Positions 1 to 64,000 of a stretch of 64,000 bases of DNA are shown piece after piece. The notes beneath the pieces were generated by a model. That model was not told where the DNA came from. It saw only the letters and a list, made by a program, of their open reading frames with translations, and searched no databases. How positions within the stretch are numbered: the first letter of the stretch is position 1; each line of letters begins with the position of its first letter. The DNA is from Cymbomonas tetramitiformis (Eukaryota > Chlorophyta > Pyramimonadophyceae > Pyramimonadales > Pyramimonadaceae). The DNA is taken from assembly GCA_001247695.2 (NCBI GenBank), contig LGRX02035496.1, positions 9,924-73,923 on the forward strand, read 5' to 3'. Both the position numbers and the translations under genes were made by a program.

Positions 1-621
1 TATATATATATGATATATATATTTCAGGTTCTCCATCGGGTTATGGTGCCCTTACACGCTTATTTTTACGTACCTCGTTGACTCGTTGACAAGATCGCTT
101 CACGCCTTGTGATTCTAACCGACATCTTTTTAGTACCGACATCAGCCGTGACGCGCTTTCGACATCTAAGCAACCGACATCTTCCGACATCTAATTCCGA
201 CATCTGCTTCCGACGTGATTTTCCGACGTGATTTTCCGACGGTTGCTTCCGACATCTACGCCTTCGCTTTTAGCACACTTGTCAACTTTCAGCAACACAG
301 GCATTCCGACATCAGCCGTATTGCACTACGCACAACAGCGGCAGCACCGACGTCACGGCATCTTTTATTTCCGACATCTTCAGCCGTTTTCCTATTGCAC
401 ACCTTTTGGCTTCGTGCTCTGGAAACGACCGTTTTTTTCCCCAACCTATTATACCGACATTTACGCCTTCAAAACTCTGGCCAGCAGCACCTCTGCTGCC
501 GGAAAATTGGCTTACCGCACGACTTTTTTGACCTCACTGCCGTGTTCCTCGTCAAAATCTACCCCAATTTGACTTTTTCATCGTTCGATTTGGTTATTTT
601 TGGCGAAAGTTACGTTTTCGT

Positions 622-1221
622 TTGGGAACCCTAAGTGTTGGGCTCCAGATTTTCCAGCTTACAGCGGCCATGGCTTCGTGTCGTCAGCGTTCGCGCATTT
701 CTGCAGTTGCCTCCGCGCTGCAGGTGATTCGACTACGAGAACTTACCCTTGGCTACGATCTGGTGGTGTCTGGTGGTGCTTATGCACCAGACACCAAAAT
801 CGAGTCCATCAACCACATCATCGTCGACATGAGCTTTGACCACTACGAGCTCACCCCGCAGCATCCTCCACTCTTCCCTCCACCCTGCGTGCCCCTTGGC
901 CACTGCCTGGTGGTGTTTAGTGGTGTTGCAGCCCTCATCCCGCCGCTTTTCCTCTCTGCTTTCGCACTTATGTGCGGCAGAGTGGAGCCACACCGCATTT
1001 TCCGCCTTCGCCCCCCCGGGGTGTCCAAGTCCCCGCACTCGCTCTGTTGGTGCCACGCATCGTCGCACCGCATCGCGTGGGCGTTGGGTGACAACGTCTT
1101 GGCGGCGCTCGACTTCGTTCACCATCGAGATCTACGCCGCCGTCCACCCTCGATTGCTGGGGCTAGATTCGCCGGCTGGCCTGTGGGAGTAGTCATCCCC
1201 ACAGCACATGCATGGGCGTAA
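622..1221 (+). CDS. Conserved 199-aa ORF of the E1 family, function unknown
   Basis: This open frame fills most of the E1 internal region. Its relative in the inverted copy (45853-46452, minus) is also 199 codons and ends with the same VIPTAHAWA. A second shared block reads LVVSGGAYAPDTK here and MVVSGGACAPNTK there. The start MGTLS..AAMASCRQRSRISA is also conserved, but in the inverted copy it lies in another frame (46247-46468), so that copy has an indel. The middle is rich in proline, histidine and hydrophobic residues. There is no known domain, zinc knuckle or RT. It may be a real element-encoded protein or a leader whose frame survives by chance. Confidence 0.4.
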   Translation: MGTLSVGLQIFQLTAAMASCRQRSRISAVASALQVIRLRELTLGYDLVVSGGAYAPDTKIESINHIIVDMSFDHYELTPQHPPLFPPPCVPLGHCLVVFSGVAALIPPLFLSAFALMCGRVEPHRIFRLRPPGVSKSPHSLCWCHASSHRIAWALGDNVLAALDFVHHRDLRRRPPSIAGARFAGWPVGVVIPTAHAWA

Positions 1222-1378
1222 GCCCCTAGAGCACGCATCTAGAGACCAACGTAGGCTGAGCCACACTAGTTGGGTTGAAAAAGACCCCTTTGGGTCTCAC
1301 AAGATGTATGTTTCCTTAGGGTTTCGCCTTTGTGCTTGCCGTAGCATCTTAGGCCTGGCCTGGCAAGTTGGCATCGTG

Positions 1379-1406
1379 GCACCTCACACCTTCGGGGTGA
1401 GGTGGT
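1379..1406 (+). promoter_or_regulatory. TTCG-loop hairpin containing the putative polypurine tract of E1
   Basis: The sequence reads CACCTCACACC-TTCG-GGGTGAGGTGG and folds into a strong hairpin with a TTCG tetraloop. Its purine 3' arm directly precedes the LTR start TGTCATGG, which is where a polypurine tract must lie. The same hairpin is found before the LTRs at 11146-11172 and, inverted, at 45703-45732. Confidence 0.6.
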
Positions 1407-1648
1407 GTCATGGGGAGACAGACTTTCGCCCCCCCATAAAATGGGGGTGACTGTCTCTTCTTGTGTCACCCCTCGCCGTGTAGTGTCACTTGCATATTGC
1501 CTGCCGTCAGTTCAGACCGATAATAAAACACCTAAGTTATTTTATTATTTCATCTTAGTCTCCGTATGTCTCTGCGAGTGCCCGACAGTTCTTGAAGTAC
1601 AACCTGTGTATATATATATGATATATATATTTCAAGTTCTCCATCACA
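1407..1648 (+). repeat. LTR between E1 and E1b
   Basis: It starts TGTCATGGGG and ends CCATCACA after a TA-rich stretch. Near its start is a stem (GGAGACAG pairing with CTGTCTC) enclosing a C-run/G-run hairpin (CCCCCCCAT / ATGGGGG). This architecture recurs in the LTRs at 11173, 16067, 45702 (inverted) and 47206 (inverted), with changed but still complementary arms. Confidence 0.65.
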
Positions 1649-2398
1649 GGTTATCGACCCACTTACGCTTAGTGGTGCTCGTCTTCGCTGCGACTCGCTT
1701 CGGGTTTTCCCCGATTCTAACTCCGTCGTTCCGTCTTAAATCCGTCCGTGGGCTACTCCGTCAAATCCGTCTTCGCCCACCTCCGTTCGTAACTGCCTAC
1801 CATTTGTGATTGGTGGTCTACGATTTTTGGCAGCCTTTATCCGTCACACATCTTTTTTACCGTCAAACTGGCAGCCTACTTCCTCCCCAACATGTCTCAG
1901 CAACGTCAATCAAGTCTTGCAGAGGCCCTCCGTTCCGCGAGGCGTGCTAGCGCCACGCCTTCGCCGCCTCCTGAGTCCGGCACTACCACGCCGGGCCCAA
2001 CGCGACCGAGGAGGATTGTGTCCACTGCCTCCTTGAGATCACGTCCATCATCGCTGCGGCTATCGCCGACTCCGTTCATGTTTTTCAACGATCCGTCAGT
2101 CCTCTCCTCCACTCCTGTGGAGGAGGGGAGGGAGGAGGAGTATTTGGAGCAATTATCTTACGCCTTCACGTACTCCACCGACATCATCACCGTTTTACGC
2201 CCTGGAGGGTTCAACCCTAAAAATGGCGGTAGGCTATTTAATTTAGATTATTTCTTCATGATTTTAGATTAACCCATTTTCATGTTGATTTTAGATTAAG
2301 TTTTTTTTATCTCATCCGGCTATTACCGGTGCATGCATCCATGCCATCGAAATATTACACAAAACAGTTGTCGCGTAGCCAAACGAGAGGAAAGTAAC

Positions 2399-5300
2399 AT
2401 GGTTGAGCCCGACGGCTTTGAGTTCACAAGCCCGGGAAAAAATGTGGAGGATATATATCATTCGGATGAAGAGGATGAAGAGGAATTCCTCGTTAAACAC
2501 ATGGAAAAGTCGAAACGTACCCGTGTCCCCTTAGTGTGGAGTACCGTCCTCAATGGTGTATCGTATGTAGAGTGCACAGACAAGATGGAAACTTTGAGCC
2601 TCGAGGGTGTGACCAAGTTTGGCAAGGATTATAGGTCGGAAAAAAACGGTTCCGTGACTCAAAACTTCAGGTGTGCTTTACAGCATACACACGGTTGTCA
2701 AGTTTACTATAAAATTGTCAAGGGAACGACCTTATGCCCTACTATTCCTTGCGACTTGTACACCCGTGGGACACACGACCATACTAATTTAACAGGAAAG
2801 GGTATGTCGAAAGATTTAAAGGACAAGTGTAAGGATGCGATCAAGGAAAAGCTTCCGCCTAAAGCCATTTTTAACCCCTCTTCCGGTAAGTCGATGTTGC
2901 CATTATGGTGTTGCCCGCCTTTTTTTGAATAACTCTCGTGTCCGTGGTCCAATTCGAACTTTAAAGATACCGCCGGAAACGTCTCGGCGAGGCGCATCGC
3001 GCTGCACCGTGCATAATATATTGTTGTAAACATGCACAAAGCGTTTCGGTGTCAAGTTACAAATTGCGATTGTTACATATGCTCAACATATTCCCAACTA
3101 TAAACCCTAATATTGACCCTAATGTCGGCTCCATAAACCCTATAAAGTTCATATTCTAGGTCCACGGTCAAAACGAGGGTTGTTACATCACTAGGGCTTG
3201 TATAGCTTAAATGTAACGAACTTGTATGTGTCGGTTTTCATTTAACTTGGAATTTTATGCAAAATGTTGCTTCTTCACAATTTCCATACACATGTTTGAA
3301 TGCGCCTTGATGCGACGTTTTCAGATATGTTTTCAAAATTGCGGTGATCGGAGGACAAATGCCTTAACAAATCAAAATTGAGTACAGGATTTTCGATGCT
3401 TCGTTTTCGAAGCACATACCGGAAGAGGGGTTAAGAAGCTTAGTACCGCAGTCACCACAGCCATGGAAGACGATGACGACGTTGAGTACAAGGTCATAAA
3501 GAACTTCGTGTACAACAATCGCAAACAAATCTTGGGGCTTAAAACCATAAAGACTTGCGGTCAGTTCATGGAGGTTTGCCAGACCTCCAACTTGCTGGCC
3601 ATCCCCGTGACCGATCGCAAAACGGCGGGGACGCTTTGCATGTTTGAAGGACAAGTACTCCAACCGAGCGGCTTCGAAACCGTGGAACATTACGCCGAGA
3701 ATTCCGCGAACACCCTGCCTCCTATTCCTTTCGAAGCCCAAGCGACCCAAGATGAGCTTAATACTTGGAAGCTGGCGGGTTGGAATGAAGACTTTTCCGT
3801 TTATGAACGGAACCTTCAAGCACATTTCAACTCAATTCTTGCTTGCGAGTCCGCTGAGTACTTCGTGCATATCTTAGAAAACATGCGTGTCGTCCAAGGG
3901 TGGAGTACGCGTTCGAAACGGTTTTACAAAGGGAAGTTGAACTTGCGTGCCCTTTACAAGAACTACACCGAACTCGTCAAGGATTATGTCGCAGCGCTGA
4001 AACGCAAAAGGTGGTGCGTGATTTACACCACTTGGGGGAAACTCGAGGTACTTCTCGCAAAGGATCACCGCTCACGCGACGACACGTACAAGACGAACTG
4101 GCAAGGCTTACCCCTTGAATGCAACGGGTCTTCCTACTTGGATAACCGTTTTCGTCTCGGGGCGCTCGCCATCAAATCGCACGAGGACGCCTATGCTTCG
4201 CAAATAGTGGACTTTTGCTTGATCGCGGCTATGCAACTTGGTTTCCAGAAAGTGTGGCAACCTCGTTATCATACTTTGGATCACTCCCTCGCTTTCTTCA
4301 ACGCTAACGCCAAGCTTCCGGAAACCATCACGCATGTTCTAGAGCATTTGAGGTTACCTACGAACCTCTGTACACTTGTCGCGGAAGAGATTACGCAAGG
4401 GATATGTTGGTCGCATTGCATGATGAAGCTTAACGAGAAGACCGCGCTATTCAACGACGCTCATAACGTTAACGGCTTCAAGCAGGGCGTTACGGAAATA
4501 CACAACATCACCATCGTTGGTGCTCGTGATAGTGCATTCAAGCTCTTCATCGAACTATACAAGCGTGATGAAGAGTATATTTGCAACTGGTTCGTGGAGA
4601 CTTGGTGGGGCAAGTGGGGTGGGTGGGTTCTCGGCTTCATGCCAGAAGGGATCCAATCTACGCAGAATAGTCCCGAGTGCGTGAATAGACACGTGAAAGA
4701 CGAGATGACCATGCGTAAGCAACTCCAACTCGAGGTATTCCATCCTTCTGCGCTAAAATACATGCACGAGGAGACGATCTACGACGGGCAACACCCAATA
4801 CCTACGACTCCAGTTATTACACAAGCTATTTGGCGGGAGGCGCTACTTATGATTGACAACAACATGCTCGAGCTTATGACGCGCACGACCGGCGTCTTGG
4901 GGGTTACAGACCGTCCTTCATATGTCGTTCCCTCCCTTAAGACCTTCGAGAAGTTGAGTGGTTCCACTATCGCGGATAAAAGGAAAGAGATTGCTCCCCT
5001 TGTGGTAAAGTTCCTCGCCCTTATGCGCGACCCTGAACACCCTCCAGCGACGGTTGTCACCTTCGAGCAGTTCATGAACACCTACAAGTCTTTTGTGATC
5101 TTACGACCTTTGGACGCTAATAAGGTCACCGAATTTGGGCACCACTGGTGTATGTGCCCTATCTACGCGGAGAGCGTCACGTGTGCATGTAGTATTGCTG
5201 TTGGCTTATTCAAAGGGAAGTTTAAGGCGCCTCTTGAAAAACATCTCGACATAATTGGCCGACACCCACAAGTGGGACGCCCGAGAAAACCGGCTGGCGC

Positions 5301-5577
5301 CTTGAAAAGGCAACCCCTTGGGAAGATCACCGCGAAACTGAAACGGGAAGCATCCAAGCGAGCGCGCGAGATGGCAGAGCTAGACATGGAAGCAAGATGC
5401 TCGCAGCAAGTTCCTAAAAGTTGTTCGTGCGAACTGTGCGGTGAAGAAGACAACGGAGATGAAATGCTGTTATGCGACGTGTGCAATAAGGGCTTCCATA
5501 TTTTTTGCTTGCGTCCAAGCCTAAGCAAGATCCCAGCAGGAACATGGTTGTGCGGACTATGCGTAGCTAAGGAATAG
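2399..5577 (+). CDS. MULE transposase with zinc finger, SWIM and PHD finger
   Basis: Two exons are proposed: 2399-2885 and 3452-5577. The intron 2886-3451 begins GTAAGT and ends GCAG, and its phase joins one leftover base to two, giving an 870-aa protein. The start at 2399 has a purine at -3; an upstream ATG at 2333 is also open. Residues about 85-128 (C..H-GC...THDH) resemble the FLYWCH/WRKY-type DNA-binding finger common at MULE N-termini. The catalytic core shows DDTYKTNW (about 371), SHEDAY (about 404), LDHSLAFFNA (about 438) and CWSHC (about 480). A SWIM-like CMC...CAC motif lies near 725, and a C4HC3 PHD finger (about 820-868) ends the protein. PHD fingers read histone tails, so insertion or repression may be chromatin-guided; that is inference. 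No frameshift is seen. Confidence 0.85.
2871..3434 (+). promoter_or_regulatory. 18-nt inverted repeat pairing the transposase 5' splice site with the intron 3' end
   Basis: TTAACCCCTCTTCCGGTA at 2871-2888 spans the exon/intron boundary. Its exact complement TACCGGAAGAGGGGTTAA lies at 3417-3434, 17 bases before the splice acceptor. Just upstream (3399-3414) is a perfect GCTTCG-TTTT-CGAAGC hairpin. In the pre-mRNA the 18-bp stem would bury the 5' splice site and bring both splice sites together. It could regulate splicing or be the trace of a small inverted duplication. Confidence 0.6.
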
Positions 5578-5727
5578 ACAGTTTTTTCCAGGTGTACATA
5601 AGTGTAATAGCAAGTATTAATATTTTGTGTACACACTATTCTCAAGTATGTTTTTGAATCAATCTAGCAACCTCTTTACTTTGCTTTACTTTATAAAAAA
5701 TCCCACTTGGCCCAGGAGGTGAAGTAA

Positions 5728-6151
5728 CAGTGTCAACAACGGAGCCAGACCGTCTCCGTCGGAGCCTGGTATTCGCTGGTTCCATCAGAGACGGAGGCCA
5801 CGGCTACGCGGCTCCGTTGGATACGGGGCAGATCGGAGCCTGAATTTTGAGGCTCCCCCGGAGACGGAGGCTGCGAGCCCGCGGCTCCGACGGAGTCGGG
5901 ACACGTCGGAGCCTGATATCTGAAGCTCCATCGGAGACGGAGCCTGCGTGCCCACGGCTCCGACGGAGACGGGAAGTGTCGGATCCTGAATTTCGAGGCT
6001 CCATCAGAGCCGGAGGCTGTGTGTCCGTGGCTCCGATGGAGACGGGACACGCCGGAGCCTGAATTTTGAAGCTCCATCGGAGCCGGAGCCTGGCTAAAAT
6101 CGAAACCCGGCGATCGGAGACGGGTTGACGCTGGCTCCGTTGTTGACACTG
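5728..6151. mobile_element. hAT MITE with internal tandem repeats, nested in the MULE
   Basis: The ends are CAGTGTCAACAACGGAGCCA and its reverse complement, within a perfect 8-bp duplication TGAAGTAA (5720-5727, 6152-6159). An 8-bp duplication and a CAGTG terminus fit the hAT superfamily. The interior is about five degenerate GC-rich units of roughly 75 bp built on CGGAGCCTGAATTTTGA and GGCTCCGACGGAGACGGG. The long open frames across it are products of the repeat, not genes. Confidence 0.85.
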
Positions 6152-6326
6152 TGAAGTAAATATCCGTGGTAGCATGTGGTAGCCAAATGTTGGTGAAGCA
6201 ACTTTTGCAAGTGAGCCGGTCAGGTTGTGGCAAGGGAATATCTGCTAGGTCCCTACCCACTACGGGTATTGGTTTTTTTGCGGCTCACTGTCTGTTGGGC
6301 CCGCCTAACCCCTTCAAGAGTTGCGT

Positions 6327-6384
6327 ATTCACGGCCGTGAATCTGGAATTCACGGCCGTGAATCTAGAATTCACGGCCGTGAAT
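6327..6384 (+). promoter_or_regulatory. Three identical 16-bp palindromes at 21-bp spacing
   Basis: ATTCACGGCCGTGAAT occurs at 6327-6342, 6348-6363 and 6369-6384, separated by CTGGA and CTAGA. The spacing equals two helical turns, as expected for cooperative binding of a dimeric protein to one face of DNA. The array ends 99 bp before the methyltransferase-like gene, so a promoter or operator role is plausible but unproven. Confidence 0.6.
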
Positions 6385-6483
6385 AACTGGGATACCGTTT
6401 TTGGCGCGACTCGGAAAGTTGCAAGGGGGAAATACTTTGAGAAACAAGTTGCCGATATACGACCGATTGTGACTAACTAAAAG

Positions 6484-7789
6484 ATGCCTCGTGATAAGTG
6501 CGGTGTATGCTGTCCGAAAGCACCTAGCAAGCAAGATTTACGGCGAGTAGTGGCAATGATATTGGGACCGTATGCAAAGCTCGAAGAGATACGCCCAATT
6601 TACTGGCCTGCGCAACTCGAGTCCACAGGTGGAAGAAATGGGTATTCGCAATATAAAGTTGGAGAGCTTTTGATTTTGTTGAAATCATATTACGTACATA
6701 TCCTAGGAAGTGAGCAAGCAATTAAAGAAGGTCAACTGGCTTTATTTTTTTCCGCGTTAGCTTCAATCCGGCCTACAGACAGCGGGCTCGAAGTATGCTG
6801 TGATAGGCATAATACAATTGTAGCTTACGACGCATGGGTAGACGAAATCTTTTATTCAAACCAGTCGCCAACACTCTCCGATATATGCCAACCTACTGAA
6901 CCCATAGGGCGAAACAATGTGAACGCGGAGGTTGCGACATGCGACGAGATTGAACCGTATGAAACAACGGAGCGCGTTGTGGACAACAATGCGAACGACA
7001 ATGCAAACGACGACAACGCGAGCAAGTTGTTTCCGAAACGAAAACGGAGTGCGTTGTCAACGAGGTGTGCTCCTCTGAAAAATTTACCATTTAAAATAAC
7101 GATACCAAGGGTATGTGATAAAGGCACTAGTTTTTATCCCACAATCGCACAACAATACACGCCTCTATTAGCAGTTATTTGCAGTTTGTTTCACGAAAAG
7201 AAAATTGGGGATTTTTGCTGCGGTAAGGGACCTCGCTACGTTTACAACAACCTAGTTCGGTTCAAACCGAAGACGATCTTTCTGAGCGATAAGCATCCTG
7301 CGAAAGGCATAAGACGCCTAGACTTAGAGAAAATCAAGTGGGAAGAATTCAACCCGCAAGTAGACATCATAATATCGTCCTTGCCATATGCAAGAGGGAA
7401 GTGCGAACCTTTGTTAGCTGCGTGTCTTCAATCCAACGCCACGATCGCATTCGTTCGAACGTCCTGTGGTTGGGGATAGTAGAGCTAGTGCGTTCCAAAG
7501 ACTTGGCTTAAAGATTTTGCTACCGCCTGCAAAGTATCCGGGGTTCGACCGTAGTTTAGGAGAAGTTGAAGCCTGGTATATTTTTTTCAACTTAGCGACA
7601 ACAAAAGATTTACTAAAGAAAAGTGTCAGTGAGTTTCACAAATTGCTGTACGAAGACAGAGGATACCCGGAAAGTGCTGGGAGCGTACCTTTTATTTATT
7701 CTGGCGTAGAGCACAACGTTGCATCTTTCAAGGATCGAGGACTTATTTTGTGGGATTCGCGGAAACAGGCGGCCGGTGCTAATAAGTGA
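6484..7789 (+). CDS. SAM-dependent methyltransferase-like protein carried by the MULE (frameshifted)
   Basis: The first frame (6484-7479, 331 aa) opens with a cysteine pair, CGVCCPK. After an acidic/asparagine linker and a basic stretch (PKRKRS) comes a class I methyltransferase-like core: motif I IGDFCCGKG (about residue 241), motif II LSDKHP (about 266), and DIIISSLPYA (about 293) in the position of the (D/N/S)PPY motif of N6-adenine methyltransferases. The match continues in the next frame (from about 7466): GDSRASAFQRLGL..LPPAKYPGF...EVEAWYIFF, which resembles the end of such enzymes. A one-base frameshift near 7475 therefore breaks the gene, unless an unusual intron exists. The atypical SLPY could mean altered or lost catalysis. 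The target (DNA or RNA base) is inference. Confidence 0.6.
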
Positions 7790-8471
7790 TAACCAAAGGT
7801 TGAAGGTACTACTCACGGAATTTGAAGCAACGTTGCATGCACAAACGTGCAAGATAATAGAGCGTGGCTGCGCAAACGAGGCAAAAGGCAAGAAAGGAGG
7901 GAAGGAGGGTTGGAATGTTGGGTGGTGGTTTAACATGGGGAGAACAGTGCAGCAAGAGGGGTTTGCCCCTAAGCTAGATGGCACATGTGCTTTCGGGACG
8001 CCCCACCCTTGGCACAAGAAAAAAGGTGTTTACATGGACGATCCGCTAACAAGTGCAAGCAAGCCGTATTGGAAGAAAGAGCTTTACATCCTAGCAGGTC
8101 AAATCTTAGAAATAATAGACGCGGATTACAAGAGAGACGGCGATTGGTGCTTGTATGTGTCGTGCATGCTAGCCGGGAAGTGCGAAGTGAAGCGACACGA
8201 GGACAGAAAAGATGTGTCACATCAATACATAATCTTTCTTGGAAACTACAAGAACGCGGTTTTGGAGATGGAGTCGCCTAGAGAGGATAGCAAGGGCACC
8301 CTTCTCCAATTCTCTGAAAGCCATAAGGTTTTAAAGTGCGATGCGCGGTGCAAACATAGAGTAGCTTCTGAAGGTTTTGAGGGAGTGCGCTATTGCGTTA
8401 CTTTATACAAAATGTATGACAGGCGTCTAACAGAACCAGCCCCGGTGTATTGGCCACCACATTATATTTAA
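7719..8471 (+). CDS. TET/JBP-like 2-oxoglutarate/Fe(II) dioxygenase carried by the MULE
   Basis: This frame overlaps the 3' end of the methyltransferase-like gene and has no early ATG. It may be a fusion partner brought in by a frameshift or intron near 7770; the first internal ATG is in WWFNMGRT (about 7934). The C-terminal half shows the iron-site pattern of the double-stranded beta-helix oxygenases: HxD in KRHEDRKD, then HQYIIFLGNY, a distal histidine in CKHRV and the 2-oxoglutarate-binding arginine in GVRYCVTLYK. In this arrangement TET/JBP enzymes, which oxidise 5-methylcytosine or thymine in DNA, are the closest family I know. TET/JBP genes travel with other DNA transposons (KDZ elements) in fungi and algae. 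The assignment rests on motifs only. Confidence 0.55.
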   Translation: MHLSRIEDLFCGIRGNRRPVLISDNQRLKVLLTEFEATLHAQTCKIIERGCANEAKGKKGGKEGWNVGWWFNMGRTVQQEGFAPKLDGTCAFGTPHPWHKKKGVYMDDPLTSASKPYWKKELYILAGQILEIIDADYKRDGDWCLYVSCMLAGKCEVKRHEDRKDVSHQYIIFLGNYKNAVLEMESPREDSKGTLLQFSESHKVLKCDARCKHRVASEGFEGVRYCVTLYKMYDRRLTEPAPVYWPPHYI

Positions 8472-9169
8472 TGTACAACAGTGGCAGGGGAGTACGCCTT
8501 TGCGAGATCACTAGAGTCAACCATAACGTGTTTGCATAGACTCACCCCCGTAGTAACGTCTGAAGCACACCAATCCTGCCTTAAAACGTACCCCCTATTG
8601 TGCACAGTTAGTTCTGAAGCACAACTTGCACATAGTTTGCCAATAGTGTTTTCACATCGCCTAATTGTAAGCATAGCGCCCGCTGAGCAATGGTGGACGC
8701 TACGGTGCTCCCTAGTAGCTAATAGTGATAACCAATACAAGAATCGAGCCATGTATGACATGTTTTTTGCCCGGTTGTATAACACCGATAAGAAAGGTTG
8801 CATAATATCGTCGAGTTGCCACCCTGCAACATGGTTAGTGAAGTGAAACAAGGGAAACGACCCAGAGAACAAGTGTCGCTGGCACGGTGAATATCCCCAG
8901 CTCCCACGTGAAGGTATAACCCATCCCCAAGGCATACCCTCCGTGTATTCGAGATACACATAGCGGTTATGAAAGTCCCATATAGGGTTACCGTCACTAT
9001 CGTCACTCTCCCATAGGTTCACAGTGTCTGTATACTTTAGCCGGAAGCCAGTTTCGACATACTCGTTGAATACAGTGCCTTTGAAAGCGGTGGGTTGATA
9101 GTGGGGGGGCCTTATTTTCAAGCAGAACACGCCGTGAGTGTCTATTACAACGGCGCCCACCATTATCAC
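8468..9169 (-). CDS. Cysteine-rich MULE cargo protein of unknown function
   Basis: A 233-aa frame converges on the dioxygenase gene, and the two stop codons overlap by four bases. The best ATG is at 9161-9163. The N-terminal half contains WDFHNRYVYLEY and PWGWVIPS. The C-terminal half carries a likely zinc-binding cluster, CENTIGKLCASC...C..DVTTGVSLCKH. A second frame upstream (9003-9251) begins MRKPPKSFKKVCLTC, which looks like a missing N-terminus with another cysteine pair, so a frameshift or intron near 9175 is possible. I recognise no family. Its position inside the TIRs makes it cargo or an accessory transposition factor. Confidence 0.5.
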   Translation of the reverse strand: MIMVGAVVIDTHGVFCLKIRPPHYQPTAFKGTVFNEYVETGFRLKYTDTVNLWESDDSDGNPIWDFHNRYVYLEYTEGMPWGWVIPSRGSWGYSPCQRHLFSGSFPLFHFTNHVAGWQLDDIMQPFLSVLYNRAKNMSYMARFLYWLSLLATREHRSVHHCSAGAMLTIRRCENTIGKLCASCASELTVHNRGYVLRQDWCASDVTTGVSLCKHVMVDSSDLAKAYSPATVVH

Positions 9170-10221
9170 AAGTGAGACAAACCTTCTTAAAGCTTTTTGG
9201 AGGCTTCCTCATGATGGCAAGCGGGAACGAGAGCGTTTGACCTGTGTGCACATTATTTGAACACTTTGAACACGAGTCGTGAAAAGGACCACCGGTAATA
9301 GCCGGATGACATAAAGAAAACTTAATCTAAATTCACAAGAAATTGAGTTAATCTAAAATCACAAAGAAATAATCTAATTTAATTATTTTCCCAAAAATGG
9401 CTTCACCCTCGACAACGATTCTGCCGACGCTGACTTCGCCGCCCTCCTTGCTGCACTCCGTCATGTTCTTTTTCCCGTGTCCTTCCCGGAGTTCTCCAAG
9501 CTCCTCGACCTCGAGCACGACGATGACTTCTACCGCACGTCGTCCTCAACGAGATCATCTTCACCATCCTCCCCATCGTGCTTCGTGGTACTGCCTTGGC
9601 GTTGTACTCCGAAGCGGCTCGTTCCCACCCTGGGGACGGGCGCTACATCCTCCAGCGCCTTCGGTACGAGGTCGAGGGCGTCCCCGACTCCGACACCGAC
9701 CGTTTTTGGGTCAAGATGCGTTCAACCGTCATCAACGAGAACGACGACCCCGCCCCTCAGCTCACCGCCGTTCGCACCTTGGGCGACAAGCACGCCCGCA
9801 TTAATCCCGACTACAGCGAGGCCAAGCGTGTGAAGGACCTCTGGCACATCTTGTCCACCTCCGCCAAGCACTCCCCCTTCGTCACCCCGCTGTACATCAA
9901 CGTCATCCGCGAACTCCGTGGTGGTACGCCTTTCTCCTTTTCCACATTGTGCCTCCGCTTGCGCACGGTGTGGAGGGAAGAACACGCATTCGCCACCCTC
10001 GCCACCGACACGGACCCTGCCGCGCCGCCCGGTGGTGGTGGTGGTGGTGGTGGTGGTGGGTACCGGCCGAAGAAGCCCGCCTTCAACGCCGTGACCTTCG
10101 ACCGCACCCCCGCCTATTCCGTCAAACCCGTTGGTGAGTGGCGGGCGGAGCCGCCCACCGCCCTCGTGAAGCGCTGGAAAGGGGTCGGCTTCCCTTGCAT
10201 TCTCCGCTTCCGTCTCTGGGG

Positions 10222-10501
10222 CAGGGAAGATATCTTACCCCGATTGGCCGGCCCCGGGCCGAACTGAGTCGCCAAAATGAGGCCCGGGCCGAAGAGGGAC
10301 CGAAAGAGAAATTGCTTTGGGGCCGAACCAATTTGGCGCAAATTTCTAAAAATTTGATGAAAATTTTGCGATTTTTGCATTTTCCCATACTTAAGATTAA
10401 AATTTTCGGGCATTTTGTAGTTCGGACCGGGCGGGCCGAAGACGGGCCGAAAGAATTTTTGATTTGGGGCCGTACCAGCTCAACGGAAGATATCTTCCCT
10501 G
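10222..10501 (+). mobile_element. hAT MITE, GATATC family, copy 1
   Basis: The element runs CAGGGAAGATATCTT...GGAAGATATCTTCCCTG with a perfect 8-bp duplication CTCTGGGG (10214-10221, 10502-10509). It interrupts the E1b gag without changing the frame (288 bp inserted). The interior is GC-rich blocks of GGCCCGGGCCGAA around an AT-rich core. Copies 2 (37356-37647, inverted) and 3 (55667-55934) share ends and interior. Confidence 0.9.
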
Positions 10502-11172
10502 CTCTGGGGGCTCACGGACGGCCACCCCGAGACGAAAGGCAATTGCCCTTTCACATGCAGGGAGGCCTTCATCGCCGGCCGCACCCCTGACTCGGCGCTT
10601 CCAGCGGGCACTCGACCGTCTCCGCAGGCATTTGCCGCCGCCCTGGCTGCCATTCACCAGGCGGACGGTGCCGCCGCCCACGCTCTGGTGGTGTCGGGGG
10701 AGCAGCCTGACCCGCCGTTGGATGCGTCCGCCATGACGTTCGTTGCTCCCTTGCCCGACCCACCTCCGCGCCTCGATCACCCGCCTTTGGCGGAGCCCCA
10801 TGGGGGTACCGCGCCGGCCGAGGACCTGCATCCGGCCGGCATGGTGCAGCACCCGTCGGACGAGGACTTCACTTGTGAGCTGGAGCCCATCGCCATGCTG
10901 GGCTTCGCCGACACTGAAGATGAAGAATGGCCGGCTCTCCGTTCGAAGCCGTGGATTCCACCAACGATCGGGAGCTCCGCGAGCCATCAACCGGCAGCAG
11001 ACCGTACCTGAACTTGCCCTTTGTTAACTTTAGAATTAGCCACCACTTGCTTACTAGCTGTTAGCTGTGCTCTAGTGGTCCGTTGGACTCTAACATTAAG
11101 TGACATTGGGTTTAGGCCTTAGGGTTTGCTGACTCTGGCATTGCCACTCACACCTTCGGGGTGAGGTGGTGG

Positions 11173-11437
11173 TGTCACGGGGAAGACAATCCCCCCCCCA
11201 CTGTATGGGGGCCTGCCTTCTCCTAGCTTCACCCCTCGCTGTGTGTGTCATCCGTGACAGTGTCATCAGTGACCGTGACCTAGCTGCCTTCCTAGATAGT
11301 CTCCCAGTAAGTCTATCTATTCAGTTTATGCTATCACCGTCTCGAGCACTTCTTCACTGTGCTTTTCTGTGCCTGTTTGCATATATATATATATCCGTCA
11401 CTTATATATATATATGCTTCGATTATCCTTTTCATCA
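11173..11437 (+). repeat. 3' LTR of E1b
   Basis: It starts TGTCACGGGGAAGAC after the TTCG-loop hairpin and ends TTTTCATCA after two TATATA runs. It carries the conserved C-run/G-run hairpin (CCCCCCCACTGTATGGGGG) within complementary arms (GGGGAAGac / gcCTTCTCC). Confidence 0.65.
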
Positions 11438-11597
11438 AAGTGCTTGATTGCATATGCCTGACGATTGAATGCACGGTAAATCCAACGGTACGTAAAAATA
11501 AATTTAACGTGCGAACGGACCCGATCTTTTAGAATTGGTATTTAAAAAATATATAGGGGGTACGTAAACGTACGGTGGGGAAACAATATTCCCAATC

Positions 11598-11665
11598 TTC
11601 GTGAACGATGAGAAGCGAACGTCACGGGTTCAAATCCCGTCGTGGAGCATTTTCGCCCCACGACG
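11598..11665 (+). repeat. tRNA 3'-half-like sequence with hairpin tail
   Basis: ACGGG-TTCAAAT-CCCGT is a perfect T-arm containing a pol III B box (11627-11637), followed by an acceptor-like CGTGGAG. No A box or 5' half is visible. The acceptor-like strand can re-pair with a downstream copy (CGTCGTGG at 11638-11645, CCACGACG at 11658-11665) around AGCATTTTCGCC. Nearly the same tail follows the tRNA-like sequence at 47725-47797, suggesting one tRNA-derived repeat family. Confidence 0.45.
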
Positions 11666-11999
11666 ATATATGATTTGACCGGCTCGTACAGTGAAAATCC
11701 GCACTGATTTCGGACGACCCTAACACTCGCTGGATGGCGAACACAGGAAGTGACGGGGTATGGACACCTTACCTTATAGAAGAGAGCTGTGCAAGCTCTC
11801 GGAGAGTTTTGAAATAGTTATGAATTGCAGCCACCTTTGTACTTTTAAGTAACTCGAACCGAACATGTAAAAGATCCGTATCTAAACCTTGGGATTCCTA
11901 GTAGTTCCAACAAGTGTTCATGCGAACACTCCTGCAAGCAATTGCAGCAAAGCATTAGGCTTGCACCCGAGCACGTAGCACAAGTCGCCGTCACTGAAT

Positions 12000-12241
12000 C
12001 AGGGCTCTATATCGGTTTGGTTTTTGGTATCGATACTATCCGATATCCGAAAAATGGTATCGATAATCGGCACAATCGATAAATAATCGATTATTTGGGC
12101 GTTTATATGTGATTTGTTAAAAATAAAATATGGAACATCAAAACCTGCACAATCGATAGTTTGATATTGCAATCCGATAATCGGCGATAAATACGATATA
12201 TCGATAGTATCGGTTATCGGAAATATCGATATAGAGCCTTG
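12000..12241. mobile_element. hAT MITE rich in ATCGAT, 242 bp
   Basis: The ends CAGGGCTCTATATCG and CGATATAGAGCCTTG form an inverted repeat inside a perfect 8-bp duplication CACTGAAT (11992-11999, 12242-12249). The interior is nearly self-complementary, with many ATCGAT and CGATAATCG motifs. A related sequence pattern without clear ends occurs at 56880-57125. Confidence 0.85.
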
Positions 12242-13309
12242 CACTGAATCCGAGTCTATATCTATGGTCATTTAGTTTGAAACTTCGCTCTTTCGAAAGT
12301 CACTTTGAAATCCCGCTCATAAGTCAATTTTCAAACCCGTCGGATCGGCCACATCGCCATCCATCGCGCTTCGCCATCGCGAGCCTGAATCGTGACAACC
12401 GCGTCCTCGGCCCCAACGCGAATCCACGACAGCGACCGCGCATCGCGATATCATATGATGTCACTCATCGACATGTCCGGCCCAGAGTAGGACCGGGAAA
12501 TTAATATACGCATACGCCCAAAGGGCGTGGTTTTTTCTTTTTCTTTTTATCGTCATGTGACTCGACTACACGAGCACAACTCCATGCATGATGCCACACA
12601 AACAATTTATGAATATTTATATTGTTATTACACATAACATGTTATCAAACTCTCATCCCCAAAATCCGCGTTGCGCTCACACACACTAACCTTTTCCAAA
12701 TTTCGTTTTCACGCAATTTCCAGTTGCATCAAACGGAATCTATCGATGACATAATATTCCTATTCCCAAAACGTTAACATAAACAAATTCCCAAAATTTG
12801 GGTATCCCTTAATAATGGGAGAGTGTCTGGAGTTGGGCAATGATGACAACAACTTCTTGGAGGCATTATAAGACACATCTCAGGATACACATGCCTGAGT
12901 ATTTAATACCTCCTATTCCAAACTTTTAAAATCGATAAGTTCATATTTGTTGATAATTTCTTCAATTTGCCGTGCATGCTTGACCCGCCATAAACATGTC
13001 AGAGTGTGGCACAACAAGCAGATGATCGAAACCAAGCCTGAGCCATTATAAATGTCATGTTGTAGCACCACATATACAAAACCCTCCCGAATAGTAGGGT
13101 ACATATTCATGATCGAAACCGTGCCTACCCCTCTTTACAATTATTGATGTGCCATCACATAAGCTGAAACCATGCCTGACCAAATACAAATATTGTATAC
13201 TGTGCCATGGATTTTTTTTTTTTGGTGCAAAGAACTTGGAGCCTGTAGCTTCCCGGCTAGTTGGGCTCTGTTTTCAATTACTGGGGATAGGCCAAAGAGT
13301 TGGACACAC

Positions 13310-15555
13310 CTAGCAAGAAGTTGCGTGAATGGTAACAGGAAGCAAGGTGAACCCCTCTTTGTCACATGCCTCTTGCAAAGGTTGGAGTTGAGTTTGCTCC
13401 CGTAGGAAGACGACGGAAGCCCCACCCGAACCTGTGTAAAGCATATGGAAACCTCAACAACGTAGAAACTTAACCCCATCTACTCTATCAGGGCCTGTAC
13501 CATTCAAGTGTTTCGTTCGAGGAGGAGCCTTTTTTTCTTTCAGCTGACAGCAATTTTTTCCTCTGATATTGCAGACCTCGCTCGGTTGCTGACTTCAGGA
13601 CACTCAAGCTTGTCATCAGGCACTCGACACTGCTCACTGCCCCGTAACTGAACACAACTTGAGAGTTTACGCACCAGTAAATTTCGCAGCAGCCCCCACA
13701 TCCTGCGCGATAGTTACCATACGGATGTTCAAGGCTCCTAGCGCCTCATCTCCATACATCTTCCTGTCCCGCCCTCCATCCGCAGGCTCGTAGGATATTA
13801 GAAGGCCGCCTGGACCATCATACTATTACTACAGCGGTGGTACATATGCAGGTATAGTGAAGGCGACAGGGGAGGATACTCTGGTCAGAGCAACGGGCCA
13901 TGCAAGGAACGAGGCGTACCGCCTGAGAGCGAAGTTGTTATCCAAACAAGTGGCGAACGCGCCCATATCGCACGCTTCAAGGGCTTTGCTGTTTATGGTC
14001 CAGCAACAACCAACATCAGTCATACAGATCAGTCCAAAACTTCGGATGAGGAATGCAGCGGAATACTGAAATATATTTTCGACATCCTCTCGCTACCCTA
14101 AACCCTACATGAAGTCGTTGTCGGAAAGCTTAGAAGTCTCCATGCCGTGGCCTTGAGGCCACGAAGGGTTAGAGTCTCGGTCCGCACCGGCCCTTAACGG
14201 CTAACGCCGCCACGTCTTCCATGCCCTGCCGTACGACTGGGTCGCCGGCGAGCCACCTTTGTTTTACCGTATTATGAACCTGCAAACGTGTTGGTCACGG
14301 TAAGCTATGAGTGGTAGTTTCTCTTCCAATATCGACCCTCGAACGAAGCATCTGTATAGTTGCGCGAGCTTGACAGCTATGCAACCGACGCCACCTTCGA
14401 AATGCCCGAGCAAAACGCACTGCGGGACGATAACCTACCTTGCCAGAGTCCCCGGGGTTCTCGCAGAATATCATGTACAGTTGGGGGATCAGCCCAGGGT
14501 CAAGCTCCGTGTATTCACCACGTCCCTTTTCTTCCATGATCTCTTTGCTGAAATCCTACGAGGAACCCAGCAACGCGACAGGCTCTTGCCACTCTCCGTT
14601 CCCACTTGCCCCAATTCAACAACCCGAAATCCAGAATAAGAGAATCAACGAGGGAATATCCCACTCCCCTCAAGTGTTGTGTGACTCTGCTTTGGATAGG
14701 CGGAAAGTAAGCGGCGGCTTGCACTTACCATGAACACAGCGCCTTCGTAGACCTGCACAGCATAGCACGAAGCAAGGCTATTCTCACGTCCAAAATCGCA
14801 CAGTGGAGGTGATTTCTGTGTGAACTGTAGACATAAGGGGGGGCCATTAAAGTCAATTCCACTGCGGACTTTTTACGACAGAGGCAAGAAGCGTTCCACG
14901 GCCAGCCTTAACAAGTCAGCAAACGGATCCTCACCTGAATAACGCGGTCTTGTAGGCCTGCAGTTATGGCCAACTCGCTCTCCGCGCTCAAAATCAAAGA
15001 CGGCAGGTCTGCCTTCACCATCTCGCTCTCAACTCCATAAAATTCAATCAAGCACTTGAGAGCAGCACATATAATAGCGGATGATCCCGAAAGACCAGCT
15101 TGCTTTGGAATATTTGTTTCATACTTTAGCGTAAACGGCTTCGCAGGCAAAGCTATTTGTAGATTTGTGCAGTGCTCGTGGAATTTATAACACAGGGCCT
15201 GAAGTAAGCGTATGCCCCCATAATAGCCATGCGTCTTAACGCGTGTAGCAAGTGCAACCAGAGAATCAAACTCTTGAGGATCGTGTTCAGGATGGGGCAA
15301 GAAGCGGATCTGACTCGACGGTGTGAGAGTGACCTCAGCATAAAAGTTTTCTACCGAGATAGATATCGTTTTCCCGTTGAACCCATCCGAAGGGTTTCCG
15401 AGGAGTCCAATTCGTGCATAGGCTCTGCACAAAAGCTCACAGACGCAGACATACAAAAATTGATGACGAATAAGTAGCCAGCGAAAGATTTGTCAAAGAG
15501 AAATAAAGATCTAGCCTTACCTACGGGTGATTCGCTGTTTATCTTCGCTCACCAT
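13310..15555 (-). CDS. GLCAK: Glucuronokinase (GHMP kinase superfamily), eight exons
   Basis: This enzyme phosphorylates D-glucuronate to glucuronate-1-phosphate in the myo-inositol oxygenation route to UDP-glucuronate, supplying cell-wall sugars; it is cytosolic in plants. Exons read from sequence: 15521-15555, 14935-15424, 14729-14752, 14439-14555, 14188-14279, 13920-13988, 13675-13763 and 13310-13431. All junctions are GT-AG and the total is 1038 nt, giving 345 aa, close to about 360 aa in Arabidopsis. Landmarks are ARIGLLGNPSD (residues 15-25), the GHMP ATP-binding loop GLSGSSA (122-128), AGLQDRV, CENPGDSGK, KMYGDEALGALN and FTGSGGA near the C-terminus. The third exon is only 24 nt. The frame is intact across all exons, so the gene is probably functional. 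It is the only clear complete host gene in the window. Confidence 0.93.
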
Positions 15556-16066
15556 ATTGCATTCGATGAATTGGGGCTACCTTGGCGTACTATCAAACTA
15601 CTGTGCAAGACTGTACTTCTTTGACGTTGGCAAGGCTGTGCGGCACAAAGCAAAGATCTTGCACACTGAGACTATGTGCGGGTATCTTCGGACGATTTCA
15701 ATGTTGCCACTTCGTCTGCACTTGAATGTTGAAACCGTTCAGTCTGAATTTCAAGGAGATGAGGCCCTTGTATCGCTTGTAGCTTATTGACATGTTAATG
15801 TTTATTGTAGATGTTGGAATTTCTCGGTTTGCCCACCAGAATTGGAGGGCCCCCCAGGCAGGGGGGTTATTGAGAATAACGTCTGAGGAGGATGGTATTC
15901 GGCCCGAATACCATCCCACTCGAGCGGAATACCACCTACTCTAACTCTTGTTCCCGCAGAGCTTATGGATTGAATTAGACTTAGGGTTTGTAACGATATG
16001 GGGTCCATAAGTTTCTCCGAGCCTCTTCGATCAACTCGGTAACGTCGACCCTCGCGGCCGCGCTCG
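15556..16066. other. Upstream region of the glucuronokinase gene
   Basis: It presumably holds the promoter and 5' UTR of the minus-strand kinase gene; no core promoter motif is convincing. A perfect 27-base palindrome, GGATGGTATTCGG-C-CCGAATACCATCC, lies at 15890-15916. The open frame at 15527-15790 (+) lies antisense to exon 1 and shows no domain. Confidence 0.4.
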
Positions 16067-16454
16067 GTCACGGGGAAGCTGAAATCCCCCCCCACTATAT
16101 GGGGGTCCAGCTTCTCCTAGTATCACCCCTTGCTGCGTGTGTCACTGGTCGTGTGTCACCGTATGACACTCACCTGCTAGAAAGCTCACTCCCGTAATCC
16201 TTCTATCAGTTTTGTTATCACCGGTTTCCCCAACACTGCTTTCTGAGTCCCTGTTGCAGTGAAACTGTTATATATCTTCACAAATATATATACCCATTTT
16301 CACCTGTTCTATCAGGTTATCGGTCCCACTTCACGTGAGTGGTGATTCCGGTTGGTTCGGCTCGCTTCGGTTCGTCCGATTCTACAAACCGTCAAACACC
16401 GTTTTTTTACCGTCAACATCGCAGCATAATTTAACTGCGAACCGTACCAATTGA
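16067..16454 (+). repeat. LTR and leader fragment of retroelement E3
   Basis: An LTR-like stretch (16067-16314) starts at TCACGGGGAAGCTG, has the conserved hairpin (CCCCCCCCACTATATGGGGG between GAAGCTG and CAGCTTC) and ends TTCTATCA. It is followed by GGTTATCGGTCCCAC, a primer-site-like sequence, and 125 bp of leader, where E4 begins. No E3 coding sequence is visible. Confidence 0.6.
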
Positions 16455-16650
16455 TGTGGGATATATAGTGCTAACTATATATTGAGGTGCTGATAACTCA
16501 GAATGCTTACACTTCAGATAACATAAGAAGTCAAGTTAGATTGAGTGTCGCTCGGCTAAAGCCCGAAACCCTGAACCTGTGACAGCCGTACTGTACGGAG
16601 TACTAGTACAGACAGAGGACTGTGACACACACGGGGTGTCACATCCAGCA
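16455..16650 (-). repeat. E4 3' LTR
   Basis: 196 bp, matching 21953-22148 at 194 positions. Confidence 0.88.
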
Positions 16651-17340
16651 CACCACCCTGTACTATTACGGAGGAAGAGTTAGGGTGGAACAGGCAGTGT
16701 TAGGTGAAACAAAACACACCATCTCAAGCGGTGGAAACAGATTGCTAGTGGGGGCCTGTGCTCTTGGCCAGGGCGGTCCCAAATCTCTAGCTAGCACTAC
16801 ACACTGAAGGCTACTGTGCCCTTGATACAGATCTAGTTGTGCTACTAGTCTTCTGACAGTAACTCTAGCCACCTTTAAAGTGGTCCACAGAGCAGAGTTC
16901 ACAGAGATTGAAGTTGTTGTAGTTCTCAAATTGAAAGTCCAAACTGTAGATGCCGAAGCCGTCGGAGTCCAGATTGAAGATCTTGTAGAAGTCAGCTGGT
17001 CCAGTGTCCAGAAGGTCGGGGTCAGGGGTAGCCATTTCCCTACATTTCGCGAAATTTTTTGCGAAATTTGGGTGCTTTTTCTCCGGTCAAATTTTTTTGA
17101 AATTTCGCGAAATTTGGGGGGTAAAATCGCGAAATTTGACCGCGAAATCTTCAAAACTCGCGAAATTTGACGAAACCCACGCGATCGGCGAATTTCGCGA
17201 CTTTTTACGCCATCCTACGCAATCCTGCGGCTTACACTCCGTTTGTACAATCGTCCGATCGCGTCCACAGCATGAAACCACAGTAGTGCACGGTTTGTGC
17301 TAAGGTCTCGGAGTTCGTATATCAACAAAGAAGCAAGGAC

Positions 17341-17673
17341 TTGACACGCAGGGCACCCGACCGCACCACAGGAACATTCGAAATGGGAGATGCAGGCTGG
17401 GCTAGTCAACTAGCTAGTTGCTATGCGGATAACGACGATGGATCCGAGAGTGAAGTTGAGGAAGAAGAAACTGAAGAGACTGAGCTCACTGTCTTAGAGC
17501 GACGTGCGCGCGATAAACGTTTGCAGCCGCTCGTAAACCCATTCGATAGGTTCAAGCGCAACCGCGGAAGTGGTAGTGGACCGGCGTTGGCGATTCATGA
17601 GCGCTCACGGAAAATACCCAAAAAAACCTCCAGCCGGAAAGCGATCATCGCTAGGTGGTCAACGATCGTCTAA
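17341..17673 (+). CDS. Small acidic/basic ORF inside the hAT-like element
   Basis: The frame encodes 110 aa with an acidic stretch (ESEVEEEETEETELTVLE) followed by a basic region (RRARDKRLQPLVNPFDRFKRNRG). A host-gene fragment or remnant of a transposon protein is possible. No family is recognised and the start is uncertain. Confidence 0.25.
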   Translation: MTRRAPDRTTGTFEMGDAGWASQLASCYADNDDGSESEVEEEETEETELTVLERRARDKRLQPLVNPFDRFKRNRGSGSGPALAIHERSRKIPKKTSSRKAIIARWSTIV

Positions 17674-17833
17674 GGAGCCTACTTCGGTTACAGCTGAACA
17701 GCGACTCAGCGAGTTTCCAGATAACTGTCTCCAGGCGTTGTTGTGTACTTGTTGAGTTCTTTTGTTTGCATACCTTCATATATTCAGTTTGCATATTATT
17801 TCGTATATTCGAGTGTCGTCGTGGAATATTCGA

Positions 17834-18025
17834 GCAATTCGAATATCGTGTTGAGCGGGCGAGGGAAGTAATAATAACATGTTCTCACAGCAATTCGAAT
17901 AACGTGCGGAGCAGGCGGGGGTCCAAGTAATAATAACATATATTCTCACAGCAATTCGAATAACGTGTTGAGCGGGCGGGGGAAGTAATAATAACATATA
18001 TTCTCACAGCAATTCGAATATCGTG
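17834..18025 (+). repeat. 60-bp tandem repeat
   Basis: Three full units and part of a fourth of GCAATTCGAATA..GTGTTGAGCGGGCGGGGGAAGTAATAATAACAT..TTCTCACA. One more unit is at 19160-19225, separated by about 1.1 kb of other sequence. Confidence 0.8.
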
Positions 18026-18029
18026 TTCT

Positions 18030-18530
18030 GTGCGCACAGAAGTTCATTACGTTCATGCGCCCCCTCTTGTGACACCTCCCTATATGGGCTCTGGGGACCA
18101 GCATTTTGAGGAGCGAGAAAGTAGTGATGAAGATGAATCGCAGTACCCCCTTGGGTATTACGATGACTCTGACAGTTGTGAAGAGGGAGAGGTGGAGCGT
18201 CATGGCCACTTGGCCGCTCCGTATTTTCCGTTAGAGCAGTTGGAACGGGATGGAACTCTGAGCACAGGTTTTCAGAGCGAATCTTATGGCGGAAGTTTCG
18301 AGGCCCCACTTGGGGAAGAGTTTTTACCGCAGAGCGAGTTTCATGTGGGCACAGTTTCTTTTGAGGGTGAGCCTACTGTGGACGATGAGGATGTCTACAC
18401 CGCAGGGGAGTGGGCTGCCTGGGAGGCAGGAGCCCACGATTCCGATGGAACTGGTGGTGCAGAATTTTATGATGAAGATTCTTATTCTGAGGAAGATGCT
18501 GGTTACGATTCTGGTGGTGCTTACTATTAA
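18030..18530 (+). CDS. Acidic ORF, probably a gag C-terminal fragment
   Basis: The 166-aa frame is strongly acidic (DDSDSCEEGEVE, EFYDEDSYSEEDAGYDSGG) and ends in GGAYY. It is followed at a distance by LTR-like sequence with a GGTGGTGTGCTGG hairpin, as in the gag elements nearby. It lacks a methionine-proximal domain and is probably the tail of a gag gene captured by insertion. Confidence 0.3.
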   Translation: MRTEVHYVHAPPLVTPPYMGSGDQHFEERESSDEDESQYPLGYYDDSDSCEEGEVERHGHLAAPYFPLEQLERDGTLSTGFQSESYGGSFEAPLGEEFLPQSEFHVGTVSFEGEPTVDDEDVYTAGEWAAWEAGAHDSDGTGGAEFYDEDSYSEEDAGYDSGGAYY

Positions 18531-21500
18531 TTTTCTTTAAACAGACAGGCGGTGCTCTCTGTTTCATTTCTCCACCACTTGCTGTAGTTTTGGAAGCTAG
18601 AATCCTGTTATTCATTTTGACCACTTGCGGGCAGCTTGAACGAATGAGACGAACATTTTATGGCAGCAGACCTATTCCAGTTCACACTGTATTCGAGTTA
18701 AACCGACAGGCAAATTTTGTTTTATGATTCTTCCATCACATGCCGACAGGCGAGTTCTGTGGGGAGCACCCACCACTAGCTGGCAGAGTATTAATTTTAG
18801 CAAACCAGAATGGTCCTAGCAATTTCCTAGGCTTAGCAAGTATTTATTTTGCTAGTCTGTACTTTCATCACGCCACTTGTGACTTGACTAGCTAACTAGA
18901 GTTAACATCCTGACATTTATCTGTAAACTCTAGTAGCTAGGGTGGTGAGTGTCACCAGCTGGTCCACCTCAGATGAGGTGGTGTGCTGGAATTGACACTA
19001 CGACTAGTTCGTACAGTCTAGTGTCATTCCTGTATGTCATCTTCGGTGGTCAGCCTGTGTCACTCATCTCGGGTATATATCGTTCTTATATCCGAGTTTA
19101 GTGATCCGTTGTTTCACCGTCGGCAGCGGGTCCTCACTGCCTGAGCTGCTGTTTCCAGCATAACATATTCTCACAGCAATTCGAATATCGCGTTGAGCGG
19201 GCGGGGGAAGTAATAATAACATGCCGTCATTTCAAGCTATCAAACGTGTCAGGTATACGCCGTAAAACCCCTTTAAAACTTGGGGAAATTTATGCGAAAT
19301 TTGGGCTGTTATTTTAGAGGGGCCAAATTGCGGAGAAATTCGCGAGAAATTTAGGGGCCTCCATGCGAAATTTGCGAAATAAATTTAGGTGAATTTTAGC
19401 GAAATTTGGGGAATTTATTAGTCAGGGGAGAAGTCCACTGTGCCATTCTGATAACCAGAGCAGTCACCGTACACCACCGACCGTGGAGCAACCCCCACAT
19501 CACAAAGTGCCGTGGCGGTGACGGTGTCGATCATGGCGATGCTCACACACAGAAACAAAGCGGGGATAGCTGCTGCCGTGAAGAATGCCCCGATCGAAGG
19601 TGTCCGTACACCACCAACCCGTGGAGCGGGTGGTGGGACGGCATCATGCAAGTCCCCGCCGTCAGACTCCGTGTCAGCCACGCTGGCCGAATCATGCGTG
19701 GAAGAAATGTACGGAGGCAGGGGGTTGAAGGATTGAAGTGAGACCTGCGGCTCCGGCTCGAAGAAGCCCAATCTTACGGACATGTTGTCCATAAAGGACT
19801 GCTCGAAGGGCGCCTCACCGTCAGCGAACTGCTTCGGGTAAATTACCGCGTCCCCCTCGGCCTCGATCGCCACTTCCGGCTCATGCTCCACGACGGCATC
19901 GTCGATCACGGAGGGCGCGGCCGAACCGAAGTGTACCATCGGAAAGTGCTGAGTTCCGGACTCAGCACCACCAGCCACCTGCTTGAGCTCTCGGAGAGCG
20001 GTGCGTGCTTCATGCACGCAGGTAGCAAGGAGTGAGGGTTGGGTGGGCGTCAGTCCCGCGTACTGTGCTCGGAGCCCCACGTCAATGTCCTCGGAGAACG
20101 TGAAGGGCTCCTCGTCCTGCCGAACCAAGGGATGATCATGCTGTGCACACAGTCGAGCAAAGGCGGTGTCGTCCTCAGTGTCGAATGCGGTCTGGAAGGC
20201 GGACACGAGGCCGTCGGCGTCGTCGGCTTGCTTAATCACGCACTCGTCGCACTTGATGTCGGCGGTGGGGCAATTCGCGGAGTCATGCCAAAACCCCGGA
20301 GGGCATCGGACACACTCCGGAACGAAGGCCTTGGAGAGGACGTGGAAGGAGACGGAATGCATGCCGTAAGCCTTCTTGTCGTTGTTGCGGCGTCGGTCGC
20401 CTTGTTGCCAATTCCCGCCCTTGGGAAGGGGAGAAGCGGCAAAGCGGTGTTGCCATTCACGCCTCCGGCCGTGAAACTTCCCATCTTCCCGACGGTTCTG
20501 GCGGTCACGCCAGGAGGAGGGCGGAAAGTGCACACCTGGCTTGCCTGTAGGCTTGCCTGTAGGCTTGCCCGTAGCCGGAGCCGGCCATCTCGTCGTCGGC
20601 TCGTCGCGTGCATCCTCGTCGGAGAGCGTCGCAAGCACTTTGTTGGCGGCGTCGATGTGGAATTGGAACTCCTTGATCAGGGCCTTCACGTCAACGTCGG
20701 ACGGCAGACCAGAGTACAGCACGTTGGACTTGTCCACGAAGGGCACGTGCTTGCCCCTGCCGGCGTTCGCATCCCAAATCTCGAGGACGTGGGCGTAGAT
20801 GTCTTCGAGCTCGACCTTGGCCAACTCAACGTCGAGACGAAGTGGGGTAATAACTTTGTCGTAGAATTCGGGGTCGAGAGAAGCCAGAAGCTGTTTCTTG
20901 GCCATCATGTCGTCGAGAGGTCCAGAGGCACCGTTGCCAATAGCGGTCAGGCATGCGTCGAAATCTTGGATAAGAGGGTCGGGGTCCTTCTTGTCGTCGA
21001 AATAAATGGAGCAAAGCTCCTCGTAATGCCCAAGAGGTCGAACCACGCGAGGGATCAACCTCTTGGTGACCTCGAGGAGGGCACGCTTGCCATCCTGAGG
21101 CGAAGCCCGTCCCGAGGCCTCAACCCAACGCCGCGCGGGTGAGCTAGGAGAAGTCAACGATGTCAAAGTCGAGAAGAGGATGGCATTGAAGATGGCGTTG
21201 ACTTCCTTTTGCGCGTCCGCCAAATCAAAAAGAGCGGCGTTGTTGGGGTCCTTCTGCTCGAACGCACGCTGCAAGGACTTCACAATGGCTGTCCAGAGCG
21301 TGTTGCGGCGTACTTCATCTCCATGAAAGGTGTCCTCCTTGGAGCCCAAGGCGTCGCGAGAGATCCTCTTGATGATGTCGACATCCCAAGTGGAATTTTG
21401 GACAGCTGCAGCTCGTGTCCGGTCCGGAGCCGTGAGATTGACAGCCGGAGAATTTGGCGTCGGTCTATATCGAGACCCGACGTCGCGTGAAAAAATCGTG

Positions 21501-21952
21501 TCAAGTCGAATTATATTGTTGGCCCCCAAGGGAGGCGTGACGTGTGAATTTACGCTCATGATGAAAATCCAGTAGGTGGGAGCGTTGGGGTAGAGGGCCG
21601 ATGTCGGAGAACACAGAAAAGCGATGGTCGAGAGCCGTAGGATGCAGTTTCGGAACGGATAATCAAGGAAGCCGTAACTGTGAAATTGCAAGATCGTAAC
21701 GCGGCGGCCAAGGAAACTCACGACAAAAATTGATCAAGTTCCAGTCGAGTAAAATCCAACGCGGACAATACAAATTAATCCCAGGTAGGCGAACGCTGCA
21801 GCGATACCAAATTTAATCCGCCCGTAAACTAGCTCTCGACCGCAACTGCGAAAATCACGACATCAAATTGGGCCCCCAACGCCCCACCAAGCGGAGTGGC
21901 TTAGCCACTCATGCAATCAAAAGTAGTGGAAGGTGCCTGGCGCACCATAACC

Positions 21953-22148
21953 TGTGGGATATATAGTGCCAACTATATATTGAGGTGCTGATAACTCAGA
22001 ATGCTTACACTTCAGATAACATAAGAAGTCAAGTTAGATTGAGTGTCGCTCGGCTAAAGCCCGAAACCCTGAACCTGTGACAGCCGTACTGTACGGAGTA
22101 CTAGTACAGACAGAGGACCGTGACACACACGGGGTGTCACATCCAGCA
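21953..22148 (-). repeat. E4 5' LTR
   Basis: 196 bp, partner of 16455-16650. The right-hand flank begins ACTGATACGGG and belongs to another LTR. Confidence 0.88.
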
Positions 22149-22150
22149 AC

Positions 22151-22741
22151 TGATACGGGCTGATATGCGAGCCCTCAATATCTCAATAATATAATAGAAA
22201 GCGCGGTGTTATTGGACTGTAACACACGTGCGAGTTATGAGCGGGATGAGTGCAGTGACTTCTGTGAGAAGATGCTGCTCTAGCACAACGCTAGCTCATC
22301 TATACCGCGAATGTCTCCCATCGCATAGATGGTACCGCCATTGGGTTGTGAACCCGAGACATTGGTTGAACGACCAGTATCGGCAGAACGAATAATGCGT
22401 TCGCCCTATGATACTGCGCATGCTTGTTCCGCACATGCTAGAAGCGAAGATGATTTCTTGTTTGTTACTTCAAGATTGTATCTTGCTTTGCCATCTTCGA
22501 GTTCGACATACGAACTCTCGATGACAGGTGTCATTCAAGTCTTTCCTTGAATAAATGATAGATGATGTGACTTATCATCTGATGACATGTACAGTCATAG
22601 TCGACCGTACTGACGATTGTCTGTCATTATAATATATGACATGACTCGACATGACATGACATGGTATGACATGTCTGACAGGTATGACACGTATGACATG
22701 TATGACATGTATGCCACATGTGTCATCGGTCATAACCCTGA
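22151..22741 (-). repeat. LTR of a further retroelement family (minus orientation)
   Basis: Read on the minus strand it starts TGTCAGGG, preceded by a purine tract AAGAGGGGAGA, and ends about CGTATCA. It contains runs of TATGACATG. An inverted relative is at 57190-57760 with the same purine tract and start. The element body should lie to the right, but I see no coding sequence there. Confidence 0.5.
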
Positions 22742-25700
22742 CAGATCTCCCCTCTTAAAAGAGTTGTGACCTCACAACGGGCATACCTTTGTATATGTCT
22801 TTGATGTCTTTGTTGTTGTTGCTTCGGCTGGTACCAGTCTTCTTACACCGATTTGAGGCGTCCCTCATGGTGTTTTAGGATTTTGGGGGGAACTGAGTCC
22901 ACTTTAGTCCCTCACCTTAGCATGATGCCTTACAGGCTAATGCCTTACAGTTCTTAGGATGTAGCCCCCTTTAAATTGCGTATCGTATTGCAGAGTGACG
23001 ATTCAAGGTTCAATGAATTGCGTTTCGTGATACAGATTGACGCTGGATTACTGATTGATCCACACGTATCGTGCGTCAGAGTGACGATTCAAAGTATCCG
23101 AGGTGTACGTTACGGATTATTTGCGCTAGCCGTCGACGCTTTTGCGAACGATGATCCCACGAATTAACAATTTCTCATTAATCGAACGATTCTCGGCCTT
23201 ATATATACAACTGATCGTTTGCTGTTCGTTTCCACAGTTGTTATATATTGTGCACCCAACCCTTCCTCCCCTCCTGAAGACATCTAAGGAGGTTCACAGG
23301 CGGTCATGGGGAGCCCTTTGGATGTTTCCGGAGTTATTTCACCGGGGGCTTGTTTTAATGCAAACGGAGTGGCCCTGCTTAACGGGATTGGACTTATAAT
23401 CCTTTACCCGGTCTGCTCAACTCCTCAATTATTGGTCCAGTACGCACGCTTTGACGAACATCTGTCGCGATGAGTGAGAGTGGATTCGCCACGTACTAAT
23501 GTGAAATTTATTTTAGTTATGTGTGTCAGGCATAACTTAGGATCACAACTCCGTCTACCTCAGTCGATGTCTCCGGTAGCTTCGGATGACTGGCCACATA
23601 ATCCGATGACTAACCACGGTCTTGGCAAAGGTAGCATTAGCAGTTTTTCACAGATATTGGTACCCGCATATGCGTATCTGTGTAAGGGTATGATTTATAC
23701 AAGGCTCGCTACACCTTAGCAAGGAAAGATCAATTCCTGCTCCTGTCATATCAATTTGATGCAGGGTAAAAATGTTAGGGATGTAACCCTGCAGTTCTCG
23801 GGATGCAGCCCTGCAGTTTTTGGGATGCAGCCCTGCAGTTTTTGGAATGCGGCCCTGATATATATACGACCGATCGACGAAAACCCTTGGGTACATGTTT
23901 CCACGGCCTGATTGTTATTTGGTCGGCAATTATTGGCAAAAGTCATCGGCTATCAGCTTTTGACTCAGAAGCCACAATGTTATAGAAGCTGCGACCTATT
24001 GTAACCATATGCGGCAGTTATGCCTTCAGCATACGTAGACAATATGATTATGTGGAACTTATAATCCCACTTAAGTTGCATCATGATAAATTTATCCAGG
24101 TGTTAACAAGTGTTCAGGATTTGATAAGGGGTTGACGCCCCACAAGCTAAAGGTCACTGTCTCATAAGGCTCGCCTCAAGTGTGCGGCTTTGAGGATCAG
24201 CGTCCCAGCGAGGCACAGGCATGATGCTTCCTTGATCATGGTGGAGTTGGAAATGAGAATGCTCAAGATATCCGAAGACAGGAAGGCTTTTTGTTGGCCA
24301 GAGTTGCTGTCTAGATGCTTAACCTCGATGGGGTTGCATTCGGATACAAACTGTGCAACCATGCATGTGACTTATACATTGGTGTATGACTTTGATGAAT
24401 CGTCTCTTGTCATGAACCTGGAAGGAATGACGGGCAAATAGCTAGAGTGGCGAATTTACTCACTCGGCTTTGCTGTTATGGATTTCGATGCCTGTTGGCA
24501 CTACTGGCAATCCTTTGCTCAGATGCTTTCCTTAAGACATTGGCAACAACTTGTGTGCCAGCCTCTCAAGATTTAGGGAGAAACCATGGATCAACAATTC
24601 ATCAATCAAAACACATGTTACCAAGGTTGATTCATCGAATCTTTCAACTCTTGAATTTCGACAATCAGCATCTTAGGCTATTGATGTCAAAGTGATGGTC
24701 GTAAGCTTACAATATAGCTTATTCACATTTGAAAAACCATCGTTCTCCTATGTCAGTGCCCTTCATATAATATGATAGAGCCGGAGAAATATGCATCTAT
24801 GATTTCTTCATAATAAACTTCATGTGTCAGTAAGTCAAATAAGACTTCATTTGATGTCTTCAGTCGGCATGATGTACCGTGTCATCAACTTTATGGCTGC
24901 TATATACAGATGCTGGAACTTTTGATAAGATTTTTAATCTTCCAAGCAAAATTCCAATGATGTAAATCAATATGTGGCAAGCAGCTGTATGAAGAATGAA
25001 TGAATCTATACTCCTTCCTCCCCCTTTTTAAAAGAGGTGTATCAAACCAATCAGATGGTGATGGAGAATGCTATTCAATCACCATGTTATGTGAAAATGG
25101 TCTCAGTAATCAGACTGAGATTACTTATCGAATGCTTTCGAGGTAACAATGTCAATATGAACACCGATTCTTTCTACGTCATACCGGCAACATGCCTGAC
25201 GCATTTGTGGCGAATGCCAAATGATGTCAATTCACTATGATTCAATATGCAGTTTTTGGGTTGCAGCCCACATACATTGTCAGTTCAGGGTCACTATAGT
25301 GTGCCCAACTTATACAATGTTTCTGGATAATGATTGTCATAATGAACAACGAATTTAGTGATGGTACCGAAGATGACTTTGGTATCGAAGCTAAAGGAGA
25401 GTCAATCAAGAAGTGTCTGTAATGACAACAACTTACTACGAGTTGTATTTCCGTAGTTGATGGAAGGCTGGCATGTCATTTCATTATGATTTGGAACATG
25501 GCATTGCCTAGTGATATGTGTATATTCTTCAGTACATGGTCACTTATCTCAATGGTGCCCATTTTATTTTTGGGCAAACACTATTCAGAGACTTGTTATG
25601 GTAAATGGCTACTGCCCAGTGGTACTAGTCATAGTACCAGAATCGAATCTGGTACTATCACAAGTACCAAAACGCTAGAATTTTTTTTGATGTCCTCCTC

Positions 25701-28700
25701 CATCCTGATGGTGATATCCATGATATACCATTACCTTAACGACCCAAACTGAGTTGTATTATGCCCCATTGGTCCATAGGTTACGTGTAGCCCTCCCAGT
25801 GGATGCATATTGCCAACAAGGTGGAGTTTTGTGTTACACAATGGTGTCTCACTTGTCTTCGAAATCGTGGCGCTACTTTCGGATTTCTTTTTTAACAGAC
25901 TTGGGATTCTATTCAACCCAGCGATGGCTCAAATTGAAGCTGTATAACATGGCCAATGATGGATGTGAGCATGGGGCAGTTGGCATACTGCCCGTCGCTG
26001 AAACTGCGACATGCTAAACATCCCATCTCCACCAAATGGTCCAACTCAAGATTCCTTAAGTATGAGGGCTATCGTCGATTTTGGAGCCTAGTCGTGGCAC
26101 TAAAGCTACGAAATAAGTATATTATAACGTCGGATCGCCTCACCAGCGTTTATGACATCAAAAGTAAACCCATATATCGATTTTTCAAGACCTTTACATG
26201 CATGAGAAGTTGCCGTACTTGGACTCTACACATGGAACTTAAGTACGAAACCGCTCCCGATATTACTACAAAAAATGCTGAGAGGCCATTTTATCACACC
26301 CTTGGGTGTTATCGAATCCCAATACTGGCGTTAAAGACGTTCAAATGGCACAACGCATGACGACCACTTAGGATACATCCCAATAATGAAATTTGACATC
26401 ATGCATGCCACCTCGTGGCCACATAGCGTGCCCTTTTAAGTCACCGCGCGCTTGGTACTTGTGACAGTACCAGAAAATTTAATTAATTTTATGGCGTTAC
26501 ACCCCCCAAAAGCACACCGCACATACACATACCTAAAGTTCACGAGAGTACATTTCAGCATCAATAACAATTCAAAAGGGTCCTAAATGATTTTTCAAAA
26601 CCTTCATGGGACTCATACACCCCATCTAGTGCCCATAATAAAGCATACATTTTGGTACTTGTGACAGTACCACACCACCGGGCAGTAGCCATAAAGAAGT
26701 ATGAATGATGAATGTGTCATTTCAATCCGATAGAATTGTGACTTGTTGATGACTAAAAAGTTTCTGTCACTTTCCAGAATGAGGATGAACTGCACTTGGA
26801 AACCGTATGCAGATTGCGGGTTCGAGTCCCGACATGGCTTTTCCAAGACTTCGTGGCCTAATGGACGAGGCAACAAATTTCTAAACATTCCAGAATGAGC
26901 TTTCAAAGAGTCTTTATTCCTCAATGAAGCATGCTTATCTTATGTGCCAAAATGATATGAAACCACAAATATGGTGTCAATCTATATGTGGATGGTTTAT
27001 ACCATTGTATGCTATTCCACAAATAAGTAGTGATGTCAGAATAAAAATTTTGGACAATTGCAACTCAGTACAAACCCGAGTGCATTCAAGTCCACTTGTA
27101 AACTCAGAATCTGAATCTAATGTACTGTTTATATGCACAGGATAGAACATATTTTCTATGTGATTCTGGATTCAGGAACTAGAGTCAATGTAAAACTCTT
27201 TTTCCTATTTCAGACGATGAAACCTTTATTCCCTTAGGTGCAATACCTTATTGTAAGGAATAGTCATTTTCAATACAAGTTTCAATCGATTTTCTCAAAT
27301 CTGTCACTTTTATGATGATCAGATTGGTCAACTTTACAGCATAACCACTTCCCCTCGCTGAAGGAGATGACTCCCATCATAGGGCGATATATTGGCTGTT
27401 TTCATATGACACATGGAAAACATGAATAACTCTTGGAGAATTTCGGGATAAACATCCTGAATTGGTTGTGCTTGATTGCTCTATGCCCAAGAATGACCGA
27501 AGAGATTACTTGCCATCTTTTAGCCATATGGCGTAGAGGCCGCTTAACAACGGTTGGGTCATAAGCTGGATAGCTATGTTAGCTATGTTGGAGGCTGAAT
27601 AGCCATGATTGCACAGATTCTGTCCTCCATGATAGACCTTTGAGAAATGGTGTCTGATGAATCAATACTTTTGACAACAACTCAACCTTTAGGTATGATG
27701 AAGAGCTGATGATCTTTGCTGCAATGCAATTGTTTGATGCGTACCACTGAAATGCCTTGTGATATAATAATCTCACTGCATAGGCTTTGTTCAATGGCGG
27801 TATGATCAGATATGTAATGATCCATGAATACAAGATGGTTGGTATGGCTCATTCAGCAGGCATGATTACCTCAAAGAGATGCCAATACACGGTTACATTT
27901 CAAGACATAAGGGCAATAGGCTTATTATGTAGCCTTCAAAGGCAGTTAGCATTTATGCTGCATTGGTCAGCTCAGTGGCTTTGACCTATCTAGGTGTTGT
28001 ACTCAGGCCGTAGCCTGCATATTGCATTGAGTAATCTTGACACCTTTATTTGATGATCCAATCAGATGATATGTATGAAATATCAAGAATGGTTGCCCTT
28101 TTTCAATGATCATCGGTGGCAGAGGCTATAGTGCTTGCACCGTGTCAATAAACAATTCTAGTCTGGATACGTGCTAGACCAGAGGTATACAATGTCTAGG
28201 TCTTCAAAATCAAGCTCATATGTATGTCATGGCTGATGACCTTAGAAATGTTTGATACTTATATGTGTCAACTTCATGGAGTTCTGCATGGTTTGACTGT
28301 ATATAGTCAGGCTTACCAAAGCAAAAACGATGATGCAACTTAATTGTTTTATTTTATTATTTGTCTTTATTATTTATTTGGTTTTTAGTTGTATTTTTAG
28401 CTTATCATCTTCCCCCCTCAAGGAAGTGTATTGCTAGGCGGTTGTCAAGCGCCGTTTAAATACAACAGAGGTCCGACCTCTATGTGATGACGTGATAGCT
28501 TACTATGAAGCTGGATAGCAGTTCTCGGGATGCAGCCCATTGCACCGAAGGTGCATTGCAGTCGTTGGGATGCAGCCCGAATTCACGTCATCAGCGTGCG
28601 TCATATAGTGCCCAAGCATGTGCTGTATATATACAACACTACCCTCCAGCGGCGAAGTGGTTTGCTATTACCATCATCGTATGCTGTGGGATATCAATAT

Positions 28701-29177
28701 ATAATCAGAGAGCATGGTAATATGTGTACCATGTTTGTCAATATCGGAGAGACTGTGTCTTCTTTAAAATCCTCATGACTATATGTATAATGGTGCTATA
28801 CTGATGTCAACACCTTCTCTCTGAGTGATTTATTGATTTCAGATGTGATGTCGTGGCAGTCAACCTTGTCCGATTGTACCGGAGGTTGTATGAATTGTGT
28901 CCACGTCATTGGCACGAGTCATATTGTGTCCATGCATACGCGATCTCAGCGCAGGTCACAATACAGTGCCCGAGCATACGCGGGGTGCCATATGGCGTAG
29001 GTCACATTGTGCCTCTATTTATTACATCTGAGAATATCTGTTACTCATCTTTGTGAGTCTAGACAACATTGTGCTGATTGCAATGCTTTCTCTGGTGACT
29101 TATATATCACAGATTATACCAAATGTGGTGATCAGTCCAGTGCAATATTTTGTCACCGGAATGTACAGGGATTGTGA
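22742..29177. other. AT-rich degenerate repeat region, no gene seen
   Basis: About 6.4 kb without a credible ORF. It contains short tandem phrases (GGGATGCAGCCCTGCAGTTTT at 23790-23850). A block at 28480-28640 is similar to 47990-48110. Several minus-strand purine tracts next to TG starts (for example around 23260, 25020 and 28403) suggest remnants of old retroelement 3' ends. tRNA-Arg-like modules lie at 26805-26875. Confidence 0.4.
26805..26875 (+). repeat. tRNA-Arg-like halves in reversed order
   Basis: A 3'-half-like stretch, AGATTGCGGGTTCGAGTCCC (26811-26830), contains a B box and is followed by GACATGG. Downstream a 5'-half-like D-arm, TGGCCTAATGGACGAGGC (26854-26871), contains an A box. 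Both match the same part of eukaryotic tRNA-Arg. The acceptor and anticodon strands do not pair, so a working tRNA is unlikely. Confidence 0.4.
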
Positions 29178-31365
29178 ATGATTGCAATCCAGCCCTCTCC
29201 GCTGCTGACCATTACCATTTTCCCGCTACCACACCAAACCGCGCGGCTGCGTACCACCTCCCCTCTGGCTTTTCAGAGTATGGGTATGTTGACCCGAGCG
29301 AAGAAGTCCCTGGACAGGGACGGTGACATTGACGCCTCACTGAGGCTATTAGACGGGGTTCGGAACAGTCCGACGGTGCGTACGCCAACTGTTCCGACCC
29401 CCGCTCCGACTTCCAACGAGGATGCAGACGTGGCGACCAGGAAGTACTTACAGGAGCAGAGCAAGCTGGTTGACGACATCTACAAAGCGCGTCTACACCG
29501 CCAATGGGCCAAGGGTGTCCGCGAGGATGTCCTTGGGGACAAGAAGCACCACTTCCGCGGTACGGACGACGCTGGCCTCCTCTCCGAGCTGGTGGTGCAG
29601 CTGCGTACGGAGTTTCATTCGGCTGGACTGGAGCTGGCATCCTTTGACCTCGACGACCCTCTGGCTCGTGTGGTGACCAAGGTCAACGGCTTGCTCTTCG
29701 ACGTTCTGGCTCTGGTTATCGAGAAGCACAGCAACGCCTACGTCTGGTTGACTGGCACCGACGCCTCGTCTGACCGTGATGGACGGCGAGCCCTGGTGGA
29801 CATCATCAAGGGCTGTGTACCGGTGGCGCTGCGTGAGTCGCACCAGGAGGAGCACGCCGCGTTGCGTTATCCCGCAGACACTGACCCGCAGCCCATCTTG
29901 GCTCGGGAACAGCGTCTGGTGCGGGATAACAAAGCTACGGACTGGACACCCACCGAGGAGACCAGGAAGCTCTCCCTGTACAACCGGCTGGACCCGGTGT
30001 TTTACACCGCGGTCAAGGTGCGGTATCCTCTCGCGGCCGATCTCGCGCATGTCTCCTTGGCGTCTCTCCGCTCCCTTGTGGTGGAGATTTATCAGGCTTG
30101 GGCGCAGACGGGGGCGGGGAAGGCAGTCTCGGGCAAGAGCGGCATCTCTGCGCAGCTCTCCAGCACCGAGTACGGCGCCCTTCTCAACAAGATCAACGAG
30201 CTTCAGGACTTGCTACGGCAGCAACGCGGGACGGACGCGCTGCCGGCGCAGCAGCAGCGGCAGCAGCCGCAGCGGCAGCAGCGGCAGCAGCAGCAGCGCG
30301 GTACGCAGCGGGGATTCCGTGTCGGCACGCACCCGCTGCCTGCAGTCGGTTTCGACCGTGACGACCAAAAGGCGAAGCCCTTTTGCGGGAGGTGCAAGAA
30401 GGCGGGAAAAGGTGAGCGCCTACGGCTTCACGGTAGAGCCGCAGCAGCCTGCTGACGAGCCCGCAGGTGACGACATTCATCAGCGGCTGGCCGATCTCGC
30501 CGCGGAGGTCCATGCCGCGGCGAACTGCAAGGTGCACTACACCCACGCATCCTTCCCACCACCGTCGGTTCTCGAGCCGCATGCATCGGCTCTGGTGTGC
30601 GGCCCCGCGACAGCGGGGAACATGCCGGAGGAGCAGGTTCCGGCAGGTGGTGCGGCGGCATCGGCATCCGTCGTGCCGGCCCCTGCTATGCCTGTCTCGC
30701 AGGAGGAGGATGTGAAGCCCGTGCCGCTTCAATCGGCGCGGGTAACTGCCACGACGGACGGTGAGTTCCCTGGGTTCGTTCAGACTGTCAATCACGCCGC
30801 CATCGCGCCGGTTGACCTCACCGGCTACGACACCGACGACTACGAGGATTTTGCCGACGGCAGCTTCCGGCTGAAGCCGCGGGGTTCGCCTCCGTCGGCC
30901 AATCATGTTTCCGGGCCACCCGTGAGCGAGCAGGGGACCTACGGTTGTGGGAAGCCGCCCTGGGGCTTTCCTGCCACGGTTGGGCCGTGGGGAATTCCTT
31001 TCCTCCTTTCCCTCATTCTTTGCATCTCGATCATGGGGGTGGCAGCCGTGCCCGACGCTCAGTCGGCTGCAGGATTGCCTTCGCCTGGTGGTGATCTCGA
31101 TTGGGAGACTCCGTCAATTTTCTCCACGAATGAATTTGTTGAATCCGTGATCCCGGCTCAGGGTTTCTTTGTGGCTGACAATGTGCCACCGCTTGAGCCG
31201 CCTGAGCCCCCTGACATCTTTCAGGATCTTGCTCAGGCAGATTTGAGCTTCGACGTGGCCTTCTTCTACGGTGTGGCTCTACATGAGAGAGGTCCTTTCG
31301 GGAACCCTCCCTTCGGGTCGGACTTGATTGAGACCACCGCTGGCTACTTTGGTGCTGTCGATTGA
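29178..31365 (+). pseudogene. E7 gag gene (frameshifted at the zinc knuckle)
   Basis: The first frame (29178-30455) gives Gag, probably starting at MGMLTRAKKSLDRDGDID (29280). It holds a helical capsid-like region, a glutamine-rich linker (CAG-type repeats 30240-30295) and the first half of a knuckle (FCGRCKKAGKG). The protein continues in another frame (to 31365) from VSAYGFTVEP, so a deletion removed the rest of the knuckle. The C-terminal part has an acidic TGYDTDDYEDFADG region, then GCGKPPWGF, a hydrophobic segment (WGIPFLLSLILCISIMGVAA) and a long acidic tail. A close relative is the fragment at 57997-58908. Upstream sequence is lost at about 29175. No pol follows. Confidence 0.75.
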
Positions 31366-31753
31366 CTTCTTGTTCACTCTGGATGCACACCAACATGGTG
31401 GTGTGCGGAACTCCGGTGACTTCAACAACTTTTATGGTTTATGCTTTTGCTTTTGACATCTACAAGTTATATTCTGGCTTGCTAGCTCGGTGCTTTTCAG
31501 TTGTTTAGCGGGTGCACAATGCCCGTAGGTTTCTGCACCTGTGCTAGCTAGAGGGTTTCCAATTTGTGTTTCAGAATTGCACAGTTGGATTAGCAGTTAG
31601 GTCTGTCAACCTGGCTCCTGCCCTACTAACTTATCTTACATTATCTGACTCTCCTAGACAGTCACCACCCACAGTGCTGGGGTGGTGTGCTGAAATCTGT
31701 ATGGGCAGCCCTGACTGGGAGTCCCGGTCAGGCCCCTATGACATAACCCTATA
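31366..31753 (+). repeat. E7 3' non-coding region and truncated LTR
   Basis: A hairpin (CACCACCCACAGTGCTGGGGTGGTG) precedes the LTR start TGCTGAAATCTG (31689). The LTR matches the one at 59065-59322 (inverted) for about 55 bp and is cut at 31753, where E6 begins. Confidence 0.6.
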
Positions 31754-31935
31754 TGTTGGATATACCCCCAAGATCCGGGGATATATTCACTCAGTGATAG
31801 TTTTCTCAGAATGTAATAAAGTTGATAAGTTAACCCGTTATATGGGCATAAACATTTAGGGTTCTGGTTCGGGTGATAGTCATAAACACTACTACAGGAA
31901 GAGTCACAAAAGTAAGCGGTGTGACAATTCCAGCA
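31754..31935 (-). repeat. E6 3' LTR
   Basis: 182 bp, partner of 45293-45477. 31936-32156 is the non-coding tail between gag and this LTR. Confidence 0.88.
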
Positions 31936-32558
31936 CACCACCTAGTGTGGCGACCGGCCAGCCGAAGTGGAAATCTGTGAACAAACACCATCTACAGCGG
32001 TGGAAACTGAGTTCTAGGGGAAGGCCTGTCCTTTCTGGCAGGGCTGTTCCCAGTCAAGAGTTGAAAATCTGAAACCGGTCCGTCATCGGACCCCTCTGCA
32101 CATACAGCTACGGTCAAATTCACTGTGCAGGAGCGGCATTTTCAACTTTCTAGCCACTAGCTAGTTGGCGGTTGCACTGCCGTGCCAGCCCGTAGTACAG
32201 TCATAGTGCCGCAAATTGAAGTTGCCGATGCCGTGATTGAATCATTCGTGGAGTCACAGAAGAAGTCTGAGAAGTCTCGATCGCCGTGTGAGGGACCTTC
32301 CCCCTCCTCCTCGTCTGTAGTAGGTCCCGGTGAATAATCCGGTGACGGCGGAGCATCCCAGTGCAGCGGTGGAGGGAGCGGGTGTACCGGGACATAAAGC
32401 CCAATGTTTGCATTCTGAAGCCCCTGCCGAGCACGGTGCCGGCCGTGCCGGCGCGGTGGAATAGCAGCCGGTGCCGCAGTGCCCAAGCCGGCCTCGCAGC
32501 ATGTCAACGCCGTAAAAGTTAATGGAGATGTGCTCGTAGCTGCCTCAGCAACACCACC

Positions 32559-35500
32559 CCCTACAAAATAAGGATTATTCCAAGGGCTTGGACCGTCGGC
32601 TTGGAACCCCATAGGACCCGGTAGGACAGGTATGTGTTTGAGAGGCGTTGGCGTTAACACTGGGAATTCCAAGGGCTTGGACAGCAAATGTCCAGGTCCA
32701 AGCCCCGTCCAAGCCGCGGTCCAAGGGCTTGGACCTGGACATTTGCTATCCAAGCCCTTGGAACCCCCTTGGAATTTACATAAAATTCCAATCGGTTTCC
32801 AAGCCGTTGGACCGTCGGTTTGGAATACCGTAGGACCCATTTGGACCGTCGGCTTGGAACCCCGTTGGACCCGCTTGGACCATCGGCTTGGATTCCCATA
32901 GGATTTTTTTAGATTGGCGATTCCAAGGGGGTTCCAAATGCTTGGACGGGGCTCGGACCTTGTTAAACGGGCATTCCAATGGGGTTCCAAAGGCTTGGAC
33001 GGGGCTTAGACTCTGCCAAACGGTGATTCCGAGGAGGGTCCAAGGGCTTGGACGCTGCAAAAAAACAGGTTCCAAAGGGGTTCCAAAGACTTGGACGGGT
33101 CTTGGACTCCGTCAAAAGAAGTTTCCGAGGGGGTTCCAAGGGCTTGGATAGGGCTTGGACTCAGTTAAACAGAGATTCCAACGTGATTCCAAGGGCTTGG
33201 AAGCTGTTAAATTAAGGTTCCAAGCGAGTTCCGAGGGCTTGGACGGGGCTTAGAATCTGTTAAACGAGAATTGCATGGCCAGGTTCCATTGTTCCAAAGC
33301 TTTGGAACAATGTTTCCAAAAGCTTGGACGGACATGTTCCAAAGGCTTGGAACCATGGTTCCAAATACATTTATTTTGCTTCATACATTTCATTAATTTC
33401 AAACGCTTGGAACCGCATTTCCAACGATTTGGAACAACGTTTCCAAAAGGCTTAAACATATATGGCTCCAAAGGCTTAACGGACATGGTTCCAAAGACTT
33501 GGAACCATGGCTCCAAATACATTTACAGTGAGAATATGCAGGTATGCAGGGTTAAGGGGTACTGCGCAGTTCCAAAATACACTTGCAATTGTTGCTACAT
33601 TGTTTTCATGTTTCTTTGCACACATACATTATGATGTCGTGTGCATGCTGTACACAGAAAGTTTAAAGGTTGCGATGCTAAGTTGCAAATACGTCATCAT
33701 CATTGGATAAATAACATTACTTGACAGAGTTACAAGTGCGTGGGATCTAGGTTCAGGCTAATAATGCTATCACAAGTCAGGGATTCTACCGAAAGCTGCA
33801 AGCTTTCGAAACTACTCTTAAAACTACTCTAATTAGTTTGAAACTTTTAAATTGAAATCTGTTCCGCTAATTGCAAGCACTGACGCACTTGAAACACGAC
33901 CTGCGAACATGCCGTAAAACAGAACAAAATCAGCGTTCATCAGACGCCGAACCGCAAGTAAAATAATAAACTTCAGTCAACGAAACGCAAATCAGATCCA
34001 ACGTTTAAACAGTCTTACCTGCGATAGAGCAATTCTCGACCCGGGCGGTACCAATCCCTGAAAAAGTAAAACACAAAGCTCAGTTCTACACGCATATGTG
34101 GAAAACATACCGGCGTGTTATGGCCGATTCTCGAGCATCGGTACTATTTTGGGCTGACGCTATTTTTAAAAGTGCAGGTTTGTGGGATTAATGATACGGT
34201 GTTGCTACTACGATGATGCTGAACTGTTTTCAAACAAAATGCTGAAAACAACTCTGCGCGCGCAACATGCAAGGCTGCTAGATAACGGCAGGTACGTTCA
34301 AGAACTGTCGTTGCGGCATTCTCAGTGTCACAGCGAATTGAACCCGTACCGTTTGAATAACTCCGCCGCAGATATCTTTCAGACTTCCTGGAATCGCGTT
34401 TACGTCCCGGACCCGAGCGTCACCGGAGAATTTCCTGCAGATCTCCACAAAGTAATCTTGCGAAAAATGAGAAGAAAGAAGACACGGCTAAGCTCATATA
34501 GATAATTACAGTACAAACCTGGACATACAATACTGCAAGTCTTCGACGGCGTTGAGGTGAAATATGAAGTGTGAATTGTTAAAGTGTGAAATATGAATTG
34601 GATGCGCCTTGGAATCCGTCAAACGCAAGTTCCGAAGCGGTTCCAAACCATTGGACTAAGCCTGGACACCATAAGATATCACTTCCATAATCGTTCCAAA
34701 GGCTTGGACGGTCTTGAACTGCACGTAGCAAGAATGATCGGTCCAGAGAATTGTCAGTCTATATATCAAGCACTTGCTCATAGCGTTCCGCTCTCAGATC
34801 GGGAAGTTCCAAGGGCTTGGAATTTCGGAACACGCTCCCGTGTTGCCCAGAGACTGGGCCTGTGGGGTTCCAAGCCGTGGAGCCTCCGGGCTCGAGCTTC
34901 ATTCCTCGTACTAACAAGGTCCAAGGGCTTGGAATCTTTTGAAACCCACGCCCGTGCTGCGCAGAGACCGATCCTATGGGGTTCCAAGCCGTTGAGCCTC
35001 CGGGTTTGAGCTTCATTCCTCGTACTAACAAGGTCCAAGGGCTTGGAATCTTTTGAAACCCTCGCACGTGCTGCGCTGAGACCGGTCCAATGGGGTTCCA
35101 AGCCGTTGAGCCTCCGGGTTCGAGCTTCATTACTCGTACTAGCAAGTTCCAAAGGCTTGGAATCTTTTGAAACCACGCCCGTGCTGCGCGGAGACCGGTC
35201 CAATGGGGTTCCAAGCCGTTGAACCTCCGATTTCAGACTGCCGACCTCAGACTGGAAAGTTCCAAAGGCTTGGAATTGTCCAAAATGAATTCCAAACCGT
35301 TGGAACCGCCTTGGACCGACGACTTCGGTCATACGTAATCCGAGGACATAGGTCCAACGGCTTGGAATCGACCAGGACCCGTTGGACTAACAAATTTCGG
35401 TCCAGCCCCTTGGAACCCCGTAGGACCATCGGCTTGGAACCCCATAGGACTCAGACTAGGGAAAAACCCAAAGCTTCACCTTGCAATTCCTGGCGGTTTC

Positions 35501-35595
35501 CAAAGGCTTGGAATTTTACCAAATATTTTCAGGACGGTTCCGGGCGCCCGGAATGGTGCCGTCCAAGCCTTTGGAATAATCCCTATTTTGTAGGG
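32559..35595. mobile_element. 3-bp-TSD DNA transposon built from CCAAGGGCTTGG repeats
   Basis: The ends are CCCTACAAAATAAGGATTAT and its inverted, slightly diverged copy, inside a 3-bp duplication ACC (32556-32558, 35596-35598). Removing it restores the E6 gag frame. A 3-bp duplication fits PIF/Harbinger or CACTA elements. Both flanks (32570-33530 and 34600-35580) are packed with dozens of short palindromic repeats of the form TTCCAAGGGCTTGGAA, 25-50 bp apart. At 34800-35270 four units of about 120 bp each include one. The central 33540-34590 is AT-rich with one unremarkable 107-aa frame (34182-34505). No transposase was found. Confidence 0.8.
34800..35270 (+). repeat. Four tandem units of about 120 bp
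   Basis: Each unit runs from GGTCCAAGGGCTTGGAAT through CGTGCTGCGC and GGGGTTCCAAGCCGTTGAGC to CTCGTACTA. Long minus-strand frames across it are repeat artefacts. Confidence 0.8.
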
Positions 35596-35795
35596 ACCGA
35601 CCTCCAGGCCGGTGCGGTCCGGTGCGCGCGCCTCGTCAAGAGTCGCAGCGGAGAGTGGCGCCGCGGTGGCGCAAACACAAAAGAGTGCACACACCATCAC
35701 AACAATTGCCGAAGAGCGGCCAAACCCCCAAGGCGGTGTACCGCATCCCTGACGAGGTGCTGGAGGCTGCAGAACCGCATCCTCACTGTCAGTAG

Positions 35796-37117
35796 TGTCT
35801 ATTGCCAAATCGGTGGGTTTACCCACCGTAACACGCTGTTACGGTGGGTAAACCAACCCTACGATTTTGGCGCGTAACGGGATCGTTACGCGGTTCCGCA
35901 AGAAATGTGACATTATAGTGACCAACTAGACACCTAAAACCAATACTAAAAGTACTCGGGGGTCAATAGACTTGGCGGCAGACGCTGTTAAACATGCCTC
36001 CTATTGCGCTCAACTTGAGAAAACGTGAGAAAATTGATAGGGTGTGAGTTATGCATTCCCGCTGGTGCGTGTGGGCGGGAATGAGATGTCCAGGAGTTTG
36101 TTGGGCAATGCCCCAACCCCCTTGACTATAGCTTGAAGGCTCGAGTGACCGCATGTGACCAGGACAAAGCACCTGGCAAGCGATTCGAAGTGACGTTCGA
36201 ATATGACGGAGACACGCACGCGAAGTCCCTCGTCTTCGTCACCGCGTATTTGCACTTGGGTGAATACATAACAATACACATGCTTAAAACATACTGTAAT
36301 GGATTGCCTTGTTGAGATGAAAAACGTTTGGTCTATGAATGTATTTTGACGTATAAACTTTTGCAGCTGCTTGAGCTGTGCCCATTGACGTGAACTTATT
36401 TTCCCCACGAAACACTATGAAAATAACGGATTTTGGCCAATTTTAGGGCTTAACGAACCCCGACACCCCCATGGTAACGTAGCATGCCTACGATATGCAT
36501 GTGCCTCCCCAAGTGATGTACATCAAAACTTAACATTGCCAACTATCATATATGAAGTGCCAACCCTAAGATCGCATACTAGCGCCTCCCTCCATACGGC
36601 ACGGATCTACCAATATTTGTAACACGTGTAAACCCACCGTAAGCAAATTTCCCAACCCACCATAATATTTGGCAACTTCATGCGCCTCTTACATATCGAA
36701 ACACCTTAGAATGGTGCAAAGTGTGTTTTCCATGTTCGAAGGGACTCTTAATGCGTGCCATGAAACATAGGTTTGAGACCATATACGCCGTTACGTAGAA
36801 GCTTTGGGTTGTTTAACTCCTATGCTGGCATGACATTTTATTAGTACTTCCACAACATGCATGCCTAGGTTTCAACTTTTGAAATGTGTATATTCCGACA
36901 TATGGGAATGTGATGGGAACCAAATTATTCATGACATCGTCCGGCACAATGTAAGCCGTCGAATGCCCTGCGTAGGGGTGTCTAAGGGGTCCAAACCGGC
37001 GGTTATTGGGGGGTAAATCGACATTAATCTTACTGCGAAAACGGAGTAAAAGCCAGTATAGGAGTTAAAAACGTCATTACGGTGGGTTAACCCACCGTAC
37101 CCATTTGGCAATAGACA
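35796..37117. mobile_element. TGT/ACA-ended transposon with 4-bp TSD, copy A
   Basis: The termini TGTCTATTGCCAAAT and ATTTGGCAATAGACA are inverted repeats flanked by GTAG (35792-35795, 37118-37121); removal restores the gag frame. Next to the left end is a double palindrome, ACCCACCGTAACACG / TGTTACGGTGGGT. A 4-bp duplication and TGT ends resemble Ginger-type elements, whose enzyme is an integrase. The interior (35880-37080) has one exon-like frame (36133-36255: KARVTACDQDKAPGKRFEV..YDGD) that resembles a Tudor-like domain; otherwise it is non-coding. Confidence 0.75.
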
Positions 37118-37355
37118 GTAGGGTCATACTTAGCAGCAGACCCGTCCACATCGCTGTCGTAAGAGTGGGTCTCCGACTCGGCGTGCATATACCGCATCGC
37201 CAATGCTCTGCCCTCCGCCGTAACGGAGAGCCCCCCCACCTGCGCGATCCTGTCCGCAAAGCAGAGGTCGGGCTCGTGTGCGTGCACGGGGATCCACCGG
37301 CAGCACGCCACCGTCGTCGGACGCATCCGACTCGTCATGGCAGACATGCGTGATT

Positions 37356-37647
37356 CAGGGAAGATATCTTTCCGTTGAGCTGGTACGGCCCCAAATCAAA
37401 AATCATTTCGGCCCGTCTTCGGCCCGCCCGGTCCGAACTACAAAATGCCCGCCGCAGGCGCGAAAATTTTAATCTTAAGTATGGGAAAATGCAAAAATCG
37501 CAAAATTTTCATCAAATTTTTAGAAATTTGCGCCAAATTGGTTCGGCCCCAAAGCAATTTCTCTTTCGGTCCCTCTTCGGCCCGGGCCTCATTTTGGCGA
37601 CTCAATTCGGCCCGGGGCCGGCCAATCGGGGTAAGATATCTTCCCTG
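37356..37647 (-). mobile_element. hAT MITE, GATATC family, copy 2
   Basis: 292 bp, same ends (CAGGGAAGATATCTT / AAGATATCTTCCCTG) and interior as copy 1 but inverted, with a perfect 8-bp duplication GCGTGATT (37348-37355, 37648-37655). It lies in the E6 gag. Confidence 0.92.
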
Positions 37648-39467
37648 GCGTGATTGCCGCCGGCGGTGGCGCCGGCGGTGCGTCCTCGCGGACATGCGTG
37701 CAAGCGACAGTCGAGATTCCGCTTGCCACACCACCTACTGTGAAGCCCCCCATGTGGGTGACAGGCTGGCAGTAGGGCAGGAAGTCCCGCAACGCACCAT
37801 CTTCCGGCTCCGGCTCGAGCCCGAAGGCACACGCCGAAACGCCGTCAAGCATCTCCGGCTTGCCCCCCGCCAGAAGGCAGAGCGCGTCGAATCTCTCGCC
37901 GTCGTGCTCGTCCATCGCCGCCTGGACCTGCTCCGCCAGTAAGTCGTTCTCGATGTCGCCGAGGGAGAAGCTGTGGAAGCTTCCCCCAGTGCCGTGCTTG
38001 CCGCCATTCGGGCAGTCGCGGTGCCAGTGGCGCGCGTCGTCCTTCTTGCATGTAGAATTTTCGCAAAACGGGACGAAGTCGCCGCTGCCCTTGTGAAAGG
38101 CAACGCGCTTCTTCCCATGCGACTGCGACCAGTTCCCCCCAGCCGGGAGGTCACCGGCTGCAAACCGTACGCCGGAGCGGCCTCCCCCGTTGCCGATTTT
38201 GTGCTTGTCCGCACGCGGGGCAAACCCCTTGCCGTTGACCTTGTCCGTCAAGACCTTCATCTGCCGCTTCACGTCGAGGATGATGGCCGTGAGTTCGGAC
38301 AGCTGCGAGCCGTCACCGTCAGTGGCCACGGCTGCTGCGGACAGGGTACGTGTGGCAGTGTGCGTACCGGCCTGGACGTGTCGTGCGTAGCACTCGATCA
38401 CCCATTGCTGCATGGTCAAGAGGTCGACGGCTGCCCGCTGCTGGTGCGTGAACAGCCGTGACACCACCGGCGCGTAGAACACCGGATCCAGCGCCGTGAT
38501 AAAGAGCTCCTTAACCTCGTCATCGTCCAAGGTGTTCCTCCTCCTTGCGGACCGCACATTCTACACATTTGGGGAGTTTGGGAGTTTTGGGAGTTGGGGA
38601 GTTTTACAATGGGAGGCCCTGAAAAAATTGAAAATTTGCCCGAATCTAGGGTTTAAGATTTTCCCGAGTTGAATGTAATTTTATTTAATTTTCCGGTTGT
38701 TTTAGGGTTTAAGAAATATTCCTGATTTTCACTAAAAAAATCATCTTTTTCAGCCTGAATTCAGGAAGGTTTATGGGGGTTTTTGTGTTAAGAAAACATA
38801 AATTTTCAATTGAACTTGTACAATATTTCATGCTTTTTTAAGCTTCAATTTTTTTTTCGAAACTCGGTAGCAAAATGATACTTTTTACGTCTGATTTTTA
38901 TGAAATATGTTTTTGGGGGTTCATCGATGAACCCCTTTTATTTTTTTCTAGTTTTATATGAATTTCAGGCCTTTTTGGGAGTTGGGGAGTTTTACAAGGG
39001 GAGGCCCTGAAAAAAATTGAAAATTTGACCGAATCTAGGGTTTAAGATTTTCCCGAGTTGAATGTAATTTTATTTAATTTTCCGGTTGTTTTAGGGTTTA
39101 AGAAATATTCCTGATTTTCACTAAAAAATCATCTTTTTCAGCCTGAATTAAGGAAGATTTTTGGGGATTTTTGTACTAGGAAAACATAAATTTTAAATTA
39201 AACTTGTACAATATTTGCCGCATATTTGAGCTTCAAAAAGATTTCCGAGAATCGATGGCAAAATGATACCTTTTACGCCTGATTTCATGAAATGTGTTTT
39301 TTGGGGTTCATCCATGAACCCCAACGATTTTTTTATGTTTTTTTTATGAATTTCATGCCTTTTGGGGGTTTCGAAAATTTTCGGAATTTTGGTTAAAAAA
39401 ACCTTAATTTTTTTACCACTTTCAGAAATTTCTTTGGTTGGCTTTGTCTCTATTTTTGCAGACGCTG

Positions 39468-40430
39468 ACAGATGGTGGGCCGAAGGCCCATGGGGAGTTG
39501 GGATAAAGGGTGAGGGAGGAGGAAAATTCGGTGGGCCGAAGGCCCGTGGGGAGCCGGGAGAAAGGGGGAAGGGAGGGAAATTGCGGCCCGAAGGCCCGCG
39601 GGGGAACGGGGGGGGAGGGAAAATTGCGGGCCGAAGGCCCGCGGGGAGGCCAGGATAAAGGGTGAGGAGGAAATTTGGTGGAGCCGAAGGCCATTGGGAA
39701 GCTCCAGGAAGGGGGAGGAGAGGGAAAATTGCGGGCCGAAGGCCGTAGGGAGCTGGGAAGGGGGGGGGAGGAGGGAATAAATTGCGGGCCGAAGGCCCGC
39801 GGGGAGCTGGGAAAAAGGGGGACCGGGGGAGAGTGAACATTGCGGGCCTAAGCCTCGCGGGGAGCCGGGGAAAAGGTGGAAGGGAGAGGGAAAATTGCGG
39901 GCCGAAGGCCCTTGGGGAGCTGGGATAAAGGGTGAGGGAGGGGGAGGATTCGGTGGGCCGAAGGCCCGCGGGGAGCCGGGAGAAAGGGGGAAGGGGAGAA
40001 ATTCAGGCCGGGCCTCGCGGGGAGCCGGGAAAAAGGGTGAGGGAGGGGGAAATGCAGGGCTGAAGGCCCGTGGGGAGGTGGGAAGCGGGGGGAGGGAGAG
40101 GGAAATTGGTGGCCCGAGTGTCCAGTGGGGAGTCTGGAAGGGGGGAGTGAGGGATGAATCAGGGCCGAAGGCCCGCGGGGAGCTGGGAAAAAGGGGGACC
40201 GGGGGAGAGGGAAAATTGCGGGCCTAAGCCTCGCGGGGAGCCGGGGAAAAGGTGGAAGGGAGAGGGAAAATTGCGGGCCGAAGGCCCTTGGGGAGCTGGG
40301 ATAAAGGGTGAGGGAGGGGGAAGATTCGGTGGGCCGAAGGCCCGCGGGGAGCCGGGAGAAAGGGGGAAGGGAGGAAAATTGCGGGACGAAGGCCCGCGGG
40401 GAGCTGGGAAAAAGGGGGAGAGGAAAGGGA
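39468..40430 (+). repeat. GC-rich satellite of the foldback element
   Basis: About 17-20 degenerate units of 40-65 bp based on GGGCCGAAGGCCCGCGGGGA followed by GCNGGGA-AAGGGGGA-GGGA-AAATT. One strand is almost free of T. A larger unit of about 365 bp is also repeated (compare 39840-39990 with 40205-40360). Open frames in it are artefacts. Confidence 0.9.
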
Positions 40431-40654
40431 TTTAAAAAAAATATATATATATAAGGTTGTATGTATATATATAATCGTGAAAAGAAGAACTGTTGAAGCT
40501 CCGGAGAAGCCGCTTCGAAGTTGAGAGTGCCTGTTCACTGCGGCGCTAGAAAAAGTGTGGTAAAAGCGCAAAGATTTAAAGTCAAAAGAAACAAGCAAAC
40601 ATGCCTCCAAAAAACTGCGCTGAAAAAGGTAGAAAAGAGACAAGGTTAGAAAAG

Positions 40655-41100
40655 AGTTCATCGATGAACGCTTTTTAAAAAACACTGCTAAAGAAACAAG
40701 TGTTTTGACCGGTTTAAAGAAAAGTGTTCATCGATGAACGCTTTCTTTATTTTGTTGCTGAAGCTTGAGTTTTTTAAATTGTTTTTAAGAAAGCGTCCAT
40801 CGATGAGCGCTTTTCTTAGTTTTCCTTGTATTTTTCTTAAAACTTTGCGCTTTGGAGTTGCAAAAGCTGCGATATTTCTGTGTGATTCAGCTTTTTTCTC
40901 AGGAAAAAAAATAGGGAAAGCAAGGAAAGCGTTCATCGATGGACGCTTTTCTTAAAAACAGTTTAAAATACTCAAGTTTCAGTAATAAAATAAAGAAAGA
41001 GTTCATCGATGAACGCTTTTCTTTAAACCGGTAAAAAAACCTGTTTCTTTAGCAGTGTTTTTTTAAAAGCGTTCATCGATGAACGCTTTTTAAAAACTCA
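40655..41100. repeat. ATCGATGAACGC palindrome cluster
   Basis: Seven copies of GCGTTCATCGATGAACGC-like palindromes (some AAGAGTTCATCGATGAACGC, one ending GATGGACGC) with AAAGAAAAG spacers. The block 40660-40790 is repeated as an inverted copy at 40930-41080, so the centre is itself a hairpin. Confidence 0.8.
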
Positions 41101-41154
41101 TCTCTTTTTACATCTGTTCAGGACAGTTCTTGAAGAAGTGTCCTAAGGAAATCT

Positions 41155-42290
41155 GCAAGAGGTTTAAAAGGTTAAAGATCTCAGTGTTAAATATGTTTAA
41201 GAATGTCTTTGCGCAAGCATCCACTCAATTGCTTAAGCAAACTATACAACACCGCATTTGAAGTCAAAAAGAGCTTTACAATTATCTTTGCGCAAGCTTC
41301 TAAATCTGCTTAGTGAAGATGTTTGAGGATGTTTTTACGCAAAGATCTTTGCTTTAAAGATCTTTGCGCAAGCTTGGATCCACTTACTTTCATTTGCTTT
41401 TAAAGTATTGAACTTTGCGACACCGCAAAGTCTAAAGAAACTCTTCACAGACACCTTTGCGCAAGCTTTTAAATATTCTGCTTGCTAAAGATGTTTGAGA
41501 AAGTCTTTGCGCAAAGATCTTTGCTTCAAAGATCTTTTCGCAAGCTTCCACCAACTCTCAATTGCCTAAGCAAACTTTGCGACAAAGTCTAATGAGCTTT
41601 AATACCAACATCTTTCCACAAGCTTTTAGTTCTGCTTGTTAAATATGTTTAAGAATGACTTTGCGCAAGTTGCGTCCACCAACTCTCAATTGCTTAAGCA
41701 AACTATACGACACCGCAAAGTCAAAAAGAGCTTTACCTTTAATAATATCTTTGCGCAAGCTTTTAAATCTGCTTGGTGAAGATGTTTGAGAATGTCTTTA
41801 CGCAAAGATCTTTGCTTTAAAGATCTTTGCGCTTCAAGCATCCACCAACTCTTATTTGCTTTTAAAGTATTGAACTTTGCGACACCGCAAAGTCTAAAGA
41901 GCTTTACAGTTATCTTTGCGCAAGCTTTTAAATATTCTGCTTGCTAAAGATGTTTGAGAAAGTCTTTGCGCAAAGATCTTTGCTTCAAAGATCTTTTCGC
42001 AAACATGAACCACCAACTCTGGATTGCTTAAGCAAACTTTGCGACACCGCAAAGTCTAAAGAGCGTTACAAACCTCTTTGCGCAAGCTTTAAAATCTGCT
42101 TGTTAAAGATGTTTGAAAAGTCTTTGCGCAAAGATCTTTGCTTCAAAGATCTTTGCTTCAAAGATCTTTGCTTCAAAGATCTTTGCTTCAAAGATCTAAG
42201 TTGCTTCAAAGATCTTTGCTTCAAAAATCTTTGCAACTCGCAATTGCATTTAAAGCAAACTCTGCGAAACCTTAACAAAGAGCTTTGAGA
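41155..42290 (+). repeat. TTTGCGCAAAGATCTTTGC satellite
   Basis: Repeated units of about 150-260 bp contain CTTTGCGCAAGCTTTTAAAT, GCGCAAAGATCTTTGCTT and CACCAACTC..AATTGCTTAAGCAAAC. It ends in a short-unit run of CTTTGCTTCAAAGAT (42130-42235). Confidence 0.85.
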
Positions 42291-43539
42291 GGATCTTTGA
42301 AGCGCTTCCCGAAGCTTCTAAGTCTGCTAAGTCCGCACTCTCACCTTCAAAGCGGCTTCTTAAGAGGTTCAGCTTTTCTTCTTCTCACGATTATATTCAA
42401 AATAAAAAATTCACAATTGCATATCCCCCCCTCCCCCCGAATTTTGCATTATCGCCTTCAAAGCGGTTTCTTAAGAGCTTCAACTTTTCTTCTTCTCACG
42501 ATTATATTCAAAATTAAAAAAATCACAGTTGAATTTGCCCCCCCGAATTTTGCACTCTCGCCTTCAAAGCCGCTTCTTAAAAAATTAAGGTTTTTTTAAC
42601 CAAAATTCCGAAAATTTTCGAAACTCCCAAAAGGCATGAAATTCATAAAAAAACATAAAAAAATCGTTGGGGTTCATGGATGAACCCCAAAAAATACATT
42701 TCATGAAATCAGGCGTAAAAGGTATCATTTTGCCATCGATTCTCGGAAATCTTTTTGAAGCTCAAATATGCGGCAAATATTGTACAAGTTTAATTTAAAA
42801 TTTATGTTTTCCTAGTACAAAAATCCCCAAAAATCTTCCTTAATTCAGGCTGAAAAAGATGATTTTTTTAGTGAAAATCAGGAATATTTCTTAAACCCTA
42901 AAACAACCGGAAAATTGAATAAAATTACATTCAACTCGGGAAAATCTTAAACCCTAGATTCGGTCAAATTTTTATTTTTTTCAGGGCCTCCCCTTGTAAA
43001 ACTCCCCAACTCCCAAAAAGGCCTGAAATTCATATAAAACTAGAAAAAAATAAAAGGGGTTCATCGATGAACCCCCAAAAACATATTTCATAAAAATCAG
43101 ACGTAAAAAGTATCATTTTGCTACCGAGTTTCGAAAAAAAAATTGAAGCTTAAAAATGCATGAAATATTGTACAAGTTCAATTGAAAATTTATGTTTTCT
43201 TAACACAAAAAACCCCATAAACCTTCCTTAATTCAGGCTGAAAAAGATGATTTTTTTAGTGAAAATCAGGAATATTTCTTAAACCCTAAAACAACCGGAA
43301 AATTAAATAAAATTAAATTCAACTCGGGAAAATCTTAAACCCTAGATTCGGTCAAATTTTCAATTTTTTCAGGGCCTCCCATTGTAAAACTCCCCAACTC
43401 CCAAAACTCCCAAACTCCCCAATTGCGTTTGGTGCGGACCGCAAGGCCGCGTTGAAGTCCGTGACGGACTCCGACGGGTCGGTGTAGGCCTTGAAGCGGA
43501 CGCCAAGGAGGTCCGATGTTCCCTGAAAGGGTGCACCGG

Positions 43540-44374
43540 TGTCCACTACCCGGTCTTGGGTACATCACGATGTACCCAACGTATGCAGATTTTCCCGTGT
43601 CATTTGTGCACCGACCGCTTGGGCAAATGTCTTGACAATACCCTAAACCGATCCGTCATAAGCGGATGCGCGCATGCCGGCTATTTGATCACGTGTACTC
43701 AAACGCCGGCTACCGCCGTATGCCGCCGGAAAGAAAATGAAAAGTCGATATTTTTGGGTACATCCCTTGGGTACATCGATGGGGATGCCTCATATGTGCT
43801 CCTTAAACAATAGCATCGCCAAATCTAACGTCCGTGCATCATGTAGTACCCTAAAAAGCAAGTGTCATTCATTGGGTGGGCGTTTCAGCCAAAAGTTTCA
43901 GCTTCAAACGTCATGGCGTTCGATGTGTTCTTAGAATTTACCGAAAAAGGGCCGATTATACCGCAATGACTGGAATTTTGCTTATACTACCTGCCTCCTC
44001 GACGGCCCTTTGAAAATTTGAGGACCCATGTTGTCAAGTTCTCGACCTGCTCTTTCCGTAGTGTCTTATCAAAATTTTCATCCGAGGTCGCCTTGATCCT
44101 CAAAATGTCGGTTAAAGCAGCCGGTATCTCGTACATTGCCCCTATGAAATGTTGAGTTTGCCGAGTTCGGAACGTCACGAGTGGATATGCTATCGAGTCA
44201 AAATTAGCCCTGCGATATATTGGCACCCTGGGGAGGGTCTTAAGATAATATATTTTCATGTATTAATGACACAGTAATGAATTTAGTCATTGAAACACAT
44301 CGCGCAGCTTGGGTACATCGCTATGTACCCAGACCCTCCTGGGTACATCCCCATGTACCACCGGGTAGTGGACA
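43540..44374. mobile_element. TGT/ACA-ended transposon with 4-bp TSD, copy C
   Basis: The ends TGTCCACTACCCGGT and ACCGGGTAGTGGACA are flanked by CCGG (43536-43539, 44375-44378). Palindromes of the form GGGTACATCnnnATGTACCC lie near both ends. Removing the element restores the E6 gag frame. A 90-aa minus-strand frame (43987-44259) has no recognised domain. Confidence 0.75.
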
Positions 44375-45292
44375 CCGGAGTCCAGCAGACGACGTGCGAA
44401 TTCCAGTAAAACCCGCTTGCCGTCCATCGGGTGCAGCGTTGCAGATGCCTCGAGCCAGTCCCCCGCCGGAGAGGCGGGACACACGATGAGATCGAGAGTC
44501 GAAAATAGCAGTTTGTTGGCCTCGGAGCGGACGGCCAACGTGGAGTCCTCCAAGTCGAAAAGCGGCGCAAATAAAACGTCCTGTGCCTCGAAGGCCTCCT
44601 GGAGGGCAGGCACCAGCTTCGCGAGGAGCACCTGCGCGTTGGACTCAGTGCCGGTGAACCTCTCATGTTTCTCACGGAAACACTTCCGGATGACGTGCTT
44701 CGCTACGCTCTCGTCGAAGCGCTCACGGGTCAGTGAGCGAACCCCCGCCAAGAAAACTGCCTGGGCGGAGTTCGCAGCCGGAACACCAGCAGGTGCCGGC
44801 GTAGCCGGCGTGACTGAATTACGTGCGGCAACAGAGTCGAAAATCATCGCTAGAGAACGTCGGCGTGACGCCATACTCGAAGTCAATCTCGTCGCAACCA
44901 TGATAAAAGAGACTGTAGAGACCAAGTGAGGGAAAATGGGACGAGGTGCGGAAGGAGTGGCGGCCAAAAGTCGTAATGCGGTTGTCGAGGAAAGCAAGGG
45001 AAAGCTGTGGCGTAAAAATCTCCCCACGTGCATGTGGATGCAGAGTGACGCGGCCAAGGAAAGTGGTGTCGGATCCGACCAAAATTTCCAACGTCAACCA
45101 ACGCGTAGCGAGGAAAATGAAGTCCGCCTCGTGCACAAGCTTCCCGTAAATCCAATCAACCAGACATCAGCTAGGCCATACCGCTCCGCCGCGCCTCTAG
45201 TGGAGCCCCTCGCTCCATCTCAAGCGTCGTTGTTCAGCCAGACATGGCTAAAATTCGCAGTGTCTAAAATAAAGAGTGCGTGGGTCCAAACC

Positions 45293-45477
45293 TGTTGGAT
45301 ATACCCCTAAGATCCGGGGATATATTCACTCAGTGATAGTTTTCTCAGAATGTAATAAAGTTGATAAGTTAACCCGTTATATGGGCATAAACAGTTAGTA
45401 GGGTTCTGGTTCGGGTGACAGTCATAAACACTACTACGGGAAGAGTCACAAAAGTAAGCGGTGTGACACTTTCAGCA
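45293..45477 (-). repeat. E6 5' LTR
   Basis: 185 bp, partner of 31754-31935. The stretch 45058-45292 is leader, followed (minus) by the gag start. Confidence 0.88.
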
Positions 45478-45852
45478 ATATATATATATATATGCACGCA
45501 GGTAAAGACGAAAGCTGTGCAGTGACACGACTCACGGGTTTCACAGTCAAAAATATGAGATAATAAAATAACTTGGTTGTTTTATTAGCGGGTCGGGAAC
45601 TGCAAAATGACAGATGTTGATGTGGCACCTCAGGGCGAGGGGTGAAACAGGAGACACTCTCCCCCACATTATGGGGGGGTGAATTTCACTGTCTCCATGA
45701 CACCATCTCACCCCGAAGGTGTGAGGTGCCATGATCAACAATCACTAACAGGGAAACCCTAATCGAACACGTGCACAATATTCAAGGGGCCTCCTTCAGC
45801 CCAGGTAGTATGGCTCTGCCTGCGCTAATCCTGTAACGCGTGCTCTAGGGGC

Positions 45853-46452
45853 TTACGCCCATGCATGTGCCGTGGGGATCACTACTCCCTCGGGGTAGGC
45901 TGCTAAATTTGTCAAGCAGACTCCAAGGCGGCGGCGCTCTCGATGAAAAAAAGAAGCCAAGTGCCGCTGAAGTGAACAATTGTTCAACCAATGCCCAAGC
46001 GAGGCCAAAGACCAAAGCCGCCCAGCACCACCGAAACGAATGAGTCGCAGGGGGGTGGGGGGAGAAGGGCGATTGTGAAAAATGCGGTGAGTGCGCGTGA
46101 TGTACGCCTTGCACTCCGCAAACGCGATTAGGAAGGCGTCGAGGTGGGTGCGAGCACTGGTGAGTACGCCACCAGACACCACCAGATGGCAACCAAGGGA
46201 TGCGCTGGATGGAGGTGCAGAATGCGTAGTGTCGAGCCCACAGAGGTCAACGTCCTCGCATTCGTCGATGGCGAAAATGCCGGAGTCGTGCTTGGTGTTT
46301 GGTGCACAAGCACCACCAGACACCACCATATCGTAGCCAGGGGTAAGCTCTCGTCGTCGAATCACCTGTAGCGCGGAGGCACGCTGCAGAAATGCGCGAA
46401 CGCTGACGACACGAAGCCATGGCCGCCGCAAGCTGTAAAATATGGAGCCCAA
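45853..46452 (-). CDS. Conserved 199-aa ORF, second copy
   Basis: Relative of 622-1221, same length and same C-terminus VVIPTAHAWA. It shares the block VIRRRELTPGYDMVVSGGA. The conserved N-terminus MGTLSIGLHILQLAAAMASC lies in another frame (46247-46468), so one copy carries an indel. Function unknown. Confidence 0.35.
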   Translation of the reverse strand: MGSIFYSLRRPWLRVVSVRAFLQRASALQVIRRRELTPGYDMVVSGGACAPNTKHDSGIFAIDECEDVDLCGLDTTHSAPPSSASLGCHLVVSGGVLTSARTHLDAFLIAFAECKAYITRTHRIFHNRPSPPTPLRLIRFGGAGRLWSLASLGHWLNNCSLQRHLASFFHRERRRLGVCLTNLAAYPEGVVIPTAHAWA

Positions 46453-46875
46453 TACTTAGGGTTCCCAAGCGAAAACGTAACTTTCGCTAAAAATAACCAA
46501 ATCGAACGATGGAAAAGTCATTCTGGGGTAGATTCCCGCGAGGAAGACGGTGGTGACGTGAAAAACGTCGTGCGATAAGCCAATTTTGCTGCAGTTGAGG
46601 TTCTGCTGGCCAGAGCGTAAAGTGAAATAGATGGGGACGACGTAGTCGAGAATGATGGTGATAAACGTGCGTTGCGCACGAAGAATAGAGAGCGTTGCGC
46701 TCAAAGAAAGATTAGCCGGTGCCGTTGCAGCACGTACGGGGAAATTGCGGCGAGATGTGTCGACCGGGGAGAGTGACGTTCCGTCACTGAATACCGCGTT
46801 GCGCGGGATCAAAATGAGAGCGAAAGAGCTTGAGCAGCCACCACGCAGTCAGTGGTAACCCATAACCTGAAAGAA

Positions 46876-47080
46876 AGTGTGAAATATATATATAATTAAT
46901 ATATATATATTGCTAATATATATATTGCTAATATATATATTGCTAATATATATATTGCTAATATATTGCTAATATATATATATATATATATAGTTAATAT
47001 ATATATATATATATAGTTAATATATATATATATATATAGTTATATATATATATATATATAGTTAATATATATATTACTTG
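46876..47080. repeat. TA-rich microsatellite within an LTR
   Basis: Runs of TATATATA separated by TTGCTAA and then by AGTTAA. Confidence 0.9.
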
Positions 47081-47206
47081 GTTGTTTTATTAGCGAGTCG
47101 GGAACTGCAAAATGACAAATGTTGATGTGGCACCTTAGGGCGAGGGGTGAAACAGGAGACACCCTCCCCCACATTATGGGGGGATGAAAGTCACTGTCTC
47201 CATGAC

Positions 47207-48178
47207 GTGTAGCGAAGGCCCCATAGCCATATCTCGGTGCACGACCGGGGTCAAGTAGGTCCCTTGAAAAAATTTGTACGCCGTGGGGCTAAAGCCTAAA
47301 TGCAAGCAAAAAAAACTGCAAAAGTTTTGCAGAATTTCTGGGGGGGTCATAGAAGTCCGGAGGGGGTCATCGATGTGATGGGTGAGTGAACTGAAGATGT
47401 CACAACTATGAACAAAGGCCGCCGCCGTCCCGCTACACCTGAGTCAGACCTCACAGCACAACGCTCAACGCAATAACCTCAGCCAGCAACCAGCCCATCG
47501 CGCCCGTCTCAGCCTTTGGCAAACACCCCAACCATGACCCCCTTACAGTAATTGGCATCCCCCCTTCAGTCACGCTCCTACCCCAATGTATGATCGGATC
47601 ATGTACCTTGAGCATATCGTGTTCACCCTCCAGCTCAGATCTCCTCTTAGGATCTATAAATAGTGATGGGATTTTTCAATCAATGTTTGAGATGGGTCGA
47701 GCGTAATCCATCGCGGCGAAAATGCATCCGCGACGGGACTCGAACCCATGACCTCCTGATTCGATCACGGTCGCTCTACCAACTGAGCTACGCGAAGTCT
47801 TTGACGACATCGGCCCGCGTTCAGTGATACTAATTCAGTTTCTGATATAATTACAGATCGCGATTCGGAAGCTTCGATGACGTACCAACATTTGAAGACT
47901 GCTCGCGATCTCTAACATATCTCCCACCTTTGAAAATCAGATCGTCACCTGACGATTCGTGTTCCAGATCTTGATCACAGTTCGGTCGATGTGATGACGT
48001 GGCAGCTTACTATGAGCTGAACAACAGTTCTTGGGATGCAGCCCGAATCATCCACGTCATCAACGCGGGTCACACATATATATATGATATATATATATAT
48101 ATCACATGCGTTGCTTCGCCTGCTAGTCGCTATCAACAGGGCGCGCGCGCAATTGTCCATCACGAGAACACGTGCATA
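47207..48178. other. Repeat-derived spacer with tRNA-like sequence
   Basis: No ORF of note. It holds a tRNA-like sequence (47725-47797) and a purine tract (minus) next to CTCTAACA (47910-47930) like the other retroelement 3' ends. A block (47990-48110) is similar to 28480-28640 and ends in a TATATATATGATATAT palindrome. Confidence 0.4.
47725..47797 (-). tRNA. tRNA-like sequence (possible SINE head or pseudogene)
   Basis: On the minus strand a near-complete cloverleaf is visible: acceptor CTTCGCG/CGCGGAT (six of seven pairs), TA at positions 8-9, a perfect D-arm GCTC-AGTTGGTA-GAGC (A box) and a perfect T-arm ATGGG-TTCGAGT-CCCGT (B box). The anticodon arm pairs badly; the only loop with U33 would give CGA. 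The sequence GCATTTTCGCCGCG after the 3' end can re-pair with the acceptor strand, as at 11638-11665. Confidence 0.45.
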
Positions 48179-48566
48179 CAGTAATCACTCAGTAATAAGA
48201 AAACCCGCCAATAAGAAAGTAGCCAGCTTTGCTGGGGAGGGGGGGGTACCCGATTTGGTGAATATTGCTGGCTGGCTTTTTTGAGCTATGAAATATGGGG
48301 TGATAAGAAATATGGGCGCTGGCGCCATATTTCTTATTGGTGCGCCGCAGGCGGAATTTTTTTTGAAATGTCGCATTTTCACGGGTGTATCACTGAAAAT
48401 TTAAGAAAATTGCTCGCTGATTGAAAAAAAACTGACCCACTATTCTTACGATTTTCATAGGACGCTGGCGCTGGCGGGGGGTATCCAAGTTGGCGAATAT
48501 TGGCGATAAAGCCTATCCAACACCAGGTGGGAAGGATGTCATGGCCTGATCGCGTCATGGTGACCT
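48179..48566 (+). repeat. Unpaired pogo-like transposon end
   Basis: It begins TA-CAGTAATCACTCAGTAATAAG, matching the inverted right terminus at 54690 and the left terminus at 54129. CAGT ends beside TA are typical of pogo/Tc1-like elements. AGCCAGC motifs follow, as in the MITE at 54129. The right partner of this end is not identified; it could be 54690 if the whole 48179-54690 block once moved together. Confidence 0.45.
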
Positions 48567-48749
48567 GAAATCGCGCCCTGACCTCATCAAGGCGTGACAC
48601 AAGCGTTGCCACGCTCGTGTCGCCGGCGATTTCTGGCGAAGTCCAAACGACCGCTCCCTAGATTCCATTCTTCCCGCGAAATCTTCACTTCACAGCACTT
48701 AAATGCTTCCAAAAAACAGCCGCCCTTCATTCATTTTGTTTGTTTTACA

Positions 48750-49057
48750 TGGCTGTACCACTGCGTCCCCCCAATCCTGAAGCTGAAGCTGCTCGTCCTC
48801 ACAATCCTTTTACTATAAGACAAACCAGAAATTATGCGGTTCCGCGCATTCGCCACTGGCGCTTAGAGTTTTACTCATTAGATGTAGACGACGGTTCAAT
48901 TCATCTTCCCCTCGCGTTCAGACTGCAGCTTCGGCGCTGGCTCCCACCAAATAGAGATTGCGGATTCTTTTGGGTCTTCTACAACGCGCACGGTGTACCT
49001 AAGTGGACCATTCCAGCTTGGTACGACGCCAGCGTGGGGCGTTTCGTTTCCCAATAG
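48750..49057 (+). CDS. Small ORF of the unclassified TIR element
   Basis: It starts MAVPLRPPNPEAEAARPHNP and continues with HWRLEFYSLDVDDGSIHLPL..LRRWLPPNRDCGFFWVFYNAHG. The frame ends at the TAG of CCCAATAG, directly followed by GTCAGC, so it may be an exon with a donor there. No family is recognised. Confidence 0.35.
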
Positions 49058-49118
49058 GTCAGCGACCAGTGTCTGGCCTCTACCGGTCCGTTGTCTTCTG
49101 CTTTCCTACTCCTAAGGC

Positions 49119-49613
49119 ATGTCTTTCTTTTCACGCCTAACCCTTAGCGGGCGTTCACGCGCTATGTTCGGCTTTGCGTCGCATCTGGTTGCATCGCATG
49201 CGAACACCGAGATTGCTCCTACGCAACCAGCGGGTTTTAAATCTACATGCCCCAACATACAGCCCGACGCTACCAACCTCCTTGCCGATACCATGTTCAC
49301 TATTGGCACCGCTGGCTCTCTAGAATACCGGATCCCTTGGGGGTCGCTTTCTCGCCACGATCTTCACTGGTCCTGGGAAAGCAAACCGCGATCAGCACAC
49401 CCAAAACTGCTCCCAACGACGTACCTTCCAGTGTCTCGCGTACAGGATTTTCTCCGGGGCGAAGGAAACTACGGATCACCTTCCAGTGATCCTAATCCGA
49501 ACCAGTTTTACATTGTGCGCGTTAGAAACGACGCCAACGCCAAGACAAAACCATATACGAAACCTCCCAAAACGGACCGCAGTTTAGCTAAACCTCGTCC
49601 CGCGCATGCATGA
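49119..49613 (+). CDS. Second ORF or exon of the unclassified TIR element
   Basis: 164 aa, with TYLPVSRVQDFLRGEGNYGS and NQFYIVRVRND near the C-terminus followed by a lysine/proline-rich tail. It may continue the preceding frame through an intron (49050-49118). Function unknown. Confidence 0.35.
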   Translation: MSFFSRLTLSGRSRAMFGFASHLVASHANTEIAPTQPAGFKSTCPNIQPDATNLLADTMFTIGTAGSLEYRIPWGSLSRHDLHWSWESKPRSAHPKLLPTTYLPVSRVQDFLRGEGNYGSPSSDPNPNQFYIVRVRNDANAKTKPYTKPPKTDRSLAKPRPAHA

Positions 49614-50947
49614 TGGTTGGCCCTACAAACATCATTACGCATGTCGTTGCGGGTTCCAGTCCGAATGGTGGAAACGCCAAGCTGCGAAAGATGCATGTGC
49701 TGCTGGGGCATGGGGCATACATGGCAACCTTGGGGCATGCATCCCCTGGGGCTTGGGGCATACAGGGCAACCTTGGGGCATGCATCCCCTGGGGCTTGGG
49801 GCATACAGGGCAATCTTGGGCCATGGGGCATGCTAGGGGCAGGCGGGCACGCACCTGCAGCAGCATGAGTAGCAGAAGCTGGTACTTGGGCTGCCCCCCC
49901 CTGCCGCTTCACTTGTGCTGAAGGGGCACACACAGTAGGTATCAGGTGAAAACCCCTTAGCTTGAGGCAAGAACATGGCAGAGCCGTACAGTCATTGGGC
50001 ACGCAAGGTCTAGGCATGCCAGTACGAGGATCGGCACTGGGCCTTTTGAGGGGGACTGGCCCCGGCCTCGGTACTTTGACAGCGCCAGCCTGAAGAGAAT
50101 GGGCAACTACTGCAAAAGGAAATATTGGTGTAGTTAGATTGACTTAAAACAAGACAGCACAGAAAACCAAGCATGCATACGGTGACTGTGGGAAAGGAAA
50201 TACCCTTTCTGTCATGCTCGCGTTTCCTTTTTTTTTTTCGACTGTCACCGCAGGCGCGCCAGGCTGTTGAGGCGGACCAGCAGCTGTGGAAGGAAAGATG
50301 CGTTCTTTAAAAGAATAAAAGAAGGAAAAAAAAGACGATGAGGGAAAGGCAAGTAGAAGCAATATTCTTACCAGCGGCTGGGTGAACCTGCGTGGGAAGC
50401 AGGGAGTGCCCAGTAATCCGTTCGACGCGGCTAAAACCCTCCTGGTCCAATCTGCTGCCGCGGTGGACCTTGAAGTTACTCCTGGCGAAATGGTACTCCA
50501 AGGCCACGCGCTCATGGATCGCGTGGGGGGGGTCGGCGTCTTGAATGGTGTACAGGCCGGTATCCTGGTGCCGCGACTTGATCCTGGAAGAAAAGAAACG
50601 CACGATGAGGTTGAAGCAAGAAGCCGACGAAAAGTAGGGCAGGCAGGTTAGCATGCGTACCATACAACATGCGTCGTGGTTTGATCACCACGTTTGGCCA
50701 CGGTGGTGTACTCCACCAAGCAGTCGCCGCATGCTGGGAATACGACGGTGTACCAGTTCGGTCCAGCATGTTGCTTGCGACAGCGTTCGATCTCTTTACG
50801 ACTTTTCAGGATGTCGAACTTGCAGTCGACGCACAGGTCTACCAACCAGCAGCCGTCAGCATCATGCTCATCTCGTCGCGTGCGGTTTAAGACTTTCTGA
50901 ATATATTTTTCCGAAGCAGCATCAGGGTCATTGCACGCGCCTGGCAT
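49508..50947 (-). CDS. Multi-exon gene of the unclassified TIR element
   Basis: A first exon starts MPGACNDPDAASEKYIQK (50947) and contains paired cysteines (WLVDLCVDCKF; FPACGDCLVEY). It ends near a GTATGG donor (about 50665). A second (about 50374-50590, acceptor CTTCCAG, donor GTAAGAA) encodes IKSRHQDTGLYTIQDADPPH..VALEYHF. Later exons give a proline-rich region and MPRPCVPNDCTALPCSC. The last part runs into a 43-bp tandem repeat, so its coding value is doubtful. No family is recognised. Confidence 0.35.
49700..49830 (+). repeat. 43-bp tandem repeat
   Basis: About 2.5 copies of TTGGGGCATACAGGGCAACC followed by TTGGGGCATGCATCCCCTGG and GGC. Confidence 0.85.
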
Positions 50948-51240
50948 TTTTGCGAGAAATAAAGTAAGTAAGAGGTAAAGGTAAAGGGCGGGCGCTGCGA
51001 AGGTTAAAATTTGTTAAAGCCGTTTGCAGTGGGGGATACCATGGGGCATACCCGCCGCAGCGGCGGGCATGCCCCAATCGTACGAACTGTAGCGCAGAGA
51101 GTCGAGTTTCAGGGATTTAACAACAAAAGTCGAGGCACCATCGAATCTATGGAGCGGTCGTTTGGACTTCGCCAGAAATCGCCGGCGACACGAGCGTGAC
51201 AACGCTTGTGTCACGCCTTGATGAGGCCAGGTCGCGATTA

Positions 51241-51540
51241 CACTCGTTCAGGGCCTGGGCGCAGAATACCAACTGTTATGACTTACGCGTGAGATGATAT
51301 AAGGCGCGTGTCTTTGAACGAAAGAACTGATGGTCTTGTAGCGCTTCACCAAAAAGTGAGTAGCTTACAGCAAGCTCCGCTTTTGTATCAATACATGCCA
51401 CCTTCTCAAGGTACCATCATCGGGGCGGTATGATCCCAGCATGCATCGGAGTAAACGACTCATCAGTCTAGAATGTGCGCAAGCACATTAGTGGGATATA
51501 CGATTCTATCGTTTCTTCCACATATTCTAGCTATTCCACC
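51241..51540. other. Spacer, nothing recognised
   Basis: Three hundred bases between the TIR element and the 3' end of the pogo-like gene; no ORF or repeat identified. Confidence 0.4.
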
Positions 51541-51981
51541 TCAAGAGCTTTTCAGCAAGCACCATGCGCTAGCCATCGCGGCATCCCCCTTCCCATAGTC
51601 GTCCTGCACGCGCAAGATGTGGTCCCTGCGGTCACCATCCTCGTACACCACTTCGAAGTTATACCCACGCCTGTGCTTGGGGTAAAACTTGTTCACCCAG
51701 CCGTGACACCAACCAACCCCGTTCCACTTGAACATCAGGTGCCAGCCGACCAAGCTGTGATTCAGCTGGTTCGCGGGAGGGGCAGTCAGCTCAGCAAGGT
51801 ATCCAGTAGGGATGAACCACTTCTCAGCCTCGTCAGTGCCCTCATCCTCGTCAGACAACTCCTCTTCCTCAGCAAGTTCCTCGCGGAGAACTGACTCCTC
51901 GAGCTCTGCGTGAGAAGTGGATTGAAGATTCTCCTGCACCGGTGTGGTCGAAAGCACCGCACTAATGATGGGGCGGTCAAA

Positions 51982-52637
51982 TGTCTATTCTGCGAAAGGC
52001 GGGTTAACCCGCCGTAACACGTTGTTACGGCGGGTTACCAATACCTAGGCATTTCTACGATATCGCGCGCGTAATTGACTCCGGGCAAAAAGTAGGAACA
52101 ACAGGCGTTTATCAACCCTCAAAATTACCCAAAATCAGTTGGCAGAACTCCAGACACTTTGGTCTGAGGATTGGTAATCGACTTCGGGCAAAAAGTAGGA
52201 AGAACAAGCGTTTATCAACCTTCAAAATTACCCCCAAAAAGTTGGCAGAACGCCACACATTTTGGGCTGAGGATTGGTCTATACCGATAGGGAAGTGCTC
52301 TAGATCGAAACTTAAGGTCACAAAACATAAAACTTCCTTCAAATATTGTCACTTAGTGCCTTGGGACCACCACGTAGCCTACGCGGAGCAACAATAAACG
52401 AAGTTAGGGATTAACCCGCCGTAATTTTCGGGCCAACCCGCCCTAACTTTGAACGCCATTTCAGCCCGGTATACCCATCCAAGTAGCAGAAATTAAAGTT
52501 TCCACACACAAAACTAACTACAATCAACATTGCCAAGCATGGGTTTTATGCGATATCTCGAATCATTGTGGATATTAGAGTGCTCGAATATCGCTCTTAG
52601 GTATTGTTAACCCGCCCAAAAATTAGTAGAATAGACA
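51982..52637. mobile_element. TGT/ACA-ended transposon with 4-bp TSD, copy B
   Basis: The ends TGTCTATTCTGCG and TAGTAGAATAGACA lie within CAAA (51978-51981, 52638-52641). Close to the left end are ACCCGCCGTAACACG and TGTTACGGCGGGT, the same palindrome pair as copy A with compensating base changes. The interior has two direct copies of a 100-bp stretch (GCAAAAAGTAGGAACAACAG...) and no ORF. Confidence 0.75.
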
Positions 52638-54128
52638 CAAAGGTAAAGGAAGAAATAAAGCCCCTCTGGGGTGATCTTGTCATCACCTTCACCGTTGACA
52701 TCGAGCAGGCACCCTGTCTTCTCGAAGTACCTGTTGAAGTCTACGCGGCCGCATGCAGGTACGCTTGTACCCGTTGCCCGCCCACCAGGTCATCAAAATA
52801 CGGCGATCGGAGGCAGACAACTCTGTGTTCTCCCACTTTTCAAGGTTTTCTACAACCTCAAGCCACTCGTTCTGCTCGTAGTCGATATCGCGCTTGACCT
52901 CACGTCCAGCACCTTGGTCCACAGGCTGAGACCAGTGCGTACCGTTCTTCAGCAAGCTCCAACCAAGGGAGCTCGCTTTCTCCTTCTGGTTAGCCAAGTA
53001 CTCGGGTTGGATCTGTGCGTCCAGGTTATCAGCGAAAACCACCGACTCATCGTCGGGTATGTGCTCACGCAACCAAGGAATGAGCGTACCATTTTGCCAC
53101 TCGATTGAGCTCGGGCGATCCACCCATGCACACTTCTGCCAATACACGTGCACGTCAGGGTGGTACGCGGCTTTCTCCGCCTCGGAAATGCGCTTTCCAG
53201 TGCCACGAAACCACAAGGCAAGGGGCGGTTGGGGAAGATTATTCCCTTCAGCGTCCTTGCCCGCACGAATGCATATCTGCAAGGTTGCTTGACGTTTCTC
53301 CAAACCAGACCCTGGTTGGCGCACCCAAACATCCTTGGAGCCCTTGTCCTCGATCACAGTATGGTCGTAGTCACCTCCTACTACAAAGGGCAGAGGGACT
53401 TGGTCTACATTGAGACGATGCTTAAAAAGAAAACGTCCCTGCCACGTACACAACGACACACACACGCAAGGGACTCAGAATACGGTACGTACACAGAAAA
53501 AAAATCGAAAGGCACGCGAGAAAGTTGTACCTGACATGGCGCTGACGAGGTGCAGACGACACCAATCTGCAAATACTTTGCAACGATTGCTGAAATGCTG
53601 GAACCATACTCGCGTATGACTGAGACTTCTTGTGAGTTCGCTTGCGTGTGGAAAAGTTGTTTCTTCTCATGAAGTTCACTCTCCAATTTGGTGACGCAGA
53701 AAAGTCGAAGGTGGGGTAAAACTGTTGCACGAGCTGTTTCCCACGAACGCTGATAAAACGTGGGCCCACCTTCCGCCCACGAGCACGTCTCGCACGGATT
53801 TCTTTTGCGAGCTGTTTCTCCGCCAGTGGGAAACGCGAGGTATTTTTAGGGTTGGAGCCAACTTTGCTTGAGACGCTTCAATTTCGTGTCGCCAGCAGCC
53901 TTGAAAATATGGTCGCGGAAAGGCGTCCCATCAGAGGCTTTGCTATTCGCCCAACGTGAAATATTGGGAGCTGGAATGCCTGTTTCCCTAGAAGCGTGCG
54001 CTAAAGGATCTAAGATTGTTGTGGTGTTGACACAATTGTCGAAGAAAAGGATAGCGTTAGACTTTTCCTCGTTGTCGTAGCGCTTTCGCTTCAGTTGCCC
54101 CCTACGCCCCAGAACCGTAGGCCAGGTA

Positions 54129-54690
54129 CAGTATTCACTCACCAATAAGAAAGTCCTAAATTTGGGGTCAGCCAGCGAATTTCGTCAAGTTGTGACCCCC
54201 CCCCGCCAGCGCCAGCGACCTATGAAATTGCTAAGAATAAGAAATCCCGATTTCGTAGCTCAGCCAGCCAATTTCTTATTCTTATTACTTAAGGAGGAGG
54301 CAGCCAGCTATCATGAAATTGGCACTCAGCGACGGCCACAGTAGTAAAATTTTAGTACTGGAGTTTTAGTTTGGGTAACTCACTTTTCGCCGACAAGCCA
54401 GCGTTTGCACCTCCGTTCGAAAAAATTCAATAGTCTGTATGATATTTTTATTGAGATAAATTGTGTATAACCATCAAAATCCTTGTTAAATCGAGTAAAC
54501 CCACCAAATAATCCAGCCAAAATTTCTTAACTAGCTTTCACTATGATTCAAGCCAGCCAGCCCCTTGATTTCTTATTTTGGCCAATTTCTTAAGAAATTA
54601 AAGCTAGCCAGCAAATTTCGTCAAGTTGTGACCCCCCAAACGCTGGCTGGTTTCTTATTGCTATTATTTCTTATTGGTGAGTGATTACTG
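54129..54690. mobile_element. Pogo-type MITE, 562 bp
   Basis: The ends CAGTATTCACTCACCAATAAG and CTTATTGGTGAGTGATTACTG are inverted repeats flanked by TA (54127-54128, 54691-54692). Inside are several GCCAGCCAG and TTTCTTATT motifs near both ends. Removing it restores the first coding exon of the pogo-like transposase. Confidence 0.8.
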
Positions 54691-54859
54691 TATCGTCCTC
54701 AGGTTCCGATGAGAAAAGGAGAGGCTTTATGGATGCGAATGGGGAAAGCTTCGGTTTCTGAGAAACCTGCATATCGAACTGCAGGAATTCCCGACCTACT
54801 GAGCCATGGAAAACACCGAACTGAGAAAAGGTGGAAAGAGTTATTGTGATGTCGTAACA

Positions 54860-56560
54860 TTATTCCAGAGTGAGTGTCACTGTCGACCGTTCTGTCACTT
54901 TAAGCGAACAATAGATGTGGCGTCCACTATCACAGTCCAACACAGATTTCCGATGAGAGAGAAGGGCTTCAGTACTAGAAACGGTCTCAATCTTGTCTAT
55001 TTTACGTAAGCACGCCTTCCGATGTGCGACGAGAGCTGGCATACCTTGAGACCACACGTCCCCTCCAATACTAGGAAGAATGCCCTCTTCAAGCAAGGCC
55101 TTGAGCGAGCGCATGACGCGCTCCTTGCCTTCCGTGGATAACAATAGCACGTTCTGCATGACGATCTTCGCACAAGGGGGAACGTACTGGCCTTTGAAGA
55201 TGTAGTCGAAGACGTCACGGAATTCCAAGTCGTTTTGAGGAAGAGAAAGGGGTCGACGACATCGGACAAGCCACAACGTGATGAGGTTATGCAACTCGTC
55301 ACGCCTCTCAGCAGTGACGTGTGGCACAAGGCTCTCGAGCTTGCCCTTTTAAAACACACACAACACACAGAGTGAAAAAACCATTAAAAGCAAGTACATA
55401 GTTATGCTTTAAAATGAGAGCGCACGAGACACTAGGCGAGATATATAGCAAGCAAGAAAAGTCAAAAAAAGTCCTTGGGTCGCACACCTGTGAGCAAGTA
55501 AGACTCAGATGTATCTTTGGAGTCTTTGCTATTACCGCCGGGAGGGTCCCCTCCCTCACCAGAAATAAGCTTGCAATACTCGTTCTTGTGCACCGATGAT
55601 AAATGCGTCCTCAAATTCGGCGTGTTGCCACAGAAAGGCATGGGCTTATTCTCGGGCGGGCACAACCAGGGAAGATATCTTCCTGGGATTGGCCGGCCCG
55701 GGGCCGTGTCACGGAGGCCCGGGCCGAAGGCGGGCCGAAGGAAAAGTTGCGGATGGGCCGAGTCGCATTGAGGGGGAAATCGATAAATTTCCAAAAACTT
55801 ATCGATTTTTGACAAATTGTCATACTGAAAATTAAAATGGGGCGATTTTGGGTTCGGGCCGAGACGGGCCGAAATGTGGCCGAAGTAAATTCCCAATGCG
55901 GGCCGAGTCACCTCCGCGGAAGATATCTACCCTGGGCACAACAAGCATTTGACGAAAACGATTTTGCCAGCCTCATCTTTCTGCACCTTAAAGTGACGCC
56001 AGCAACTCGAACGTCGCTTGCCCCCAGTAGATTCTTCAAACCCGTTGGATTCTGCGTCAGATTCAGCACACTTGTCCAAAAGTGAAAAGGTGGCAATAAG
56101 CACATCGCGAGCACAGGTGAATGTTCACAAGCAGGCACACTGAGATATATCATCGCAGAAAGGCTCGCTAGTGGGGGTCGCGTGAAGTACCTTCCGCAAT
56201 ACGCTCAACATCATCGTGTCTTTGTTTCTTTCTGGCTTTGGCTGCGGCCTCTTCGATTGACGCCTCCTCCTTGCGGCGTGCGCGGAACTCTTTAATATCG
56301 TTCTCATGACCGAGAAGATGCTCTATCGGCTCCCAAGTATCCGCCTTATCGGAAAGATCGGCCCATCCTATCAAAAATTGTGGGGTCACACCACACAGAC
56401 GTTCCGCTTTAATCTCGCGGACTTCGAAGGTTTTATCGTCACCTCCAGCAGGGTCGAAAGGTGATTGCTGAGTTCGTTTGATGTGGCCCTGGCCCTGGGC
56501 GACTAGGGTCACTCCAAAGCTACTCTTCCTTTTCGTGCCTCGTCCGCGCCTTCCGCCCAT
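54860..56560 (-). pseudogene. Chromodomain + BED finger + hAT transposase N-terminal region
   Basis: On the minus strand the first frame (56560-56168) is a chromodomain: FEVREIKAERL...FLIGWADLSDKADTWEPIEHL. Next is a BED zinc finger (about 56080-55560): SSCWRHFKVQKDEAGKIVFV, KCLLCPPENKPM, GNTPNLRTHLSSVHKNEY. It is split by hAT MITE copy 3, whose removal restores the finger. A third frame (55327-54860) has RRPLSLPQNDLEFRDVFDYI, PPCAKIV and GGDVWSQG, typical of the start of a hAT catalytic region. The rest of the transposase is absent, so the gene is truncated. Whether chromodomain and BED exons belong to one transcript is inference from order, strand and spacing. Confidence 0.65.
55667..55934 (+). 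mobile_element. hAT MITE, GATATC family, copy 3
   Basis: 268 bp, CAGGGAAGATATCTT...GGAAGATATCTACCCTG, with a perfect 8-bp duplication GGCACAAC (55659-55666, 55935-55942). It interrupts the BED finger of a hAT transposase. Confidence 0.92.
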
Positions 56561-57189
56561 CTTTCACGTAATCGGCAGTGTCACAAAATTGCAACTCGCA
56601 GGTGTCCACGGCACGGGACCTCTATGACCTGAATTCAATTGGAATGGTAACCTGAAACGATAGAGCCGAAGCTTTAATAAGAGCCTTCATGAAGGCCACG
56701 ATATGGGGTGCTTCATCGATCCGGGGAGCCAATTCTACCCGACAGCTTTTTAAGCCAATGCGATCCTAGCTTGGGCACTTTGTAATACCGGTCCTTCATC
56801 GATCCGGGGAGCCAATCCTACCTGACAGTTTTTTAAGCCAATGCGATACTAGCTTGGGCACTTTGCAATATCGGTTTCCATAACCGATAATCGATTATGA
56901 TCGTATCGATTATGGAATTTCAAATTATAATCGATTGATTCTGATATTTTTCGATTGGTCATCGATCGATTCTGAGTTTTTCCGATTAAACATCGATCGA
57001 TTCTGATTTTTCCTCCTTGTAATTCCTCCGATCCCCCCCCTCGTAATCGATCGATTCTGATTTTTTCGCTCGGTAATCGATCGATTGTGATATTCCGATA
57101 AATCGATTTATCAGAATATCGGACCAACCGATTTACAAAAGGTATGTACCCTATATTGTGAGGTCACAACACTTCCAAGAGGGGAGATC
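56561..57189. repeat. 83-bp tandem pair and ATCGAT-rich block
   Basis: TTCATCGATCCGGGGAGCCA starts two 83-bp units (56712-56794, 56795-56877). 56880-57125 is an imperfect palindrome rich in AATCGATCGATTCTGATTTTT, resembling the hAT MITE at 12000. A purine tract AAGAGGGGAGA (57178-57188) precedes an LTR start. Confidence 0.7.
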
Positions 57190-57760
57190 TGTCAGGGATA
57201 TGACCGATGGCATATGTGTCATACATGTCATACCTGTCATACCTGTCATGTCATGTCATGTCATATGTCATAATGACATACAGTCGTCAAGTATTGTCAG
57301 TACAGTCGACTATGACATGTACAATCATAATGTCTGTCATCCACCTAAGGTGAGTGACATCTGTCATCGAGAGGCCAAGTATATGGCATCGAGATGGCGA
57401 AGCAAGATACATCTTGAAAAGAACAAACTGACTTGATCTGACAAGACGATCTTCGCTTCTAGCATGAACAGAACATCATGCGAGTTTCAAAGGCTATATC
57501 GACCAGCCGATGCGGGAAGTTCACCTAGTGCTCTTGGGTTCACAACCCGATGGTGGTAACGCATGCGATGCGTGAGAGCACTAGAGTATATGAGGAGCAT
57601 TGGGCTCGAGCAAGCACTTCTGGTCTGCAGACTGCTGCACTCATAATATCCCACCAAACTATTGCGTTTCGCTGTTACCGTTCAATAACAACGGCGTCAC
57701 ATATATTGTTCGTATATAAACGTGACACTCACCGTGCGTGTCATCATATCCAGCAAAGCA
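57190..57760 (+). repeat. LTR, inverted relative of 22151-22741
   Basis: It starts TGTCAGGGATATGACC after a purine tract, has a TGTCATACC/TGTCATG-rich stretch, shares GGGTTCACAACCCGATGGTGGTA with the copy at 22330, and ends about CATATCCAGCA. The end is approximate. Confidence 0.5.
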
Positions 57761-57996
57761 CGACATCACAAGTTGGAAGGGTGAAGATGGCGAGATAAAA
57801 GCAGGTGTACGCCCCTCGAACGGAAAAGATTAATTCCACTTCACGAACGTCGTCGTCTTGTCCTTAAGAAGAGGTCATTCCCCCGGTGCATGTGCACGCG
57901 TTGATCTATCAGCCGGAGACGAAAACGTCCACCGATTCTAGAATTGCAATTGTATTCGTATGACAGTATGGTGTGACCGTTATGGGTGTGTCACCT
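57761..57996. other. Spacer between LTR and gag fragment
   Basis: No gene; a GGTGTGTCACC-type sequence at 57985-57995 resembles the LTR hairpins nearby. Confidence 0.3.
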
Positions 57997-58908
57997 TCAG
58001 TGTCGATGCACCTGTGACCGCACCAAACGTTGTTCCCGCGCCAAAATCGGCTGCGGGTCTACGTTTGCGGGGTAACGCAAGGCCGCATGCTCCTCCTGCT
58101 GCGACTCCCGTAGCGCCACCGGTGCGCAGCCCTTGATGATGTCGATCAGAGCCCGCCAGCCATCTCGGTCAGACGAAGCATCCGTACCGGTAAGCCAGAC
58201 ATACGCGTTGCTGTGCTTCTCCACCACGAGAGCAAGCACGTCGTACAGAAGGCCATTCACCCGGCTCACAACCGGGGTAAGGGGGTCGTCGAGATCAAAG
58301 GACTTCAGCTCCAGTCCAGCTGACTCGAACTCTGTACGTAGTTGCACCACCAGGTCGGACAGAAGGCCAACGTCGTCCGTACCGCGAAAATGGTGTTTCT
58401 TGTCACCAAGAACGTCCTCGCGGATGCTCTTGGCCCAGGCACGATGCAAACGTGCCTTGTAGATTTCGTCGGTCAACTTCGCCTGCTCCTGCAAGTAACG
58501 CCTGATGGCTACGTCGGTGTCCTCGTTCGAAGCAGGGTTGGGGGTCGGAACAGTCGGTGTCCGCACCGTCGGGCTGTTCCGAACCCCGTCGATGAGCCTC
58601 AGCGAGGCGTCAATGTCGCTATCCCTCGTGAGGGACTTTTTCGCTCTTGTGATCATACCCATAACTCTGAAAGCCTGATGGGAGGTGGCACGCCGTGGCG
58701 CGTTCGGGTAATGCCGTGGGGAAAATGCGACGTCGCAGCCACGGAAAGAGCGGTAGAGCCATGCGAGCGAGGGGCACTGGAAGACTTCGTCGAGGTCAAA
58801 GGTGCTGCAGCCACCAGCCCAAGAATCGGTAGCAAGCGGGATCAGGGCAAGCGGAATACCGTAAATGAACATTGCGCCGACGAAGCCCGGTCGAGGTCGA
58901 ATCCCCAT
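57997..58908 (-). pseudogene. E8 gag fragment, relative of E7 gag
   Basis: From MGMITRAKKSLTRDSDIDAS (about 58663) the frame matches E7 Gag at most residues through PQPILAREQRLVR, then breaks at about 58017. An N-terminal extension in the same frame (to 58908) is rich in hydrophobic residues and is absent or shifted in E7. The rest of gag and the 3' LTR are missing. Confidence 0.75.
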
Positions 58909-59064
58909 AGCTGCGGCTCAAAGTCGCTCACCGCAAACCGCTCATCTCAAAATTCCCGTGAGCACCCAAACGCGCCGTCGCGCACCACCTCTCCAAGCGG
59001 CTGCTTTAGCCAATCATGGCCAAACTAGCTGTGGAAAATAGCGTGGAATGGGTCCACGACTTAC

Positions 59065-59322
59065 TGGAATATCCCGGTTCACGGATATCAGACAGTCCTG
59101 GAACCAATATAGATAATCTCTCATAAGAAATAAACCCTAAGCTAGATATATCCGGAACGGTCTCGAAGTCGGAACGGTATCGGTCCTAGCTACCTGTGAC
59201 ACCTTGATGTGTCACAGCACAGGCTTACGGATCAGTCACGGTCCAGTGTTGGCTACCTAAGAATCTGTCATAGGGGCCTGCACCGGGACTCCCTGTCAGG
59301 GCTGCCTATACAGATTTCAGCA
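59065..59322 (-). repeat. E8 5' LTR
   Basis: On the minus strand it starts TGCTGAAATCTGTATAGGCA, the same start as the truncated E7 LTR (31689), and ends GGATATTCCA. It is followed by GTAAGTCGTGGACCC as putative primer site. Confidence 0.65.
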
Positions 59323-60605
59323 TATTCTACTCCTAATAGCGAGGGTTTTGAATTTCAAAAAATTGCCCGGAAAACGTTTGGGGATTTTGACCCAAAGCCC
59401 AAAGCCCCCGCACTGCTTGGCGCGAAGGCCAACCCCCCCCGCCTTGGAAAATGATTCGTGTGAGCTTGGTGTGTCACCTTCGGTGGTGCACCTCGGTGAC
59501 GACTGCTCCTTACGTCCTTGGCGATAGCATATAGTCTACTTCTAATAGTATCACGTGACCTTTCCGGTTCACCCTCGTTGTTCACACGCCCCCCTTTATT
59601 ACTATTACACCCACTACCGCATGCGACACGAAAGTCATCGCGCTCATCATCCTAATTCGTAAGAGTACGAAAATGATTTATGTTATCGAATATTCATTCC
59701 GAAAACGGGGATTAATCCCACACAAATTGTTTATGGCAAATTTCGTTTTCGTACAAATTTAAGTTGTATCAAACTAAATGCATCAACATACCAATATTTG
59801 TTGTCATTGTTATTTAAAAATCCCCAAAGTTTGAGTAACCCTTAACGGTTACACAAGTTTTATTGCATCAATGTCATGCCATTCCCATTTAGAAATTACA
59901 ACGCCTACTTAGAACAATATACAGATATATTTTCATAGTAGGCCGTGCCAAACACACACACACAGTTTTATCTTTCAAAAATATCAGAATAAAGTTTTTG
60001 AGTCTTGCACATTGCATATCAACTGTGTTGTGTTTGGCGCCAAAAGCTGTCCCTGTTACTCAGCTACAGATTTCTATACTCCTACGTGTACATTTGTCAT
60101 CTGTACTCAGGTACTGCATACATTTTGAATTCTGACTCGTCTGCAACAATTGTCATCAGTACTCTGTGTCCATATACATATTGTACTACTCTTTGACTTC
60201 TGTCCAAATTGTCATTATACCTCATAATTATCCATTCTGTGCCAGCAGTGTCAACACTGAGAGTTTGTACTCATTGTTTCCCTAGCATTCCCAAAAAATG
60301 TTTGAAGGAATATTCCAAAGCTTAGGTATTTTGTTGTGTTGTTGTTACCCGCATGCAAGTCATTAGCCCGCACATCCCATACCGAAAATGCTATTTGAGT
60401 CGAGTCTCGAGTGTTGGCAATTATTTTAAGTAACTCCCAAGAAATACTATGTTAAGGGAAGAACACTATATAAAAGTCAACAATATCATCCATTCACTGG
60501 TGGTCGATGCTAATCTTGCTCGATGACAAGCTCTGCGATGCGGTAGTTTCGGGCTCGTGAAAACTACGGGATCTAGTTGCATGCCCTGTTAGCGCATTTA
60601 CGACT
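59323..60605. other. AT-rich spacer, no gene seen
   Basis: About 1.3 kb with a short CA repeat (59952-59964) and no credible ORF or transposon end. Confidence 0.4.
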
Positions 60606-60911
60606 TTGACTTCTTATTGTTTCCGCGGCAGAAGCGAAAACGACATGCTTTTTTTACAGGAATCGACCGAAGTAGAACAGAAATCGGAGTTGTCTGAAAG
60701 CACAAATCCAAAGCCAGCTGTAATGACGACAACTACGGACAGCTGTGCTGCTCTTACGTTGTTTGATTTCCATAACGATGTAGACCTATCCAAGCAAACT
60801 ATTTGTTACGTCAATATCCTATGTGATAAACAGCACACAGTTTTGTTCCCACCCATTTTTCACTCTAGCATCTCCAGGTTAGTGGCCCAAGAGTTGTTAG
60901 GGGTCTGCTGA
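60606..60911 (+). CDS. Hypothetical ORF, 101 aa
   Basis: The frame starts MTSYCFRGRSENDMLF and ends AQELLGVC. It has a polar middle and no domain. It may be an exon of a host gene or chance. Confidence 0.2.
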   Translation: MTSYCFRGRSENDMLFLQESTEVEQKSELSESTNPKPAVMTTTTDSCAALTLFDFHNDVDLSKQTICYVNILCDKQHTVLFPPIFHSSISRLVAQELLGVC

Positions 60912-61584
60912 CCGGTGTGAGTGGCCCCTCCTCTATTCTAGGGCACAGTCAAGACAACGACACAACTCGACCGCAGTGTTGTAAAACGTTTCGCCAACTT
61001 AGGAAGAGCCTGGGCACAACATTGCAAACGATCACGCTGTTCGAGTGGGTATGCACCGAGATGAGCAGAAAGAAAGAAAGAAAGAGCACTGAACAATGAT
61101 TTGTCCATGCCTGTCACGAACTATCTTTCCGAAGCGGCTACTGCTTGTGTGTCCTCTTGAGATCTTGAGGGACTTCAGAAGTTTCTGGTCTCGAAAAATG
61201 AAACGTAACCTTCTCCCGAAGAATTTAAGACGGCTCTTTCCAGTGTAGAACAAGGACACTTACATAGCCAGAGTTGAAGGTCCGACCTTTGACTCTTGCT
61301 TTTACAGGGGTGAAAGCAATACTTTTTCAACAGAAGCCCACTAGAGATCGCTCGAGTAGACGTAGATACCAGTCCACAAAAATTCTCACCGTTTAACTCA
61401 ATTCAAATCGATTCAACAGTAAAAAAGTGAAAACGAAGTGCAAATTAATAAGCCCTAAACTCACCGAAATATTCATGAGCGTGTTGGGCAGTCTGCTTCG
61501 AAACGATATTCTAGACATTAGTAAAGGCTATGCGCAAGACCACATTTACTTCTTTACCGTCGCTGTTTTCGGTCCAACAAAGAC
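60912..61584. other. Spacer, nothing recognised
   Basis: Short frames only. An AAAG run lies at 61067-61085. Confidence 0.4.
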
Positions 61585-62223
61585 TTAGCTCCTACTGCCA
61601 TATTTGTAGCCTTCCGTATCAGCGGTATCGCATACGTTGATAGAGCAGGCAGATAAGTTCGATAAGTATTCATCGTTTGCCTTGTCAAACACTGCTTTCG
61701 AGGCTTCCCTGCGTTCATGCTTTCTCGCCTCATCCCTCTCCTTCTGCAAAGGCTTGCCTTTTATTTCACCTTCTCGCGCCCACTTGTCGACCACGGCAGC
61801 AGCGTCTTCGCCAACGTCTGGGAGGCGTCCCTGCCGATCCTTCAGTGATACACAACCACCCTTCACAAGAACTTCGAAGATGTCCTCAAACTTAAAGTCT
61901 CCTGTTGTATCGTCTGCATATGCCTTAGAAGCATAATGCATAGCCACCTTTCCTTCTGAATCCTCAGCGTTTGGTTCAGCTCCGGCTTCAAGCAGCGCCT
62001 TGGCGCACTTCATGGCGCCATACGAACACGCTTTCATCAACCACGTTGCCCCTGTTTCAGGGTCAGCATATTTCAAGTCAATCTTAAAGTCGCCAGCGTC
62101 ATCGTTTTCCAAAGCCTCGATATTGCCTCCCATGATCTCAACTGCTGAGTTCTTGTATTTCCTTGCCTTTGAACCTCCCCTTGGCTGAAAGCTGTTCGTT
62201 TTTCTTATGAATCGAAATATCAT
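61585..62223 (-). CDS. Ankyrin-repeat protein, single exon
   Basis: The frame encodes 212 aa. One clear ankyrin repeat, GATWLMKACSYGAMKCAKALLEAGAEPNAED (about 58-88), is followed by a second, SEGKVAMHYASKAY..FEDIFEVLVKGGCVSLKD, with an insertion. A charged region (KERDEARKHERREASKAVFDKAN) then precedes a short C-terminal tail. The start may be the internal MGGNIEALEND (about 62133), because the upstream part reads like 5' UTR or intron (a TTTCAG acceptor-like sequence precedes it). Ankyrin repeats bind proteins; no specific role can be assigned. The frame is undamaged and is not part of a recognised transposon, so this may be a host gene. Confidence 0.6.
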   Translation of the reverse strand: MIFRFIRKTNSFQPRGGSKARKYKNSAVEIMGGNIEALENDDAGDFKIDLKYADPETGATWLMKACSYGAMKCAKALLEAGAEPNAEDSEGKVAMHYASKAYADDTTGDFKFEDIFEVLVKGGCVSLKDRQGRLPDVGEDAAAVVDKWAREGEIKGKPLQKERDEARKHERREASKAVFDKANDEYLSNLSACSINVCDTADTEGYKYGSRS

Positions 62224-64000
62224 ATGTAGAGTATATGTTCAATGTTATGCTAGATCTTTTATCGATCCTGCCTCCTGCGCTCGTGCGCTGGTCCCTCGCT
62301 CGCTCCCGATCCCCGCGCCGGGGCCGCGTCCTAATCGTCATCTTGAAGCGCTTATTTCGCGTTTCCCGGAAAAAAATTACGCCGGAGAGGGTTCATGAGC
62401 TGCGCGTTGGCGCCGTGATGTAATCCAGGTGCCACGCCAGCGTTGGCGGCACCCAATAAATCAAGGCGCCACGCCAGCGGCGTTGCGCGCCACCACGCCG
62501 ATATAACTTGCGCGCCACCGCCACGCCACCGCCAACGCCAAAAACCCAAAGCGCACCCATGCATATAATTTAATGGCATATTCCATACGATATCGTGGCA
62601 CTTGTAGAGGTTGTATGTTAATGTAGTGTGAAGTGTCACAGATCACAGACTAAATCGTAAATGCCCCATTATTTAGGGATAGCAACATTGAACATTGCAG
62701 ACGATCCTCGATAGGCATGCGATGGCAAAGCATATCCGATCGGATGCAATGCATGGCCACAAGAGCCAGGCCGAGGCGACAAAATAAGCACGCCACCAGG
62801 AAATTGGCTGATCTTCGCAACGCTCTCAAGCGAAGGGCGTATAGTCGTATTTACATTCGGGGGGAAATGACGTGTAAAACACTAATCCTTCAGCGCAGGT
62901 GTGGCCTGTGTCACCTCGATGGAAAACTTTGTGCTACCAGAGAGTTAATGTTTCGGCCGTACACAGTTTCTGAAGACTGACTTACGTTTCGGGTGCCTCA
63001 GTTGCGGTCTCAAGATCTCAGCTTTTCAGGACTTGCCCAATTGGCGCCCGAAACCTCACGCTCATGGCGTGAAAAGAAGAAGCTCGAACACACCTGCCGG
63101 GTCCCTGTATCAGCCGCACACGCGGTCCGCAGAAAAGAGGTATCGCCACTTCGGCAACTGATCTTTCGGTGAACACCACAGCTTCGAAATAGACATCGCT
63201 TCGTACCGCTGCCAAATATGTGTGTAAATCTGGTATCTAGCTGCTTATTCTGTCTATTATTGAATGACAATCCCGCGAGGATCCTTTTGCTGCTGATTCT
63301 TGCTTACAGACTAATGCAGCGCAGAAAAAAAAAGTCATGTCACCTGCGCTACAATTTAGGGGACTCCTGTGCATGCATCAATTGCGCGTGCAAGAGAATT
63401 AGCTTACCAGCCCTCAGAGACGTAGGTGCGAAAGAAAGTCTAGTGTTTGTTGCTGACCTGCGTGCATCTCCGCCGATTTCTAACACGTTGAAATGCCTGT
63501 GCACACTTCGCACTGGAAGTGTGCGACCCCTGACTCGTGTAACAACCAGGCTGTGAAAGTGGTCGCGCCTTTTGGATGTGCCCAGGACAACGGAGTCGTC
63601 GAATTGTAGGAGAACATCACGAACCGTCCGGTAAAGATCATGCCTGGCGACGATAGCATACCTTGAACGTTTCTTCCCCGAAGAGAATCAATTTACCATA
63701 CAGCACCTGGCGTCTTTGCTGTGCCTGCGCACTGCCTTCCGTTCCATGACACAGCGGGTGCCTTCACAGCTCCGCCGCGTACGTAACGCATGGACTGAGA
63801 CTGAGACGGTACATTTGTTCTTCCTTCCGCCTCCTCAGGTGCTCCGCATCCACCGAAGATAAGCCCACAGGTAGAGAGCTCGACCGCGGAAGCGTGCGCC
63901 CTGGGTGGCCCTACAGACACACTTCTGTCGCGTGGCGCCTTCTGCTCCGGCATCCCTCTGAGCGCTGCCTTCGGGCCTGTCGGGCGTGGGAGGCTTCGTC
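62224..64000. other. Right-end region without a confident gene
   Basis: A GC-rich short repeat of GCGCCACGCCAGCG type lies at 62420-62535. Short frames at 62717-62980, 63218-63556 (MCVNLVSSCLFCLLL..., 112 aa) and 63693-63953 (minus) show no domain. Any of them could be exons of a gene that continues beyond the window. Confidence 0.35.

Follow-up and report, generated by a model that had tools for sequence, protein, structure and literature searches.

Does a transposon carry enzymes that both add and remove base modifications, and are these encoded by two genes or by one? The question is raised by a locus in the window, i.e., the whole stretch of 64,000 nucleotides analysed here, for which an initial annotation had proposed a MULE with a methyltransferase-like gene and a TET/JBP-like dioxygenase gene forming a writer/eraser pair. 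Both methyltransferase-carrying transposons and transposons that carry a TET-type eraser are already known, in different elements and hosts. If one MULE-like element indeed obtained both from a single gene, it would be selfish DNA carrying a whole modification switch and would offer a natural test of the division of 5mC and 6mA between silencing and activity in prasinophyte algae. Two features not noted before appear to be present: alternative products of one gene and a further HxD...H...R protein in full copies.

A Decayed MULE-Like Transposon and Its Relatives

The window contains, at 2228-9392, a MULE-like DNA transposon in decayed form (Table 1). Inverted repeats of about 97 bp (2235-2331 and 9290-9385) are 84-93% complementary, the 9-mers outside the two ends are identical, and joining the window flanks with one 9-mer kept gives a frame that is open across all 178 codons tested. 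Among six copies read to both ends, an exact 9-bp TSD is present in four (the window copy, L028, L029, and L034) and none was found in L030 and L032. The TIR-bounded, MULE-like character with a 9-bp TSD is supported, and both frames lie inside the TIRs not only in the window but also in other copies, where a position outside had been considered as an argument against the proposal. The host site (1891-2227 and 9402-9600) is an open frame split by the element and gives the impression that it may be a retrotransposon gag.

Table 1. Features of the transposon copy in the window (positions are those of the window; TSD, TIR, and ORF as in the text).
Feature	Position	Strand	Basis and remarks
Left 9-bp TSD, AAAAATGGC	2219..2227	.	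exact match to 9393-9401; flank join restores open frame
Whole transposon copy	2228..9392	+	TIRs, TSDs; other copies align to these ends
Left TIR	2228..2331	+	inverted-repeat comparison
Transposase frame, N-terminal part	2399..2874	+	aligns with L030 transposase; nested insert separates the remainder
Nested insert	2875..3430	.	copy comparison; missing from L023, L026, L030, and others
Transposase frame, remainder	3431..5577	+	97.6-98.7% DNA identity to five copies covering all or most of 3431-5727
PHD finger, transposase C-terminus	5428..5562	+	PF00628, E=5.3e-12; L030 copy matches PDB PHD fingers
Nested insert	~5728..6150	.	copy comparison; 22-bp perfect inverted ends, four internal repeats at 73-bp spacing
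Gap site	6263..6327	.	copy alignment; ~2.3-2.7 kb (173-aa and 417-aa ORFs of full copies) gone; palindromic TTCACGGCCGTGAA repeats come after it
Exon 1, N-terminal domain common to both predicted products	6484..7064	+	ends KRKRSALSTR; donor ACGAG|GT conserved
Methyltransferase core (7065-7768 also predicted intron)	7065..7789	+	motifs, fold matches; broken in the window copy
Exon 2, HxD...H...R dioxygenase-like domain	7769..8471	+	family alignment, motif
Cys/His-rich gene, ~250 aa	8468..9212	-	frameshifted in the window copy
Right TIR	9290..9392	-	inverted-repeat comparison
Right 9-bp TSD, AAAAATGGC	9393..9401	.	pairs with the left TSD

Apart from the PHD finger, the transposase, which is intact in L030 (914 aa), gave no relevant Pfam match. 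The segments HRSRDDTYKTNW and STQNSPE and a SWIM-like CxC...C stretch are kept in the transposases of two families, and all three may represent features of MULE type. The TSDs of MULEs are typically of 9 bp, with a range of 8-11 bp (range from PMC6446971; this and the other PMC sources are cited from part of their text), and the present element combines a 9-bp TSD with long TIRs. On TSD and TIR the MULE label is better supported than Rehavkus, although the PHD finger also recalls the latter, in which the transposase likewise contains one (PMC6446971). The minisatellite that precedes the 3' TIR in Rehavkus was not found in the two copies tested, the window copy and L030, where a 24-26-nt period confined to the TIR itself was the sole repetition, and the present element differs further in its many accessory genes.

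Copies were sought in an assembly of 851.7 Mb in 25,745 contigs. All counts of genome matches are lower bounds, the best candidates alone having been scored. Among the 50 transposase matches scored out of 4,071 candidates, 30 are followed on the same strand by a second-frame match at most 9 kb downstream, in 27 cases at a distance of 3.5-4.6 kb, while for the remaining 20 none lies downstream among the best 150 second-frame matches (793 candidates). In L030, the PHD-finger transposase is accompanied by ORFs of 173 aa and, antisense, 417 aa, by the methyltransferase and dioxygenase-like frames, and by a Cys/His-rich ORF (about 250 aa, antisense). All six genes are at least partly present in seven fetched loci of the main family (L023, L024, L025, L026, L030, L032, and L033), and L021, L022, L027, and others start near the palindromes, with none of the upstream genes in the part that was read. 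A second family (L041 and L042) is 40-54% identical to the main family in the transposase, 49% in the methyltransferase, 58% in exon 2 and 53% in the Cys-rich protein, and its 417-aa and 173-aa ORFs, situated in an inverted block, are 74 and 88% identical. The third family, L037, has kept the methyltransferase, dioxygenase-like and Cys-rich genes and a right inverted repeat similar to that of the window copy; its transposase was not found within the 10 kb read.

The host is probably Cymbomonas tetramitiformis. A wider protein search with the family alignment gave eight proteins, in which every named organism is Cymbomonas, and the C. tetramitiformis protein CYMTET_30269 (P0002) is 97% identical to L040 over the second frame. 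Relatives of either protein were not found in viral contigs. The window copy, which has two nested inserts, lacks about 2.3-2.7 kb and is frame-broken in both the methyltransferase core and the antisense gene, looks non-autonomous. At 6327-6389, where similarity to the window is lost in many copies, a 21-mer occurs three times in tandem, each time with the palindrome ATTCACGGCCGTGAAT.

Two Frames, Probably One Gene

Three frames are open on the + strand (6481-7479, 7418-7789, and 7710-8471), and breaks near 7475 and 7770 had been suspected. The first suspicion holds in that the break at about 7446-7475 is associated with a deletion of 17 nt that sets the window copy apart from most relatives and is present in two of 19 copies. 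As judged by comparison of copies, the second is not a mutation of the window copy, as three families share the frame offset near 7770, which falls at the stop codon of the methyltransferase and at a conserved splice acceptor. Frames 1 and 2 are probably one gene with alternative products. In the window copy, L037 and L041, frame 2 is without a start of its own, no ATG preceding the NMGRT segment. On the other hand, a donor ACGAG|GT (7064/7065) and an acceptor CAG|GCG (7768/7769) are conserved and in phase in all three families, and the predicted junction fuses frame 2 to the N-terminal part of frame 1, the methyltransferase core being spliced out. The predicted products are a protein of 440 aa from unspliced RNA (N-terminal domain plus class I methyltransferase) and one of 427 aa from spliced RNA (the same domain plus a putative dioxygenase). 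The junction 7064|7769 is also that of the NCBI models P0010 and P0011; a transcript across it was not seen. Since the prediction is exact to the base, it can be tested with RNA data.

The reading frames were compared in 24 distinct fetched copies in which both exon regions are full or nearly so (L042, cut by the locus end, is excluded). With a script that required the donor and acceptor letters, and therefore could not list copies lacking them, the spliced frame was found open in 21 of the 24, the window copy included, with a product of 421-429 aa and an intron of 703-731 nt that falls into all three classes modulo 3. The intron of the window copy measures 704 nt vs. 721 nt in intact main-family copies, i.e., 17 nt less. 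Exon 1 is open in 22 copies (L005 is broken and L040 has lost the start, both of which look like ordinary decay). In L038, each exon is open singly, but an insertion of 5.8 kb enlarges the intron beyond the range that the script covered. Only eight of the 24 copies retain an intact methyltransferase frame (435-441 aa). Among 19 distinct main-family copies, a single indel, in frame, was counted in exon 1, eight in the core, all of them frameshifting, and none in exon 2.

Within the family, N/S ratios are 0.53 for exon 1, 0.69 for the core and 0.12 for exon 2, the last value being biased low because copies were chosen by exon-2 similarity. The methyltransferase search was biased in the opposite direction and still gave only about 37 full-length frames by hand count among the 122 matches listed, vs. 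78 uninterrupted frames of 253 codons that head the best 150 second-frame matches. Between families, all three genes are, as far as substitutions tell, under purifying selection (dN 0.30-0.44, dS saturated or >2). The codon is kept across the three families at 44 of 175 shared residues (Met and Trp excluded). Only one of 11 Arg, one of four Thr and one of 13 Ala residues keep the same codon, and these are the donor Arg, the donor Thr and the acceptor Ala, sites that were examined after the annotated models had pointed to them. A shorter intron from an EAW|GT donor (7575/7576), as in P0002, is possible and in phase; it was rejected, as the region codes for the conserved methyltransferase tail and frame breaks upstream would still ruin the product of this fusion.

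The Predicted Methyltransferase Domain

Frame 1 resembles class I methyltransferases. This reading, already put forward in the initial annotation, is supported by conserved motifs (IGDFCCGKG, 7204-7230; LSDKHP, 7282-7299; DIIISSLPY, 7363-7389) and by the fold matches of a weak structure model, for which class I methyltransferases make up nearly all of the 50 Foldseek matches listed (best E 2.7e-3). N6-adenine DNA methyltransferases have a motif IV of the form (D/N/S)PP(Y/F/W), instead of which SLPY is found in nine of nine aligned sequences, and no such enzyme is prominent in the VIA-align structure-match list. We take SLPY to resemble the motif IV of exocyclic-amino methyltransferases and not that of C5 enzymes, and it presumably is nearer to the NLPY-type motifs of rRNA dimethylases. 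The methyltransferase members scanned did not match PF00145, the family of C5 DNA methyltransferases.

About 32 of the methyltransferase matches listed end near residue 246 (hand count), where two distinct 1-nt deletions occur in four and three of the 19 aligned copies. As copies broken there have spread, the methyltransferase seems dispensable in cis.

The HxD...H...R Domain

Frame 2 contains the iron/2-oxoglutarate-type motif that had been recognised in it, with the spacing HxD-X50-H-X10-R (HED at 8196-8204, with H at 8196 and D at 8202; H at 8355; R at 8388), all four residues being invariant among the seven family members aligned. Taken alone, the motif is weak evidence; it arises in 9.6% of shuffles of the frame-2 protein and in 2.3% with tight spacing. 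It gains weight because it recurs in three families that are about 60% identical and under purifying selection. In double-stranded beta-helix proteins strands are expected to flank the motif residues, and strands are predicted beside them in the exon-2 model, with low confidence. We take CKHRV...GVRYCVTLY to resemble the last strands of TET/AlkB-like enzymes. A 2OG dioxygenase is a rather probable reading of the exon-2 protein.

The more specific assignment to TET/JBP did not find support and is doubtful. None of the seven family members matches PF12851 in Pfam at E values up to 10, and a genome-wide PF12851 search was silent for controls as well. Profile searches against PDB sequences gave nothing relevant and those against PHROGs and NCBIfam nothing meaningful, and the exon-2 structure model (pLDDT 37.7) is too poor to use, its top structure matches being unrelated. 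That the two enzymes write and erase one and the same base is likewise not supported: TET/JBP enzymes act on 5-methylpyrimidines, whereas SLPY points, by the likeness that we assume, to exocyclic amino groups.

Proposed Role and Host Context

The sequence shows the element, the order and conservation of its genes, how the two frames relate, and splice-like signals that are conserved; from there we infer that splicing takes place, which reactions and substrates are involved, and that the role is anti-silencing. Straight read-through of the gene would yield the N-terminal domain joined to the class I methyltransferase, and splicing from 7064 to 7769 the same domain joined to the putative Fe(II)/2-oxoglutarate dioxygenase. 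The shared N-terminal domain, ending in a basic KRKRS run, would serve for targeting and bring both enzymes to one place, where the dioxygenase may counter host silencing by oxidising a modified base in the element DNA or through an action in chromatin. The methyltransferase may set another mark, one that is permissive and possibly placed on adenine. Anti-silencing appears to be the likeliest role of the gene, and we assign the full explanation, i.e., a MULE-like element with a two-product gene, a dioxygenase directed against silencing and a methyltransferase setting a permissive mark, a probability of roughly 0.45. More speculatively, alternative splicing could place two base-modifying enzymes on one targeting domain such that the element toggles between addition of the permissive mark and removal of the silencing mark at its own copies, with the 417-aa protein as a reserve dioxygenase; this is a rather improbable extension.

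C5 DNA methyltransferase matches exist in the genome (best E 5.7e-65), and CpG depletion as a trace of 5mC gave no signature in a comparison that was uninformative. In Micromonas and Ostreococcus, 6mA takes the place of 5mC just after active gene starts (PMC12695648). Many of the 124 PF00145 matches in the genome cover about 60-70 positions within long open reading frames, which would fit a repeat family carrying a piece of a C5 methyltransferase-like domain.

Weighing of Alternative Explanations

The relation of the two frames could also be explained by two overlapping genes or by a programmed +1 ribosomal frameshift near 7770, either of them operating independently of splicing. The frames do overlap by about 40-80 nt with the same offset in three families, and the overlap is well conserved in DNA; however, exons 1 and 2 remain open in 22 of the 24 copies although the methyltransferase frame is not intact in 16, an ATG ahead of NMGRT is missing from exon 2 in the window copy, L037 and L041, and the donor codons stand out across families. 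Codon conservation, open spliced frames and the indel pattern together make this explanation unlikely, and alternative products of one gene are preferred. The exon-2 protein might also be an unrelated DNA-binding or structural protein in which HxD...H...R is coincidental. The X50/X10 spacing in the window copy and the same pattern in two further families speak against coincidence, as do the predicted strands flanking the motif residues (in a low-confidence model), an arrangement expected of a double-stranded beta-helix, and the presumed likeness of CKHRV...GVRYCVTLY to TET/AlkB-like last strands. Yet exon 2 is without a family or structure match, the motif appears in 2-10% of shuffles, and with 93 of 245 columns invariant in the alignment of seven members four invariant residues are unremarkable, so that coincidence, while less probable than a dioxygenase, has to be reckoned with.

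Even two genuine base-modifying enzymes need not oppose silencing, as they could bring about a phage-like hypermodification or self-marking by which the transposase distinguishes element from host DNA. Such a function appears improbable in view of a motif IV that is presumably not of C5 type and of the failure of Pfam to reveal a glycosyltransferase among the element proteins, although most of these match no family whatever. Its attraction lies in phages, in whose genomes genes for a C5-methyltransferase, a TET/JBP dioxygenase and glycosyltransferases that work jointly are often found (PMC12730594). Finally, MULEs have a tendency to take up fragments of host genes (PMC6446971), and the accessory genes could be products of such transduplication that are functionless for the element; purifying selection across families, the same gene set in a diverged family and open frames in the best 78 exon-2 matches and in most of the 50 transposase matches listed render this highly improbable. 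The two-product gene with an anti-silencing function is retained as the main reading.

Comparison with Known Systems

The TET+ transposons of fungi are likewise DNA transposons in which a putative base-oxidising dioxygenase is encoded beside the transposase (PMC12730594). The element described here differs by its green-alga host, the lack of a PF12851 match and the presence of a methyltransferase in the same gene, and neither Mutator nor MULE occurs in the main text of PMC12730594 as available. In dinoflagellates and charophytes, DNMT retrotransposons are mobile elements with their own methyltransferase-type enzyme, which is of the C5 type, unlike that of the present element (PMC5890265); the same source mentions DNA transposons encoding DNMT in marine viruses, and the terms TET, dioxygenase and alternative splicing do not occur in its available part. 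Arabidopsis VANDAL elements are also of MULE type and encode a non-transposase protein against silencing, VANC, a sequence-specific anti-silencing protein that is likened by description to the proteins studied here (PMC5735166, PMC10398659). MULE-Phytophthora_1, with a SET domain, is a further MULE with an epigenetic enzyme domain, directed at histone chemistry in contrast to the base chemistry proposed here (PMC6446971). An element with both enzyme types was not found among the listed titles and abstract beginnings of the openly accessible literature.

The 173-aa/417-aa Block

The 417-aa ORF of full copies, which is lost from the window copy, contains HLD...H-X10-R in both families that have it; this motif arises by chance in 13-18% of shuffles. 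The block formed by the 173-aa and 417-aa ORFs (L030:3438-5389, L042:2242-4215) has opposite orientation in the two families and a single orientation in all seven main-family loci carrying it. It adjoins palindromic inverted repeats and is 74-88% alike between families, compared with 40-58% for the other genes, as if the cassette were flipped or exchanged. A second, diverged (34%) copy of the 173-aa ORF is present in the second family (L042:5112-5693), and at L041:280-620 two elements of this family stand head to tail, with their apparent TIRs abutting in a near-palindrome of about 170 bp.
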